A DNA stretch of 64,000 nucleotides from Geminicoccaceae bacterium (GTDB lineage: Bacteria > Pseudomonadota > Alphaproteobacteria > Geminicoccales > Geminicoccaceae). Shown here one piece after another: positions 1-64,000 of this stretch. The translations under genes and the position numbers were made by a program. Each line of letters starts with the position of its first letter. Position 1 is the first letter of the stretch. The notes beneath the pieces are model-generated. The model saw only the letters and a list, made by a program, of their open reading frames with translations, was not told where the DNA came from and did not search any database. The stretch spans positions 1 to 64,000 of the forward strand of contig JANQNY010000086.1 in assembly GCA_028279345.1 (NCBI GenBank), written 5' to 3'.

Positions 1-540
1 CATGAGCGTCCAGACGCCGACATTGCGGCCTCTCGTGCCCGACGCGGTTGCCATCGGGACGGCCCAGCGCATCCTGTCGGGATAGCGGGTGATCCACTCG
101 AGCGTCTGATAGCCGCCCATGGAGCTGCCGGCGACGCCCGCGAGCTGCTTGATGCCCAGATGGTCCGTGACGAGCGCATGCTGCGCCTTAACCATGTCAC
201 CGACGCCATAGACCGGGAAGTCGGGACCGAGCCCCGACGTGGAGGGGGCCGACGAGCCGGGTGAGCCGAGGGCGGTCGGGAAGATCAGGTACCAGCGTGC
301 CGGATCGAACGGCGCCCCCGCCTTGAACAGGTCTCCGGCAAAGTTCACGCCTTGGCGGTAGTCGCCGCTCCAGCCGTGTGCATAGAGGACGGCATTGGTG
401 ATGGCCCCCTCGACATCGCGCGCCGGCTCGCCCAGCGTCGCGTACTCTACGACCAGCTCGTCGAGCCGGCCGCCCGAGGCGAACTCGAAGTCCCGGATGC
501 GGAAGGTGCGTGGTTCAACGGTTTGAACGGTTGTGGCCAT
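1..540 (-). CDS. MetX-like alpha/beta-hydrolase (homoserine O-acetyltransferase family), C-terminus cut by window edge
   Basis: The frame runs on the minus strand from ATG at 538-540 off the left edge, giving the first 180 residues. It has the MetX-type fold: an HGWSG oxyanion segment near residue 55 and a nucleophile elbow GSSMGG with Ser about 140, followed by QTLEW and YPDRM as in homoserine acetyltransferases. The catalytic Asp and His would lie beyond the edge. Many members of this family in alphaproteobacteria are not true MetX enzymes but uncharacterised acyl transferases or hydrolases, so the substrate is open. It starts 50 nt after the Rrf2 gene on the same strand and may be the last gene of that operon. 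No good Shine-Dalgarno is visible before the ATG. Confidence 0.8.
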   Translation of the reverse strand, partial: MATTVQTVEPRTFRIRDFEFASGGRLDELVVEYATLGEPARDVEGAITNAVLYAHGWSGDYRQGVNFAGDLFKAGAPFDPARWYLIFPTALGSPGSSAPSTSGLGPDFPVYGVGDMVKAQHALVTDHLGIKQLAGVAGSSMGGYQTLEWITRYPDRMRWAVPMATASGTRGRNVGVWTLM

Positions 541-590
541 GCTGCGTGCCGCTCGGCTGCGCTATCGATCTCGTTTGGGGGCGGGGACGC

Positions 591-1046
591 TCAGATCGCG
601 AAGTCGATGCTGCGGCGGGCCTCGGAGGGCACCGAACTCTCCTCCGCACGGCGGCAGAGATCCTCGATGCTGACGCCGTCGAGCTGCTGCATCAGGTTCG
701 CTTCGATCTCATCCCAGAAGGGTTGCACGACCGCTTCGCCAAGATCCGAACTCGCGCGTTCGTCCTCGTCGGCGATCTGGCCGTCGAGCCCGCGCACGAC
801 CCGGACGATCTCGCCAACCGTAATCCGTCGCCGTTCGCGCGCCAGCCGATAGCCACCACGCGGCCCGCGCACGCCTCGGAGGATACCGGAGCGGACCATC
901 TGCTGCATCACCTGCTCGAGATAGCGGCGGGGCAGCTCGAGGCGGCGCGCGATGTCCTGGCTCTGCACGGGCTCGGCGCCACCGTGATAGGCAATGTCGC
1001 AGACGGCCTCGAGGGCCAAGGCCAATTTCTTGGACGGCCGCATCAT
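591..1046 (-). CDS. Rrf2-family transcriptional regulator lacking the Fe-S cysteines
   Basis: A 151-residue Rrf2 protein. The N-terminal winged helix is clear: [15 protein letters not shown], then the recognition region [11 protein letters not shown] and the wing with [11 protein letters not shown] around residues 60-70. IscR and NsrR carry three cysteines near residues 90-105 for their cluster; here that stretch has none (the only cysteines are in VCDIA and DLCRRA), so a cluster-sensing role of the IscR type is unlikely. Its ATG overlaps the dut stop by 4 nt, so it is translationally coupled at the end of ubiE-ubiB-coaBC-dut. The regulated genes are not evident; the downstream MetX-like gene is one candidate. 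Confidence 0.88.
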
Positions 1047-1528
1047 GCCGTGGTGTCCTCCCTTTTATGCGTGTCGATGCCGGTCGAGCCGAACCCGCCG
1101 GCGCCGCGGGCCGTGCCGCTCGCGTCGACAACGGTCTCGACAAGCCGCGCGGAGACAATCGGCGCGAATACAATCTGAGCAATTCGCATGCCACGCTCGA
1201 CCACGAAGGGCGTGTCGCCCAGATTGACGAGCGCCACCATCAGCTCGCCGCGGTAATCCGCGTCGATGGTTCCAGGCGCGTTGGCGACGGTGACGCCGTG
1301 GTTCAAAGCAAGTCCGGACCTCGGGCGTACCTGTCCCTCGAAACCGGCGGGAATGGCGAGACGAAGTCCGGTAGGCACCGCCAGGCGGGCACCGGGCTCG
1401 AGCACTGCCGCCTCTGCGACCGCGGCGCGGAGGTCGAGACCGGCGGCAGCGACCGTAGCGGCTTCCGGCAGCGGCAGATCGCGGGCATGCGCCAGCCGCT
1501 CGACGGCGATCTCGAGCCGTTCGCTCAC
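1043..1528 (-). CDS. dut: dUTP diphosphatase (dUTPase)
   Basis: Hydrolyses dUTP to dUMP and pyrophosphate, keeping uracil out of DNA and feeding thymidylate synthesis. The 161-residue length fits the homotrimeric family. Five motifs are visible: AAGLDLRA (motif 1, near residue 30), RSGLA (motif 2), [10 protein letters not shown] (motif 3, with the catalytic Asp and Tyr), RGMRIAQ (motif 4) and the C-terminal P-loop-like GGFGSTG (motif 5). Start ATG overlaps the coaBC stop by 4 nt (ATGA), as is common for coaBC-dut pairs. Confidence 0.96.
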
Positions 1529-2751
1529 GGCGTCGCTGTGCCAAGTTCGGCGGCGATGGATGCGACGAGCCGATCGGCGACGGCCGTCTTGTCGAGCTCC
1601 GGCCAGGTTTCCCGGCCACCGTCCTGCCGGTAGAGCGTGACGGTGTTGCGGGCACCGCCGAAGGTGCCGGTAGCCGGCGACACGTCGTTCGCGAGCAGCC
1701 AGTCGCAGCCCTTGCGCGCGAGCTTGGCGCGGGCGTTGGCATCCAGGTCGTCGGTCTCCGCGGCGAAGCCGACGACGAGGCGCGGTCGCTGCGGGCCGGG
1801 TGCAGCCAGCGTCTTGAGGATGTCGGGGTTCGTCGTGAGGCTCACCAGCGGCGCGCCCGTGCCGTCGGTCTTCTTCAGCTTACCCGAGGCCGCCTGTTCG
1901 GGGCGCCAGTCGGCGACGGCCGCCGCACACACGGCGATGTCGGCCGGCAGCGTGGTCTGGACGGCCTCCAGCATCTCTCGTGCGGTCTCGACCTGCACGG
2001 TGGTCACGCCCGGCGGCGTTGCGAGATTGACGGGACCCGTCACCAGGGTCACGTCGGCGCCGGCCGCAGCGAGGGCAGCGGCGATGGCGTGGCCTTGGCG
2101 CCCGGAGGAGCGGTTGGCGATGTAGCGGACGGGGTCGATCGGCTCGTGCGTCGGTCCGCTCGTCACGACGGCACGCCGCGCGGCAAGGGTGCCGGAGCCG
2201 CCCAGCCGAACAAGGATCGCCTCCAGGATCGTTTCCGGCTCGGCCATGCGGCCGGTGCCCACCTCGCCGCACGCCATGTCGCCGGCTGCCGGCCCTACCA
2301 TGCTGACGCCGTCACGGTGGAGCCGCTCCACATTGCGTTGCGTTGCCGGATGCTGCCACATCTCGGGATTCATTGCTGGGGCGAGCAGGACCGGCTTGTC
2401 GGTCGCGAGCAAGGCGGTCGAGGCGAGATCGTCGGCGTGGCCGCCCGCCATCTTCGCCATCAGGTCGGCCGTGGCTGGGGCGACCACCACCAAATCGGCC
2501 TCGCGCGAGAGCCGGATGTGCCCCATCTCCGCTTCGTCCGTGAGCGAGAAGAGCTCCTCGTAGACCTTGTCCCCGGCGAGGCTTGCCACCGCGAGCGGCG
2601 TAACGAACTGCGCACCCGCCCGCGTGAGGACCGCGCGGACGGCGATGTCGCGGTCACGTAGGCGGCGAATCAGCTCGAGGCTCTTGTAGGCTGCAATACC
2701 ACCGCTGATGATCAGCAATATGCGCCCCGAAGGCGTTCGGCCCATGGTCAA
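1525..2751 (-). CDS. coaBC: Bifunctional phosphopantothenoylcysteine decarboxylase / phosphopantothenate-cysteine ligase
   Basis: Two consecutive steps of coenzyme A synthesis in one 408-residue protein. The N-terminal flavoprotein half (CoaC, about residues 1-185) shows [12 protein letters not shown], the PAMNPEMW substrate motif and the catalytic Cys in AAGDMACGE. The C-terminal CoaB half begins at [17 protein letters not shown] with NRSSGRQG, and has the nucleotide-contacting KLKK near residue 285. Length and order are normal. The start ATG at 2749-2751 lies 89 nt after the ubiB stop in the same direction. Confidence 0.97.
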
Positions 2752-2840
2752 TGCGATTACCCGTAAAACGCCTGTTGAACACGGTGCTACAACAACCGAG
2801 CGTTGGTGTGAACCCGCGAGGGCGCCGGCTCAGAGCCGGC

Positions 2841-4337
2841 TCAGAGGAGTAGCGCGCCCAACAGGAGGCCGGCGACGAGCCACAGGAGCGGCTGCAACCG
2901 GCGGCGGCGTTCGTTGCGGCGTTGGCCGTGCTGGGCCAGCGCCAGGACGGCGTCGGTCTCGCGGATGAGGCGCGGCAGGCGCTCGACCATATCGCGCGCA
3001 TCGTCGGCCACCCTTCGCGCCGCGCCCACCACGCCGAGATGCGTGGCGATCCACTCCTCGACGAGCGGCTGGGCGAGCTGCCACATGTTGACCTTGGGAT
3101 TGAGTGCGCGGCCGACGCCCTCGGCGACCAGCATGGTTTTCTGCAAAAGCAGCAGGTCCGGCCGCGCGCGCATCTCGAAGGTGCCGGCGACCTCGAACAG
3201 TTGGCCCAGCAGTCGTCCGACCGAGATCTCGTTCTGTGGCAGCCCCATGATCGGCTCGGCCATGGCTCTGAGCGCCTGCGAAAGGGCGCCGCGGTCGACG
3301 TGGTCCGGAACCAGCCCGCCTTTCACGAGCACGTTGGCCAGTCGCATGTAGTCGCGGTCGAGAAACACGACCAGCAGCTCGCCCAAGAAGAGCCGCGTCG
3401 GCAGGTCGAGCCGCCCCATGATCCCGTAGTCGACGGGAATGATCGTGCCGTCCGGTTGAACGAACACGTTACCCGGATGCATGTCACCGTGAAAGAAGCC
3501 GTGCACGAACACCTGGGTGAAGAAGACGTGCGACGCGCACTCGAGCACTTCTTCCGGGTTGATGGCGGACGCGCGCAATCGGTCGGGCTCGTCCGTGGGG
3601 ATCCCTTGGACCCAGTCGAGCGTGAGCACGCGCCGACCGGTGAGCTGCCAGTCGACCGCCGGCACCCGGAACTTGTAGGCGTCCTTGTTGATCTCGCGGA
3701 ATTCGTCGCATGCGGCCGCTTCCAAGCGCATGTCGAGCTCGCGGCGAGTGGTCTCGGCGAACACTCGGACCGCCGCCTCTGGTCGTAGCCGATCGCTCAA
3801 CGGCAAGAGCAGGTCTGCCAGAGACGCAGCGAAGGCGAGGAAGCGGAGGTCCTGCTCGATCAGTCGCTCGACGCCTGGGCGTAGGACCTTGACCGCCATT
3901 TCGCGGCCGTCGGTGGTCGTCGCGTGGTGGACCTGGGCGATCGACGCTGCGGCGACGGGTGCGCGGTTGAAGCTCTCGAAGGCCTCCTCCAGCGGCAGAC
4001 CCAGGGCGGCCTCGATGGTTGCCACCGCTTCATCGCCGGGGAACGGGGGAAGATCGTCATGCAGGGTCGCCAGGTCTTCGGCCACCTGCTGGCCGACAAG
4101 GTCGGCGCGGGTGCCAAGGCTCTGGCCGAGCTTGACGAAGATCGGGCCCAGGTCGATGAGCGCCTGCGCCAGCCGCTCACCCGGACGGCCGGGTGCCGAT
4201 GCGTTGTTGATGCGCTTTAGGAGGCGCCGTTGCCAGCGAGGGATCGGATAGTCGTCGATGAACAGGATCGCGCCATGCCGGCCGAGCGTGCGGACGACCG
4301 TGATCGCACGCCAGACGTGGCTGGGCATTGCGAGCAC
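2841..4337 (-). CDS. ubiB: UbiB atypical kinase of ubiquinone synthesis
   Basis: An ADCK/UbiB-family protein needed for ubiquinone production; it is an atypical protein-kinase-like ATPase, not itself a hydroxylase. Visible family marks: the KxGQ motif at residues 69-72 (KLGQ, followed by SLGTRADL), the Ala-rich loop AAASIAQVH at 129-137, ATP-binding lysine in MAVKVLRPG near 150, catalytic HGDMHPGN at 283-290 and metal-binding VDYG at 302-305. The last 20 residues are a hydrophobic helix, as in bacterial UbiB, which anchors it to the inner membrane. It starts 6 nt after ubiE, so the two are one operon. Confidence 0.95.
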   Translation of the reverse strand: MLAMPSHVWRAITVVRTLGRHGAILFIDDYPIPRWQRRLLKRINNASAPGRPGERLAQALIDLGPIFVKLGQSLGTRADLVGQQVAEDLATLHDDLPPFPGDEAVATIEAALGLPLEEAFESFNRAPVAAASIAQVHHATTTDGREMAVKVLRPGVERLIEQDLRFLAFAASLADLLLPLSDRLRPEAAVRVFAETTRRELDMRLEAAACDEFREINKDAYKFRVPAVDWQLTGRRVLTLDWVQGIPTDEPDRLRASAINPEEVLECASHVFFTQVFVHGFFHGDMHPGNVFVQPDGTIIPVDYGIMGRLDLPTRLFLGELLVVFLDRDYMRLANVLVKGGLVPDHVDRGALSQALRAMAEPIMGLPQNEISVGRLLGQLFEVAGTFEMRARPDLLLLQKTMLVAEGVGRALNPKVNMWQLAQPLVEEWIATHLGVVGAARRVADDARDMVERLPRLIRETDAVLALAQHGQRRNERRRRLQPLLWLVAGLLLGALLL

Positions 4338-4343
4338 GATGGT

Positions 4344-5102
4344 CTAGAGCCGCCAGCCCGAGTGGATGCAGGCGATCCCCGAGCTGACATTGCGGTGACG
4401 CACGCGCGCGAAGCCGGCCTGACGCATCAGCCCGGCGAAGCCCTCCTGGTCCGGAAACCGACGGATGCTCTCGGCGAGGTAGCGATAGCTTGCGGCGTCG
4501 CCCGCGACGAACCGGCCTAGGACCGGGAGCAGGGAGAAGGAGTAGCGGTCGTAGAGGGCAGAGAGCACCGGTAGCGTTACCTTCGAGAACTCGAGGCACA
4601 GAAAGCGGCCGCCGGGCTTGAGAACGCGTCGCATGTCGGCGAGCGCACGATCGATGTGGGTGACGTTGCGGATCGCAAACGCGATCGTCACCGAATCCAA
4701 CGATCGGTCGGGCAGCGGTAGCCGCATCGCGTCGCCGACGGCCCAGTGGACACCCTCGTGCAGGTTGCGGTCGAACGCGCGATCGCGGCCGACGCGCACC
4801 ATCTGTTCGTTGACGTCGATGACGGTAATGGCGGCGTCCGGACCCACGCGTCGGCGTATCCGAAGCGCGATGTCGCCGGTACCTCCGCCCACATCCCCAT
4901 GGACGATACCTGGGCCAGGCGCCAGCCAATCGACAACCGCGTCCTTCCACAGCCGGTGCACGCCGACGCTCATGAGGTCGTTCATGAGGTCGTAGCGGCT
5001 CGCGACGGAATCAAACACGCCACGCACCATGCCGGCCTTGGCGTCGGGGTCGACATCCTTGAAACCGAACGAGCGGGCGAGACGGTCGGCGGGATCGGCC
5101 AT
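4344..5102 (-). CDS. ubiE: Demethylmenaquinone/ubiquinone C-methyltransferase
   Basis: SAM-dependent C-methyltransferase of ubiquinone synthesis. Family marks: FGFKDVDP at the N-terminus, VFDSVASRYDLMNDLMSVG, the SAM glycine loop degenerate as DVGGGTGDIALRI, and DSVTIAFAIRNVTHIDRAL. I chose ATG at 5100-5102 (252 residues, near the usual 250); an upstream in-frame ATG at 5138 would add 12 residues (MSARVSLTGNPP) with no better Shine-Dalgarno. The gene diverges from mutM and heads the operon ubiE-ubiB-coaBC-dut-rrf2. Together with ubiB and COQ9 (near 60.4 kb) it marks an aerobic, ubiquinone-using organism. Confidence 0.94.
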   Translation of the reverse strand: MADPADRLARSFGFKDVDPDAKAGMVRGVFDSVASRYDLMNDLMSVGVHRLWKDAVVDWLAPGPGIVHGDVGGGTGDIALRIRRRVGPDAAITVIDVNEQMVRVGRDRAFDRNLHEGVHWAVGDAMRLPLPDRSLDSVTIAFAIRNVTHIDRALADMRRVLKPGGRFLCLEFSKVTLPVLSALYDRYSFSLLPVLGRFVAGDAASYRYLAESIRRFPDQEGFAGLMRQAGFARVRHRNVSSGIACIHSGWRL

Positions 5103-5208
5103 GGGTGGGTTGCCTGTCAGAGAGACGCGGGCGGACATAGCATCGTCCGACGAACGCGGTTATAGGGCCGGGTCCAGCACCGGCAAGAGATGAGCCTGGT
5201 CGGCAAGA

Positions 5209-6024
5209 GTGCCTGAGCTTCCCGAGGTCGAGACCACGCGCCGCGCGTTGGAGCGGCGGCTGCCCGGTGCGCGCTTCGCGCGCGTGGTCCAGCGGCGCAG
5301 CGACCTGCGCTTTCCCTTGCCCGCGCGCTTGGCTAGTCGCCTGCGGGGGCGGCGTCTCGAGGGCGTGCGTCGCCGCGCCAAGTACCTTCTGTTCGATCTC
5401 GACGACGGCATGACGATGGTCATGCACTTCGGCATGTCCGGCCGCCTCGTGTTCGACGGTTCGCCGCTGGGCGCACACGAGCACCTCACCTTCGACTTCG
5501 AAGACGGCACGGTCCTGCGGTTCAACGATCCGCGCCGCTTCGGCATGGTCGATCTCGTGGCGACGGCGGATCTCGAACGTCACCGCTGGTTTGCGCATTT
5601 GGGGCTCGAACCCCTGGGCACCGAGTTCGACGGGGCGGCTCTCATGAGCCTGTTGGCCGGCCGCAGCCTCGCGCTCAAGCTGGCGATCATGGATCAGCGG
5701 CTCGTCGTCGGGGTCGGCAACATCTATGCGAGCGAGAGCCTGCACCGTGCCCGCTTGTCGCCGCGGCGCAGCGCCGGCTGGCTCAAGCCGGCGCAGGCGA
5801 CGCGGCTGGTCGACGCGATCAAGGCGGTTCTCGGCGAGGCGATCGATGGCGGCGGGTCGAGCCTCCGCGACTACGTCCAGGCGTCCGGGGAGCTGGGGAA
5901 CTTCCAGCGTTGCTTTCGCGTCTATGAGCGTGCCGGGGAGCCATGCGCGTGCGGCCGCTCCGTCGTCCGACGCATCGTGCAGGGTGGTCGTGCGACGTAC
6001 TTCTGTCCGGCATGCCAGCGGTGA
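5209..6024 (+). CDS. mutM: Formamidopyrimidine-DNA glycosylase (Fpg/MutM)
   Basis: Base-excision repair enzyme that removes 8-oxoguanine and cuts the abasic site. Start is a GTG, giving the invariant PELPEVE N-terminus in which the exposed Pro2 is the nucleophile and Glu3 catalytic. The lysine in RRAKYLLFDL matches the phosphate-contacting Lys of the family. The C-terminal zinc finger is complete, with cysteines at about 246, 248, 266 and 269 (CACG ... FCPAC). The 271-residue length is normal. It is divergent from ubiE, a common alphaproteobacterial arrangement. Confidence 0.97.
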   Translation: MPELPEVETTRRALERRLPGARFARVVQRRSDLRFPLPARLASRLRGRRLEGVRRRAKYLLFDLDDGMTMVMHFGMSGRLVFDGSPLGAHEHLTFDFEDGTVLRFNDPRRFGMVDLVATADLERHRWFAHLGLEPLGTEFDGAALMSLLAGRSLALKLAIMDQRLVVGVGNIYASESLHRARLSPRRSAGWLKPAQATRLVDAIKAVLGEAIDGGGSSLRDYVQASGELGNFQRCFRVYERAGEPCACGRSVVRRIVQGGRATYFCPACQR

Positions 6025-6112
6025 CGATGCTCGGTCTGGACGTGCGGTGTGAACCCGTGGTTAAAGCCGCCGCCTAGCCAGGACGTCGCTGTGGACACGT
6101 CGAGGAGGACCG

Positions 6113-6886
6113 ATGGCCTACGAAACCATTCTCTTGGAAACGCGTGGTCATGTGGGCGTGGTGCAGCTCAACCGGCCAAAGGCCCTGAATGCGCTCAACG
6201 CGCAGGTCATCGCCGAGTTGACGGAGGCGCTGAACACCTACGACGCGAACCCACAGATCGCGGCGGTCGTAATCACCGGCTCCGACAAGGCCTTCGCCGC
6301 CGGTGCCGACATCAAGGAGATGGCCGAGAAGGACTACATCGACGCTAGCGTCGGCAATTTCATCGCGCCTTGGCAGGCCATAGCCCGGGCCCGCAAGCCG
6401 GTCATCGCCGCCGTCGCCGGCTACGCCCTGGGTGGCGGATGCGAGCTGGCGATGATGTGCGATATCATCCTTTGTGCCGATAACGCGAAATTCGGTCAGC
6501 CGGAAATCAACCTTGGCACGATACCGGGTGCCGGTGGAACGCAGCGGCTCGCCCGCGTGGTCGGCAAGTCGAAAGCGATGGAGATGGTGCTGACGGGCCG
6601 CATGCTGGATGCCGCCGAGGCGGAACGATCGAACTTGGTGGCACGCGTCGTGCCGCTAGAGAATCTGGTCGACGAAGCGGTGAAGCTTGGCCAGGTGATC
6701 GGCGACAAGTCGAAGCCGGTGGTCGGCATGGCCAAACAGGCGGTCAACGTGGCCTATGAAACGACGCTTGAAACCGGCTTGCAGGTGGAGCGTCAGCTGT
6801 TCTACGCCACGTTTGCTACCGAAGATCGGCGCGAAGGCATGGCGGCGTTCGGCGAGAAGCGGAGCCCCGAGTTTCAGGACCGCTGA
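6113..6886 (+). CDS. Enoyl-CoA hydratase (crotonase family)
   Basis: Hydrates trans-2-enoyl-CoA to 3-hydroxyacyl-CoA in beta-oxidation. The 257-residue protein has the oxyanion-hole motif AAGADIKEM at 62-70 and GGGCELAMMCD at 107-117; the two catalytic glutamates are present as Glu111 and Glu131 (FGQPEINLG). It resembles mitochondrial short-chain hydratase ECHS1 and PaaF-type enzymes. A strong GAGGA Shine-Dalgarno precedes the ATG. A crotonase gene between mutM and rpsT is a recurrent alphaproteobacterial neighbour; no functional link to DNA repair is implied. Confidence 0.93.
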   Translation: MAYETILLETRGHVGVVQLNRPKALNALNAQVIAELTEALNTYDANPQIAAVVITGSDKAFAAGADIKEMAEKDYIDASVGNFIAPWQAIARARKPVIAAVAGYALGGGCELAMMCDIILCADNAKFGQPEINLGTIPGAGGTQRLARVVGKSKAMEMVLTGRMLDAAEAERSNLVARVVPLENLVDEAVKLGQVIGDKSKPVVGMAKQAVNVAYETTLETGLQVERQLFYATFATEDRREGMAAFGEKRSPEFQDR

Positions 6887-6963
6887 CCGCGGGTGGTCCG
6901 CCGTTGACGCGATCAGCCGCCTGCGCTATCCGATCGCGCCTTCATTGAGGATTATCGACGCCG

Positions 6964-7236
6964 ATGGCCAACACTCCCTCAGCCAAGAAGCGGGTGCGGC
7001 AGCTCGCACGCCGTTCCGCCGTGAACAAGGCTCGTTTGAGCCGCATTCGGACCTTCGTGAAGAGGGTGGAATCGGCGGTGGTGGCTGGCGATGCTGCTGG
7101 TGCCAAGGCGGCGCTTGGTCTGGCCGGGCCCGAACTGGCGCGCGGCGTTACCAAGGGCGTGCTTCACAAGAATACTGTATCGCGCAAAATTTCGCGGTTG
7201 ACCAAGCAAGTTAACAAGCTCAACGCGAACGTGTGA
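6964..7236 (+). CDS. rpsT: 30S ribosomal protein S20
   Basis: A 90-residue basic protein that binds the 5' domain of 16S rRNA. It opens [10 protein letters not shown], the usual S20 N-terminus, continues with [13 protein letters not shown], and ends with the conserved [16 protein letters not shown] segment. Length is typical. It is followed by a GC-rich inverted repeat and the dnaA leader; rpsT directly before dnaA is characteristic of many alphaproteobacteria. Confidence 0.97.
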
Positions 7237-7681
7237 ATCGGCGCAGCGCCGCTGCGCGTTGGCTTCTAGACCACTTATCAGTCACCCCCTGTTGGTAACG
7301 TGTGCACAAGGCCGGGCAATATAGCCTTTTGTTCTTTAGCTACAATTTTACAGATTTTAGGCGACTGCTGTTCCCTTTTCAGCCCACTTGCTGGTCCGCT
7401 CCGACAGGGTCATAAGGGTTTGAGTGGCACGGGAGTCCGCCAGTTACTTCGCTAGAGATCGCCTTTGCTTGAAAAGAATGATGAAAAGTCGCGGAAATTC
7501 GCTGGTTTTGTCATCATCGTCTAGGTTGCATGGTCAGAACGGTCCGGCCATGCTGGCGACCTACAGTGACGCGGCCGTCGAGGTACAGTACGGACGCGAA
7601 TGCTCGAAGGAGCGTCCCGGTCGCGTGGAAGATATTGGCGTTGGTGACTCCGCCGGACGTTTTTTTGGAGCGGGAGAGACG
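7237..7681. promoter_or_regulatory. rpsT-dnaA intergenic region: dnaA leader and possible origin-type features
   Basis: A 445-base stretch holding no convincing gene. Seen in it: TGTGCACAA at 7301-7309, one mismatch from the DnaA box on the opposite strand; an AT-rich run at about 7320-7365 with TACAAT at 7341-7346; GANTC (CcrM methylation) sites at 7235-7239, 7433-7437 and 7646-7650; and a T7 run just before the dnaA Shine-Dalgarno. A single imperfect box is not enough to call oriC. The dnaA frame stays open back to 7424, but nothing in that extension resembles DnaA. Confidence 0.45.
7241..7257 (+). terminator. Possible rpsT terminator hairpin
   Basis: A 6-bp perfect stem GCGCAG/CTGCGC with a 5-nt loop lies 4 nt after the rpsT stop. 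It is followed only by a mixed GTTGGCTTCT, not a clean U-run, so intrinsic termination is uncertain. Confidence 0.35.
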
Positions 7682-9082
7682 ATGCTCGTGACAGCTGTCA
7701 ATGAACTCGAGCAACAGTGGCGTGCGGTGCGGGACGCGTTGCGGGACGAAGTTGGCGACGCGGCGTATAGCACTTGGCTCGAGCCGTTGGTGGCGGCTGA
7801 GGTCGATGGCGACAGAGTGGTCATTGGCGCCCCGACCCCATTTCTCCGCGACTGGGTGATGCAACACTACGCAGATCGGATTCGTTCGGTTTGGCAGCAC
7901 GTCAACCCACAGGTCCGGCGTGTGGCGCTAGACGTCCGCAAACATGCCGTGGCGCCGGTCGTCCGTCCGCCCGCCCCGCCGCCGAACGCCTCGGTCGCAC
8001 CGGCTATCCGCCCGGCGTCCGATGGTGCGGCCCGCTCGCATCCGCTGATCGAGGACTATTCCGCACCGATCGATCCTCGGTTTACGTTCGACAACTTCGT
8101 CGTCGCCAAGAGCAACGACTTCGCCTTCGCCGCGGCGAAGCGTGTTTCCTCCGCCGACCGGCCGCCCTTCAATCCGCTGTTCCTCTATAGTGGGGTTGGC
8201 TTGGGCAAGACGCATCTGATGCATGCGATCGCCTGGGAGATTCGCCGCCAGGATCCTGATCGTCGTATCGTCTACTTGTCCGCCGAAAAGTTCATGTACC
8301 AGTTCGTCCGCGCGCTGACGACCAACTCGACGCTGAGCTTCAAGGATCTGTTTCGCTCCGTCGATCTCTTGATGGTCGACGATGTTCAGTTCATCGGCGG
8401 GAAGAACAATACACAGGAAGAGTTCTTCCATACCTTCAACGAGCTGATCGAGCGTGGCTCGCAGATCGTGATCTCGGCGGATCGGAGCCCGTCGGACCTG
8501 GAGGACTTGGAAGAGCGGGTGCGGTCGCGCCTCTCCTGGGGGCTGGTCGCCGACATCCATCCGACGACGTACGAGCTCCGCCTCGGCATTCTCCACAGTA
8601 AGGCGGCACGCATGCCCAACGTGGTGGTGCCCGACGAGTTGTTGCAGTTCCTCGCCGAGCGAATCACGTCGAACGTCCGGGAGCTCGAGGGAGCGCTCAA
8701 TCGGGTCGTGCACCAGAGCACGCTCCTTGGCCGGCCGTTGACGCTCGACGTGGCGCAAGACGTGCTCCGCGATGTGCTCAGAGCCAATGAGAAGCGCATC
8801 ACGATCGAGGAGATCCAGAAGGCGGTCGTCGCGCACTATAACCTCAAGCCTGCGGACATGCAGTCGAAGCGCCGCTCGCGTGTCGTCGCGCGGCCGCGTC
8901 AAGTGGCGATGTACCTCGCGAAGCAGCTGACGCCGCGCTCGCTGCCCGAAATCGGGCGACGGTTCGGCGGCCGCGATCACACGACGGTCATGCATGCGGT
9001 GCGTAAGATCGAGGAACTGATGGGCGAGGACGATTCGATCCTGCGCGACGTCGACGCACTCCGTCGGCGGCTCCAGGGTTGA
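7682..9082 (+). CDS. dnaA: Chromosomal replication initiator protein DnaA
   Basis: Binds DnaA boxes and melts the origin. I start it at ATG 7682, preceded by GGAGCGGGAG, giving 466 residues; domain I then begins properly (NELEQQWRAVRDALRDEVG, followed by YSTWLEPL). A proline-rich linker covers about 91-125. The AAA+ domain has Walker A GVGLGKTH at 171-178, Walker B DLLMVDDVQF, and sensor/arginine-finger region LEERVRSRLSWGLV. Domain IV carries the DNA-binding signature GGRDHTTVMHAVRKI near residue 430. The frame is open upstream to a GTG at 7424, but those 86 residues are not DnaA-like. Confidence 0.97.
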   Translation: MLVTAVNELEQQWRAVRDALRDEVGDAAYSTWLEPLVAAEVDGDRVVIGAPTPFLRDWVMQHYADRIRSVWQHVNPQVRRVALDVRKHAVAPVVRPPAPPPNASVAPAIRPASDGAARSHPLIEDYSAPIDPRFTFDNFVVAKSNDFAFAAAKRVSSADRPPFNPLFLYSGVGLGKTHLMHAIAWEIRRQDPDRRIVYLSAEKFMYQFVRALTTNSTLSFKDLFRSVDLLMVDDVQFIGGKNNTQEEFFHTFNELIERGSQIVISADRSPSDLEDLEERVRSRLSWGLVADIHPTTYELRLGILHSKAARMPNVVVPDELLQFLAERITSNVRELEGALNRVVHQSTLLGRPLTLDVAQDVLRDVLRANEKRITIEEIQKAVVAHYNLKPADMQSKRRSRVVARPRQVAMYLAKQLTPRSLPEIGRRFGGRDHTTVMHAVRKIEELMGEDDSILRDVDALRRRLQG

Positions 9083-9127
9083 TGCCCGGCCGAGCCCCTT
9101 AAAAACCGCTGGCATCGGCGAGAACTC

Positions 9128-9136
9128 TGCTATGCT
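9128..9136 (+). promoter_or_regulatory. dnaN: Possible extended -10 element of a dnaN promoter
   Basis: In the 150-base dnaA-dnaN gap, TGCTATGCT reads as an extended -10 (TGn plus TATGCT) about 97 nt upstream of the dnaN ATG. The -35 candidate CTGGCA at 9109-9114 is weak. This is pattern matching only. Confidence 0.25.
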
Positions 9137-9232
9137 CCTCATCCGCCGGCGCGACGGTTCGTCGGCGGCCCAAACCCGGGTCGGTTCTGCCGCACCCGAT
9201 AGAGAGATGTCATCGAGGATCTCCCGCCGACG

Positions 9233-10344
9233 ATGCAGGTCAACATCGAACGGTCCGACTTCCTAGCGATCCTCAGCCACGCACAGAACGTGGTGGAACG
9301 TCGGACGACGATCCCCATCCTTGGCAATGTCAGGCTCGATACCGCAGAGGGACGCTTGAACCTGACGGCAACCGATCTCGAGCTGACGTTGCACGAGGCG
9401 GCCAAGGTCGAGGTTCTGCGAGCGGGCAGCACCACGTTGCAAGCGCACCGTCTGTTCGATGTCGTGCGCAAATTGCCGGAGGGTGCTCAGGTTCAGTTGG
9501 CCGTCGATGCCGATCGCTCCGAGGCACGGATCTCCGCCGGGCGCAGCATTTTCGATCTGCCGACGCTGCCGGCCGGCGACTTTCCGTCGACCAGCGCCGA
9601 CAGCTTCGAGCGCAGCTTCAAACTCGGCGCTCAGGACCTCGCCCGGCTCATCGACAAGGCGCGTTTCGCGATGTCGACAGAGGAGGCGCGCTACTATCTC
9701 AATGGCCTCTTCCTGCACACCGTTGAGAACGGTGGAGCCGAAAAGCTCCGCGGCGTCGCCACCGACGGGCATCGCCTCGCGCGTGTCGAGATCCCGCTGC
9801 CCGAGGGGGCCGCTGGCATGCCGTCGATCATCATCCCCAGAAAGGCGGTTGCCGAGATCCGGAAACTCATCGACGGTGCCGAAGACCTGCATGTCTCGCT
9901 GTCTGCAAGCAGGATCCAGGTACGTGTTGGCGAGGCGACGCTGCTTTCGCGCCTCATCGACGGCACCTTCCCCGATTACGAGCGGGTCATCCCGCAGGGC
10001 AACGACAAGCGGGCCGTCGTCGATCGTGACGCCTTGAGCCAGGCGGTCGATCGGGTGTCGACGATCGCCACGGAGAAGACCCGCGCCGTCAAGCTGTCGT
10101 TCAAGAGTGGCCGCATGACCGTGTCCGCGATCAGCTCGGAGGCCGGACGCGGTCAGGACGAGCTCGACGTCGCCTTTTCCGACGCACCGATCGAAATCGG
10201 CTTCAACGCGCGTTACATCCTGGAAATGTTGCAGCAGATCTCCGGAGATCACGTGGAACTGGAGATCGCGAGCCCGTCGCAGCCCACACTGGTGCGCGAC
10301 CCCGGTGACGCCGGCACGGTCTACGTGCTCATGCCGATGCGCGT

Positions 10345-10348
<4 letters not shown>
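9233..10348 (+). CDS. dnaN: DNA polymerase III beta subunit (sliding clamp)
   Basis: Forms the ring clamp that tethers DNA polymerase III and other repair proteins to DNA. The 371-residue length equals three clamp repeats. Conserved segments include RRTTIPILGNVRL near residue 22, ATDLEL, and FAMSTEEARYYLNGLFLH in the middle repeat, RLIDGTFPDYERVIP at the start of the third, and the C-terminal VYVLMPMRV that ends nearly all DnaN proteins (usual form YVLMPMRL). The stop overlaps the recF start. Confidence 0.97.
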
Positions 10349-13897
<3,549 letters not shown>

Positions 13898-13922
13898 AGC
13901 CAGCGATCCGCGGGAGCGAGGC

Positions 13923-14678
13923 ATGCGCAAGCTCTTCGTCGTCGGGATGGGCGCCGGCTCAGTCGGGCATCTGACCCTCGATGCGGTGGACACGTTGCGC
14001 GCCGTCGACGTCGTGTTCGTCCTGGAGAAAGCCGGCGCGGGCAAGGACGAACTCGGCCGGCTGCGCCGCGAGCTGCTGGAGCGCGTCGTGCCTGAGGGAA
14101 CAGTTCGGCTGGAAGTGGCGCCGAGCCCGGAGCGCACGATCGACGAGGCGGCCTACGGTGCGGGCATCGAGGACTGGCGCCGGTCGCGTGCGGCAGTCGT
14201 CGAGGAGCTGATCGTCGAGCGCATGGCCGAGGGCGAGGCGGGAGCGTTCCTCGTTTGGGGTGATCCGTGCCTCTATGACGGCACGATCCAGATCCTCGAG
14301 GACCTGCAGGGGCGCGGGCTCGATCTGGCCTTCGAGGTTGTTCCCGGCATCTCCAGCGTGCAGGCGCTCACCGCCCGCCATCGCGTAACGCTCAACCGCA
14401 TCGGCGAGAGCGTCACCATCACCACCGCGCGACAGCTCGCCGCAACTGCGCCCGGGACGATCACCAACAGCGTCGTCATGCTCGACGGCCGAGCGGCCTT
14501 CAAAAAGCTCGCCGAGAGCGATCTCGACATCTACTGGGGTGCCTATCTGGGCACGGCGGACGAGGTGCTGGTGGCGGGGCCCTTGCGCGAGTGTGCGAGG
14601 GAGATCGAGCAGCTCATCGAGCGCGAGCGTCGGCGGAAAGGTTGGATCATGGACACCTACCTCCTGAGACGCCCCTGA
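13923..14678 (+). CDS. cobF: Precorrin-6A synthase (deacetylating)
   Basis: Aerobic cobalamin pathway methyltransferase that methylates C-1 of precorrin-5 with loss of the acetyl group, giving precorrin-6A. The 251-residue protein has the tetrapyrrole methylase fold: VGMGAGSVGHLTLDAV at the N-terminus, the SAM loop LVWGDPCLYDGTIQIL near 110, and VVPGISSVQALTARH near 140 followed by LNRIGE, a pattern specific to CobF among the family. No other cob gene is in the window, so it is separated from the main cluster. It follows gyrB by 25 nt. Confidence 0.9.
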   Translation: MRKLFVVGMGAGSVGHLTLDAVDTLRAVDVVFVLEKAGAGKDELGRLRRELLERVVPEGTVRLEVAPSPERTIDEAAYGAGIEDWRRSRAAVVEELIVERMAEGEAGAFLVWGDPCLYDGTIQILEDLQGRGLDLAFEVVPGISSVQALTARHRVTLNRIGESVTITTARQLAATAPGTITNSVVMLDGRAAFKKLAESDLDIYWGAYLGTADEVLVAGPLRECAREIEQLIERERRRKGWIMDTYLLRRP

Positions 14679-14751
14679 AGGATGCGGACGGAACAGCGTC
14701 GTGCTTGCGTCGCGTCGGCGTGGCGACCATAGATGCCGGTTAGCTCATTGC

Positions 14752-14779
14752 GCCGGAGCGCGCTGAAGAACGCTCCGGC
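14752..14779 (+). promoter_or_regulatory. Perfect 9-bp hairpin upstream of a small membrane-protein gene
   Basis: GCCGGAGCG and CGCTCCGGC pair exactly around a 10-nt loop. The hairpin ends 32 nt before the ATG at 14812 and lies 74 nt after cobF. No U-run follows, so it may be a terminator for cobF or a leader structure. Confidence 0.4.
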
Positions 14780-14811
14780 ATCAATCAACGAGGCAAACCA
14801 GGGAGTGCTGG

Positions 14812-14934
14812 ATGGACGAGACCCACTGGCTGCTGATTCTCTTGGTCCTCGCCTTGATCTGGGCCACGCGCGCCTTGCCGGACCCGGTCCTCAAGTTCGT
14901 CCGGCGCCGCACGACGCGCTCGAAGCACGACTGA
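14812..14934 (+). CDS. Predicted 40-residue single-pass membrane protein
   Basis: A short frame beginning MDETHWLLILLVLALIW: an acidic N-terminus, a hydrophobic helix over residues 6-18, then a strongly basic tail (VRRRTTRSKHD). The distribution of charge predicts N-out/C-in orientation. A GGGAG Shine-Dalgarno sits 9-14 nt before the ATG. I do not recognise the family and assign no function. The gene lies alone between cobF and the BtpA-family gene. Support is the SD, the helix and the charge pattern; without comparative data it remains a prediction. Confidence 0.5.
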   Translation: MDETHWLLILLVLALIWATRALPDPVLKFVRRRTTRSKHD

Positions 14935-15019
14935 GACGGCGGACGCGCACGAGAGGCTTGCAGGCGCGGCGCCGACCGGCTTCTAAGGCGCGTGTCCGTC
15001 CGAGGTTCGCTTCACCGAC

Positions 15020-15862
15020 ATGACGCCCCAGCCTGTCGCCAAGCCGCGGCCCTGCGCCGTCACCGAGCTGTTCGGTCGCAAGAAGGCGATCATCGGCGTC
15101 ATCCACTGCCTGCCGCTCCCAGGCGCCCCCGAACACGAGGGTCGGCCCATGGCGGCGATCGTCGACCACGCGCTAGCCGAGGCCGAACGCTACCGAGCTG
15201 CGGGCGTCGACGGGCTTATCGTCGAGAACCACGGCGACATTCCCTTCGCCAAGCCCGAGCACCTGGGCCCGGAGACCGCCGCCGCCATGGCCGTGATCAC
15301 CGATCGCGTGCGGACCGCGGCGGGCCTACCGGTCGGTGTCAACGTGCTCGCGAATGCCGCTACGCAAGCCCTGGCAGTCGCTGTCGCTGGCGGTGCCGGC
15401 TTCATCCGCGTCAACCAGTGGGCCAACGCGTACGTCGCCAACGAAGGCCTTATCGAGGGGCCAGCAGCGGCCGCCTTGCGCTACCGTGCGCAGCTCCGCG
15501 CCCACCAGGTGCGGGTCTTCGCCGACGTCCACGTCAAGCACGGTGCCCACGCGATCACCGCCGACCGGACGATCGAGGAACTCGCGCGCGACGTCGCGTT
15601 CTTCGAAGCCGACGTCACCATCGCCACGGGTCAGCGCACCGGCGATTCGGCAACGCTCGACGAGCTCAGGACGATCAAGGAGGCGACGGAGCTGCCCGTC
15701 GTCGTCGGCAGCGGCGTCACGATCGACAATGTCCGTGACATTCTGAGCCTCGCCGACGGGGTCATCATCGCTTCGTCCTTGAAGCGCGACGGCGTCTGGT
15801 GGAACGAGGTCGATCCGGAGCGTGGAGCCGCCTTTATGGCGGAAGTCCGCCGGTTGCGCTGA
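15020..15862 (+). CDS. BtpA/SgcQ-family TIM-barrel protein
   Basis: A 280-residue member of the BtpA family. BtpA in cyanobacteria affects photosystem I accumulation and SgcQ in E. coli is an orphan sugar-cluster protein; the enzymatic reaction is not established. Family features visible are IIGVIHCLPLPGAP near residue 24, DGLIVENHGDIPF, VGVNVLANAA, GFIRVNQWANAYV, a FADVHVKHGAH strand and the phosphate-binding end VVVGSGVTIDNV with DGVIIASSLKRDG. Bacterial members occur far outside phototrophs, so no photosynthesis is implied. Confidence 0.85.
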   Translation: MTPQPVAKPRPCAVTELFGRKKAIIGVIHCLPLPGAPEHEGRPMAAIVDHALAEAERYRAAGVDGLIVENHGDIPFAKPEHLGPETAAAMAVITDRVRTAAGLPVGVNVLANAATQALAVAVAGGAGFIRVNQWANAYVANEGLIEGPAAAALRYRAQLRAHQVRVFADVHVKHGAHAITADRTIEELARDVAFFEADVTIATGQRTGDSATLDELRTIKEATELPVVVGSGVTIDNVRDILSLADGVIIASSLKRDGVWWNEVDPERGAAFMAEVRRLR

Positions 15863-15894
15863 CCGATGCCGCCGACCCTGCACGCCAGCTGCCT

Positions 15895-16770
15895 CTAGCG
15901 AGGCGTCACCAACGTGGCGCATCTTGGAGGCAGATCGGCCATCCTGAGCGGGGGCTTGGGCGGTGTGGTCGATGGCTGCCAGGGTTCGTCGGTGAACCAC
16001 CAGGCGAGCTCGGCACCGCAGCCATCGCCGGGCGGCGGTGGGTCCTGATCGCGGCAACCGACGCTGCCGGCAGGGCAGGCGAGCCGGACATGGAAATGGT
16101 AGTGGTGACCCCACCACGGGCGCACCTTGCGCAGCCAGTCCCGCTCGTCGCCAGCGCGGGCGCAGAAGCCCCGTTTGATCGCCGGGTGCACGAAGATCCG
16201 TGCGACCTCGGGATCGCGCGCAGCGGTCTTGACGACCTCCAAGGCGCCGAATGAATCGAAGGCTGCCCAGTCGAGCTCGCGCGTGCCCGTCTGAAGCAAC
16301 GAGACGGCGCTGACGTTCTCCCGCGCCGCGTAGTCGAAGGGCGCTGCCGGCGCCGGCTTGAACCAGATGTCGGCATCGAGCCCGATCTGATGCGAGCGGT
16401 GGCCGGTGCGCATCGGCCCGCCGCGCGGCTGCGCCATATCGCCCACGAGGAGACCCGGATGACCACGGGTGCGCAGCTCGGCGGCCAGACGCTCCACATA
16501 GGCGACCAGCGAGGGATGCCCCCAATGCCGGTTGCGCGACGGCCGCATGGTCTGAAAGCCGGCGCCGGCTTCGGCGAGCGGTACGCCGCCGACGAGGCAA
16601 CCGCGCGCATAGCTCCCCAAGGCTTGTGGGGCGTCGCTCGACGGACGCTCGATACCGCCGAAGAGCTCCTTGGCGGGCGGCTGGGCTTGCGCGTTTGCCG
16701 CTACTAGGCACGTCATGATCGCCGTCAGCATCAACCCCTGCGCACCTCGCCGCATCATCACCTCCACCAT
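15895..16770 (-). CDS. mepA: Penicillin-insensitive murein endopeptidase (MepA, LAS metallopeptidase)
   Basis: Periplasmic zinc enzyme that cuts D-Ala-mesoDAP cross-links in peptidoglycan. The 291-residue precursor starts with a basic stretch and hydrophobic signal ending AANAQAQ. MepA signatures follow: HWGHP, LLVGDMAQPRGG, the zinc-binding GHRSHQIGLDADIWF, RIFVHPAIK and the terminal HHYHFHVRL, which supplies the remaining zinc and catalytic histidines. Several cysteines (C57-, CxxxxGCRD-type) fit the disulfides known in MepA. It is transcribed away from the Zur-like gene with about 150 nt between the likely starts. Confidence 0.93.
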   Translation of the reverse strand: MVEVMMRRGAQGLMLTAIMTCLVAANAQAQPPAKELFGGIERPSSDAPQALGSYARGCLVGGVPLAEAGAGFQTMRPSRNRHWGHPSLVAYVERLAAELRTRGHPGLLVGDMAQPRGGPMRTGHRSHQIGLDADIWFKPAPAAPFDYAARENVSAVSLLQTGTRELDWAAFDSFGALEVVKTAARDPEVARIFVHPAIKRGFCARAGDERDWLRKVRPWWGHHYHFHVRLACPAGSVGCRDQDPPPPGDGCGAELAWWFTDEPWQPSTTPPKPPLRMADLPPRCATLVTPR

Positions 16771-16917
16771 TGAATGGCGAGAGAAGGCGAGATCGCGTGG
16801 GCGCCGTCAAGCGGTTGACCCGACGGCTCGTCCTGCCCACGGGACGCGAACACCTTCGGTGGCTAGAGCGTGGAACCGGGCACCCGAGCAGCGACATCCA
16901 CATCGAGTGCGACCGTC

Positions 16918-17394
16918 GTGGCGCGCGCAGAACGATGGTGCAGCAGCCGCGGCCAGCGGTTCACGTCGCTGCGCCGCCGAATGCTGGAAACCCAAGCGGG
17001 GGCCGACCAGCCGCTTGGCGCCTACGACATCATCACAAGGCTGGCGGCGGCGGACGGCCGTGTGGCACCGCCGACGGTCTACCGCGCGCTGGATTTTCTC
17101 GTCGGTCAGAGCTTCGCGCATCGCGTTTACAGCAAGAGCGTCTTCGTCGTCTGCCGCGCAGGCGATGTGCCGCACCACGCGGCCCTCCACCTCTGTCGGG
17201 CGTGCGGCCGGGTGGTGGAGGTCCCCTGTGATTTGCTCGATCATCAGGTCGTCGCGCGCGCAGTGGGCGCCAGCTTCTCCGTCGAGACACTGGCGGTAGA
17301 GGTGCGTGGCCCGTGCGATGCTTGCAGCGAACGAGCGCGGAGTGGTGCGGCGTTTTCCGCAGCATTTGCGGCGAAGTGGCGGCGACCGGATTGA
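16918..17394 (+). CDS. zur: Fur-family regulator, Zur type
   Basis: Zinc-sensing repressor by family resemblance. From GTG 16918 it reads MARAERWCSSRGQRFTSLRRRMLE (helix start), then GAYDIITRL, APPTVYRALDFLV (recognition helix) and a C-terminal half with HHAALHLCRACGRVVEV and a late CDAC pair, giving the CxxC..CxxC structural zinc site. The PPTVYRALDFL-FAHR wording is that of alphaproteobacterial Zur rather than Fur or PerR. The frame also allows a GTG at 16870 (16 more residues, not conserved). No znuABC lies nearby. It faces mepA, a zinc enzyme. Confidence 0.82.
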   Translation: MARAERWCSSRGQRFTSLRRRMLETQAGADQPLGAYDIITRLAAADGRVAPPTVYRALDFLVGQSFAHRVYSKSVFVVCRAGDVPHHAALHLCRACGRVVEVPCDLLDHQVVARAVGASFSVETLAVEVRGPCDACSERARSGAAFSAAFAAKWRRPD

Positions 17395-17443
17395 CGCGGT
17401 GGCGCCGATCGTCGATCGATGTCGCGCCAAACCTGGGAGAGCG

Positions 17444-17833
17444 ATGGTGTTGAAGCTTGCGGGGTGCTTGATCATTGCAGCGGCGACTTGGGCGCTGCCA
17501 CTGAGTTCGGCTTCGGCGACCGTGGACCCGTCGGACTTCGTGGTCGAGGATGCCAGCGTGCTGGTGCAGCTCTGCAGCGTCCCCGAGGATCACGAGTATT
17601 ACGCTGAGGCGATACACATGTGCCACGGCTTCGTCAGCGGCGTTGCACAATACGCCTTTCTCCTGCTCGGCTCGGCAGAGGTGCAGTTGATCTGCTATCC
17701 GGACTCGCCTCCTTCGCGGACGGAGGCGATTGGCGAGTTCGTGACCTGGATGGGTACGCGTACAGACCTGGCGAATGCGGAGGCGAGCGAAGCCGTGGTC
17801 CGTTTCATGGAGGAGCGGTTCCCCTGCAACTGA
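17444..17833 (+). CDS. Secreted Rap1a/Tai-family protein
   Basis: A 129-residue protein with a cleavable signal (MVLKLAGCLIIAAATWALPLSS, then ASA). The mature part matches the Rap1a/Tai domain pattern: an LCS near residue 43, a MCHGFVSGVAQYAF helix, a Cys-Tyr-Pro turn (ICYPDSPPS), an IGEFVTWM helix and the terminal RFMEERFPCN; the four cysteines form the fold's two disulfides. Rap1a is an immunity protein against type VI amidase effectors in Serratia, but orphan members are very common in alphaproteobacteria and no effector gene is nearby, so immunity function is not claimed. I chose ATG 17444 because the signal peptide starts there. Confidence 0.75.
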   Translation: MVLKLAGCLIIAAATWALPLSSASATVDPSDFVVEDASVLVQLCSVPEDHEYYAEAIHMCHGFVSGVAQYAFLLLGSAEVQLICYPDSPPSRTEAIGEFVTWMGTRTDLANAEASEAVVRFMEERFPCN

Positions 17834-17865
17834 GTTCCACGAGAGCTTTCCTTTGGAGACTGGAT

Positions 17866-18090
17866 ATGCCGAAACTTGCGAAGGGCGTTGTGCTGGCTTC
17901 CGCGCTTGCGATAGCCGGTTGTGCGGATCTGACCACGACGCAGCAGCGGACGTTGACGGGCGGTGCGGCCGGTGCGGCGGCAGGAGCAGGCATCGGGGCG
18001 CTCGCTGGTGACGCCGCGCTCGGGGCGGCCATCGGCGGTGCCATCGGGACCGCTGGCGGCTACCTGTTCAGTAAGAGCCAGGGCGAGTAG
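17866..18090 (+). CDS. Glycine-zipper lipoprotein, 74 residues
   Basis: Starts MPKLAKGVVLASALAIAGC, a lipoprotein signal with lipobox AIAGC (Cys19). The mature part is almost entirely glycine-zipper sequence, with repeated GAAAGA, GIGALAG and GAAIGGAIG steps, ending GYLFSKSQGE. Proteins of this YMGG/OmpA-like zipper type sit in or at the outer membrane; a specific role is not known. Start ATG has GGAGAC 6-11 nt upstream. It follows the Rap1a/Tai-like gene by 32 nt and is followed by a strong hairpin. Confidence 0.8.
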   Translation: MPKLAKGVVLASALAIAGCADLTTTQQRTLTGGAAGAAAGAGIGALAGDAALGAAIGGAIGTAGGYLFSKSQGE

Positions 18091-18106
18091 GAGCCACATT
18101 ATCGCC

Positions 18107-18141
18107 GCGGCGACGACGGGATATCGTCCGTTCGTCGCCGC
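18107..18141 (+). terminator. Hairpin after the glycine-zipper gene
   Basis: GCGGCGACGA (18107-18116) and TCGTCGCCGC (18132-18141) form a perfect 10-bp stem with a 15-nt loop, 16 nt after the stop codon. There is no U-run, so it may stabilise the mRNA end or assist termination. The remaining bases to 18366 hold no gene I can support. Confidence 0.45.
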
Positions 18142-18366
18142 CCCGGCTCGATATGGCCGCCCGATGCCGACGGAGCGTTGGCGGGCGGTCATGCGCCGTG
18201 GTTGGACCCAAACGCGCGCGGCGTGAGCGCAGCCCGAATGCGACTGTCGTCGATGCGACGCACGTGCCCCGGGGGTATTGCCGAACGGCCGTGAGCATGA
18301 AAGACCAAGGCGGCGTTGACGCGCTCGCCAATCGAGCGCCAAGCCGAACGAGGGAGGGCTTCATCC

Positions 18367-19212
18367 GTGAGCGATTCCGAAACGCCGATCCTGCGCCTGG
18401 TGGAAGAGGTCCCGCACGCCCTGAACCACTCGGACGCATTTGAAGCTGCTTTAGCAGGGCGCCGCCCAGCGGTGTTTCTGGACTATGACGGCACGCTGAC
18501 ACCGATCGTGCAGCGGCCGGAGCTCGCTATCCTCTCCGACCGTGGCCGCCAGGTGGTGTCGGAGCTGGCGACGCGGCTGCCGACCGCGGTGGTGAGCGGT
18601 CGCGACCGTCCCGACGTCGAACGTCTCGTGGCACTCGACGAGCTCACCTATGTTGGCAGCCATGGCTTCGACATCGTCGTTCCGGGCGGGCGGCAGGTCG
18701 ACAATCCCATCGCCGGTGATTTCACACCGCTGCTCGACGAAGTCGAGGCGAAGTTAGTGGAAGGGCTCGGCCCGATTCCGGGTGCGCAAGTGGAGCGAAA
18801 AAAGTTCTCCATCGCGGCACACTATCGAAATGTCGCCGATGCCGACTATGCGCGTTTCCGCGAAGTTCTCGATGGCGTCGTTAACGATCACGATGGCATC
18901 AAGGAAAAAACCGGCAAGAAGGTCTTCGAGCTGCAGCCCAAGCTGGATTGGGACAAGGGCAAGGCGGTGCTCTGGTTGCTCGAGGCATTGGAGATCAACC
19001 ACAACGACGGTGTGCCGATCGACGATATCGTGCCGATGTTCTTTGGCGACGACGTCACGGACGAGGATGCCTTTGGTGCGCTTCAAGGTCAGGGCCTTTC
19101 GGTCATCGTTTCAGACCGCGAAGACGAAGGCACCGGCCGCCGTACGGCCGCCAGCTTTCGCGTCTACGACACCGAGGAGTTGTTGACCCTGCTCGAGCGC
19201 CTCAAACCTTAG
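18367..19212 (+). CDS. otsB: Trehalose-6-phosphate phosphatase
   Basis: HAD-superfamily phosphatase converting trehalose 6-phosphate to trehalose. Motif I is [12 protein letters not shown] (nucleophile Asp in DYDGT, near residue 39), motif II lies in AVVSGRDR, and motif IV is [12 protein letters not shown] near 226. The GSHGFDI and [15 protein letters not shown] segments are typical of OtsB. I use GTG 18367 (281 residues) because it is preceded by GAGGGAGG; the frame is open further up. otsA is not in the window, whereas a GH65 gene follows by 72 nt, suggesting linked trehalose or related disaccharide metabolism. Confidence 0.93.
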
Positions 19213-19284
19213 CGCCGCGGCAACGGAAGTACGTTCCTCCTGGGCACCGAGGTGCCTCAATGGCTTGGATGGGGAGACCGCGCG

Positions 19285-21711
19285 ATGGGCGACTGGAGCC
19301 TGAGCTACGACGCCTACGACCCCAAGGCACAGGGGCTGCGCGAGGCGCTATGCACCCTGGGCAATGGGAAGTTCTGCACGCGCGGCGCGTTCGCCTTCGA
19401 ATCGGCTGGCGACGTGCACTATCCGGGCACCTACTTGGCGGGTGGCTACAACCGTTTGGCGACGCCGATCGCGGACCGCGAGGTGGTCAACGAAGACCTC
19501 GTCAACTTCCCGAACTGGCTCTGCCTAACCTGGCGCCCCGTCGACGGGGCGTGGTTCGCGGTCGACGCAGTCGAGGTACTGGCGTTTCGCCAGGAACTGG
19601 ATCTGCGCCAGGGGTTGTTGACCATCGAGTTGCGGGTGCGCGACGACGCCCAGCGTGAGACCCAGCTCGTCGAGCGGCGCCTCGTCAGCATGGCGAACCC
19701 GCACTTGGCGGGCATCGAGCTGCGCATTACGCCGCTCAACTGGTCGGGCTCGATCGAGGTCGCCTCGGCACTGGACGGACGCGTCATCAACTACGGTGTC
19801 AAGCGCTACCGCGACCTCGCCAGCCACCACCTCAACGTCATCGACTGTGGCCACTTCCTGGGTGAGCTTGCCGGCGAGAACATGATCTCGCTCCTGGTCG
19901 AGACCACGCAGTCGCGGCTGGTGGTGGGTGAGGCGGCACGTACGCGCCTCTTCCGTGATGGTCGGCGTCTGGATGCTCAGCCGACCGCGAAGGACGAGCC
20001 GAACTTCCCGCGCCAGGTCTTCGCCTTCGGCGGGCACGAGGGTGAGGAGACCCGCGTCGAGAAGGTGGTAGCTCTTTACAGCTCGAAGGACAGCGCCATC
20101 TCGGAGCCAGGCGTGGCGAGCCGCGAGCTGGTTGACGAGGCACCGGACTTCGACGTGCTGCTGGCGCAGCACGCGCGCGCCTGGGCCGGCTTGTGGCGGC
20201 GCTGCGATGTCGAGACGGTGAGCGACGAGCCGGACATGCAGATGATCGTGCGACTGCACATCCTGCAGCTCCTCCAGACGACCTCGCCACACACGATCGA
20301 CGTCGACGCCGGCACGCCAGCGCGTGGCTGGCACGGCGAGGCCTATCGCGGGCACGTCTTCTGGGACGAACTCTACATCCTGCCGTTCCTCGACAACCAC
20401 TATCCGGAGATCGCCAAGGCGCTCCTGCGTTATCGTGGTCAGCGGCTCGAGAAGGCGCGCTCGGCCGCCGCGCACGCCGGTCACCAGGGGGCGATGTACC
20501 CCTGGCAGAGCGGCAGCGACGGTCGCGAAGAGAGTCAGATCATGCACCTCAACCCGCAGTCGGGACGGTGGGTGCCGGACTACAGCTGGCAGCAACGTCA
20601 TGTGAATCTGGCGATCGCCTACAACATGTGGGCGCACTATCAGATCACCGGCGACCGGGCGGCGCTCGAAACGGGCAATGCCGACGTCATCGTCGAGATC
20701 GCACGGCTGTTCGCATCGCTCGCCAGTTGGAACCCCGATCGCGAGGGCGGCCGCTACGAGATCCACCAGGTGATGGGTCCGGACGAGTTCCACGAGGCCT
20801 ATCCCGATTCGGAAGAGCACGGCCTCAAGAACAACGCCTACACCAATGTCATGGTGTCATGGCTCATGGAGACCGCGCTCGAGGTGATCGACACGCTCGA
20901 CGACGAGCCGCGCGCCGACCTCCTGATGCGCCACGACATTACCCAGGAGGAGCGCGACCTCTGGGAGACGATGAGCCGGCGGATGTACGTGCCGATCCAC
21001 GGCGACAACATCGTGAGCCAGTTCGAGGGGTATGGCGACCTGCTCGAGTTCGACTGGGAGGGGTATCGCGCCAAATATCCCAGCATCCAGCGCCTCGATC
21101 GGATCCTCGAGGCCGAGGGCGATACGGCCGACCGCTACAAGCTCGCCAAGCAGGCCGACATGCTGATGCTCTTCTACCTGTTCGACGAGCCGACGGTCGA
21201 GGCGCGGATGCGGCGGCTGGGCTACGAGCTGCCTGACGGCTGGATGGACGCCAATATCAACTACTACCTCCACCGCACGTCGCACGGGTCGACGCTGAGC
21301 TTTCTCGTGCATGCCTGGGTCCTGGCGCGGCACCGCCCAGAGGAGGCATGGGAGTATTTGCTGAAGGCGCTGAGCAGTGACGTTAGCGACATCCAGGGCG
21401 GAACGACCGCGGAAGGTATCCACTTGGGCCTCATGGCCGGCACCGTCGATCTCATCCAGCGGGGCCTCACCGGGCTGCAGGTGCACGACGACAAGCTGGT
21501 CTTCGACCCGCGCCTGCTCGGCTCGCTACGGAAGATCAGCACGCGCCTGCAGATCTTCAGGCACTGGGTCAGCATCGAGGTCACGCCGGATTCGCTGACG
21601 CTCGAGTTCGACGAGCGTTGGCGGCGCCGGGCGGACCGCATTGCCGTCGACGTTCGGGGCAACATGACTGAATTCGAGCCGGGCGTTCGCAAGACCGTCG
21701 CGCTGAGCTGA
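19285..21711 (+). CDS. Glycoside hydrolase family 65 protein (disaccharide phosphorylase type)
   Basis: A 808-residue GH65 enzyme. The N-terminal beta-sandwich begins LSYDAYDPKAQGLREAL and holds GNGKFCTRGAF and YPGTYLAGGYNR, typical substrate-pocket motifs. The (alpha/alpha)6 catalytic domain has RGHVFWDELYILPF and the general acid Glu501 in QVMGPDEFHE; phosphorylases bind phosphate in the later HRTSHGSTLSFLVHA region, where the HGSTLS wording is present here, favouring a phosphorylase over a hydrolase. The substrate (trehalose, maltose, kojibiose, nigerose or a phosphate ester) cannot be read off. Start ATG 19285 follows GGATGGGGAG; the frame extends 11 codons upstream to GTG 19252. Directly downstream of otsB. 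Confidence 0.88.
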   Translation: MGDWSLSYDAYDPKAQGLREALCTLGNGKFCTRGAFAFESAGDVHYPGTYLAGGYNRLATPIADREVVNEDLVNFPNWLCLTWRPVDGAWFAVDAVEVLAFRQELDLRQGLLTIELRVRDDAQRETQLVERRLVSMANPHLAGIELRITPLNWSGSIEVASALDGRVINYGVKRYRDLASHHLNVIDCGHFLGELAGENMISLLVETTQSRLVVGEAARTRLFRDGRRLDAQPTAKDEPNFPRQVFAFGGHEGEETRVEKVVALYSSKDSAISEPGVASRELVDEAPDFDVLLAQHARAWAGLWRRCDVETVSDEPDMQMIVRLHILQLLQTTSPHTIDVDAGTPARGWHGEAYRGHVFWDELYILPFLDNHYPEIAKALLRYRGQRLEKARSAAAHAGHQGAMYPWQSGSDGREESQIMHLNPQSGRWVPDYSWQQRHVNLAIAYNMWAHYQITGDRAALETGNADVIVEIARLFASLASWNPDREGGRYEIHQVMGPDEFHEAYPDSEEHGLKNNAYTNVMVSWLMETALEVIDTLDDEPRADLLMRHDITQEERDLWETMSRRMYVPIHGDNIVSQFEGYGDLLEFDWEGYRAKYPSIQRLDRILEAEGDTADRYKLAKQADMLMLFYLFDEPTVEARMRRLGYELPDGWMDANINYYLHRTSHGSTLSFLVHAWVLARHRPEEAWEYLLKALSSDVSDIQGGTTAEGIHLGLMAGTVDLIQRGLTGLQVHDDKLVFDPRLLGSLRKISTRLQIFRHWVSIEVTPDSLTLEFDERWRRRADRIAVDVRGNMTEFEPGVRKTVALS

Positions 21712-21791
21712 CGAACGGCCGCTGGCGACTCAAGGGGTGCACGCATGGGTTGATGACGAAGCGACCTGAGACGGTCTAACGTTGTGGCGTT

Positions 21792-22682
21792 GTGACCGTC
21801 TCACGGATCGCTGCCGTGCGCCTATCACTCGTGACCGTTCTCGCCTTTTGCCTCACCTCGATGCTGCCAGGAGCAACGCTGGGAGCGCCCTTGCTCGTTG
21901 TCGTGGACGCCGGACATGGCGGTCGGGACCCAGGTGCGATCGGCGTGAGCGGGATCGAGGAGAAGGCGATCACGTTGGCGGCCGCACGGCGTCTCGTCGC
22001 TGAGTTCGACCGGCTGGACGGCCTCGAGGTGATCGCGACGCGGCTCGATGATCGGTTCCTCTCGTTGGCGGAACGCCTCGAGCGGATCGAGACGCTCGAC
22101 GCTGATCTCCTCATATCGCTGCATGCTGACAGCCTGCCGGTCCGACCGCAGCTGCGCGGTGCATCCGTGTATACACTCGCCACGATCGCTTCGACGGCGG
22201 AGGCGGCGCGCAAGGCGCACCGGGAAAACGCTGCCACGGGCGACGTCGCGATCGAGCACTCCGCCGGCGAGAGCGCCGTCCGTCCAATCGTCACGTCGCT
22301 CATGCGTCGTTTCACCACGGAGCGTTCCGTGCTGGTGGCAGAAGCGATTGCCGCCGAGCTGGCGACGGTCACCAGGGTCTTGCCGCAGCCGCTTCTCGCG
22401 GCGAACTTCTTCGTGCTGCGGTCGCTCGACACCCCGTCCGTGCTCGTGGAACTCGGCTATCTCTCCAACGCCGAGGATGAGCGCCTGCTCGCGGACGCCG
22501 AGCACCTCAATCGTCTCGTGCGCGCCATCGCGCGTGGGGTCCAGCGCGCGCTCTTCGCTTCACCACCACAACCAGCGTCGGCCACTTCCGGTCCGGTCGA
22601 CGCGGGGCGAGCCCTGGTCGATCGCGCGGTGCCGCTCTTGTCGCCGGGCCCGTGGACCGGGCGCGTCGTCGTGCCACGTTGA
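21792..22682 (+). CDS. amiC: N-acetylmuramoyl-L-alanine amidase, AmiC/Amidase_3 type
   Basis: Zinc amidase that cleaves the bond between MurNAc and L-Ala in peptidoglycan, used in daughter-cell separation. The signal region LSLVTVLAFCLTSMLPG is followed at once by the catalytic domain: VVVDAGHGGRDPGAIG (first zinc His), GIEEKAITL (zinc Glu), LLISLHADS (second zinc His) and SVLVELGYLSNAEDE (catalytic Glu). No AMIN domain precedes it, unlike E. coli AmiB/C, so it is a short form. GTG at 21792 or GTG at 21816 could be the start; the latter gives a cleaner signal peptide. Confidence 0.92.
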   Translation: MTVSRIAAVRLSLVTVLAFCLTSMLPGATLGAPLLVVVDAGHGGRDPGAIGVSGIEEKAITLAAARRLVAEFDRLDGLEVIATRLDDRFLSLAERLERIETLDADLLISLHADSLPVRPQLRGASVYTLATIASTAEAARKAHRENAATGDVAIEHSAGESAVRPIVTSLMRRFTTERSVLVAEAIAAELATVTRVLPQPLLAANFFVLRSLDTPSVLVELGYLSNAEDERLLADAEHLNRLVRAIARGVQRALFASPPQPASATSGPVDAGRALVDRAVPLLSPGPWTGRVVVPR

Positions 22683-22867
22683 GCGATGCTGTTGCCGGCG
22701 CTGGACATCGCTTCCGGCTTTCACCTGCGCACGGTGCTCAATGGCCTGCGCCGAGAGGCGAGGGCGTCGAGCATGTAGCAAGTCGCCTTTGCACCCGGCA
22801 ATGTTGCCGGCGCCAAGCCGAACGGTCAGAGCCGGGAGACCAGAGCGCCAGCCATGAACACGCGTGC

Positions 22868-24556
22868 ATGCAGCGGTTTCTAGGACGGTTGCGGCCGCCG
22901 CTCTTCAGCGGCGTTCTGCCGCTCCGGCTGAACGAGGTTCCGGGCGACATCGTGGCCGGGTTTACCCTGGCCGCCCTCGCGATCCCCGAAGTGATGGGCT
23001 ACACGCGCATCGCGGGAACGCCGGTCATCACCGGCCTCTACACCCTGCTCATTCCAGCTCTGCTGTTCGTGATCTTCGGTTCCTCGCGGCATCTGGTCGT
23101 TGGCGCCGACTCTGCTACGGCCGCCATTCTTGCGAGCGGCTTGGTGGGGATCGCGGCGGTCGGATCGGGCGAGTATCTGGCGCTCGCCAGCCTGCTTGCC
23201 CTCATGGTCGGTGTGCTCATGGTGCTCGCGAGCGTCATCGGCCTCGGCTTCATGGCGGACTTTCTGTCGCGGACCGTGTTGACCGGGTTTTTGACAGGGG
23301 TGGGCGTACAGGTTGCCGGCGGCGCGCTGCTGCAGCTCGCCGGCCTGACGGTGCAGAGCCACGGCACGGTTGCGGCACTCTGGACGGATGCGAAGCTGTC
23401 CTTCGACCCCAACGCGGCAGCGCTGGTCATGGCCGCAGCCGTCCTCGTCGTGATCGGCGCCGGCAAGCTTGCTACAAGGGCATTCAAGCGACGGGTGCCG
23501 GGGGCAATGATCGCCGTGATCGGCGCCATCCTTGCGAGCTGGGCCTATGATCTCGGCGCGCTGATGCCCGTTGTGGGGGCCGTTCCTTCGGGTCTGCCCG
23601 AACTCGGGTTGCCGGACGTGGCGCTCAGCCCAGGCCTCATCTGGGAGCTGTTGCCCATCGCCTTCGCCATGGCGGTGGTGGTGCTCGCCCAGAGCACCGC
23701 GACGGCACGGGCCTACGCCATCAAGCACGAGGACCGGTTCAGCGAGCGACAGGATCTCGTGGGTCTCGGCCTCGCCAATCTGGGGGCCGGGCTGAGCGGC
23801 ACGTTCATGGTCAACGGAAGCCCCACCAAGACGGCGATGGTGGACAGCGCCGGCGGCCGCAGCCAGCTCTCGCTGCTCGTGGCGACGCTGGTGGTTCTCC
23901 TCACGCTCCTCTTCCTCACCGCGCCGCTCGCCTACCTGCCCGATGCCGTGCTCCTGGCCGTGGTCTTCCTCATCGGCCTGGAACTCGTCGATCTCCGTGG
24001 CCTCGCTAAGGTGTTTCGCGAGCGGCGATGGGAGTTCTGGGTGGCGCTCTCGACCGCTTTGGTCGTCGTAGCCTTCGGCGTCGAAGAGGGGATTGTCTTC
24101 GCGATTCTCTTGTCGCTCATGGTGCACACCCGCCACGGCTATATGCCGAAGAACTTCGTCATGGTTCCCGAGCCCTCAGGGCGATGGCGGGCGAAGACCC
24201 TCCAAAGCCGGGCCGAAGCGGTGCCAGGGCTCCTCATCTACCGCTTCAACCACAGCATGTACTACGCCAATGCAGAGCGCATGCGGACCGAGATCATCGG
24301 CCTCTCCAAGCGGGCGGGGCCGCCGCTTCGGTGGTTCTGCCTGGACGTCACGGCGGTTGACGACATCGACTTCACGGCCATCGAAGCGCTCGCCGAAATC
24401 CGCGCGACGCTTGGGGATCGTGGCACCGAGCTGGTTTTCGCCCAGAACATCGATGCGCGCGCCGAGAGCCGTGAGGAGATCGAGGCTCGGTTCGCTGACG
24501 CCCGCTTCTTCGAATCACTCGAAGACGTTCTGCACCACTACGGAGAGCGAGACTGA
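22868..24556 (+). CDS. SulP-family anion transporter with STAS domain
   Basis: A 562-residue inner-membrane transporter. The SLC26/SulP start is clear (NEVPGDIVAGFTLAALAIPEVMGYTRIAG), followed by about twelve to fourteen hydrophobic helices and the SSRHLVVGADSATAAI motif at the core anion site. The last 110 residues form a soluble STAS domain (LLIYRFNHSMYYANA ... DVTAVDDIDFTAIEAL). Substrate is not certain: SulP proteins carry sulfate, bicarbonate, C4-dicarboxylates or others. I take ATG 22868 because the upstream extension is not conserved-looking; bases 22683-22867 hold no supportable gene. Confidence 0.92.
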   Translation: MQRFLGRLRPPLFSGVLPLRLNEVPGDIVAGFTLAALAIPEVMGYTRIAGTPVITGLYTLLIPALLFVIFGSSRHLVVGADSATAAILASGLVGIAAVGSGEYLALASLLALMVGVLMVLASVIGLGFMADFLSRTVLTGFLTGVGVQVAGGALLQLAGLTVQSHGTVAALWTDAKLSFDPNAAALVMAAAVLVVIGAGKLATRAFKRRVPGAMIAVIGAILASWAYDLGALMPVVGAVPSGLPELGLPDVALSPGLIWELLPIAFAMAVVVLAQSTATARAYAIKHEDRFSERQDLVGLGLANLGAGLSGTFMVNGSPTKTAMVDSAGGRSQLSLLVATLVVLLTLLFLTAPLAYLPDAVLLAVVFLIGLELVDLRGLAKVFRERRWEFWVALSTALVVVAFGVEEGIVFAILLSLMVHTRHGYMPKNFVMVPEPSGRWRAKTLQSRAEAVPGLLIYRFNHSMYYANAERMRTEIIGLSKRAGPPLRWFCLDVTAVDDIDFTAIEALAEIRATLGDRGTELVFAQNIDARAESREEIEARFADARFFESLEDVLHHYGERD

Positions 24557-24605
24557 CGCGCCGCGCCAGCGAGAGTCGAACGAACCGCTTCCGCAACGCG
24601 AAGTC

Positions 24606-25274
24606 TCAGTTGGTAGGGCCGTAGTGCATGAGGCGGGCGTAGCCGCCCGCCAATTCTTGTCTCGTTAGTGGTGCGCCCGTTTCAGCGACGAGCCGCGCCA
24701 GCGTTGCGCGGGGGGCGTCGGTAGGATGGACGTGAAAGCTCGCCAGCCAACGCATCAGCGCCCAGCGCGCAGGCGTTGGAAGCCTCTCCATCAAGCCAAA
24801 GTCGACCACGTGCAGCCGTCCGGCCGGGGCAAGCGCAGCGTGGGCGCTGGTGATCGCCGCTTCGGGGTCGTCGATCATGGAGAGCGCGTAGGAGAAGACG
24901 ATGCGATCGAAGCCGTTCGGACGATCGAACAGCCGACGTTCCGAACCCTCGCCGGCGAGGCCGAAGGCGAGGCCGATTCGCTCGTCCAGGCCCGCGGCGC
25001 CCACTTTGGCGCGGGCTACGTCCAGCATGCTCTGCGATGCATCGAGGCCGAACAGCTTCGTCCCGGGGTAGCGCCTGGCAATCGCGATGAGGTTGCGCGC
25101 CGTGCCGCAGCCGATCTCCAGGAGGGTCTCGTCTGGGCGGACGTCCAACTCGTCCACTAGGCGGTCGCGACCCCACAGGTAGTATTTGCGCGACAGGTCG
25201 TAGAGATGCCGCTGCCAGCGGTACATCCGTTCCATGCGCGCCGCGGCATCGGCCGTCGTCCCGGCGTTGCTCAC
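24606..25274 (-). CDS. btaB: DGTS synthesis N-methyltransferase BtaB
   Basis: SAM-dependent methyltransferase that converts diacylglyceryl-homoserine to the betaine lipid DGTS by three N-methylations. The 222-residue protein begins near MERMYRWQRHLYDLSRKYYLWGRDRL, the stretch that distinguishes BtaB from other class I methyltransferases, then has the SAM motif LLEIGCGTARNLIAIA and FGLDASQSMLDVA. Its GTG start overlaps the btaA stop (GTGA), so the two are translationally coupled. The identification rests on both sequence and this pairing. Confidence 0.9.
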   Translation of the reverse strand: MSNAGTTADAAARMERMYRWQRHLYDLSRKYYLWGRDRLVDELDVRPDETLLEIGCGTARNLIAIARRYPGTKLFGLDASQSMLDVARAKVGAAGLDERIGLAFGLAGEGSERRLFDRPNGFDRIVFSYALSMIDDPEAAITSAHAALAPAGRLHVVDFGLMERLPTPARWALMRWLASFHVHPTDAPRATLARLVAETGAPLTRQELAGGYARLMHYGPTN

Positions 25275-26485
25275 GCAGCACTGCGTTCGTAGAGGTGGAA
25301 CCCACCGTAGACCGCCGAACGATCCGCCTTGAAGAATTCGGGGCTGCGCTCCGCGTCGTAGCGCCACTGCGCCAGGAGGTCTGACGGCAAATTCGCTTCG
25401 AGGATCGATTCGGCGCCTGCCGTTCTGAAGATGACCTTGGCATCGGCGCTCGACGTCCGGCTCACCTCGGTCCAGAGCTCGTTGAGCTGGGCAGGGCTCA
25501 TCCAGTCCTGCGCATCGAGGAACACGTAGCGATCGTAGCTCGACGCAGGCACTTGGCGGAGGTGGTCGACGAGCAGGGTGTGCAGAACCTGGACCCTTTC
25601 CGCGCGCGGCTTGATCCGCTCGTAGACTTCCGCCTTGAGATAGGGGGGCACGGCCTGGCGACGCTCGACGTCGTAGCGCCGAGCGAAGGCCTGCCAGGCG
25701 AAGTAGTTGTCCTCAAGGTCGAAGTCGCAAGCCAGCCGACGGACGCGCTCGCGAATCTCCGCCGCCGGCTCGCTGCCGTTGGCGTGCAGCGACCGGTACT
25801 GCGCCGGTGGAATGCCGAGGCCGTAGTAGGCGGCCTTGAGGCGGGCGAGGCGTCGAATGGCGCCGTGGTCGAAGACGGGGGCGAGATGCTCCTCGAAGAA
25901 GCGGAGCTGCTCGTCGCGCGTCCGTGCCTCGATCATCGAACGCGGGCGCCCACCGAAAACGCGCGCGGTCATGTGCGCCGAGCGGATCGTGCGCCCCAGC
26001 AGCGATCGTCCGAAGAGACCCCGTCGGAACAGCTCGATCCGGCGCCCTCGAAAGGGGCGCGCGTCGTCCCAGTAGGCGCGGGTTTCGTCGTCGAGCAAAC
26101 CGCGTAGCTGGCGATCATAGGCGACGACGTTGTCGGCGTGGTTGCCCTCGCCAAAGAAGCGGAAGAAGCTCTCGTGGTCCGGAAGGTGCTGGAGGGCTAC
26201 GAGCTTGAGGCGCGTGAGCGCCACGTGGGCCGGGTTCAGGTCGACCGCTGTCACCAGGGCCGGATCGCCATCCAGATAGTTGAAGACGTTGCAACCGGCG
26301 GACGCGATCGTCAGGATCCGCTTGCCTTCGAGCGGCGCCATCGCCGCCATGTCGACAGCGGGGTCCTCCCAGATCTGGTTGTAGACGAAGCCGTCGAACG
26401 ACCAGGTGAAGAGCTGCTCGGCCAAGCGGTCCCGCCGGCGTTTCGGACGCTGTAAGGCGGCGGTTTCCAACAGAGCGTTGGGCAT
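25271..26485 (-). CDS. btaA: S-adenosylmethionine:diacylglycerol 3-amino-3-carboxypropyltransferase BtaA
   Basis: Transfers the aminocarboxypropyl group of SAM to diacylglycerol, making diacylglyceryl-homoserine, the first step of DGTS synthesis. The 404-residue DUF3419 protein has LFTWSFDGFVYNQIWEDP at 26-43, the SAM-site strand RILTIASAGCNVFNYL, AVDLNPAHVALTRLK, and near the C-terminus YDRYVFLDAQDWMSP. These are hallmarks of BtaA. ATG 26485 is used. The product lipid is an electrically neutral, phosphorus-free substitute for phosphatidylcholine. It lies between the PlcP-like gene and btaB with 45 nt and -4 nt spacing. Confidence 0.94.
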   Translation of the reverse strand: MPNALLETAALQRPKRRRDRLAEQLFTWSFDGFVYNQIWEDPAVDMAAMAPLEGKRILTIASAGCNVFNYLDGDPALVTAVDLNPAHVALTRLKLVALQHLPDHESFFRFFGEGNHADNVVAYDRQLRGLLDDETRAYWDDARPFRGRRIELFRRGLFGRSLLGRTIRSAHMTARVFGGRPRSMIEARTRDEQLRFFEEHLAPVFDHGAIRRLARLKAAYYGLGIPPAQYRSLHANGSEPAAEIRERVRRLACDFDLEDNYFAWQAFARRYDVERRQAVPPYLKAEVYERIKPRAERVQVLHTLLVDHLRQVPASSYDRYVFLDAQDWMSPAQLNELWTEVSRTSSADAKVIFRTAGAESILEANLPSDLLAQWRYDAERSPEFFKADRSAVYGGFHLYERSAA

Positions 26486-26530
26486 ACGGCAACAATCCTC
26501 GTGCGCGCCCGTTCGCGGCGGGCTTTCTTG

Positions 26531-27352
26531 TCAGCGACAGACGTGAAGACGAACGCCGGATGCGTCGACCGTTGCATAGTGCGACGGGCAGCGTGTCCAG
26601 CAGCCCGTATTGACGTATTCCAACGGCGAATCCGACCCCGTCATTCGCTCGTGTAGCGCGTTATGCGTATGTCCGCAAAAGATGACCTGCGCGCCGCGGT
26701 CGCGCGCTAGCGACAGCGCTCCCCGACGTACCCTGACGGACAGGCCGCGTAGGCGCTTGTGACGCTGGTCCGTCGCCGGAGCGCGCCCATAGCCAAGTCG
26801 CCGCTGGGCGAACGACAGGAGCCCGCCACCGACCTCCGTAAGCACCGGGTGGCGGGTCAACAGCCGATCGAAGCGGTCGCCATGCACGGCCAAGTGGTTT
26901 CGGCCGTGCGATTCCCACGTGTAGATCTCGCAGACGTCCACGCCCATCAGGTGAGAAGCCACTTGCGCGGCCTTGCGGTCGTGGTTGCCGAGCACCCAGA
27001 CCACCTCCACCTGCCGCTTGGGATTGGAGAGCTTACGGACGTGCGACAGCAGCGCCCAGTGGTCCGCATTCAGCCGGTCGAAATTCAGGTCGTGGAAGAT
27101 GTCGCCCAGCAGGATGAGCCGCCGGAAGCGCCAGGCCCTCAACGTGTCGAGCAAAGCGGCGGCACGGCTCGTCGGCAGGCCCAGGTGGAGATCCGATACC
27201 ACCATGGTCTCCGCGTGGGTTGGGGCGACGGTCGAGAACGTCTGGCCGATCGAGGCCGTGTCGGGCAAGGTCGCACCTCGTTGCGCACTGGCCGCCGCAG
27301 GCGGGCGGGTATGGCCGGGGCGTAGATGACGTGTGTGCGCATTGCGTGACAA
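26531..27352 (-). CDS. Metallophosphoesterase, PlcP-like phospholipase C candidate
   Basis: A calcineurin-like phosphoesterase of the UDP-2,3-diacylglucosamine-diphosphatase family: metal motifs SDLHLG (residues 53-58), LGDIFHD, LGNHDR, AVHGDRFD and CGHTHNA. Sinorhizobium PlcP belongs to this family and removes the head group of phosphatidylcholine to give diacylglycerol, the BtaA substrate. Here the gene directly precedes btaA-btaB, so PlcP is more likely than the lipid A enzyme LpxH. That is inference from context. The start is uncertain: TTG 27352 gives 273 residues with a low-complexity N-terminus; ATG 27205 (preceded by GGAGACC) would give 224 and begin right at the domain. Confidence 0.75.
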   Translation of the reverse strand: MSRNAHTRHLRPGHTRPPAAASAQRGATLPDTASIGQTFSTVAPTHAETMVVSDLHLGLPTSRAAALLDTLRAWRFRRLILLGDIFHDLNFDRLNADHWALLSHVRKLSNPKRQVEVVWVLGNHDRKAAQVASHLMGVDVCEIYTWESHGRNHLAVHGDRFDRLLTRHPVLTEVGGGLLSFAQRRLGYGRAPATDQRHKRLRGLSVRVRRGALSLARDRGAQVIFCGHTHNALHERMTGSDSPLEYVNTGCWTRCPSHYATVDASGVRLHVCR

Positions 27353-27439
27353 GTGCTTCGACCTAGGTCGCCGCGCACGTGAGCTTGGCGCTCCCGAACG
27401 AAACGCCTACGCCTGAGAGGTTTGGACCACGAGGTGCTG

Positions 27440-28183
27440 ATGGCGGACCCGACGCTGGGCGTCGTCTTTGTTGCCGCCTTGATAACCGCCGTCGCCACTG
27501 GCATCGGGGCGCTGCCGCTGCTGGTTGCTAGGCGCGTGAGCCGTCGCTGGCTCGGACTCGCGAACGCCGTGGCCGCAGGGCTCATGCTTGCGGCCTGCCA
27601 CGCGCTCATCGTCGAGGGTTTCGGGTTCAATCCGCTGCGCACCGTGGCCGGTATCGTCCTGGGCTTGGTCTTCATCGTTGCCGCGGGCCAGGTGCTGCGC
27701 CGCCACGACCGACTTGAGATCGCCGAGGTCAAGGACGCCGATGCGCGTCGCATCGTGCTGATCATCGGCATCATGACGCTGCACTCTGCCGCCGAGGGGA
27801 TCGGCGTCGGTGTCGCGTATGGCGGCGACGAGGCACTCGGCAGGTTCATCACGGCGGCGATCGCGTTGCACAACATTCCGGAAGGCCTCGCGATTGCCCT
27901 CGTCATGGTGCCGCGCGGAGCGTCGGTGGCGAACGCGGCCGGCTGGAGTATTGTCTCGAGCCTCCCGCAGCCATTGCTGGCCGTCCCCGCCTTCGTCCTT
28001 GTTGCGGCCTTCGTGCCTTTGTTGCCTTTGGGGCTCGGCATCGCGGCCGGAGCGATGATCTGGATGGTCTTCGCCGAGCTCATGCCGGAGGCGAATGAGC
28101 GGGTGTCTCCCGCGATGGTGGGAATCGCCGTGACGCTCGCCTTTGCCGCCATGCTCAGTCTGCAGATGCTGTTCGCCGGCTGA
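27440..28183 (+). CDS. ZIP-family divalent-metal transporter
   Basis: A 247-residue multi-pass membrane protein that imports (or moves) Zn, Fe or Mn. Eight hydrophobic helices are readable. The metal-binding pattern of helices IV and V is present as LHSAAEGIGVG and ALHNIPEGLAIAL, the classic ZIP signature HN-PEG. A histidine-containing loop between helices III and IV is short (LRRHDRLEIAEVK). ATG 27440 has GAGG upstream; TTG 27422 would add 6 residues. It diverges from the plcP-like gene across about 87 bases. Confidence 0.9.
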   Translation: MADPTLGVVFVAALITAVATGIGALPLLVARRVSRRWLGLANAVAAGLMLAACHALIVEGFGFNPLRTVAGIVLGLVFIVAAGQVLRRHDRLEIAEVKDADARRIVLIIGIMTLHSAAEGIGVGVAYGGDEALGRFITAAIALHNIPEGLAIALVMVPRGASVANAAGWSIVSSLPQPLLAVPAFVLVAAFVPLLPLGLGIAAGAMIWMVFAELMPEANERVSPAMVGIAVTLAFAAMLSLQMLFAG

Positions 28184-28290
28184 GGCTGCGACGGACGGGT
28201 GGCCTCATTCGCCGCCGCGGAATGAACCTTTGACCCTCGCCGAACGCCCACGAGGATGCTGCTGCCGGCGGTCAGGCCGCGGGCGCGTGT

Positions 28291-28776
28291 TCAGAGGCGG
28301 CGGACGAAGCGGAACTCCCAAGTGTCGCTGAGGTCGGCGAGAAAGCGCTTTTCGCCCGTCTGCACGAAACCGTGCTTTCGGTAGAACTGGTGGCCGCGGG
28401 TGAACCTCGTGTCCGACCAGAGCTCGATCTGCTCGGCTCCGCGCTCGCGCGCAAAGACCGTGCCTCGCGCAAGGAGGTCGGCGGCAAGCCCGGAGCCGCG
28501 GTGCTCTGGCGCGACGTAGACCTTCAGGAGCTCGACGGCGCCGTCTGTGAGTGGCCGTGCGCCCAAGGAACCGACAATGCCGCTTGCTGCCTCGGCCACC
28601 CAAACGCGTCCGTCGTAGGCCCTGAAGTGGCCGGCGATCGCGTCGAGTTCGGGCATCTCGGCGGCGCGGTCGAACACGCAGCCGGGATACTCCGCAAAGC
28701 AGATGGCGATGAGCTTCGCGAGGCCGTCGCCGTCCCGATCGGTAGCGCTGCGGATCCTGGGCGCTGGTGGTGTCAT
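28291..28776 (-). CDS. GNAT-family N-acetyltransferase
   Basis: A 161-residue GNAT protein. The acetyl-CoA loop is VYVAPEHRGSGLAADLL (R/Q-x-x-G-x-G/A form: HRGSGLA) near residue 93, preceded by the beta strand VELLKVYVA and followed by FYRKHGFVQTGE, the typical C-terminal motif. Substrate is unknown. It is convergent with the ZIP gene across 107 bases with no obvious terminator. Confidence 0.85.
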   Translation of the reverse strand: MTPPAPRIRSATDRDGDGLAKLIAICFAEYPGCVFDRAAEMPELDAIAGHFRAYDGRVWVAEAASGIVGSLGARPLTDGAVELLKVYVAPEHRGSGLAADLLARGTVFARERGAEQIELWSDTRFTRGHQFYRKHGFVQTGEKRFLADLSDTWEFRFVRRL

Positions 28777-28851
28777 CTGGACCTCGGCCTGCCGCGGGAT
28801 GAGCGCGCGGAACTCTAGGGTGAGTCCGGCTATGCTCCAACGGCAGCGGAT

Positions 28852-29088
28852 CTAACGGATCTGGCGGTTGCCCTGGTTTGCGGAACCGCGAAGTCGGCCT
28901 TCAAGCAGTGTCTTGAGCCTGCTCAATTCGTGGCGGTGATGAAAGCGGCAACGCTCGAGCTCGAGCCGCAAGCGACGTTGGGCGCGCGCGTCGGTCGACA
29001 GCCAACGCGCGATGCGTGCGCTCAACGACGTGCTGTTGCGCTCGTCGCGATCGAGTTGGCTGCGTAAGAGATCGCGCTGCGCCGTCAC
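28852..29088 (-). CDS. Small basic coiled-coil-like protein of unknown function
   Basis: A 78-residue frame starting at a GTG that shares GTGA with the stop of the upstream small membrane gene. It is charge-rich: QRDLLRSQLDRDERN, ARIARWLS, RRLRLELERCRFHHRHEL and SRLKTLLEGRLRG, consistent with one long amphipathic helix and with Arg excess. No family is recognised. The coupled overlap with its neighbour is the main reason to believe it. A longer frame is open upstream to 29403 but runs antisense to nothing and over the neighbour's coding bases, so I do not use it. Confidence 0.5.
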   Translation of the reverse strand: MTAQRDLLRSQLDRDERNSTSLSARIARWLSTDARAQRRLRLELERCRFHHRHELSRLKTLLEGRLRGSANQGNRQIR

Positions 29089-29351
29089 GGCCGGTAGCGC
29101 CGCGGCCGTCCCGCGTCGTCGAGCATCGAAGCGAAGCGCTCCGTGGCCTGGCGCACCTCGCTCACCAACGCCGTGTTCTGTCGGGTCCATTGAATGTTGT
29201 CCTGGATCGTTTCGCGGTGCGCTTTGATTTCCGCGCTCCAGGCGCGAAACAGGGCGAGGCAGACGCTCGACAAGCCGAGCAGTGCCACCATCAGCAGGAG
29301 CACGACAGGATCGTCGATCCTGCTCACGAGCTTGTCGAGTGCGCTTGCCAT
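29085..29351 (-). CDS. Small single-pass membrane protein downstream of motA
   Basis: An 88-residue protein: N-terminal MASALDKLVSRIDDP, a hydrophobic helix VVLLLMVALLGLSSVCLALF at residues 16-35, then a cytoplasmic-type polar helix WSAEIKAHRETIQDN and TALVSEVRQATERFAS with heptad-like spacing, ending in an Arg/Pro tail. The layout (one membrane anchor plus coiled coil) resembles a signalling or scaffold component, but I do not recognise the family. It begins 126 nt after motA on the same strand and overlaps the next small gene by 4 nt. Confidence 0.6.
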   Translation of the reverse strand: MASALDKLVSRIDDPVVLLLMVALLGLSSVCLALFRAWSAEIKAHRETIQDNIQWTRQNTALVSEVRQATERFASMLDDAGRPRRYRP

Positions 29352-29477
29352 CGGCCCACCGGTTCATCACAGTCGGCCAACGAAATACAGGAAAAGATTC
29401 CACAAGACAATGCCGGCGGATCAGTCCGGCTGATGCAACGATGCGTCCGGGCGAAGAACGCCGAGCGCGGCGCGCTG

Positions 29478-30347
29478 CTAGGCCTCCTTGGGCACGGCTT
29501 CGAGCGCAGCTTCGAGCTTGGTGAAGTTGGGCTGGACCGGCGTCGGCACGTTGCCGCGGCCGATCTCCACAGCCACCTGCGGCGCCGATCCGTGGAGATA
29601 GGCGACCAGCACGTCCCGGATGATGAGATAGAGCTGGTGGTCCTCGTCGATGGTGGCTTTGACCTTCGCCGCCACCGGCGACACGATGCCGTAGGATAGG
29701 AAGACGCCGAGAAACGTGCCGGTGAGCGCGCCGGCGATCATTTTCCCTAGAATCTCCGGCGGCTGGTCGACCGCACTCATCGTCTTGATGACACCCAGGA
29801 CGGCCGCGACGATGCCCAGCGCTGGGAACGCCTCGCCGAGCGTCGCCAGGGCGTTGGCGGGCGCAAGCGCCTCATGGTGGTGCTTCTCGAGAACCTTCTC
29901 CATCATGTCCTCGACGTGGTGCGGGTCGTCGAGGTTCATCGACATCATCCGCAGCGTGTCGCAGATGAAGTCCGTGGCGAAGTGATCCTTGAGGATGCGC
30001 GGATAGCGCCGGAAGATCTCGCTCTCTTTAGGGTTCTCGATATGCTGCTCGACGGCGATGATCCCCGCGGTCTTCACGAGGCGGGTGAGCGCGAACATCA
30101 GGCACAGCATGTCGGTGTAGTCGCTGCCACGCCACTTGCCGCCGACGATGGACCGGCTGAGTGCCGCCGGTGTCCCGCGGAGGACGGCGGCTGGGTTGCC
30201 CACCAGGTACGAGCCGACCCCGGCTCCGCCGATCATCATCATCTCGAACGGCAGCGCCTTGATGATGACGCCGAACTTGCCGCCCGCGAGCACATAGCCG
30301 CCGAAGACCATCACGAGGACGATGACGATGCCGACAATGGTCAGCAT
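29478..30347 (-). CDS. motA: Flagellar motor stator protein MotA
   Basis: Proton-channel stator subunit that couples ion flow to flagellar rotation. The 289-residue protein starts MLTIVGIVIVLVMVFGGYVLAGGKFG, the usual helix 1 with GGY, and has helix 2 ALPFEMMMIGGAGVGSYLVGN, a large cytoplasmic loop with the charged IFRRYPRILKDHF, and helices 3-4 (LGIVAAVLGVIKTM with the conserved Pro upstream, FLGVFLSYGIVSPVA). A motB partner is not found on either side, which is unusual though separate loci occur in some alphaproteobacteria. Two unknown small genes follow instead. Confidence 0.93.
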   Translation of the reverse strand: MLTIVGIVIVLVMVFGGYVLAGGKFGVIIKALPFEMMMIGGAGVGSYLVGNPAAVLRGTPAALSRSIVGGKWRGSDYTDMLCLMFALTRLVKTAGIIAVEQHIENPKESEIFRRYPRILKDHFATDFICDTLRMMSMNLDDPHHVEDMMEKVLEKHHHEALAPANALATLGEAFPALGIVAAVLGVIKTMSAVDQPPEILGKMIAGALTGTFLGVFLSYGIVSPVAAKVKATIDEDHQLYLIIRDVLVAYLHGSAPQVAVEIGRGNVPTPVQPNFTKLEAALEAVPKEA

Positions 30348-30412
30348 GGGCGCGGGCTCCGGGCATCAGCGAGGAACGCCCGAAGAATAACGTGGCGAAG
30401 GTTAAGGCGTGG

Positions 30413-31477
30413 CTAACCGAGCGGGTCCACCCAGCCCATCAGCTCGCGCCGGATGACCGTCTCGATCACGTGCATACCTTGCGGGCCGTCGTTCAGGCAG
30501 GGGATGTAGGTGAACTGCTCGCCGCCATTGGCGAGGAACTCCTCACGCACCTCCTGGTCGATCTCCTCCAGCGTCTCGACGCAATCCGAGACGAACGCGG
30601 GTGAGACGACCGCGAGGCGCCGCACGCCCTGCTTCGCCAACTCCTCAACGGTTTCGTCGAGATAAGGCTGGAGCCACGGCTCGGGTCCGAACCGGGACTG
30701 GAAACAGACCTTCAGCTTCTCCTTGGGCCAGCCGAGGCGTTCGCGTACCAGGCGGTTCGTCTTCGCGCAGTGGCAGTGATACGGATCGCCCGCGGTGTGA
30801 TAGCGCTTGGGAAGCCCGTGGAAGGACGTGATCACAACCTCGGGCTCCCAGTCGAGAGCTCCCAGATGGTCTTCGATCGAAGTGGCGATGGCCTCGACGT
30901 AGGCCGGCTCATCGTGCCAGGGGCCCAAGGTCCGGATGGCTGGCTGCCAGCGCAGTTTCAAGAGCGCTTTGAACGCCTCGTCATAGGCGGTGGCGGTCGT
31001 GGTGGCGCTGTATTGCGGGTAGAGGGCCGCCATGAGGATGCGGGTGCAGCCTTGGTCGACCATCTGGTGGAGGACATCCGGCACGCTCGGCTGGCCGTAG
31101 CGCATCGCCCAGTCGACCACAACCTCGGGATGGCGGGCGAAGCGCTCGGTGAGGCGCTCGGACTGGCTGCGGGTGATGGTCCGAAGCGGGCTTTCATCGC
31201 GGTCCTCGTTCCAGATCGAGGCATAGGCGGCACCGCTGCGCTTCGGCCGGCTCGACAGAATGATACCCTGGAGGATCGGTTGCCAGAACCAACCCGGATA
31301 GTCGATCACCCGCTTGTCGCTCAAGAACTGGCTTAGATAGCGTCGCATCGGCCAGTAGGACGTCGCGTCGGGCGTGCCCAGATTGATCAGCATCACGCCC
31401 GTCTTCTGGCTGGAGACGGCCGGATGATCGGCCGGAAGGGCCACGCTGTGCGTCAAGCTGGCGGGAGCGTCGGGCAT
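30413..31477 (-). CDS. hemH: Ferrochelatase
   Basis: Inserts Fe2+ into protoporphyrin IX, the last step of haem synthesis. From ATG 31477 the protein is 354 residues. Family landmarks are GVMLINLGTPDATS near residue 27, RRYLSQFLSDKRVID, YPQYSATTTA, the catalytic-His motif ITSFHGLPKRYHTAGDPYHCHC, and the late PAFVSDCVETLEEI with the conserved acidic pair. The frame stays open 63 codons upstream to 31666, but that overlaps the divergent M24 gene and is not conserved. Upstream of motA on the same strand, 65 nt apart. Confidence 0.95.
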   Translation of the reverse strand: MPDAPASLTHSVALPADHPAVSSQKTGVMLINLGTPDATSYWPMRRYLSQFLSDKRVIDYPGWFWQPILQGIILSSRPKRSGAAYASIWNEDRDESPLRTITRSQSERLTERFARHPEVVVDWAMRYGQPSVPDVLHQMVDQGCTRILMAALYPQYSATTTATAYDEAFKALLKLRWQPAIRTLGPWHDEPAYVEAIATSIEDHLGALDWEPEVVITSFHGLPKRYHTAGDPYHCHCAKTNRLVRERLGWPKEKLKVCFQSRFGPEPWLQPYLDETVEELAKQGVRRLAVVSPAFVSDCVETLEEIDQEVREEFLANGGEQFTYIPCLNDGPQGMHVIETVIRRELMGWVDPLG

Positions 31478-31568
31478 TGGCAACTTCGGATGATGAACGC
31501 TTAATCGCTGCAAATGAGACCTAGGACCCAGACCTCCGTGGAGCAAGGCCCGTGCCGGCAAGACGCCG

Positions 31569-32720
31569 ATGAAGCTACACTTCGCGCCCGAGGAGTTCAC
31601 CGCCCGACGCGCTCGGACGCTTGCCGGGATGGCCGACGAGCGTCTCGACGGCCTGTTGCTGTTCAAACCCGAGAGCCATTACTGGCTCACCGGCTACGAC
31701 ACCTTCGGCTACTGCTTCTTTCAGTGCCTGCTCCTGGCGCCAGACGGGACGACGCGGCTCCTGACGCGTTCGGCCGACCTGCGGCAGGCGGCACTGACCT
31801 CGATCGTCGACGAAGTTCGCGTCTGGCGCGACGGTCAGGACGCGGCGCCCGCCAAGGAACTGCTGGCGCTCGTCGCCGACGCGGGGCTCCTCGGAAAGCG
31901 CCTCGGCGTCGAGTGGGATACGGCCGGCCTAACGGCCGCCAACGGCCAAGCCATTTGCGACGTCTTCGACGACCGTGCGCAGCTGCTCGATGCTTCGCTG
32001 CTGGTCTCCCGCCTGCGGCTGGTGAAGAGTGCCGCCGAGCTGGCGTACATCCGCCGGGCCGGAGAGCTTTCTGACGCAGCATTGAAGGCTGCGCTGGACG
32101 TTACCGAGCCGGGCGCCGACGAAGCGCTGATCAAGTCGCGGCTGGTGGGCGCCATCTACGAGGGCGACGGTGACGACATGGGCAACCCGCTGATCATCGG
32201 CAGCGGCCCGTATGCGCTGCTCTGTCGCTCGCATAGCGGCCGCCGCCGCCTCGACGCACAGGACCAGCTGACGCTGGAGTGGGCCGGCGTCTATCGGCGC
32301 TATCACGCGGCGCAGATGCGGACGGTGTGCGTCGGCAGCGCTACGCAGCGCCATCAGGAGCTGTTCGAAGCCGCGCGCGACGCGTTGCTGGCGTGCGAGG
32401 AGCGGCTGCGCCCGGGTGGTGCGGTGGGCGAGGTGTACGCGGCGCACGCCCGGCCGCTCGATGTTCGGGGGCTGGCCGCGCATCGCCTCAATGCGTGCGG
32501 CTACTCCCTGGGTGCCGTCTACCCGCCCTCATGGATGGATTGGCCGATGTGCTACGCCGACAATCCGGTGGTGCTTGAACCCGATATGATCTTCTTTCTG
32601 CACATGATCTTGATGGACAGCGACAGCGGCGTGGCGATGACGCTGGGCCGCACGTCGAGGGTCACGACGGGTGCCGCGGAACCGCTCAGCCGGACGCCGC
32701 TTGAGCTGCTGGTCCGCTGA
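31569..32720 (+). CDS. M24 creatinase-fold protein without metal ligands (ectoine-hydrolase/creatinase-like)
   Basis: A 383-residue pita-bread protein with an N-terminal creatinase domain (MKLHFAPEEFTARRARTL, ESHYWLTGYDTFGYCFF) and a C-terminal M24 domain. In metal-dependent M24 peptidases the first two ligands are Asp in DxGxxxxGYxxDxxRT; here the aligned stretch is EWAGVYRRYHAAQMRT, with Glu and Ala in those places, so a two-metal site is not expected. The HRLNACGYSLG and WMDWPM pattern recalls creatinase and DoeA-type ectoine hydrolases, which are metal-free. Substrate unproven. Divergent from hemH. ATG 31569 chosen by the conserved N-terminus. Confidence 0.72.
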   Translation: MKLHFAPEEFTARRARTLAGMADERLDGLLLFKPESHYWLTGYDTFGYCFFQCLLLAPDGTTRLLTRSADLRQAALTSIVDEVRVWRDGQDAAPAKELLALVADAGLLGKRLGVEWDTAGLTAANGQAICDVFDDRAQLLDASLLVSRLRLVKSAAELAYIRRAGELSDAALKAALDVTEPGADEALIKSRLVGAIYEGDGDDMGNPLIIGSGPYALLCRSHSGRRRLDAQDQLTLEWAGVYRRYHAAQMRTVCVGSATQRHQELFEAARDALLACEERLRPGGAVGEVYAAHARPLDVRGLAAHRLNACGYSLGAVYPPSWMDWPMCYADNPVVLEPDMIFFLHMILMDSDSGVAMTLGRTSRVTTGAAEPLSRTPLELLVR

Positions 32721-32798
32721 GGCCTTGACGAACCGGCGACATTGCGCGGGCGCGGCGGGGTTGATAGCTTCCGCGCCGACGCCCAACGGAGCTCCCGG

Positions 32799-33731
32799 AT
32801 GAAGCTGCTCGCCGGCAACAGCAACCGCCCTCTCGCGGAGGCGATCGCCGCCTACCTGCGCGCCAATCTCACCAACGCCACCGTGCAGCGCTTCAACGAC
32901 ATGGAGGTTTGGGTAGAGATCCACGAGAACGTCCGTGGCGAGGATGTGTTCGTCGTCCAGTCTTCGTCCTATCCGGCCAACGACAACCTGATGGAGCTCC
33001 TGGTCTGCCTAGATGCGCTCAAGCGTGCATCGGCAAAGCGCGTAACGGCCGTGATCCCTTATTTCGGCTATGCTCGCCAGGACCGAAAGCCTGGCCCACG
33101 AACGCCTATCTCGGCGAAGCTCGTCGCCAATCTCATCACGGTCGCCGGTGCAGCACGCGTGCTGACGATGGATCTGCACGCGGGTCAGATCCAGGGTTTC
33201 TTCGATATCCCGGTGGACAATCTCTACGCCGCGCCGCTGTTCGCCCCTGACATCCAGAACAATCTCGGCACCGACGAGCTGGTGATCGTCTCGCCCGACG
33301 TCGGTGGCGTCGGGCGGGCACGGGCGCTAGCGAAGCGCCTCGATGTGCCTCTGGCCATCGTCGACAAGCGCCGCGAGCGCGCCGGGGTTTCCGAGGTCGT
33401 CAATGTGATCGGTGAGGTCGAGGGGCGCCGTTGCGTCCTCTTCGACGACATCATCGACAGCGGCGGAACGCTCGTGAACGCCGCCGACGCGTTGTTGGAA
33501 GCAGGCGCGAGTGCGGTCCACGCCTATGTGACCCACGGGGTGCTCTCGGCCGGTGCCGTGGCCCGGGTGGCCGCGAGTTCGCTCGAGCAGTTGGTTGTGA
33601 CCGACAGCATTCGGGCGACCGAGGGCGTGCGCGTCACCGAGAAGATCCGCTTGCTGTCGATCGCCCAGCTCATGGGCGAGGCGATCAGCAGGATTTCCAG
33701 CGAGAGCTCGGTCTCGAGCCTGTTCGACTAG
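32799..33731 (+). CDS. prs: Ribose-phosphate pyrophosphokinase (PRPP synthase)
   Basis: Makes PRPP from ribose 5-phosphate and ATP for nucleotide, His and Trp synthesis. 310 residues from ATG 32799, preceded by CGGAG. Class I marks: [13 protein letters not shown] at the start, [10 protein letters not shown], the flexible-loop arginine/lysine region [36 protein letters not shown], and the PRPP-binding loop [14 protein letters not shown]. prs-rplY-pth-ychF is the usual alphaproteobacterial order; here pth and ychF are separated by an insert. Confidence 0.97.
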
Positions 33732-33895
33732 GGCGGTTCGCGTTGGAGTGTAGCCGGCGCGCGGCGGCGCCCGAAGGCATCGAGTGCGCGGGCGGCGAGG
33801 GTGGTTCCCGTGGAATGGCAAATGCGTTAGTGCTGCGATCAGGAATGATCTGTCCGAGGCGGGCCGCGTCCCGTGTCGGAGGGAAGGAGTGAAGC

Positions 33896-34534
33896 ATGGT
33901 GGATATGGTAACGCTGCCCGCGGCGGCACGCTCAGCGACGGGCAAGGGGCCCAATCGTCGTCTGCGGGCGACCGGCATGGTTCCGGCGGTGATCTATGGC
34001 GGTGCGGACGAGCCCGAGCTCTGCGCGGTCGTCACGAAGGAGCTCAGAAAGCAGCTCCAGACCAATGCGAACTTCTTCAGCTCGGTGATTGCGTTGGACT
34101 TCGGCGACCGGAAGCTTGAGGTGGTGCCTCGCGAGGCGCAGCTCGACCCGGTGGTGGATGAGGCGCGACCGCTGCATGTCGACTTCCTCAGAGCCACCAG
34201 AGGTAGCAGCATTACGGTGCAGGTGCCGGTGGTCTTCCGCAACGAGGAAGAGTCGCCCGGGCTCAAACGGGGCGGTGTGCTCAACATCGTGCGCCGGGAG
34301 ATCGAGCTGGTCTGTCCGATCAACGCTATTCCGGAGCAGATCGTTGTCGATCTCGCCGAGCGCGAGATCGGCGACTCGATTCACGTGAGCGCCGTGGCTC
34401 TGCCGCCTGACGTGAGTCCGACCATTACCGATCGTGATTTCACCATCGCGACCATCACGGGCAAGGGCGGCTCGGAGGACGGCGCCCAGCAGGACGAAGA
34501 GGAGACGAGCGAGGCTGCCGAAGACGAGGAGTAG
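33896..34534 (+). CDS. rplY: 50S ribosomal protein L25/general stress protein Ctc
   Basis: Binds 5S rRNA. The 212-residue long form has the N-terminal L25 domain (LPAAARSATGKGPNRRLRATGMVPAVIYGG) and the C-terminal Ctc/TL5-type beta domain (GGVLNIVRREIELVCPINAIPEQIVVDL, IGDSIHVSAVALPP), then an acidic tail of Glu and Asp. A strong GGAGGGAAGGAG Shine-Dalgarno region precedes the ATG. pth begins 9 nt after the stop. Confidence 0.96.
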   Translation: MVDMVTLPAAARSATGKGPNRRLRATGMVPAVIYGGADEPELCAVVTKELRKQLQTNANFFSSVIALDFGDRKLEVVPREAQLDPVVDEARPLHVDFLRATRGSSITVQVPVVFRNEEESPGLKRGGVLNIVRREIELVCPINAIPEQIVVDLAEREIGDSIHVSAVALPPDVSPTITDRDFTIATITGKGGSEDGAQQDEEETSEAAEDEE

Positions 34535-34543
34535 GCCCGGCGC

Positions 34544-35122
34544 ATGCTGCTGCTTGTCGGCGTCGGTAATCCCGGCCAGGGCTATGCAATGCACCGCCAC
34601 AATATCGGCTTCATGGCGCTCGACCGGCTGGTCGAGCGCTTCGCTTTTCCCGCTTGGCGCCGTCGCTTTCAGGGCTGGTTTAGCGAAGGCACGATGGGCG
34701 GCGCGAAGGTTCTGCTGCTCAAGCCTGCGACCTACATGAACGAGAGTGGCCGTGCCGTCGGCGAGGCGGTCCGCTTCTACAAGCTATCGCCCGCAGATGT
34801 CGTGGTCTTCCACGACGAGCTCGACCTCCAGCCGTTCAAGTGCCGGGTGAAGACAGACGGTGGTGTCGCCGGCCACAATGGGCTGCGGTCCATCGCAGCA
34901 CATCTCGGCACGCGCGAGTTCAAGCGCGTGCGCCTGGGCATCGGCCATCCCGGCATCAAGGAGCGGGTCACGGGCCACGTGCTCGGCAGCTTTGCCAAGG
35001 CCGAGCTTCCCGATCTCGTTCGGCTCCTTGATGCCCTTGCCGACGCTGCGCCCAAGCTGGTCGTGGGTGACGACGCGGGCTTCATGAACCGCGTCGCGCT
35101 TGCCATGCAGGCAGATGGCTGA
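34544..35122 (+). CDS. pth: Peptidyl-tRNA hydrolase
   Basis: Frees tRNA from peptidyl-tRNA released by stalled ribosomes. 192 residues. Signatures: [26 protein letters not shown] with catalytic His19 (RHNIGF), [16 protein letters not shown], the Asp in [11 protein letters not shown] (near residue 90) and [12 protein letters not shown]. Coupled closely to rplY. After it the GC content falls and the expected ychF is 2.86 kb away. Confidence 0.96.
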
Positions 35123-35429
35123 AACCGCCTAGGGCAAACAAAGGGATGCAAGGAGCGCTCGGCCAGGACGACGATGAGCCCTGGTGACACGAGCTGGCGT
35201 CGGCGTGCATACAGGCAGGGAGTCATGCGCCTGCGCGTGCACGAGATATCGTGGCTACTAGCGGTTTCTAGGCCAAGATATTGGCCAAATCGAGATCACG
35301 ATTAGTTGTCCACAGCATTTCCGAGTGGAGTACAAATATCGCGCTCTTTGCCACTCGACGAGATGCACTCTTGAAGATATCTCTGGCAGCCAAGCGGTTT
35401 CGCGCCGGCTGCGAAGGCTACTGGAGTAG
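35123..35429. other. 307-base gap between pth and an AT-rich membrane gene
   Basis: No gene supported. Holds the composition change: GC-rich up to about 35270, then AT-richer. At 35271-35286 there is a perfect inverted repeat GGCCAA-GATA-TTGGCC, listed separately. A GAACTAGC-like att core or tRNA end is not seen. Confidence 0.4.
35271..35286. repeat. Inverted repeat at the left boundary of the AT-richer segment
   Basis: GGCCAA (35271-35276) and TTGGCC (35281-35286) flank GATA. The composition change starts here. Could be a regulator site for the membrane gene at 35430 or a chance palindrome. Confidence 0.4.
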
Positions 35430-36395
35430 ATGCCAGACCATCGCGATCATTCTTCAGGTGACCACTCGCACGACAGTGTCGCGGCTGGCTTGGCAGAGGC
35501 CGTATCACCAACGGACTTCGCTATACGAGGGCGGCGGCGGGCCGTTGGTCACGATCAGGGGCGGCGCAACGAAATCCTACGATCCCTGTACTCGCGGATT
35601 GAGGTGAAAGTACGCGGTAACAAAGAAGCCGAAGTTCAAAGACAAGCAGCCGAGTTTATAAGACTCATCTCCATTCTACCTCTCGATGTTCTGGAGTATA
35701 GACGAGGTGAGCTAGAGCTTGCTTGTGATCTAATTGATGTACCTCACCTGAAGGCACCGATACTCCAGACATTGCATGCGACCGTCGTCTATTCCGTCGA
35801 GCGGCGTGGCTGGCTCTCCGGCCTTATTGTTCGTTTTGCTGGGACGACACCAATGCAGGCGGTGGTTTCCGGTCTATTACTCGTGCTTGTATTTTCGATT
35901 CTGACAATCACTTTTTCGATTTTTTTGCACATGGCGGCGAGTGGAGCAACCGTTGCCGGTGTTCGGCTTACGAATAACGGAGATGCGATCAATTATCTTG
36001 GAATATTTATTCAAAATAATTTATGGATGCATGAGTTTTTTATAGCCGTGCATGCATCAATGATCGGTAGTATCGTCAGCATAACTGTACGAATAAATGA
36101 TTTTCTAAATAAGCCCTATTTCAGTGTTGTTCGTATTTTTATTTCAATCGTACTGAGACCGTTCATTGCATCTGCGTTTACTGTTTTTGTTATTGCAGCA
36201 ATGCAATCGGGCCTTCTGTCCTTCGCTGGGCTGAGTTTGGATGGCGATCGTGGGCCGTTTTTGGCATGGGTGATTGGGTTTTTATGCGGATTCAGCGAAC
36301 GATTGGCCGAAGATTTTGCTTCAAAGGCTAGTTCGTCGATTGGTGGAGCAGAAGAGTTCAAGAAGAACGGCTTCAGCCGTCACCGTGACAGCTGA
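35430..36395 (+). CDS. Unrecognised multi-pass membrane protein in an AT-rich segment
   Basis: A 321-residue protein with a charged N-terminal half (about 1-135, with EVQRQAAEFIRLI and DVLEYRRGELELA helices) and then about four to five transmembrane helices: AVVSGLLLVLVFSILTITF near 143, HEFFIAVHASMIGSIVSI near 201, VVRIFISIVLRPFIASAF, FVIAAMQSGLLSFAG and FLAWVIGFLCGFSERLAEDF near the end. The last GF-GFSER segment also occurs in other unstudied membrane proteins; I assign no function. Codon usage (ATT, TTT, TAT, AAT frequent) is unlike its neighbours and suggests acquisition by transfer. Start ATG 35430 is the first; no strong SD is seen. Confidence 0.65.
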   Translation: MPDHRDHSSGDHSHDSVAAGLAEAVSPTDFAIRGRRRAVGHDQGRRNEILRSLYSRIEVKVRGNKEAEVQRQAAEFIRLISILPLDVLEYRRGELELACDLIDVPHLKAPILQTLHATVVYSVERRGWLSGLIVRFAGTTPMQAVVSGLLLVLVFSILTITFSIFLHMAASGATVAGVRLTNNGDAINYLGIFIQNNLWMHEFFIAVHASMIGSIVSITVRINDFLNKPYFSVVRIFISIVLRPFIASAFTVFVIAAMQSGLLSFAGLSLDGDRGPFLAWVIGFLCGFSERLAEDFASKASSSIGGAEEFKKNGFSRHRDS

Positions 36396-36402
36396 CGTTT
36401 GT

Positions 36403-36417
36403 CGCACGCGAAACGCG
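36403..36417. terminator. Hairpin between convergent genes
   Basis: CACGCG and CGCGTG flank AAA, 7 nt after the membrane gene and 27 nt before the TPR gene end. Placement between convergent genes fits a shared terminator, but no U-run is present. Confidence 0.3.
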
Positions 36418-36443
36418 TGTCGGCGCGATCGGCTTGCCGACTC

Positions 36444-37874
36444 TCACAGGCTCGGCATCGGCTTGACCGTGGCAACGTGGCCAGTGGTCGTCGGTAGCGG
36501 GGTAGATGTCGCCTTCGCTTCGCTGCGGGCGCGGGCGGCCGCCGCGGCTTGGCCCGTGCCATCCAGCGCCTCGGCATATTTGAGCCAGCTGCCGTGGCTG
36601 TGCGGGCGGAGGGTGACACGCTCGCCGGCGAGCGTGCGGGCGAGCTCGAACCGCCCCGCGCGCAGGGCCGCCTCCAGTAGCAAGAGGTGAAACACGTCGC
36701 GCTGGGCGTGGCTGCCGCCAATGGCCGCGAGGTCGTCCTTTCTGGGCAGCAGCAGCTCGATCGCGTGGGCGTAGTCGCCTGAGTAGAATGCCTCGATGGC
36801 CGTGCACACCGGCAACACGTGATCGCGAACGCGCGGGGCACTGTCGTTGTCGGACTGGGCGAACGCGACGAGCGAGGCCAACTGGCGCTGCGTCTCCGGC
36901 CGACGCTCGTGGGCGAGTGGCATGATCGTGTGGACGTCGGTGAAGGCCATCTGGTGGTTGTCGACCCAGCCCACGGCGCGGTCAGCGAGGCTCGCCCAAC
37001 GGTCGTTGACCGACCCACCCATCAGCTCCACACGGGCGAGCAGCGAGGCGCAGTTCTGCATGTCGATGTAGAACATGTCGGCGCCCGGATCGATCACGCT
37101 GTCATAGAGCACGAGCATCTCGTCGAGCTCGCCGCGCTCGAAATGGAAGAGTGCCCGGTGCCACCAGATGTGGGTGCGCATGGCCGCCCGATCCGCCCAG
37201 CGGTCGGCCGGGAAGCCGAGCCATTCGACGCCCTCGCCATGCCGATCCTGCATCTCCAGGACGTGGGCGACGGCATGGATCGACCACATGTCCTCGCCGT
37301 TCAGCTCGACCGCCTGCCGGCCCATGCGCTCGGCCGTGGCATAGTCGCCCAACTCTTCATGACCGAAGGCGGCCATGCCGAGGAGATCGCCATAGCGGGG
37401 CACGCTCTCGTCCCAGGATGGCAGCGCCCGGACGACGACGTTGCGCATGCGACGATGGGTGCCGAGCCAGAACGATTGGAAGTGCGCGAGCCGTAGCGCC
37501 AGGAGATCACGTGGCCACTGGACCAGGATTTCCTCCCACAGCCGCGTCGCACGCTCACCGCGACCGGAAGCCCACATTTCTAGAGCTTCGAGGTGGATCT
37601 TCTCACGCTGGGTTAAATCCTGGATCGGCTGCGCGCGGGCCTTTCCCAATGCGCGCCGCGCATCGCCGACGCCCTCCGGCGTGGCCCGCGCCATCATCAG
37701 ATAGCCGACGAGCACGTGGCCCATGACGAAGGCCGGATCGGCCGCGAGCATCGCCTTGATCGCCTGGCCGATCCGCAGGCGGTATTCAAGGTAGCAGACG
37801 AGCACGTCGTCGAAGGCGCGGGCCGCCGCTTCGCTGGTGGTCGTGAGCTCGAGCCCGCGTTCGTCGGTGATCAT
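36444..37874 (-). CDS. TTC38-type tetratricopeptide repeat protein
   Basis: A 476-residue soluble helical protein matching the TTC38 family known from bacteria to man; its biochemical role is unknown. Recognisable stretches are SEAAARAFDDVLVCYLEYR at the start, ADPAFVMGHVLVGYL, HLEALEMWASGRGERATRLWEEIL, LRLAHFQSFWLGTHRRMR, LGMAAFGHEELGDY and IHAVAHVLEMQDRHGEG followed by WWHRALFHFERG. ATG 37874 is used; a longer frame to 38051 runs into the divergent ychF gene. It is GC-rich like the rest of the chromosome, unlike the membrane gene beside it. Confidence 0.85.
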   Translation of the reverse strand: MITDERGLELTTTSEAAARAFDDVLVCYLEYRLRIGQAIKAMLAADPAFVMGHVLVGYLMMARATPEGVGDARRALGKARAQPIQDLTQREKIHLEALEMWASGRGERATRLWEEILVQWPRDLLALRLAHFQSFWLGTHRRMRNVVVRALPSWDESVPRYGDLLGMAAFGHEELGDYATAERMGRQAVELNGEDMWSIHAVAHVLEMQDRHGEGVEWLGFPADRWADRAAMRTHIWWHRALFHFERGELDEMLVLYDSVIDPGADMFYIDMQNCASLLARVELMGGSVNDRWASLADRAVGWVDNHQMAFTDVHTIMPLAHERRPETQRQLASLVAFAQSDNDSAPRVRDHVLPVCTAIEAFYSGDYAHAIELLLPRKDDLAAIGGSHAQRDVFHLLLLEAALRAGRFELARTLAGERVTLRPHSHGSWLKYAEALDGTGQAAAAARARSEAKATSTPLPTTTGHVATVKPMPSL

Positions 37875-37980
37875 CGCGTCTCCCCTGCCGACGGCGCTCG
37901 CGTCGCTGGTCGCCTGTGTCTGTCCGTGACGCCGGCGCCGCGGTGGTCTAAGCCCCGCTGCAATCTGCACGGGAACGTCG

Positions 37981-39081
37981 ATGGGCTTCAACTGTGGCAT
38001 CGTCGGTCTGCCGAATGTCGGCAAGTCGACCCTCTTCAACGCGCTCACCAAGACCGCGGCGGCCGCCGCCGCGAACTACCCTTTTTGCACGATCGAGCCC
38101 AATGTGGGCCGCGTACCCGTGCCGGACCCGCGGCTCGCGAAGATCGCCGCCCTCGCCAAGTCGGCGAAAGCCATCGACACCCAACTCGACATCAAGGACA
38201 TCGCCGGGTTGGTGCGAGGTGCCTCCAAGGGCGAGGGCCTCGGAAACAAGTTCCTGGGCGCGATTCGCGAGGTCGATGCGATCGTCCACGTGCTCCGCTG
38301 CTTCGAGGACGAGGACGTCGCGCATGTCGAGGGCGGCGTCGACCCCATTCGTGATGCCGAACTGATCGAGACCGAGCTTCTGTTGGCGGACATCGAGAGC
38401 CTGGAGCGCCAGGAGGAGGGACTCGTGAAGCGCGCGCGCGGCCAGGACAAGGCCGCGAAGGCGCGGCTCGACGTGCTCAAGGCGGTCCTGCCGCGGATGC
38501 AGGAGGGCATTCCGGCCCGCGCGCTGGGGCTTGACGCTGATGCGCAGGCGTTACTCGCCGAGTTCAATCTGCTGACCGACAAGCCGGTACTCTACGTCTT
38601 GAACGTCGAGGAGGCATCGGCGGCGTGTGGCAACGCGCTGAGTGCCACAGCCGTGGCCTTCGCCGAGCGTCAGGGCGCTCGCTCGGTCGTCGTGGCGGCC
38701 GCGATCGAGGCCGAAGTGGCGAGCCTCGACACCGAGCAGGAGAAACACGAATACCTTGCGGCGTTGGGCCTGGAAGAGCCCGGCCTCAACCGCGTCATCC
38801 GCGAGGGCTACGCGCTTCTTGGGCTCCTCACGTTCTTCACCGGTGGACCGAAGGAGGCGCGCGCCTGGACCGTGCCGCAGGGTGCGACAGCGCCCGAGGC
38901 TGCCGGCGTCATCCACACTGATTTTCAGAAGGGTTTCATCGCCGCCGAGACGATCGCCTATGACGACTACATCGCCTGCGGCGGCGAGGCGGCGGCGCGC
39001 GATGCCGGCAAGCTGCGCCTCGAGGGCCGCGACTATGCGGTCAAGGACGGCGACGTCTTTCACTTCCGCTTCAACGTTTGA
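37981..39081 (+). CDS. ychF: Redox-regulated ATPase YchF (OBG family)
   Basis: Ribosome-associated P-loop ATPase. 366 residues with Walker [10 protein letters not shown] (residues 8-16), switch segments [12 protein letters not shown] and [20 protein letters not shown], and the base-specificity motif NVEE (in VLNVEEA) instead of NKxD, which is why YchF prefers ATP. A TGS domain follows in the C-terminal third ([15 protein letters not shown] ... [14 protein letters not shown]). Normally directly behind pth; here separated from it. Confidence 0.96.
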
Positions 39082-39162
39082 CCGCGTGTCGGTCGTCACT
39101 TTCGGCAGTGCAGCATTGCGGTAAGCCGTCTGCGCGTTTCAGCAGTTCGGGGTGCGGCGGCA

Positions 39163-40188
39163 ATGCTCAACTGTGGTCGTTTGGCGTGTGCGGTCGGGCT
39201 TGTTCTTGGTCTGAGTGTCGCACCGGGCGCTGCGGCGGATCTTCAGTCGGTGGTCGCCTTCGGCGACAATCCGGGCGAACTGGAGATGTTCGTCTATGCA
39301 CCCGCCGAGGTCCCGCTCGGCGCGCCGCTGGTCGTAGCTCTGCACGGCTGCACACAACAGGCGGCCGACTTCGACGACGAGACCGGCCTCAAGGCGCTCG
39401 CCGACGAAGTACCGTTTGTTCTGCTGCTGCCCCAGCAGCGCGAGGCGAACAACAGCGAGCGCTGCTTCAACTGGTTCCACCCGGAGGACAATCGACCAGG
39501 CGAAGGGGAGAGCGCGTCGCTTCGCGCGATGATCCACCACGCTACGACCGAGTTCGAGACAGATCCTGGGCGCGTCTACGTCCTGGGCCTCTCCGCCGGC
39601 GGCTCGATGTCGGCTGTCTTGCTGGCGAACTACCCCGACGTCTTTGCGGGCGGCGCCGTGATTGCTGGAACGCCCTTCGACTGTAACCGGCCGACGTTGC
39701 TCACGGGCGGCTGGTGGTGGTTTCTCAATGCCGTCGGCGGCGATGCCGCCTCGGCCACCTTCGCCTGCGGTCTGCTAGGCAACCGTCCCACCGATCGCAA
39801 CGGTGCCGACTGGGGAGCTGCCGTGCGCATTGCCGCCGGGGCCACACCCGACAGCTGGCCCGTCGTCTCGCTGTGGCAGGGTAGGGCCGACAGCGTCGTC
39901 CACCCACGCAACCAAGAGGAACTCCTGGAGCAGTGGGCAAACGTGCACGGCATCGACACAGAAGCCGACATGACCGAAACCGTCGGTGGTGCCGTCCGCG
40001 AGGTCTTCACCGACGCCACAGGACAGCCGCGCGTTGAGACTTGGCGGCTTGATGGCTTTCCGCACGCGATCGCCGTCGACCCCGACGCCGAGCCTACCGC
40101 CTGCGGCTTTGTCGGCGCGTTTATCGAGGATGCCGGGATATGCTCCACGCGTCGAATCTTACGCTTTTGGGAACTCGTCGAGTCGTGA
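39163..40188 (+). CDS. Secreted PHB-depolymerase-family esterase
   Basis: A 341-residue alpha/beta hydrolase with a signal peptide (MLNCGRLACAVGLVLGLSVAPGAAA). The catalytic triad is visible: Ser in GLSAGGS (near residue 144), Asp in LWQGRADSVV and His in GFPHAIAVD. An HGCTQQAADFDDETG oxyanion region precedes them, as in the LpqC/PHB depolymerase and feruloyl-esterase-like group. Several cysteines suggest disulfides outside the cytoplasm. Polymer (PHB) versus small-ester substrate cannot be decided; no substrate-binding domain is attached. Bases 40189-40340 hold no gene. Confidence 0.85.
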   Translation: MLNCGRLACAVGLVLGLSVAPGAAADLQSVVAFGDNPGELEMFVYAPAEVPLGAPLVVALHGCTQQAADFDDETGLKALADEVPFVLLLPQQREANNSERCFNWFHPEDNRPGEGESASLRAMIHHATTEFETDPGRVYVLGLSAGGSMSAVLLANYPDVFAGGAVIAGTPFDCNRPTLLTGGWWWFLNAVGGDAASATFACGLLGNRPTDRNGADWGAAVRIAAGATPDSWPVVSLWQGRADSVVHPRNQEELLEQWANVHGIDTEADMTETVGGAVREVFTDATGQPRVETWRLDGFPHAIAVDPDAEPTACGFVGAFIEDAGICSTRRILRFWELVES

Positions 40189-40340
40189 ATGTGGCGGTCG
40201 GCCCGTTTGGGCGGCTCGTGCTCAGTGACCGAAACTGATCATGTCTCGATCAGCCCACCTGCAGATGATACGTGCTCATCGGTATGCGTTTGCGGTGGAC
40301 GGCGACCGTGAGTAAGCGGCTCGATGACCCGAGCCACACC

Positions 40341-40634
40341 TCAATGTCGGACCGTTGGCCGCGGCTCGTGGACCGTTGCGGGCTGCGCGCTTTCAATCAT
40401 GCTGAGCACCGCTTCCTTCATACCGATCTGGACGAGGCCCGCGAGAAAGTACACCGTGTGGTGTGCCGCGCCTTCGAAGTGGAAACGGCAGCGGCGCAAG
40501 CGATTGTTGCGCAACAACGGCAACTGATTCCCGCGAAAAACCAACTCGCAACGGTCCATCACGCAGTCGATAAACTCGTTGCCATCGAGTTCGACGCTCG
40601 TGTCGCTAAACGAGCGGGCCACGTAGCTTGCCAT
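40341..40634 (-). CDS. Small pentapeptide-like protein, function unknown
   Basis: A 97-residue protein from ATG 40634 with a strong GGGAGGGTGG ribosome site. It reads as a short pentapeptide-type ladder: ELDGNEFIDCVMDRCELVFRG and NNRLRRCRFHFEG, then a helix TVYFLAGLVQIGMKEAVLSMIES. Proteins with this pattern (a one-and-a-half-turn ladder plus helix) are widespread orphans of unknown function. It stands alone between the esterase and the SDR gene. The plus-strand frame across the same bases is judged a shadow. Confidence 0.62.
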   Translation of the reverse strand: MASYVARSFSDTSVELDGNEFIDCVMDRCELVFRGNQLPLLRNNRLRRCRFHFEGAAHHTVYFLAGLVQIGMKEAVLSMIESAQPATVHEPRPTVRH

Positions 40635-40831
40635 GTACCACCCTCCCAATCTGCCGCAACGGCTGCCGACGAAATTCAACCATACGTCGATTTGGAAGCG
40701 GCAGGTTTAAACTTTATATACGTGCCAAAGCTGTGTTTGTTCCAAAGGCGCAGCACACTCACTCACCGTCTGAGGTCTTTGGACCCGCGCTGGCCTAGCC
40801 GCTGCAAGCGTGATCGCTGAGCCTAGAACAT

Positions 40832-41539
40832 TCAGGTCATCACCTGGCCGCCGTCGACGTTGATCGTCTGGCCGGTGATGAAGCTGGCGTCGTCGCTAAG
40901 AAGAAAACGGATCACCCGGGCGATCTCCTCGGGCTCGCCGAAGCGACCGAGCGGGATGTCGGCGAGGAGCTTTCTCTTGGAGTTGGCGATCAGGCGCTCG
41001 GTCATGCCGGTCAGGATGATGCCGGGGGCCACCGCGTTGACGGTCGCGACCTCGCGGAAGCGGCGGGCGAGTGCGCGCGTCATGCCGACCAGTCCGCCCT
41101 TGGCCGCCGAATAGGCGACGTAGTCGACGGCGCCACGGCGGAAAGCCAAGGACGAGGTGAACACCATTCGCCCGGTACGGTCCGCCGGGAAGCGATCGGC
41201 CATCGCCGTCGCGAAGGCGTAGCCGTTGTCGAGGTTGTTCTGCATCACGCGCCGCCAGACTTCGGCCTCGTTGCCCAGTTCGGGATCGGGCTCGAACAAG
41301 CCGGCCAAGTGGGCGAAGCCTTGGATCGGGCCATTGACGGTGGCGAGCGCGGTGCGGCACGCGTTGGCGTCGGTGAAGGTTCCTTCCACGCCGATCGCCC
41401 CGAACCGGTCGGCAACCTCGCCCACGCCGCTGCCGGGGCGGTCGAACAGCATCAGGTCGCAGCCGTCGTCGGTGAGGATGGCCGCGAGCGCGCGGCCGAT
41501 GCCTCCGGCTCCGCCGCTGATGGCGACGACGCGTTTCAT
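40832..41539 (-). CDS. Short-chain dehydrogenase/reductase
   Basis: A 235-residue NAD(P)H-dependent SDR. Cofactor motif is GGAGGIGRALA near residue 9, DRPGS follows the second beta strand, the active-site set is Ser in VFTSSLAF, Tyr and Lys in YVAYSAAKGG, and the end is the usual TGQTINVDGGQ. Sequence is close to FabG-type 3-oxoacyl-ACP reductases, but the substrate is not given by motifs. ATG 41539 is used. Confidence 0.9.
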   Translation of the reverse strand: MKRVVAISGGAGGIGRALAAILTDDGCDLMLFDRPGSGVGEVADRFGAIGVEGTFTDANACRTALATVNGPIQGFAHLAGLFEPDPELGNEAEVWRRVMQNNLDNGYAFATAMADRFPADRTGRMVFTSSLAFRRGAVDYVAYSAAKGGLVGMTRALARRFREVATVNAVAPGIILTGMTERLIANSKRKLLADIPLGRFGEPEEIARVIRFLLSDDASFITGQTINVDGGQVMT

Positions 41540-41702
41540 GCGCCACCCGTTGCCGGCGCGGCTGGCCTTCGCGGCCGCTGCACGAGTCTACCAGTCGGTG
41601 GTTCGGGCGGTAGCGACATCGGCTCCTTCAACCCACCACGTGAGTATCGTCGATCGGGCGGTGTAGCGCCATGGCCTCGGACGACTGGCCCGCCGATCGC
41701 GT

Positions 41703-42149
41703 TCAGAAGCGGAAGCGGACCCAGCGCACCTCCGGCTGTTGGCGCGCGTAGGTCGGCTGGTCGCCACGGGCGGATTCCGCGGCGAGGTCGCGGCGCGACG
41801 CCCATTCGAAACGCTCGAGCTCGGCGCGGCTGATCCGCCCGTCGAGATTGGCGTCCGCCTCGAGGCGGGCGAGATCGATAGTGCGGAACTCCTCCACCGT
41901 GACACGGCCGTCGCGATCGCCGTCGGCCTCGTAAACGATGGCCGCATTCTCCTCCGCCACAATGAAGCCGTCGCCGTTCGTGTCGAACCGATCGAACGTC
42001 TCGGTGAACTCGACTTGCTCGATGGCGCCGTCAGAGTCGACGTCGAGGCTGTCGAAGCCGGCTCCCGGGGGTGGCCCGAGTTCCTCGCGTGCACAACCAA
42101 CAAGCGAGAGGATCAGGACGGACGGCAGCAGACCGAAGGGTGCGCGCAA
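41703..42149 (-). CDS. EF-hand calcium-binding lipoprotein
   Basis: 148 residues. A lipoprotein signal with lipobox SLVGC (Cys near 19) is followed by four EF-hand loops: DVDSDGAIEQVEF, DTNGDGFIVAEEN, DGDRDGRVTVEEF and DANLDGRISRAEL. Each has the DxDxDG pattern with an acidic residue at position 12, so Ca2+ binding is likely. The C-terminus ends in aromatic and basic residues. Envelope-located calmodulin-like lipoproteins are known in several bacteria, but a specific task is not. It lies 15 nt downstream of the MDR oxidoreductase. Confidence 0.85.
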   Translation of the reverse strand: MRAPFGLLPSVLILSLVGCAREELGPPPGAGFDSLDVDSDGAIEQVEFTETFDRFDTNGDGFIVAEENAAIVYEADGDRDGRVTVEEFRTIDLARLEADANLDGRISRAELERFEWASRRDLAAESARGDQPTYARQQPEVRWVRFRF

Positions 42150-42164
42150 AGCTTCTCTCCAGGC

Positions 42165-43187
42165 TCAGTCTTCGGCGACACGGACCACCAACTTGCCTCG
42201 ATTGCGCCCCTCCAGCAAACCGATGAATGCTCGGGGGGCTTCGTCGAGACCGTCTATCACGTCTTCCAGATAGTTGATCTCCTGGTTGCGGACGAGGGGG
42301 ACAATTTCGCTTAAGAAGCGCTCGTGCAGATGCGCGTAGTCCCAGACGATCAGTCCCTGCACCGCGAGCCGCTTGGTGAGGATCTCGCGCATGAAGAGCG
42401 GCAGCCGATCGGGGCCGTCCTGGGTAGCAGCCGTGTTGTAGTGGGCGATCGTGCCGATGACCGGGACCCTGGCGTGGGTGTTGAGGAGCGGGCGAACGGC
42501 CGCGAAGACGGTGCCGCCCACCAGCTCGACATAGATGTCGACCCCATCGGGGCAGGCGGCGCGGAGCCGGTCCGCAAGATCCGGTGCTCGATGGTCGAGG
42601 CCCAGGTCGAAACCGAACAGGTCGGTGAGCAGTGTCGCCTTGTCGGGACCGCCGGCGATGCCCACCGTGCGCAAACCGTACCGCTTGGCGAGCTGGCCGG
42701 CGAGCGAGCCGACCGGGCCGGTGGCGGCCGCAACCACAAGCGTTTCGCCATTCTTGGGCCGACCCAGCTCCAAGACTCCCGCATAGGCTGTGAGGCCGGG
42801 CATGCCGAGCACGCCCAGGAAGAGCTGCGGGGGCAGGCCCAGCGGATCGAGGGGCGGCACGGCGGTTGCCGGCAGAACGGCGTGCGACTGCCAGCCCACG
42901 GGCGCTCGAACCAACGTGCCTTCCGGCAGGTCGGGCGCGCGTGAGGCGTCGATCCGGCCGACGACTTCGCCGGTCATCACGTCGCCCAGCGCAACGGGCG
43001 GTGCGTAGGACGGTGCATCGTTCATGCGACCGCGCATATAGGGGTCGAGCGACAGCCAGAGGGTGCGGACTCGAACCTCGCCGGTACAGGGCTCCGGTAG
43101 AGCGGTGCGGTCAAACTGAAAATCGTCGAGGACGGGAGCACCGGTGGGACGGCGTCGAAGGAGGATGCGCAGGCGCTGGTCACTCAT
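42165..43187 (-). CDS. NADP-dependent oxidoreductase, MDR/CurA-like
   Basis: A 340-residue zinc-free medium-chain reductase related to prostaglandin/alkenal reductases and E. coli CurA. The N-terminus PCTGEVRVRTLWLSLDPYMRGRMND and the Rossmann part GLTAYAGVLELGRPKNGETLVVAAATGPVGSLAGQLAK are diagnostic, followed by GVDIYVELVGG. It would reduce alpha,beta-unsaturated carbonyl compounds with NADPH. ATG 43187, with GGGGAGA 5-11 nt upstream, is preferred over the longer frame to 43286. The EF-hand gene follows. Confidence 0.9.
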   Translation of the reverse strand: MSDQRLRILLRRRPTGAPVLDDFQFDRTALPEPCTGEVRVRTLWLSLDPYMRGRMNDAPSYAPPVALGDVMTGEVVGRIDASRAPDLPEGTLVRAPVGWQSHAVLPATAVPPLDPLGLPPQLFLGVLGMPGLTAYAGVLELGRPKNGETLVVAAATGPVGSLAGQLAKRYGLRTVGIAGGPDKATLLTDLFGFDLGLDHRAPDLADRLRAACPDGVDIYVELVGGTVFAAVRPLLNTHARVPVIGTIAHYNTAATQDGPDRLPLFMREILTKRLAVQGLIVWDYAHLHERFLSEIVPLVRNQEINYLEDVIDGLDEAPRAFIGLLEGRNRGKLVVRVAED

Positions 43188-43300
43188 CGATGTCTCCCCG
43201 CTGCTCGGGCTTTGACGGTGTTCCGGACGTGGGTCAAGGTTCGCCCCTTGTGTTCGACCTTCGTCCATGGCGTGATGGCGCGTCACCGAGGCGCCTGAAC

Positions 43301-43993
43301 ATGCTCACCCGAGAAAAGCTGGAGGCCGACTGGATCAGGCGCATGATTCGCGCCCAGGATCCGGCCGTCCACCTGTTGCCCGACGACGTGCTGGACGCCT
43401 CGCTCGAGGCGATCCTCGAAGGCTGGGACGGGCGCTCGCGCGTCTGGGTCTTCGGCTATGGCTCGCTGATCTGGAACCCCTGCATTCACGTCGCCGCCCG
43501 GGTCCGGGCGCGGCTCTTCGGCTATCATCGCGAGCTTTGCCTCTGGACGCCGCTCGGGCGCGGCAGTCACGACAATCCGGGTCTCGTCTTTGGGCTCGAG
43601 CGCGGTGGCTCTTGCCACGGCGTTGCCCTCGCCGTCGACGGCGCGCAGGCTCGCGACGAGCTGCGGCTGGTCTGGCGCCGGGAGATGCTGTCGGGCGCCT
43701 ATTTGCCGCGTTGGGTCCGTCTGCGGGGGGGCAACGAGGACGTGCGGGCGATCGCCTTCGTGATGAACCCCCAGCACGAGCGCTACACCGGGACCATCAC
43801 CGAGGCCGAGAAGGTGCGTGCGGTGGCCTCTGCGGCTGGCGCGCTCGGCACTTGCTACGAATATGTCGCCAGCACGCTCGACCATTTGGCCGAGCTCGGC
43901 GTGCGCGACCCACATCTCGAGCGGATCCGCCGTCTCGCCGAGGTTGAGCGTGGCCACATCGACGACGCGCTGCCGGCGGTCGGGCTGGGCTGA
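43301..43993 (+). CDS. chaC: Glutathione-specific gamma-glutamylcyclotransferase (ChaC)
   Basis: Degrades glutathione to 5-oxoproline and Cys-Gly. 230 residues from ATG 43301: substrate loop VWVFGYGSLIWNP near residue 48, GYHRELCLWTPLGRGSHDNPGLVFGLERGG, and catalytic Glu in the TGTITEAEKVRA stretch, then LGTCYEYVASTLDHLAELG. A longer frame upstream overlaps the divergent MDR gene and is not used. Convergence or coupling with argD (80 nt on) is weak. Confidence 0.92.
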   Translation: MLTREKLEADWIRRMIRAQDPAVHLLPDDVLDASLEAILEGWDGRSRVWVFGYGSLIWNPCIHVAARVRARLFGYHRELCLWTPLGRGSHDNPGLVFGLERGGSCHGVALAVDGAQARDELRLVWRREMLSGAYLPRWVRLRGGNEDVRAIAFVMNPQHERYTGTITEAEKVRAVASAAGALGTCYEYVASTLDHLAELGVRDPHLERIRRLAEVERGHIDDALPAVGLG

Positions 43994-44073
43994 CGGCAGG
44001 GCAGGCGCGCATCCGAGCCCGTTGACACGGGCGGTCCCCATGCGTTCTCTCCTCGCTTCGCCCACCTATCCCA

Positions 44074-45273
44074 ATGTCGAGACGTTCGATGCGCAACGCC
44101 GCTGTCCCGGCCGTCATGCCCAACTACAACCGGCTCGACGTGATCTTCGAGCGAGGGCGCGGCTGCGCGCTGTGGGACGCGGACGGGCGGCGTTACCTCG
44201 ACTTCGGCGCCGGCATCGCCGTCACCGGCCTTGGCCACTGCCACCCGCACGTGACGAGGGCGCTCACCGACCAGGCCCAAACGCTCTGGCACACCTCCAA
44301 TCTCTACCGGATCGGTGAGCTGGAGCGGCTGTCGGACCGGCTCGTCGCCAACACTTTCGCCGAGACCGTGCTGCTCACCAATTCCGGAGCGGAGGCGGTC
44401 GAGGGCTGCATCAAGCTCGCGCGGCGGCACTTCTGGGCGAAGGGCGAACCCCAGCGGCACCGCATCGTCACCTTCGAGGGGGCCTTCCACGGCCGCACGA
44501 TGGCCACGGTCTCGGCCGCCGGCGGCAAGAAGCTCGTCGAGGGCTTCGCACCCCTGTTGGAGGGCTTCGACATCGTGCCCTGGGGCGATCACGAGGCCCT
44601 TGAGGCGGCGACTACGGACGAGACCTGCGCCATCCTCGTCGAGCCCATCCAGGGCGAGGGCGGGATCCGGGTTCTACCGCCGCAATGCCTCAGGGGCCTC
44701 AGGGAGTTGTGCGACGAGCGCGGCATCTTGTTGATGCTCGACGAGGTGCAGACCGGGGTCGGTCGCACCGGCACGCTCTTCGTCCACGAGCAGGCCGGCA
44801 TCGTCCCCGATGTGATGGCGGTCGCCAAGGGTATCGGCAACGGCTTTCCCGTGGGCTGTATGCTGGCGACGGCGCACGCCGCCTCGGGGCTCACGGCCGG
44901 CACCCACGGGAGTACCTACGCCGGCAACCCGCTTGCCTCGGCCGTCGCCAACGCGGTGCTCGACGTGATGCTGGAACCAGGCTTCCTCGACCGTGTGCAG
45001 ATTGCCGGCGAGCGTCTGCGTGGCGGTCTCTTGGGTCTCATAGAGCGCCATCCAGACGTGCTGGAAGGCGTGCGGGGCCACGGGCTGATGCTGGGGCTCA
45101 AGCTCAAAGGCACGGCCGCTGCCTTCACGAAGTCGGCGCTTGCCCAGGGGCTGCTGGTGATCCCGGCCGCGGAGGAGGTCGTGCGCCTCCTCCCGCCGCT
45201 CATCGTCAGCGATGCGGAGATCGACGAGGGGCTCGCAACCATCGACCAGATCGCGCGGGAGGCGGCACCATGA
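44074..45273 (+). CDS. argD: Acetylornithine aminotransferase
   Basis: PLP enzyme of arginine synthesis converting N-acetylglutamate semialdehyde to N-acetylornithine. 399 residues: [18 protein letters not shown] near 46, [15 protein letters not shown] near 107, [28 protein letters not shown] near 224 and the PLP-lysine context [15 protein letters not shown] near 250. ATG 44074 and ATG 44089 are both possible; neither has a strong SD. The stop overlaps argF (ATGA), so the pair is coupled. Confidence 0.93.
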
Positions 45274-46154
45274 GCGTCAAGCACTTTCTCGATCTCGACG
45301 CGCTTGATGCGGCGACACTCAACGACATTCTCGAGCGCGCGAAGACTTTGAAGGTCGAGCCGAAGCCGCTGTTGGCTGGGCGCGAGCTGGCCATGATCTT
45401 CGAGAAGCCCTCCACGCGGACGCGGGTCTCGTTCGAGGTGGCGATGCGCCAGCTCGGCGGTCACGCGGTGGTGCTCACGACGGGCGACATGCAGCTCGGG
45501 CGCGGCGAGACCTATGGCGACACGGCCCAGGTGCTCTCTCGCTATGTCGACGCGATGATGATCCGCACCTCCTCGCACGGCAAGCTGCAGGCGCTCGCCG
45601 AGCATAGCGCCGTACCGGTGATCAACGGCCTTACCGACCGTTCGCACCCCTGCCAGATCATGGCCGACATCCTCACGTTCGAGGAGCAGAGGGGGCCGAT
45701 CCAGGGAGCCCGTGTGGCCTGGGTCGGCGACGCCAACAACGTGGCCACCTCGTGGATCCACGCCGCGGAACGGTTCGGGTTCGACCTGCACATCGCGTCG
45801 CCCAAGGATTTGGCCCCGGACCCGACGCTCGTCGCTTGGGCGGGATCGCGGCTCAAGCTGACGCGCGATCCCGCGGAGGCGGTCGCCGGCGCTGATGCGG
45901 TCGTCACCGACACCTGGGTGTCGATGGGCCAGCAGGATGCCGATGCGCGCGTGCAGGCGCTCGCACCCTACCAGGTGAACGAAGCGCTGATGGCCCGCGC
46001 GGACAAAGACGCCATCTTTCTGCATTGTCTGCCGGCACATCGCGGCCAAGAGGTGACGGACGCCGTCATGGACGGGCCGCGCTCCGTGGTCTTCGACGAG
46101 GCGGAGAACCGGCTGCACGCGCAGAAGGGGATCCTCGCATGGTGTCTCAGCTGA
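45270..46154 (+). CDS. argF: Ornithine carbamoyltransferase
   Basis: Makes citrulline from ornithine and carbamoyl phosphate. 294 residues. Carbamoyl phosphate motif STRTR at 48-52, HPCQ at 126-129, [12 protein letters not shown] near 150 for ornithine, and the catalytic [10 protein letters not shown] near the end. Length is slightly short but complete. ATG overlaps argD's stop. hslO starts inside its last 16 nt. Confidence 0.96.
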
Positions 46155-47026
46155 GAGACCAACTCCTACCGTTCCAGCTCGAGCGGTCGGGGCTTCGCGG
46201 GCGGCTCGTGCGCTTGGGCCCCGTCATCGACACGATCCTGCGCCGCCACGACTACCCGCCGCAGGTGGCTCAGCTCGTCGGAGAGTTCGTCGTCCTTGGT
46301 GCAACCCTCGCGGGCGGCCTCAAATTCTCCGGCAGCTTCTCGCTCCAGGCGCGTGGCGATGGCCCCGTGCCTCTGGTCCTGGCCGACATCACCAACGACG
46401 GCGACATCCGTGCCTATGCCGACACACGTCCCGAGGCGGAAGCCGCCGAACCACGGCTGGACCGATTGATGGGCAAGGGCCGGCTCGCGGTGACCGTCGA
46501 CCAGTCGACGGTCGGTGGGCAGACCTACCAGGGCATCGTGGATCTCGAGGGCGGTACGCTCACCGACTGCATGCTTACCTATTTTCGTCGCTCGGAGCAG
46601 GTGCCAACCGGCATGCGGGCGGCCGTCGCCAACACCGATCAGGGCTGGCGGGGTGGCGCGCTGGTCATCCAGAAGCTGCCGGAAGCGAACCCGCACGCGC
46701 CCGAGGCCCAGGATGCCCAGGAGGACTGGCAGCGGACGATGCTACTGTTGGCGACGCTCACCGAACGTGAGCTCGCCGACCCGGCGCTCAGCGACGAGAA
46801 TCTGCTGTTCCGGCTGTTTCACGAGGAGGGTGTGCGCGTCTTCCCGCGGCATGATCTCGCCGTCGGTTGCCGCTGCTCACCCGGCCGCATCGACCGCATG
46901 CTACAGACCTTCTCCGCCGCTGAGCTCGACGACATGGCCGATGATGACACGGGCGAGATCGGCGTGACCTGCCACTTCTGCAACAAGACCTTCACCGTCG
47001 ACCGCGACGACTACAAGAAAAGCTAG
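46139..47026 (+). CDS. hslO: Redox-regulated chaperone Hsp33
   Basis: Zinc chaperone switched on by oxidation. 295 residues; the four zinc cysteines are Cys244, Cys246, Cys278 and Cys281 (CRC ... CHFC). The N-terminal body shows [29 protein letters not shown] and [18 protein letters not shown] 46139 overlaps argF by 16 nt; a longer frame upstream in the same phase would overlap more of argF and is not used. argF-hslO linkage is frequent in alphaproteobacteria. Confidence 0.95.
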
Positions 47027-47076
47027 ACGCGGGCACGACCGATCGCCCGCTAGGCCAAGCTACGAGGCACCGATCC

Positions 47077-48405
47077 GTGAGCCATGTCCTCCACCGCCAT
47101 CTCGCCGGCAGCTACCCGACCGCGGTCGCGGGCGACGGCGTCTACGTTATCGACGCGGAGGGTAGGCGCTATCTGGACGGTTCGGGTGGTGCGGCGGTCT
47201 CGTGCCTCGGCCACAGCCACCCGAGGGTGAGAGAGGCCATCAAGGCGCAGCTCGATCGGCTCGCCTTCGCACATACGAGCTTTTTCACTACCGACATCAT
47301 GGAGCGTCTGGCCGACCGGCTCATCGCGACGGCACCGGCCGGTATGGAGAAGGTCTATTTCGTTTCCGGCGGCTCCGAGGCGGTCGAAGCGGCGCTCAAA
47401 CTGGCGCGGCAGTACTTCTGCGAGCGCGGTGAGCCGCAGCGCGGGCGCTTCATCGCGCGGCGCCAGTCCTACCACGGCAACACGCTGGGGGCGCTCGCGG
47501 TCGGCGGCAACGCGTGGCGGCGGGCGCAGTTCGAGCCGATCCTCATCGACGTCGAGCACGTGACGCCCTGCTACGCCTATCGTGAACAGCGCGCCGGCGA
47601 GACCGATAGCGCCTTCGTCCACCGTCTCGCTGCCGAGCTCGACGCAACGATCGAACGGCTGGGGCCGGAGACCGTCATCGGCTTCGTCGCCGAGCCGGTG
47701 GTGGGCGCGACGATGGGGGCGGTGCCGGCCCTGCCGGGCTATTTCCAAGCGATCCGCCACGTGCTCGACAAGCACGGCTGCCTCCTGATCCTCGACGAGG
47801 TGATGTGCGGGATGGGCCGCACGGGCACACTCTATGCGTGTGAGCAGGACGGCGTCGCGCCCGACCTCGTCTGCATCGCAAAAGGCCTTGGCGCCGGGTA
47901 CGAGCCGATCGGCGCGGTGCTCGTGCAGGGTGCCATCGTCGAGGCCATCCGAGAGGGCTCGGGTTTCTTCCAGCATGGGCACACCTATATCGGCCATGCG
48001 CTCGCCTGTGCGGCGGCGCTCGCCGTGCAGGAGGCGATCGAGGAGGAGGGGCTTCTAGAGCGCGTGCGCGCTCTCGGCGCGCGGCTGGATGCGGGCCTCC
48101 AGGACCGCTTCGGGAACCACCACCATGTCGGAGACATCAGGGGCCGTGGCCTCTTCCGCGGTATCGAGCTCGTTCGGGACCGAGCGAGCAAAGTACCCTT
48201 CGACCCGACGGCGAAGCTCCACGCCAAAGTCAAGGCCGAGGCGATGGCGCGTGGCCTGATGATCTACCCAATGGGCGGCACGATCGACGGCCGGCAAGGT
48301 GACCACGTGCTCATAGCCCCGCCCTTCATCTGCACCGAAGCGGAGATTGACGCGATCGTCGAGCGGCTGGGTGAGGCTGTGGATGAGGCAACCCTGCACA
48401 TCTGA
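47077..48405 (+). CDS. Class III PLP aminotransferase
   Basis: 442 residues from GTG 47077. It has the omega-aminotransferase features: RRYLDGSGGAAVSCLGHSHP near 29, FVSGGSEAVEAALKLARQY, YHGNTLGALAVGGN, LLILDEVMCGMGRTGTLYA near 238 and PLP-lysine in VCIAKGLGAGYEPIGAVL near 270. It is of the aspartate-aminotransferase-family annotation used for beta-alanine, GABA or polyamine-type donors, and the true donor is not clear. 50 nt after hslO, convergent with vapC. Confidence 0.88.
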   Translation: MSHVLHRHLAGSYPTAVAGDGVYVIDAEGRRYLDGSGGAAVSCLGHSHPRVREAIKAQLDRLAFAHTSFFTTDIMERLADRLIATAPAGMEKVYFVSGGSEAVEAALKLARQYFCERGEPQRGRFIARRQSYHGNTLGALAVGGNAWRRAQFEPILIDVEHVTPCYAYREQRAGETDSAFVHRLAAELDATIERLGPETVIGFVAEPVVGATMGAVPALPGYFQAIRHVLDKHGCLLILDEVMCGMGRTGTLYACEQDGVAPDLVCIAKGLGAGYEPIGAVLVQGAIVEAIREGSGFFQHGHTYIGHALACAAALAVQEAIEEEGLLERVRALGARLDAGLQDRFGNHHHVGDIRGRGLFRGIELVRDRASKVPFDPTAKLHAKVKAEAMARGLMIYPMGGTIDGRQGDHVLIAPPFICTEAEIDAIVERLGEAVDEATLHI

Positions 48406-48414
48406 TGCGCCGCG

Positions 48415-48825
48415 TCACCCTTCAGGCGCCACTAGCGCCAGTCGAGGATAGTAGGTGCGAAAGCGGCGCGCGTCTCTGGTGAGCAGGCGGTAGCTGCGAA
48501 CCGCTGCGTGGGCGCCAATGTAGAAATCTGGCAATGCGGCCGAGCGACTGCCGCCGCGCCGCCTATATGCTACAAACGCTTTGCCGGCGAGGAACGCGGC
48601 CTCCCATGGCAGCGACTCTCGGCGGTACAAGGTTTGGGGCAGCGCCGCGTCCAGCGCTTCGATGGACGCGTAGGCTATCGAGACTTCCGCGAATACGAGC
48701 GGGTTGATGACCAGGGCACCAGCGTCCGCGGCGGCGGCAAGCTTGGCAGCGGACCAGCCGAGCCAATCCGGATCGGCGGTCGCCACGTCGATCAGGACGT
48801 TCGAGTCGACCAGCGTGACCGTCAT
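48415..48825 (-). CDS. vapC: PIN-domain toxin VapC
   Basis: Predicted ribonuclease toxin. The 136-residue PIN protein has the acidic triad pattern: Asp7 in LVDSNVLID, Glu47 in VFAEVSIAY, Asp100 in LPDFYIGAHA and a further Asp118 in LLTRDARRF. Its ATG overlaps the antitoxin stop by 4 nt, the usual antitoxin-first order. Targets (tRNA or rRNA sites) are not inferable. Confidence 0.88.
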   Translation of the reverse strand: MTVTLVDSNVLIDVATADPDWLGWSAAKLAAAADAGALVINPLVFAEVSIAYASIEALDAALPQTLYRRESLPWEAAFLAGKAFVAYRRRGGSRSAALPDFYIGAHAAVRSYRLLTRDARRFRTYYPRLALVAPEG

Positions 48826-49064
48826 TCGCCAGTGTCGCGCGTCAACGCCATGATCTCGTCCGTCGACATCCGCACGGTCGCGCTGCTTCGGAGCGCGCGC
48901 AGTGCCCGCTCGCCTCGGCCGAGACCTTTGCTGGCGTGGCCGGCACGCACGATCCGCACGGTATGCCCGTCTAGGAAGAACTCGACCTCAGCGCCCGGCT
49001 GTAGGCCGGCGCGCTCGCGAATCTCCGCAGGAATCGTAACCTGCCCCTTGCTCGTGATGCGCAT
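48822..49064 (-). CDS. vapB: VapB-type antitoxin (AbrB/MazE fold)
   Basis: 80 residues. The N-terminal swapped-hairpin DNA-binding part reads MRITSKGQVTIPAEIRERAG, typical of AbrB/SpoVT folds, followed by EVEFFLDGHTVRIVRA and a flexible toxin-binding tail. ATG 49064 is preferred over a longer frame. It would repress its own promoter together with VapC; a candidate operator is at 49081-49098. Confidence 0.88.
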   Translation of the reverse strand: MRITSKGQVTIPAEIRERAGLQPGAEVEFFLDGHTVRIVRAGHASKGLGRGERALRALRSSATVRMSTDEIMALTRDTGE

Positions 49065-49080
49065 CGACCATCTCCAGTTT

Positions 49081-49098
49081 CTTACATTGAGATGTAAG
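49081..49098. promoter_or_regulatory. vapB: Palindromic operator candidate of vapBC
   Basis: CTTACAT-TGAG-ATGTAAG: a perfect 7-bp inverted repeat with a 4-nt spacer, 17 nt upstream of the antitoxin ATG. It sits in the only AT-rich part of the intergenic DNA. Placement fits autorepression by VapB/VapBC; the D-2-hydroxyacid dehydrogenase at 49175 diverges from the same gap and could be co-regulated. Confidence 0.6.
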
Positions 49099-49174
49099 AC
49101 TGGCTCGTCTTCCGCACAATGGTGGGGCAGACGCGTTCCGGCCGTAGGCCGAACCAAACGAAAAGGAGGCACCG

Positions 49175-50224
49175 ATGAGCAGCTACCGCGTCGCGCTGAG
49201 CGGCGACTTCGTGAACCCCGACGGCAGCATGCATTTTCCGCTCGATCTATCGCCGCTCACGGACGACCCGCAGGTCGAGATGGCAATCGTCCATGCTGTC
49301 GACCGCGTGATGCCCGCCACCGGGCTCGAAGGCTTCGACGCTGTCGTCTTGGGTGCTTCCCGTTTCGCGCCTTCGAGCGTGCCGACCGACGGCCGGCTCT
49401 CGGTCGCGGCGCGCTTCGGCGTCGGCTTCGACACGGTCGACCTCGACGCGTGCACGGCAGCCGGGATCGCCGTCTGCAACACGCCCGAGGGCATCCGTCG
49501 GCCGATGGCCGTTGCCATCATGACCTATGTCCTGGCGCTCGCCGGTCACCTGCGTTTCAAGGATACGCTGACCCGCCAGGGGCCAGAGGGCTGGAAGCGG
49601 CGCGGGGAGCGCCTGGGCGTGGGGCTCATCGGCAAGACGTTGGGCCAGCTCGGCAAGGGCGGCATCGGCGCCGAGGTGATGCGGCTAGCAGCCCCCTTCG
49701 GCCTCCGCCTTATCGCGCACGACCCGAACGTGCACCCCGTCGTCGCTCGCAATCTCGGTGTCGAACTGGTGAGCCTCGAGGAGCTCTTTCGCCGATCGGA
49801 CTTTCTCTCGGTGAGCGTGCCCTTGAGCGAGACCACGCACCATCTCGTCGACGCCGAGCGGCTGGCACTCATGAAGCCCACTTCGTTCCTGATCAACACC
49901 TCGCGCGGTCCCGTGGTCGATCAGCGCGCGCTCTACGACGCGCTCGCAGCAGGACGCATCGCAGGCGCTGGGCTCGATGTGTTCGAGGTCGAGCCGGTGC
50001 CGGCCGACGAGCCCTTGCTGCAGCTCGATAACGTCATCGTCACGCCGCATAACTTGGGCATGACCGATCAATGCGCCAGCGATCTCGGGTCCGGCGCCAT
50101 CGGCGCAGCGCTCGCGCTACGGCGCGGCGAGGTGCCGTCCAACGTGGTCAACGCCGAGGTGCTAGACACGCCTCGTTGGCGGGAACGGCTCGCGGCCTAC
50201 CGCGCACGCTTCGCCGACGCCTGA
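49175..50224 (+). CDS. D-isomer-specific 2-hydroxyacid dehydrogenase
   Basis: 349 residues, NAD(P)-linked. Catalytic Arg is in NTSRGPVVDQ, Glu in FEVEPVPADEPL and His in IVTPHNLGMTDQ. The dinucleotide region is LIGKTLGQLGKGGIGAEV. The subfamily resembles hydroxyacid dehydrogenases annotated as glyoxylate/hydroxypyruvate or phosphoglycerate-type enzymes; substrate open. An AAGGAGGC Shine-Dalgarno precedes ATG 49175. Confidence 0.9.
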   Translation: MSSYRVALSGDFVNPDGSMHFPLDLSPLTDDPQVEMAIVHAVDRVMPATGLEGFDAVVLGASRFAPSSVPTDGRLSVAARFGVGFDTVDLDACTAAGIAVCNTPEGIRRPMAVAIMTYVLALAGHLRFKDTLTRQGPEGWKRRGERLGVGLIGKTLGQLGKGGIGAEVMRLAAPFGLRLIAHDPNVHPVVARNLGVELVSLEELFRRSDFLSVSVPLSETTHHLVDAERLALMKPTSFLINTSRGPVVDQRALYDALAAGRIAGAGLDVFEVEPVPADEPLLQLDNVIVTPHNLGMTDQCASDLGSGAIGAALALRRGEVPSNVVNAEVLDTPRWRERLAAYRARFADA

Positions 50225-50325
50225 CCCGGTGACGGAGCGACGAGACGGACATGTTTGCCGCGTGACGTGGAACGGTCGAAGCCGCCGCGCGTCGGTGCGT
50301 CCGGCGTCTCGGAGTAGCTGCTGCC

Positions 50326-50685
50326 ATGCATGACCTGCTTCGCTTCGCTCACCACTTCATGGTGCTGACGCACTTCGCGCGGCATGTCCTGGCAGGGCTC
50401 CTGCTCATGCTCGTGCTCATCGCCGTCCTGCTTGCGGCCGTGGAGCGGCTCGGCTTTGGCGAAGCGCTCTACTTCACGCTGATCACGGGCCTTACCGTCG
50501 GCTATGGCGACATCGTGCCTGATACGCTCGTCGGGCGCATCGCCAGCGTCGTCGCGGCGTTCACCGGTCTGATGCTGACCGGCCTCTACATTGCAATCGC
50601 CACGAAGGCGCTCTCGCTCGCCGTCGAGGAGAGGACCGAAGCGACACGGCAGGGCAGCGGCGACCACCGGCGGTCGAGCCGGTAG
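50326..50685 (+). CDS. Two-helix potassium channel subunit
   Basis: 119 residues: helix 1 about 21-40, pore helix FTLITGLTVGYGDIVPDT with the K+ filter TVGYGD at 57-62, helix 2 about 72-93, and a short charged tail. No RCK or cyclic-nucleotide domain is attached, so gating is not apparent. ATG 50326 has no clear SD. The downstream GNAT operon converges with it. Confidence 0.85.
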   Translation: MHDLLRFAHHFMVLTHFARHVLAGLLLMLVLIAVLLAAVERLGFGEALYFTLITGLTVGYGDIVPDTLVGRIASVVAAFTGLMLTGLYIAIATKALSLAVEERTEATRQGSGDHRRSSR

Positions 50686-50714
50686 GTGGACCGCGAGTGG
50701 CGCTCAACCCCAGC

Positions 50715-51551
50715 CTAGCCCAGCTCGTAGGTCGTGATGCCGAAGACCCTGTCGATGGCGATCCGTGGGGCGTCGCCCGTATACATGCGGGCGGTCTCGA
50801 AGATCGGCTCCATGCCGCGCGCCTCCGCCAGGTCTCGCGCCGCCGCATTGGTTTCCGGGAGATCGAGAAAGACCTCGCCCCCGCCCCAGCGGGCGACGAG
50901 ACCGTCGAGTAGCGCCTCGGCCATCGGCAGGTTGGCTGCGATGAGGGGGCCGATCTTGGCGCCACGTCGGCAAGGCCGGAGCACGCCGTAGCCGCTGAGC
51001 CTGCCGTCTGTGCGGGCGCCCAGCGCGATGTGACCCGGGGCGGTCAGCCAGCCGTCGAGGAACGAGCGACGCGCGGTTGGGAACAGGGTCTGGTCGAGGA
51101 CGTCGATCTCGTCGAGATGCGCCCGGTCGAGGGGAACGACGCCCGTGCTGTGAGCGCCTCTCAGCACGCCGCCATAGCGCACGTTCCGATGCGCATGCGC
51201 GAAGCCGCGGCGACGGTAGGCGAGTTGCTGCTCCACGACCCCGTCGAGGCCGACGAGCCGGTCGCCGGCATGCGCCATGCCGACATCCCACAAAGCCCGA
51301 CCATGGCCACGCCCCCGAAACTCGGGCCGGACGATGAACAGGCCCAGAAAGGCGAAGGTGTCGTCGTAATTCACGACGGTGATCGAGCCCACCGGTTCGC
51401 CGTCGAGAAAGCCCATCAGAAGGCCTTCGGGGTCGACGGTCGCGAAGCAGAAGGCGTCTTGGAGCCCGGGGTTCCAGCCTTCCGCCGCCGCCCAATCGAG
51501 GGTGCGCTGGAGGTCGCCGGCGGTCATCGATCGGATCTCGAGCGCGCTCAT
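50715..51551 (-). CDS. GNAT-family acetyltransferase, two-domain
   Basis: 278 residues from ATG 51551, which overlaps the PuuE stop. An N-terminal GNAT domain shows FIVRPEFRGRGHGRALWDVG and a YRRRGF motif; the C-terminal half (from about residue 150) is a second, GNAT-like fold with LDLPETNAAARDLAEARGMEP. Such DUF-linked GNATs occur at the end of catabolic operons; substrate unknown. Last gene of the minus-strand ABC/racemase/PuuE operon. Confidence 0.85.
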   Translation of the reverse strand: MSALEIRSMTAGDLQRTLDWAAAEGWNPGLQDAFCFATVDPEGLLMGFLDGEPVGSITVVNYDDTFAFLGLFIVRPEFRGRGHGRALWDVGMAHAGDRLVGLDGVVEQQLAYRRRGFAHAHRNVRYGGVLRGAHSTGVVPLDRAHLDEIDVLDQTLFPTARRSFLDGWLTAPGHIALGARTDGRLSGYGVLRPCRRGAKIGPLIAANLPMAEALLDGLVARWGGGEVFLDLPETNAAARDLAEARGMEPIFETARMYTGDAPRIAIDRVFGITTYELG

Positions 51552-52468
51552 GGCGCTGCCGGGTGCGTGGCGATCCAATGCCGGGCGATGTCCTCGCGGC
51601 GGCAGATCCAGACGCGATCACGCGCACACACGTAGTCGAGGAAGCGGGCGAGCGCGCGGGCACGGCCGGGCCTCCCGGCCAAGCGGCAATGCAGACCCAC
51701 CGACATCATCTTCGGCGCAACGTCACCCTCGTCCCAGAGCTGATCGAAGCTGTCCCGGAGATAGGTGAAGAACTGATCACCAGAGTTGAAGCCCTGGGCG
51801 GTGGCGAAACGCATGTCGTTGGCGTCGAGCGTGTACGGGACGACGAGGTGCGGACGGCCGAAGTCGTGGGTCCAGTAGGGAAGCTCATCCGCGTAGCTGT
51901 CGGCGTCGTAGAGCAGCCCGCCATGCTCGACGACGAGCCGGCGTGTGTTGGCGCTGATGCGGCCCGTGTACCAGCCAACCGGGCGCACGCCGCAGGCCTG
52001 CTCGATCGCGTCGAGGCTGAGCTCAATGTGCTGGCGTTCCAGGGCCTCGTCCATGCCGTGATAGTCGATCCAGCGCCAGCCGTGGCTCGCCACCTCCCAA
52101 CCGGCCTCGCGCATGGCGGCACCGGCTTCGTGGTTGCGCGCGATCGCCATGCCGACGGCGAAGACGGTGACCGGCAGGCGCCGCTCCGTGAAGAGGCGAT
52201 GCAGGCGCCAAAATCCGGCTCGGCTGCCGTACTCGTAGAGCGATTCCATGTTGAGGTTCCGGGCACCCTCGAGTGGCATCGCGCCGATGACCTCGGAGAG
52301 AAAGCTCTCAGATGCCGCATCGCCATGCAGCACGCAGTTCTCGCCGCCTTCCTCGTAGTTGATGACGAATTGCAGCGCCACGCGGGCGCCGCCCGGCCAC
52401 TGCGCGTCCGGAGGCGTCTGGCCATAGCCGACGAGGTCGCGCGGGTAGGGCGCCGAAGGGTCGCTCAC
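51548..52468 (-). CDS. puuE: PuuE-type allantoinase (polysaccharide-deacetylase fold)
   Basis: 306 residues from GTG 52468 (overlapping the racemase stop, GTGA). The N-terminal INYEEGGENCVLHGD at 36-50 is the specific wording of the metal-independent allantoinase PuuE, which hydrolyses (S)-allantoin to allantoate. Later stretches GWEVASHGWRWIDYHG, YTGRISANTRRL, YDADSYADELPY and VGLHCRLAGRPGRA follow the NodB fold in the same order as PuuE. Identity to PuuE versus a ureidase of another cyclic amide cannot be proved here. Confidence 0.85.
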   Translation of the reverse strand: MSDPSAPYPRDLVGYGQTPPDAQWPGGARVALQFVINYEEGGENCVLHGDAASESFLSEVIGAMPLEGARNLNMESLYEYGSRAGFWRLHRLFTERRLPVTVFAVGMAIARNHEAGAAMREAGWEVASHGWRWIDYHGMDEALERQHIELSLDAIEQACGVRPVGWYTGRISANTRRLVVEHGGLLYDADSYADELPYWTHDFGRPHLVVPYTLDANDMRFATAQGFNSGDQFFTYLRDSFDQLWDEGDVAPKMMSVGLHCRLAGRPGRARALARFLDYVCARDRVWICRREDIARHWIATHPAAP

Positions 52469-53175
52469 CGCACGATGGCCTTGGCCAACGGAAAGCCGAA
52501 GCCGCCTACCTTGCTCGTCCGCACGCCCAGCCCGGCGAGGGCTTCGGCGAGCCGGGTCGCCGCCGCGACGCCGTCGATCACCGGCACGCCGACCCGCTCG
52601 GTGAGCGTGCGGGCGAGATCGGCCATGCCGACGCAACCCAGAAGGACGGCCTCGGCCCCATCGTCGGCAACCGCGCGCTCGACCTCGGCCTGGACCCGGT
52701 GCTGCGCCCCCGAGCCCGGGGTCTCCAAGGCGAGCACCGGGACGTTTGCCGCGCGCACCCGGCGGCACTTGCCCGCCATGCCGTAGCGGTGCGCAAGCTC
52801 CTCGATGACCGGGACCGCGCGGACGAGCGTCGTCACCACCGAAAAGCGGCTGGCGACGATCGAGGCCGTCAGCATGGCCGCCTCGCAGACCCCAAGCACC
52901 GGACGGTCGGTGATCGAGCGGACGGCATAGAGCCCTGGGTCGTCGAAGCAGGCGACGACACCCGCGTCGGACCCGGCGGCGAAGCCTCCCTGGAAGAGCT
53001 CCAGCATCGGCGGCACGGCGAGGGCCTCATCGTAGTGCCCCTCGATGCTGGCAGGGGTCTCCTCTGGATTGACGGCGATAATCTCCGTAGCGGGGTTTGC
53101 GACGCTCAAGGCGGCGGCCTCGATCTTCGCCGTCATCGAGGCGGTGCTGTTCGGATTGACGAAGAGGATGCGCAT
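52465..53175 (-). CDS. Allantoin/hydantoin-racemase-type Asp/Glu racemase
   Basis: 236 residues from ATG 53175: MRILFVNPNSTASMT (the hydantoin-racemase start), ACFDDPGLYAVR with the first catalytic-Cys region, VLGVCEAAM near 115 and LLGCVGMADL near 180, supplying two cysteines for racemisation. HpxA (allantoin racemase) and hydantoin racemases have this form. Placed right before PuuE, it would supply the (S)-isomer. It follows the second permease by 7 nt. Confidence 0.86.
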   Translation of the reverse strand: MRILFVNPNSTASMTAKIEAAALSVANPATEIIAVNPEETPASIEGHYDEALAVPPMLELFQGGFAAGSDAGVVACFDDPGLYAVRSITDRPVLGVCEAAMLTASIVASRFSVVTTLVRAVPVIEELAHRYGMAGKCRRVRAANVPVLALETPGSGAQHRVQAEVERAVADDGAEAVLLGCVGMADLARTLTERVGVPVIDGVAAATRLAEALAGLGVRTSKVGGFGFPLAKAIVR

Positions 53176-53182
53176 CGGCGGC

Positions 53183-54007
53183 CTACCGGGTCCTCGGGCG
53201 AGCGGCGCGCCGGCGCAGCCAGAGGACGCCCGTGATCGTGGTGACAATGACTATGAACGAGAGCGCGGTGGTTAACGTCCCAAGCGCGTAGATGACGGGC
53301 GTGGTCGCGTTGGTCTGCATCGCCAGAAGTTCGAGCGGCAGGGTGTTCTCGAAGCCGGTCGCCTGACTGGAGCGGGCCACTTCGTCATAGGAGAGGGTGA
53401 AGGAGAAGAGCGCCACGCCGAGCAACGACGGCGCGACGATCGGCAGAACGACGTGGCGGATCGTCTGCCAACCAGAAGCACCCTGGTCGCGGGCTGCCTC
53501 CTCGTAGGCTGGGTTGAAACGGTTGAAGACCGCGAACATGATCAAGAGACCGAACGGTAACGTCCAGGTTAAGTGTGCGCCAAGGGCGGAACCGTACCAG
53601 TTGCGCGGCATGCCCAAAAGCTCGAAGGCCGCGCCAATGCCCAACGACACCACGATCGACGGCATGATCAGGCTGGCGATCGCGATGTAGAAGAGGAGCG
53701 TGGCCCCTCGAAAGCGCCGACGGAAGGCCAGCCCCGCCAGAAACGAGAAGAGCACGGTCAAGACCATCGTGATGAGGCCCAAGGCCAGCGAGCGCTGGAA
53801 GGCGCCGCCGATGTCACCGATCGACTGCGGTCGGAAGAGTTCCGCGAACCAATGCAGCGACACCCCGCGCATCGGGAAGACGAGGCCGCCCGTCGGGCCT
53901 TGGAACGACAACACGACGATCGTCAGGATGGGGCCATAGATGAACAGCACGAACAGCGTGAAGACCGCCAACAGCAAGTAGAAGCTCGCCGATCGCCGCT
54001 CGCCCAT
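53183..54007 (-). CDS. ABC transporter permease (PotC/YdcV type)
   Basis: 274 residues, about six helices. The cytoplasmic coupling motif EEAARDQGASGWQTIRHVVLP matches the EAA loop of spermidine/putrescine-type importers. Start ATG 54007; 3 nt after the other permease. The subunit forms the channel with it in the inner membrane. Confidence 0.92.
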   Translation of the reverse strand: MGERRSASFYLLLAVFTLFVLFIYGPILTIVVLSFQGPTGGLVFPMRGVSLHWFAELFRPQSIGDIGGAFQRSLALGLITMVLTVLFSFLAGLAFRRRFRGATLLFYIAIASLIMPSIVVSLGIGAAFELLGMPRNWYGSALGAHLTWTLPFGLLIMFAVFNRFNPAYEEAARDQGASGWQTIRHVVLPIVAPSLLGVALFSFTLSYDEVARSSQATGFENTLPLELLAMQTNATTPVIYALGTLTTALSFIVIVTTITGVLWLRRRAARPRTR

Positions 54008-54010
54008 GGC

Positions 54011-54859
54011 TCAGAGCTCCTTCCGGATGTCGACGATGCGGATCAGCGCGAGGATCATGAGGATCGTCACGCCGAGCAGGACGACCGCATTGGCGGCAGC
54101 CGGCGGGAACTGCAGGTAGGAGAGTTCGGTCGCGATCGTCTTCCCCACCGAGGCGATCTGCCCGCCGCCGAGCACGTTCACGGTGACGAAGTCGCCCATG
54201 ACAATCGCCACGACGAAGATCGAGCCGATGGCGATGCCCGGCTTGGCGAGCGGGATGACGACGTTGGTCAGCACCTGGAAAGCCGAGGCGCCCTGATCGC
54301 GTGCCGCCTCCAAGAGCGCCGGGTCGATCCGTAGCATCGAATTGAAAATCGGTACGATCATGAAGAGCGTGTAGAGATGCACGTAACCGAGCACGACGGT
54401 GAAGTCGGAATAGAGCAACCAGTCGATCGGTGCGTCGATGACGCCCCACGCCAGCAAGGTCTCGTTGACGAGCCCGTTGCGGCCCAGGAAAGGAATCCAG
54501 GCGATCATTCGGATGACGTTCGATGTCCAGAAGGGGATCGTGCAGAGGAGGAAACAGAAGATCTGCAAGGGCACCGAACGGATCTCGAATGCAAGAAAAT
54601 AGGCGATCGTGAAGCCGAGAATCAGCGTAATCGCCCAGGTCAGCAAGCAGAATTTGAGCGTGTTCAGGTAAGTGCGATACGTAACATTGCTGGTGAAGAC
54701 GTCGACATAGTTGAAGAAAACGAAATCAGGAATGAGTACCTGGTAGGTCTGATAGTCAAAGAAGCTGACAACGACGACGAGTGATACGGGCACGAGAAAA
54801 AACGTTGCGAAGACCAGCGCCAGCGGGAGGGCTTGAAGGTAAGGGGCTAGGGCGCGCAT
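54011..54859 (-). CDS. ABC transporter permease (PotB/YdcU type)
   Basis: 282 residues from ATG 54859, about six helices. EAA loop: LEAARDQGASAFQVLTNVVIP. First permease of the operon, 58 nt after the binding-protein gene. A longer frame to 54967 is not used because it overlaps the binding-protein end. Confidence 0.92.
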   Translation of the reverse strand: MRALAPYLQALPLALVFATFFLVPVSLVVVVSFFDYQTYQVLIPDFVFFNYVDVFTSNVTYRTYLNTLKFCLLTWAITLILGFTIAYFLAFEIRSVPLQIFCFLLCTIPFWTSNVIRMIAWIPFLGRNGLVNETLLAWGVIDAPIDWLLYSDFTVVLGYVHLYTLFMIVPIFNSMLRIDPALLEAARDQGASAFQVLTNVVIPLAKPGIAIGSIFVVAIVMGDFVTVNVLGGGQIASVGKTIATELSYLQFPPAAANAVVLLGVTILMILALIRIVDIRKEL

Positions 54860-54917
54860 CGGCGGAGCTTCGGTCCGTGGCGGGAAGGGGCCGCGGACGA
54901 TGCCGCGACCCCGAGCC

Positions 54918-56201
54918 TCAAGCGGCGATGAATTCGTTCCACTTGCGGACCATGTAGCGGTCCTCATCCATCACCGCATTCCAGCAGGCGACGGCGCCCA
55001 TGCGCTCCCAATAGGAGCCGCCGTCCCTCACCGCACCTGGTTCATCCAAGAGCTCACCCGTCGGGCTGAGGATGGGCGCCGTGGCCGGTTGGCCCTCCAT
55101 CCAAAAGCCCCACTCGTTGGGGGTCATGTACTCCTCCGCGGTCTCGAGCACGGCGGTGTAATACCCCTGGCGGTTGAGGAACGCGCCGACCCAGCCTGAG
55201 ATGTACCAGTTCACGAACTCGTAGGCCGCGTCGCGCATCCGGTCGTCGAGGTGGACGGGCACCGTGAGCCCGGCCGCCCACGCCCGGTAGCCCTCCTTCA
55301 AGGGCTGGTAGACGCAGGGAATGCCCTGCTGGCGCACGGCCGTGACGGCGGGTGACCACATCGACTGGATCACGACCTCGCCCGAGGCCATGAGGTTGAC
55401 GCTCTCGTTGAAGTCCTTCCAGAACGCCCGGAACTGACCATCCTTCTTGGCCTCGGTCAGGATGGCGATCGTCTGGTCGATCTCCTCCTTCGTCATGTTG
55501 CCCTTGTCGGCGTAGGTCACGGCACCCATGGCCTCGCAGACCATGGCGGCATCCATGATGCCGATCGAGGGGATGTTGAGGATTGAGGCCTTGCCCTGGA
55601 ACTCCGGGTTCAAGAGCTCGGTCCAGCTCTCGATCGGCCGGCCGATCAGGTCGGGGCGGATGCCCAGCGTGTCCGCGTTGTAAACGGTAGGGATGGCGGT
55701 CATGAACTCGGTCGCGCCCGAGGCGAAGGTCTTCCCACCTTCCTCCTCGAGAAAGCTCACTTCGAAGGGTGCTGTCCCCTGGTCCGCTATCTTCGTGCCG
55801 TCGGGCAGCTCACCCTTGGTGAAGATCGGCACGATCTCGTCGAATAGCGCGATGCGCTTGGTATCCATGCCGAGAAGCGTCCCGGCGGGCACGATCTTCT
55901 TGATCATCCAATACTCGACGTCGAGCAGATCGAACGAGGTCGGCTGGGTGACCGCGCGTTTCACGACATCGTCGGAGACGAGCGTCGTGTACTGGATGTT
56001 GAAGCCCAGGTCCTCTTTGGCCTTCTCGGCGATCTCGTTGTAGGCGTTCACGCCGGTGCCGGCGATGCGCAGTGTCACCGGCTCCTGCGCGCGTAGCACC
56101 GTGGGAAAGCCGACAATAGCCGTCGCAGCGGCGAGGGCCGTCGTCTCCAACGCGCGCCGCCGGGTGATGCCGGTGCCTTCGGTCTTGGTCTGCTCACTCA
56201 T
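54918..56201 (-). CDS. Periplasmic substrate-binding protein of the PotD/PotF type
   Basis: 427 residues with a twin-arginine-like N-terminus: GITRRRALETTALAAATAIVGFP then cleavage near residue 39. The body (TLRIAGTGVNAYNEIAEKAKEDLG, SVNLMASGEVVIQSMWSPAV, YEFVNWYISGWVGAFLNRQGYYTAV) is that of extracellular solute-binding family 1 proteins of polyamine-class importers. Ligand not readable; neighbours suggest a cyclic ureide or related compound. Tat export is inferred from RRR only. Confidence 0.88.
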   Translation of the reverse strand: MSEQTKTEGTGITRRRALETTALAAATAIVGFPTVLRAQEPVTLRIAGTGVNAYNEIAEKAKEDLGFNIQYTTLVSDDVVKRAVTQPTSFDLLDVEYWMIKKIVPAGTLLGMDTKRIALFDEIVPIFTKGELPDGTKIADQGTAPFEVSFLEEEGGKTFASGATEFMTAIPTVYNADTLGIRPDLIGRPIESWTELLNPEFQGKASILNIPSIGIMDAAMVCEAMGAVTYADKGNMTKEEIDQTIAILTEAKKDGQFRAFWKDFNESVNLMASGEVVIQSMWSPAVTAVRQQGIPCVYQPLKEGYRAWAAGLTVPVHLDDRMRDAAYEFVNWYISGWVGAFLNRQGYYTAVLETAEEYMTPNEWGFWMEGQPATAPILSPTGELLDEPGAVRDGGSYWERMGAVACWNAVMDEDRYMVRKWNEFIAA

Positions 56202-56234
56202 CGTCTCAGGTCTCCCGAGCGTTGACGGTTGTTT

Positions 56235-57356
56235 TCATGCGGCGAGGATATGCGCCTCGTCCGTGGCGAAGGAGAGCCGCGCGGTCGTGCCGACGGCGAA
56301 GGGCGCGGCGAAGAACCTTCCCTCGGGAAGGCTGACCAGCAGCGTTTCGGTGCCCTCGGCGACTAGGCGCACCTCCACGTGGCTTCCCTGGTACTGCACG
56401 GACGTGACGGTCCCTTCGACGGTGTTCATGCGCTCGTCGGTCGGGGTTGCCCCGTCGCCGACGGCGACTTGGAGCGTTCGCACATGATCCAGCTCCAGGT
56501 GGTCCGCGCGCACGGCGAAGCTAACTAGGCTGCCGAGCGGGCGGTCGGTACCCAGCACGCGAAAGCGCCGACCGTTGTCGTCCTCAAGTTCGAGGTTGCG
56601 AGCGTCGGTGCCGACGACTCGCGCCGTGAGCACGTTGTGGCCGCCGATGAAGCGCGCGACGAAGGGCGTCGTAGGGCGGTTGTAGACATCGCGCGGCGCG
56701 CCAGCCTGGTCGATGACGCCGTCGCGCATGACGACGATCAGGTCGGCGAGCGCCAACGCCTCTTCTTGGCTGTGCGTCACGTGGATGAAGGTGATGCCGA
56801 GTTCCATCTGCAGGCGCTTGAGTTCGTCGCGCATGCGTACGCGCAAGAAGGGGTCCAACGCCGACAACGGCTCGTCGAGCAGCAAGATCGAGGGTTCGGT
56901 GATGAGCGCCCGAGCAAGCGCCACCCGCTGCTGCTGGCCGCCGGAAAGCTGGTGCGGCAGGCGGTCCGCCAAGTCCTCCATGTGGACGAGTGCTAGGAGT
57001 GCCGCCGCACGCTCGTGCCGGCGGGAGCGCGAGAGTCCCTGCATCTTCAACGAGAAGGCGACGTTGTCGATGCAACTGAGATGCGGGAAGAGCGCGTAGC
57101 TCTGGAACATCATCGCCGTCTTGCGGCGTGCGGGAGGCAGGCCGTCGATCTGCTTGTCGCCCAAGACGATGTCGCCGGCGCTGACGGCCTCGTGGCCGGC
57201 GATCATGCGCAATGTGGAGGTCTTGCCGCAGCCCGACGGACCCAGGAGACAGCAATAGGTGCCCGCCTTGACCTTGAGGTCGATGGCATGGACCGCCAGC
57301 GTCGGGCCGTAACGCTTGGTGAGCTTGATCAACTCCAGGTCGGCGGCAAGCGTCAT
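56235..57356 (-). CDS. ABC transporter ATP-binding protein (PotA type)
   Basis: 373 residues from ATG 57356 with GGAGGG 3-8 nt upstream. Walker A GPSGCGKTST, signature LSGGQQQRVALARAL, Walker B ILLLDEPLSALD, H-loop VTHSQEEALAL, and a C-terminal TOBE domain with VRADHLELDH. Importer ATPase and first gene of the operon; the binding protein follows by 33 nt. Confidence 0.92.
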   Translation of the reverse strand: MTLAADLELIKLTKRYGPTLAVHAIDLKVKAGTYCCLLGPSGCGKTSTLRMIAGHEAVSAGDIVLGDKQIDGLPPARRKTAMMFQSYALFPHLSCIDNVAFSLKMQGLSRSRRHERAAALLALVHMEDLADRLPHQLSGGQQQRVALARALITEPSILLLDEPLSALDPFLRVRMRDELKRLQMELGITFIHVTHSQEEALALADLIVVMRDGVIDQAGAPRDVYNRPTTPFVARFIGGHNVLTARVVGTDARNLELEDDNGRRFRVLGTDRPLGSLVSFAVRADHLELDHVRTLQVAVGDGATPTDERMNTVEGTVTSVQYQGSHVEVRLVAEGTETLLVSLPEGRFFAAPFAVGTTARLSFATDEAHILAA

Positions 57357-57716
57357 GCGCCCTCCGATCGACGATACGCGCAGCGATGCGCAACGATCGT
57401 GCCAAGCCCGGCGGGCAGGCAACACGCCGCCCGGCGCGGTTGCGGCGGCTCAAGAGGGCCGCGCGAACAGGCACTGCGCCGAAAGGTTGGGCAGGAGGGC
57501 CGCAATTCCCGCCTGCGGTTGCGCCACGGCCGTCCGTGCCTCAATGCCATCCCGCGCTGTTCTCCCAGGCCGACGATGCGGCGTCCGCGCTACCTCCGGT
57601 CGACGCGGGCGGAAAGCTTGGTCACGATGTGCACGATCCGCTGCCCTCTGAGCGTCCGCTCCAGCTTAGCACAGGATCGTGGGCGGAGCGCCGGCTGCGC
57701 TCGGGTGGCCCCGCCG
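57357..57716. other. 360-base non-coding interval upstream of the ABC operon
   Basis: GC-rich, no convincing frame, no RNA gene seen. It must contain the promoter of the potA-like operon (read leftwards), but I see no clear -10/-35 or known operator. Frames on either strand here have no homologous motifs. Confidence 0.4.
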
Positions 57717-58127
57717 CTAGTCGGTGGCGACTGCCGCATCGCCGCTGACGATACGGAAACTCAACGGGCTCGCGCTGCCGTCGGGGCGGAACGCACGGTA
57801 GAGGCCGTTCTGCACATAGAGCCGGCTATTGTCGTTGCAAACCTCCACGGCAGACGCTGCGAGTTCCTCGCAAAACGCGCCGTCGGGGCCGACGCGCCAG
57901 CTTCGCTGCACGACACGATCTCCCACGGTTACGCGCTTGGTGCCGTCCTCGGCGTAGTAGACGGAGAAGCCGTCGCCGACGACCGTGTTGCCGACCAGGA
58001 GTTCCGCGCGCGCGGCCTTCGGCACCGAACGAGCGCCTGCCTCGATGAAGGCCGCCTCCTCTGTACGCGCGCCGACGGCGTTGCACGCGCCGAGCAGCAG
58101 CAACATTACGAGTACTAGCGATCTCAT
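57717..58127 (-). CDS. Small lipoprotein downstream of K+ channel
   Basis: 136 residues from ATG 58127 overlapping the channel stop (ATGA). Starts MRSLVLVMLLLLGAC, lipobox LLGAC. The mature part (KRVTVGDRVVQRSWRVGPDGAFCEEL, VCNDNSRLYVQNGLYRAFRPDGS) resembles small secreted beta proteins with a conserved Cys pair; I recognise no family. Its tight coupling to a voltage-gated-type K+ channel is worth noting, but function is open. Confidence 0.65.
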   Translation of the reverse strand: MRSLVLVMLLLLGACNAVGARTEEAAFIEAGARSVPKAARAELLVGNTVVGDGFSVYYAEDGTKRVTVGDRVVQRSWRVGPDGAFCEELAASAVEVCNDNSRLYVQNGLYRAFRPDGSASPLSFRIVSGDAAVATD

Positions 58128-58915
58128 TCCTGGCCGGCCGTGGGGATGTGGATGGTGGTGCCGCAATGCTTGCAGTGCACCGCGTCCGGATCGTGCCGCC
58201 GCAACCCGCACTCCTCGCAAACGACACGCACCTTGGCCGGTCGGAAGACGGTCTGCAACAGCCGCAGGAACAACGAGATGCCGAGGATCATGATCATGAC
58301 CGCCAGCAATCTGCCCCACTCGCCCTGGAGTGTGATGTCGCCGAAGCCGGTGGTCGTGAGAGTCGTCACGGCAAAGTAGAGCGCATCGACATAGTTCTCG
58401 ATGTCCGGATTGATGTGGTGCTGCGTCACGAAGACGATCGCTGTGGTCACGAACAGGAAGACGGCGAGGTTCACGATCGCCATCAAGAGATCCTCATTCC
58501 GCCGCACCCAGCCCGAGTGGCGCCGGAGCATGCCCAGCACGTGGTAGGAGCGAAACAGCCGGAGCGCCCGCAGCACCCGCAGGAACCCGAGATTGTCGGC
58601 GAAGGACGCGGCGAACATCGAGATGATCACGATGACGTCGGCGATGGTCACGGGCCTTAGCACGAGCGCCAGCGGGCGCGCGCTGATGTAGAGCCGTGCC
58701 AGCAGATCGAGCAGCAGTAGAACGCCGAGCGCGAACTCAAAACCGATCATCCAAGGCGTTTCGGCGGCGAACGTCATCTCGACGAACAGGCCGATCGTCA
58801 CGACGTCGAGAACCAATAGCCCCCAGCGAAACGCGATCGAGCTTCGGTCATTGCCGTCATAGAGCCGCCGTAGCGCTGTTCTGAGCGGTGCCGCCGCCTC
58901 AGCCGAAGAGGCCAT
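58124..58915 (-). CDS. Voltage-gated-type K+ channel with C-terminal zinc ribbon
   Basis: 263 residues, six membrane helices. Voltage-sensor S4 carries arginines every third residue: R113, R116, R119 and R122 (FLRVLRALRLFRS). The pore has the filter TTTGFGD at 187-193. After S6 comes a short zinc ribbon with Cys233, Cys236, Cys248 and Cys251 (CEECG ... CKHCG). The ribbon could be a metal or redox sensor or merely structural. Its start overlaps the HlyU gene by 17 nt and its end overlaps the lipoprotein gene. Confidence 0.85.
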   Translation of the reverse strand: MASSAEAAAPLRTALRRLYDGNDRSSIAFRWGLLVLDVVTIGLFVEMTFAAETPWMIGFEFALGVLLLLDLLARLYISARPLALVLRPVTIADVIVIISMFAASFADNLGFLRVLRALRLFRSYHVLGMLRRHSGWVRRNEDLLMAIVNLAVFLFVTTAIVFVTQHHINPDIENYVDALYFAVTTLTTTGFGDITLQGEWGRLLAVMIMILGISLFLRLLQTVFRPAKVRVVCEECGLRRHDPDAVHCKHCGTTIHIPTAGQE

Positions 58916-59189
58916 CGCCCTGCTCGTCGATGACGCGCTTCGCTTTCATCACCGCGTGCTCGCCGGCCTGTTGCGCGTCGGTCAGCAAGTCCGCGCGGAC
59001 GAGGTGATGCTCGCGCAGTTCGCCGTCGATCTCCTTCCGGATGCGCGCGGCGAGCTGCCATTGACCCTGCGCCCGGTAAGGTTCCGGGATGATCTCGAAG
59101 CCGTTGTACGACACGGTAGCGCCCGTGGCCGTTTCGGGCGAGGTTTCCGCCTTGCCGCCACCCAACCATTTGCCCAGAAGACCGAACAC
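58899..59189 (-). CDS. HlyU-family protein
   Basis: 96 residues matching the HlyU domain: SYNGFEIIPEPYRAQGQWQLAARIRKE then the acidic DGELREHHLVRADLL and C-terminal AKRVIDEQGDGLFG. HlyU is a haemolysin regulator in Vibrio but alphaproteobacterial members are small and of unknown role, and need not bind DNA. First gene of the HlyU-channel-lipoprotein trio. Confidence 0.85.
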   Translation of the reverse strand: MFGLLGKWLGGGKAETSPETATGATVSYNGFEIIPEPYRAQGQWQLAARIRKEIDGELREHHLVRADLLTDAQQAGEHAVMKAKRVIDEQGDGLFG

Positions 59190-59286
59190 GGGCGTCCTCC
59201 CACGGCGATCGCTCGTGCGGCCGTGGTGGGCGCGTCGCCGCTGAAAGGCAAGAGGGCACCGATGGCGTGGTCACAAGGAGCCAGCG

Positions 59287-60123
59287 ATGCGCATCGACGT
59301 TGAGGGCGAGGCCACCTTCGTCGCCACCGCAGGCCCGCCCCTCGATCACGCCCGGCGAACCGTGGTCCTGGTGCACGGTGCGGGCATGGCGCCGATCGTC
59401 TGGGCGGGCCAACAGACGGCGTTGGCCGACGCGGACACGGCGGTGCTGGCGCCGGCGCTGCCCGGTCATGGCGTTCCCGGCTCGAGCCGGGCGAGCGCTG
59501 GGCCGCCGCGCGCCTCGATCGAGGGTTACGCCGGTTGGATCATCGCTCTGCTGGACCGCCTCAAGGTCGAGCGCTTCATCCTCGTGGGACACTCGATGGG
59601 CGCGTTGGTGGCCTTCGCCACAGCGCTCACGTCGCCGCATCGGGTTGCCGGCATCGCAGCACTCGGCGCCGCGGCACGCATGCCTGTCCATCCGGCGCTC
59701 ATCGAGGCAGCCAGCCAAGCGCCCACAAGGGCCGTCGAGCGAATCCTGGACTGGGGCCTGGCCTCGCCGCAGAGCCAGCGCCCGCCGGCCATCGCGCTGG
59801 TCCCGCTGGCCAGGCACGTCCTGCTCGCCTCCGCGCCAGGCGTGCTGGGCCAAGACCTGGCCGCCTGCAACGCCTACGGCGCCCTGGCCGAGCGGGCAGC
59901 CCAAATTCGCTGTCCTGTCCTCGTCGCGGTCGCGACCCGCGATCGCATGACCGCACCACGCGGCGGCCGCGCGCTCGCCGAAGCCTTGCCGAATGCTGAC
60001 CTCGTAACGTTGGCGGGCGTTGGTCACATGGCACCGGTCGAGGCGCCGACAGCGGTCGCTCGGGAACTCAGGGCCTGGCTGCTTCGCCGCGCCGACGGCG
60101 GGGCAGCGGCAACTGGCGACTGA
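59287..60123 (+). CDS. Alpha/beta-fold hydrolase
   Basis: 278 residues. HGAGMAP oxyanion region near residue 30, nucleophile elbow GHSMGALVAFA near residue 99, Asp in ATRDRMTAPRGGRA and His in GVGHMAPVEAP. It looks like a soluble carboxylesterase/dehalogenase-type hydrolase. ATG 59287 is preceded by AAGGAGCCAGCG. Its last 56 nt overlap the convergent COQ9 gene. Confidence 0.88.
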   Translation: MRIDVEGEATFVATAGPPLDHARRTVVLVHGAGMAPIVWAGQQTALADADTAVLAPALPGHGVPGSSRASAGPPRASIEGYAGWIIALLDRLKVERFILVGHSMGALVAFATALTSPHRVAGIAALGAAARMPVHPALIEAASQAPTRAVERILDWGLASPQSQRPPAIALVPLARHVLLASAPGVLGQDLAACNAYGALAERAAQIRCPVLVAVATRDRMTAPRGGRALAEALPNADLVTLAGVGHMAPVEAPTAVARELRAWLLRRADGGAAATGD

Positions 60124-60709
60124 AGCGCTCGGCGCGACGGCGCAGCCCCTGTAGCCGCGTCACCGTATCGATCCGGCGATCCAGAAAGGCCCAGGTATCT
60201 GCGTGGTCCTCCGACGTGTCTTCGAGCCAGTAGAGCACGGTCGTCGAGTAGAGCCCGGCGAGGCTCAAGCGCTTGGTGTAGATGTTGGCGCCGTCGTCCT
60301 TGGTGTCGCCAGCAGCGAGCCAGATGCGGTCGACCGTGCGCCAGAGGTTCTGCAGCCCACCCATCATCATGGCCGGCAGGGTGCGCGCCGCGATGGCGCG
60401 TCTCGTCGCCTCTCGATAGGGCTCGAGCGCCTCCAGGCGCGCGCGAATGGCGCCGGTGATGCGGTCGCGGACACGGGAAGAGCTCACGGCCTCCGCCTCG
60501 ATGCGGCTCAGCATCTCGCGGTCGGCCCAGTCGTCGAAGGCGTCCAGCAAGCTCTCGCCGCCGCGTGGAAACAGCCGACGCGCCGTGGTCGGATCGAGAT
60601 CAAGGTCGCGCGCGGCATTGCCCAGCGCTTGGCGGCTCCAGCCGTCGAAGGGGACGTGCTCCAATGCGGCCTGAAGCAGTGCGTCCTTTTGAGCCTGGCG
60701 CTCGGTCAT
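60068..60709 (-). CDS. COQ9-family ubiquinone biosynthesis protein
   Basis: 213 residues. TetR-like N-terminal region with ALLQAALEHVPFDGWSRQAL and FPRGGESLLDAFDDWADREML; the COQ9 hallmark stretch YTKRLSLAGLYSTTVLYWLED followed by FLDRRIDTV near 170. COQ9 presents lipid intermediates to COQ7-type hydroxylases. It goes with ubiB and ubiE elsewhere in the window. Its ATG overlaps the def stop. The C-terminal tail is rich in Arg, perhaps because of the convergent overlap. Confidence 0.88.
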   Translation of the reverse strand: MTERQAQKDALLQAALEHVPFDGWSRQALGNAARDLDLDPTTARRLFPRGGESLLDAFDDWADREMLSRIEAEAVSSSRVRDRITGAIRARLEALEPYREATRRAIAARTLPAMMMGGLQNLWRTVDRIWLAAGDTKDDGANIYTKRLSLAGLYSTTVLYWLEDTSEDHADTWAFLDRRIDTVTRLQGLRRRAERFSRQLPLPRRRRGEAARP

Positions 60710-61251
60710 GCGGCGTCGTCCTCTCCATGGTCTTCAGCATAGGCGTGCAATCGCGCCGCAAGATGGCGCGCCTCACGAGCGAACGCCAGATCGCGCGGGT
60801 CCTCGAGGCGCATCGGGTAGAGAATGCCGTCGAGGTGGTCGACCTCGTGCTGCAGGACGCGCGCATGAAACCCGCTCGCCTCCCCGGCTAGGGGCTCGCC
60901 GTCGCGGTCGACGGCATCGTAGCGGACCGTTTCCCACCTCGGCACGATGCCCTGCCAGTCAGGGATCGAGAGACAGCCTTCGACGCCGTAGACCCTCGTC
61001 GTGCCGATCGGGGTGAGCTCCGGATTGACGAGCACCATCGGCGCGTCGGCCTCGCGATCCGGCTGAATCACGATGAGGCGGAGGCTCTGATAGACCTGCG
61101 GTGCCGCCAGCCCGACGCCCGGCGCGTCCCGCATCGTCGCGATCATGGCGTCGATCAGGTCCTGGGTCGCCGCGCTGAGCGGCAGCGGCACCGGTGTGGC
61201 GCGGGCCCAAAGCACCGGGTGACCCATGGCGGCGATCTTGAGGAGCGTCAT
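60706..61251 (-). CDS. def: Peptide deformylase
   Basis: Removes N-formyl from nascent proteins. 181 residues: GVGLAAPQ at 45-52, EGCLSIP with metal-ligand Cys93, and HEVDH with His135, Glu136 and His139. All three catalytic motifs are intact. A second deformylase may exist elsewhere, as common. COQ9 follows with an ATGA overlap. Confidence 0.95.
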
Positions 61252-61410
61252 GGCCGTAAGGTAGGCGGTACCGCTTGGGCCGCAACGCCATGCGCGGCAC
61301 CGGCCTTGCAGCTGTCACGTGAACAGGTCTATATGCTCGCAACGCGTGTTTCCGAACGCGCGCTTATTTGTGCGCGCTGTGTCGGGTGTATTGGTTTCGA
61401 AGGGGATGGA

Positions 61411-61620
61411 ATGACCGTCGAGGTTCAGGTTCGCGACAACAACGTCGATCAGGCGTTGCGCGCACTCAAGAAGAAGATGCAGCGCGAGGGCCTGTATCGC
61501 GAGATGCGGATGCGCCGGCACTACGAGAAGCCGTCGGAGCGCCGCGCGCGTGAGAAAGCGGAAGCGATTCGCCGGTTCCGCAAGCTGCAGAAGAAGCGCG
61601 CCGAACGCGACGAGATCTGA
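61411..61620 (+). CDS. rpsU: 30S ribosomal protein S21
   Basis: 69 residues, highly basic: [27 protein letters not shown] then [21 protein letters not shown]. Shine-Dalgarno AGGGGATGGA just before ATG 61411. Divergent from def with about 160 bases between. The rpsU-COQ9 vicinity is common in alphaproteobacteria. Confidence 0.95.
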
Positions 61621-61646
61621 GCCGCGCGGGTTCACGCCCACGCCGT

Positions 61647-63449
61647 TTACGATGCCGCCATGTCCGCCTGCTGCGCTTGCCAGAGGGCCGCGTAGGCACC
61701 TTCGCGGGCGACCAGCTCCGTATGGCTGCCCGCCTCGATCGTGCGCCCTTCGGCCATCACGACGATGCGGTCCGCGTCCACGATGGTCGAGAGCCGGTGC
61801 GCGATGACGAGCGAGGTGCGTCCCCGGGTGATGCGTCGAATGGCGGTCTGCAGCGCCCGCTCGGTAGCTGTGTCCAGTGCTGAGGTGGCTTCATCCAGGA
61901 CAAGAATTCGGGGGTCTTTCAAGACCATGCGCGCGATGGCGACGCGCTGCTTCTCACCACCCGACAGCTTGAGACCACGCTCGCCGACGCGCGTTTCGTA
62001 GCGGTCCGGCAGCGCCGCGATGAATGTGCTGATCTGCGCCACGTCGGCAGCCGCTTCGATCTCCGCCTGCGTTGCGCCCGGGCGGCCATAGCCGATATTG
62101 GCACCAATCGTATCGTTGAAGAGCACCGTGTCCTGCGGAACCACGCCGATCGCGCGTCGCACGCTTGCCTGGGTGACGTTTCGGATGTCCTGGCCATCGA
62201 TCGTAATGCGACCGGCGTCGACGTCGTAGAAGCGACCGAGCAGCCGCACGAGCGTGGACTTGCCGGCACCGGTGCCGCCAACGACGGCGAGAGTCCCGCC
62301 CGCCGGCAGATCGAGATCGAGATCGCGCACGATGGGTCGACGTGCATCGTAGCCGAATGAGACCCGCTCGAAGCGCACATGGCCGGGCCCGTCGACAAGG
62401 TCCGGAGCACCCGGCAGGTCTGCGACGGCGGGCGCGATGTCCAAGAGCCCGGAGAGGTTCTCCAAGTCAGCGAGTGACTGCTTCACCTCCCGGTAGACGA
62501 AGCCGAGAATGTTGAGCGGCTGGTAGAGCTGCAGGATGAACGCGTTGACGAGGACGACGTCGCCCACCGTCATCGTGCCGGCAACCACGCCCCGCGCCGC
62601 GTTCAGCATCAATGCGGTGATCCCTAAGGCGACGATCGCCTGCTGGCCGAAGTTGAGCACGGCGAGCGAAGTTTGCGAGCGTACGGCGGCGTCCTCGTAG
62701 GCGCCGAGCGCGCGATCGAGGCGGTCCGCCTCATAGGCCTCGTTAGTGAATGTCTTGACCGTCTCGTAGTTCAAGAGGCCGTCGACGCTACTGCCGGCCA
62801 CGTCGTTGTCGCGGGCGTTCATCTCGCGCCGGAAGGCCGTCCGCCACTCCGTCGCGACCACCGTGAACACGGCGTAGCCGACGATGGTGAGCGCCGTAGT
62901 TGCCGCGAACGACCAGTGGTAGTTCCAGAGCAGGAGCGCAAGGACGAGCAGGAACTCGAGCGCCGTGGGCGCCAGGTTGAAAAGCACCATCCCGAGGAGG
63001 AACGTCATCGCCTGGACGCCGCGGGCGATCGCGCGGGAGAGTTCACCCGTCCGGCGGTCGAGGTGGAACCGGAGCGGCAGGTCGAACAAGTGACGGTAGA
63101 CGCGCAGCGAGAGCCGTCGGCCGGCACGCTGGGCGACCCGCGCAAACAGCCCCTCGCGCAGCTGCGTGAGCAACGCAGAGAGCAGTCGCGCTATGCCGTA
63201 AGCAAGCAGCATGAAGAGGGGCAGGGCGATCACGCCACTGACCGGCTCGCTCAAGCCGTCGACCACGGCCTTGTAGACGAATGGGATCTGCACGGCGACG
63301 AGCTTCGCGGCCACCACCAGCGCCAGTGCCGTCACGACTCGCGCCCGGAGGCCTGGCGCGCCCGTGGGCCACAGCTCGGGCAGCACCGCGCGGCGGAGCC
63401 ACCCCCAGCCGGGGCGGTTCTTTTCGGCTGGCGTGTCGATCGATGTCAC
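61647..63449 (-). CDS. Atm1-type ABC exporter (membrane domain fused to ATPase)
   Basis: 600-residue half-transporter, six helices then ATPase. VAGSSVDGLLNYETVKTF is the Atm1/ABCB7 exporter mark near 218; Walker A GGTGAGKST, NDTIGANIGYGRPGAT, LSGGEKQRVAIARMVL and DEATSALDTATE follow. Bacterial Atm1 relatives export glutathione-metal adducts and help heavy-metal tolerance. Start ATG 63449. Confidence 0.92.
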   Translation of the reverse strand: MTSIDTPAEKNRPGWGWLRRAVLPELWPTGAPGLRARVVTALALVVAAKLVAVQIPFVYKAVVDGLSEPVSGVIALPLFMLLAYGIARLLSALLTQLREGLFARVAQRAGRRLSLRVYRHLFDLPLRFHLDRRTGELSRAIARGVQAMTFLLGMVLFNLAPTALEFLLVLALLLWNYHWSFAATTALTIVGYAVFTVVATEWRTAFRREMNARDNDVAGSSVDGLLNYETVKTFTNEAYEADRLDRALGAYEDAAVRSQTSLAVLNFGQQAIVALGITALMLNAARGVVAGTMTVGDVVLVNAFILQLYQPLNILGFVYREVKQSLADLENLSGLLDIAPAVADLPGAPDLVDGPGHVRFERVSFGYDARRPIVRDLDLDLPAGGTLAVVGGTGAGKSTLVRLLGRFYDVDAGRITIDGQDIRNVTQASVRRAIGVVPQDTVLFNDTIGANIGYGRPGATQAEIEAAADVAQISTFIAALPDRYETRVGERGLKLSGGEKQRVAIARMVLKDPRILVLDEATSALDTATERALQTAIRRITRGRTSLVIAHRLSTIVDADRIVVMAEGRTIEAGSHTELVAREGAYAALWQAQQADMAAS

Positions 63450-63564
63450 AGGTCGCCAGCTCCTTCGGCGCTTTATGAATTGAGCTGAAACGTGGCGTAC
63501 ACCCTACGCTTCGACAACCATGAGCCGTTACCGATGACAGGATGACACAACCTTAAGGCGAAAA

Positions 63565-63626
63565 ACCTCTTGAATTTCCCCGCATAGATTGGCTACCAGC
63601 GCGGGAATCTATACCTGCGGGGAGGT
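63565..63626 (+). promoter_or_regulatory. Long hairpin sequestering the ribosome-binding site of the right-edge gene
   Basis: CCCCGCA (63578-63584) plus TAGATT (63585-63590) can pair with AATCTA (63606-63611) and TGCGGGG (63616-63622), with a small TACC bulge and a 15-nt loop. The base reaches into the GGGGAGG ribosome site, and ACCTC at 63565-63569 could also pair with GAGGT at 63622-63626. Translation control or a thermometer-like element is possible; no measured structure. Confidence 0.4.
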
Positions 63627-63632
63627 GATGGA

Positions 63633-64000
63633 ATGCAGGCGTCGAGTTCGCTGGCTGTGCTCGTTGTCGTCGCCGACGGCGATCCCGCGCAGATCGGTCA
63701 TTGGCAGGGCCGGGCGGTGCCCTTCCTCGATCTTGCCATCTCGTCGAGCGTAGCGGACGCCGAGATGCGGCTCAGGCACGAGACGATCGACGCCGTGATG
63801 GTCGATGCACATCGCGGCGTTACCGAGGTGGTCGCCGCGGTGGAACGTCTCAAGCTGGTCGGGAACGGCCGACCGATCTTGATGCTGATCCCAGACGACA
63901 GTGGCGAGCAGGCGCCTTCGCTGGCTTCTGCAGCGGCCGAGGCGGGCGTAGGCGTGGTCCACGACGGTGGGCCGGTGCAGTTGTTTCGTTCGTTGCGGCA
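63633..64000 (+). CDS. Partial gene of unknown function, C-terminus beyond window
   Basis: From ATG 63633 (GGGGAGGTG at 63619-63627) the first 122 residues are visible: MQASSSLAVLVVVADGD, then VPFLDLAISSSVADAEMRL and ETIDAVMVDAHRG, and GRPILMLIPDD. The alternation of beta strands with acidic loops resembles a receiver (REC)-like fold with an Asp in VMVDAHRG, suggesting signalling, but the Lys and full active site are not verifiable. I assign no function. The gene is cut by the right edge. Confidence 0.6.
   Translation, partial: MQASSSLAVLVVVADGDPAQIGHWQGRAVPFLDLAISSSVADAEMRLRHETIDAVMVDAHRGVTEVVAAVERLKLVGNGRPILMLIPDDSGEQAPSLASAAAEAGVGVVHDGGPVQLFRSLR

Follow-up and report, generated by a model that had tools for sequence, protein, structure and literature searches.

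Sebastian et al. (2016; PMC4796936) gave the name "type 1" to clusters of marine bacteria in which btaA and btaB follow plcP, and found that Phaeobacter with its canonical plcP deleted no longer made DGTS. Canonical PlcP requires manganese, as cited in PMC8231724, and in Sinorhizobium meliloti SMc00171 has been named as a phospholipase C (PMC3596328). PlcP is a marker gene for judging bacterial membrane remodelling under scarce phosphate, and the BLAST criterion for PlcP in the literature is an E-value below 1e-40 to the PlcP of MED193.

The window (the whole stretch of 64,000 nucleotides analysed here, from a Geminicoccaceae bacterium) has a phosphoesterase gene, btaA and btaB in the same order as the type 1 cluster of Phaeobacter sp. 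MED193, with the same proposed chemistry, and many members of the family studied here have Pho-box-like sites. Since the type 1 cluster has been published, which the earlier note does not mention, the architecture is not new. The locus differs in that its phosphoesterase comes from a separate clade and its host family is not one of marine Rhodobacterales. What is new is a separate PlcP-like lineage that would serve the first step of the pathway in one bacterial family. We found no paper in the open-access literature tying Geminicoccaceae to betaine lipids, nor one joining btaA or betaine lipids with the word metallophosphoesterase.

The comparison with S. meliloti is closest for the two later enzymes, BtaA and BtaB being about 50% and 44% identical, respectively, and the phosphoesterase belongs to the same superfamily as PlcP; however, some 390 kb separate plcP from btaA in the record of S. 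meliloti, whereas the genes are adjacent in the window, and the identity of the S. meliloti PlcP to the window protein is no higher than about 27%. Our reference for this PlcP, L033, was taken as SMc00171 from its AHL synthase and LuxR neighbours, which are presumably sinI and sinR. The record concerned, CP090106.1 (L033, L034), is labelled as S. meliloti plasmid pSymB, yet it spans 3.7 Mb with chromosome-type genes and is probably mislabelled.

Organization of the locus

The earlier note had read this region (24606-27352) as a three-gene lipid-remodelling operon. All three frames are open on the minus strand, with the phosphoesterase at 26531-27352, btaA at 25271-26485 and btaB at 24606-25274; the genes are as described, and the reading as a lipid-remodelling operon is well supported. 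The 45-nt gap between the phosphoesterase stop codon (26531-26533) and the ATG of btaA (26485) is there, as is the 4-nt overlap, GTGA, of the btaA stop TGA (25271-25273) with the GTG of btaB (25274-25272). The phosphoesterase frame is indeed open back to 27352, but the TTG at that position is a doubtful start, with homology beginning near 27223-27205; judged by sequence, the better choice is likely to be either TTG 27268, with GAGGTG a short way before it, or ATG 27205. The features of the locus are the following.

26531..27268, minus strand: divergent PlcP-like metallophosphoesterase, a putative phospholipase C that would release diacylglycerol (PF00149/PF12850, motifs, own clade, PlcP profile)
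25271..26485, minus strand: btaA, predicted SAM:diacylglycerol 3-amino-3-carboxypropyltransferase (DUF3419; PF11899)
24606..25274, minus strand: btaB, predicted N-methyltransferase making DGTS (methyltransferase domains, identity to S. meliloti BtaB)
27269..27421, no strand: intergenic region common to the operon and the divergent ZIP gene; probable operon promoter
27422..28183, plus strand: ZIP-family metal transporter, divergent; membership of the system uncertain (PF02535)

The btaA gene is present as a single copy in the window genome, and its product matches PF11899 over the full length of the profile (E 4e-99; protein residues 27-400, profile positions 7-384 of 385). The alignment of BtaB with its S. 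meliloti counterpart covers 222 aa and starts at the first residue, in support of the GTG start. By sequence, there is nothing unusual in either protein as a relative of the DGTS enzymes of S. meliloti. In another genome (G012:C542:1514-2624) the btaA match is split (profile positions 4-164 and 237-384), which points to a frameshift, an error of sequencing or divergence in the middle part.

Very probably, the three genes let the bacterium exchange phosphorus lipids for a phosphorus-free betaine lipid. In the route we infer, the metal-dependent phosphoesterase would cut the headgroups of phospholipids, PC, PE or PG being candidate substrates, to yield diacylglycerol, to which BtaA would add a homoserine group from S-adenosylmethionine; BtaB would then methylate this product three times to give DGTS, and the replacement would free phosphorus for other use. 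Diacylglycerol could also come from other phosphatases.

Distribution among genomes

The nearest relative with a name is a Geminicoccaceae MAG (L007), on which the placing of the window's organism rests. Our family sample comprised 31 genomes of the order, all from one Geminicoccaceae-like family. btaA is found in 17 of them, and every one of the 17 has either a phosphoesterase of the window type or a canonical PlcP: the window type lies directly beside btaA in 15, and the remaining two (G018 and G026) have canonical PlcP (E < 1e-94). Among the 14 family genomes lacking btaA the window type occurs once (G023) and canonical PlcP not at all. The co-occurrence of phosphoesterase and btaA gives a Fisher p of 7e-8, not corrected for relatedness; as the genomes are related, such values are guides rather than probabilities. 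Phosphoesterase, btaA and btaB are linked in 15 family genomes, counting that of the window, and the linkage is therefore neither an assembly accident nor chance.

Among btaA carriers the window type and canonical PlcP are near-perfectly complementary. Exclusivity is not absolute, since G027 encodes the window type together with a homolog on the PlcP side of the tree; this protein, L097 (G027:C245:959-1753), shares 36% identity with the PlcP of S. meliloti and represents a third kind of phosphoesterase.

In the class sample (289 genomes of Alphaproteobacteria), canonical PlcP was found outside the family in 26 of 27 btaA carriers, compared with 75 of 259 genomes without btaA; the window type was absent outside the family in this sample, and from the other 397 genomes of the phylum sample. 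A search of contigs with a single phosphoesterase sequence returned four relatives, and searches of plasmids for the phosphoesterase gave only canonical types of about 30% identity. Relatives with 35-40% identity occur in metagenome-assembled genomes of Patescibacteria and Dadabacteria (L008, 3218-3916; L009; L010, 17-583), possibly through horizontal transfer or binning error. These genomes have no btaA, so that a link of this phosphoesterase family with DGTS does not hold everywhere, and such homologs, together with that of G023, imply that the enzyme may work on a different substrate.

Neighborhoods of the cassette

In G021, G022 and G025 the cassette is flanked by gap and pgk; in G003 gap was seen in the stretch read, and in G005 pgk. 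In G023 the phosphoesterase gene stands alone between gap and pgk (L126, G023:C11:76000-84500, near 3547-4224); this genome is 99% complete and without btaA, and it looks as if btaAB was lost and the phosphoesterase retained. The window genus and a sister genus have the intact trio next to the ZIP metal transporter gene, which adjoins the phosphoesterase in L012 and L013/L007; no other family locus read showed the two side by side. Canonical plcP occurs in the same kind of cluster: the order in G018 is btaA, btaB and canonical plcP (3' of btaB), and G090, which does not belong to the family, has canonical plcP first, then btaA and btaB. The G018 arrangement suggests that either type of phosphoesterase can fill the role.

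Identity of the phosphoesterase

The SDLHLG and GNHD motifs pointed out earlier are present in the phosphoesterase, as are GDI, HGD and GHTH, and the metal ligands DxH, GD, GNHD, HGD and GHxH are invariant or nearly so (alignment A1). LpxH, the UDP-2,3-diacylglucosamine hydrolase of the lipid A pathway, has the same metallophosphoesterase fold and is the best structural match to the predicted model (Z 16.8; mean pLDDT 76), although likeness of fold does not show function, and members of the superfamily are often annotated under the LpxH name. The cap region of the model has pLDDT below 50, and we therefore make no claim of a lipid-binding cap. That the protein is itself LpxH, with btaAB beside it by chance, is barely credible: it reaches 28.1 bits with the LpxH model PRK05340, whose curated cut-off is 134; LpxH sequences carry GNRDF and have Cys/Asp substrate residues after HGD, whereas the window protein has GNHDR and HGDRFD; and LpxH forms a separate clade in the tree. 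A search for a true lpxH elsewhere, proposed by the earlier note, gave no match to PRK05340 in the whole window genome; the genome has LpxI, an enzyme commonly used by Alphaproteobacteria. On profile score, motifs, clade and the presence of LpxI we rejected the LpxH identity. The absence of a second LpxH had previously been regarded as telling against PlcP, but that reasoning was incomplete, because LpxI covers this step of lipid A synthesis; the absence does not count against PlcP, and would have misled.

Profile comparison relates the window type more closely to PlcP (E 2.8e-33) than to LpxH (E 5.3e-13), and its clade is, on sequence, the closer to PlcP. In two maximum-likelihood trees the window-type phosphoesterases form a clade of their own with 100/100 support. 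The suggested phylogeny against PlcP and LpxH thus places them outside the LpxH clade but not with canonical PlcP, and the description of the protein as a PlcP of the Sinorhizobium family gives way to membership of a distinct sister clade. A fast-evolved PlcP orthologue is possible, and we entertain it tentatively; it would have the same function and differ only in ancestry. The nearest profile is that of PlcP, the metal ligands are identical, and the gene neighborhood follows the same logic; yet the stem branches between the clade and canonical PlcP are very long (1.9-3.2 changes per site), no canonical sequence branches near the clade in either tree, window-type relatives are found in other phyla, and the ordinary canonical PlcP of G018 and G026 means that a single family contains both types. 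A phosphatase from a different pathway (one acting on nucleotide or sugar phosphates, for instance), brought close to btaAB by insertion into a gap-pgk glycolytic cluster, would account for the position of the cassette in several genera, for the lone gene of G023 and for the homologs without btaA in other phyla; we consider this unlikely, given that the window genus and its sister keep the trio intact at another site, beside the ZIP gene, and given the tight co-occurrence with btaA and the complementarity with canonical PlcP.

Our preferred reading, which we hold to be probable, is that of a DGTS operon whose first enzyme is a divergent sister of PlcP, occupying the post of PlcP as the source of diacylglycerol in this family. 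If this sister enzyme does the job of PlcP in Geminicoccaceae-like bacteria, surveys based on PlcP miss it. With S. meliloti PlcP (rather than MED193 PlcP) as the query, the window protein was recovered at 7e-15, and the window type would probably be missed at the cut-off used in the literature; it is also likely that such proteins are wrongly given the names of lipid A enzymes. Since the cassette comes with canonical PlcP in G018 and with the window type in the others, nature has in effect exchanged the enzyme within one family, and the chemistry of the first step can be tested directly. A broader proposal, to which we give even weight for and against, is that a family of phospholipase C distinct from PlcP, and so far unrecognised, took over the supply of diacylglycerol for betaine lipids in one alphaproteobacterial family; the same enzymes in genomes without btaA would feed other phosphorus-free lipids, and surveys of canonical PlcP would then undercount remodelling.

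Promoter region and phosphate control

Using a Pho-box model of three units with 11-bp spacing, scored against control windows, Pho-box-like repeats were seen upstream of the phosphoesterase in about 10 of 16 family members, at about the top 6% of control windows; several of these members belong to one genus. Scans of the window promoter and of a same-genus relative gave no significant Pho box. The intergenic region of the window has one TTGTCAC half-site (27352-27346). The same-genus locus L012 has this half-site at much the same distance, which is no more than suggestive; among the 21-mers common to the two upstream regions the best is another stretch, at -285/-295 from the motif, and not the half-site. 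PhoB is encoded in the window genome, above cut-off, and phoB adjoins a pst-phoU cluster, in which pstS is preceded by a Pho-box-like site (gene names are from order and sequence). Given the repeats in relatives, the presence of PhoB and a window promoter in which no significant box was detected, control of the operon by PhoB is plausible, and phosphate starvation may induce it.

Elsewhere in the window, translations point to a row of dnaA, dnaN, recF and gyrB at 7424-13897, so that the replication origin region is probably nearby, and at 18316-21711 a trehalose-phosphatase-like gene is followed directly by a gene for a GH65 glycosidase/phosphorylase.
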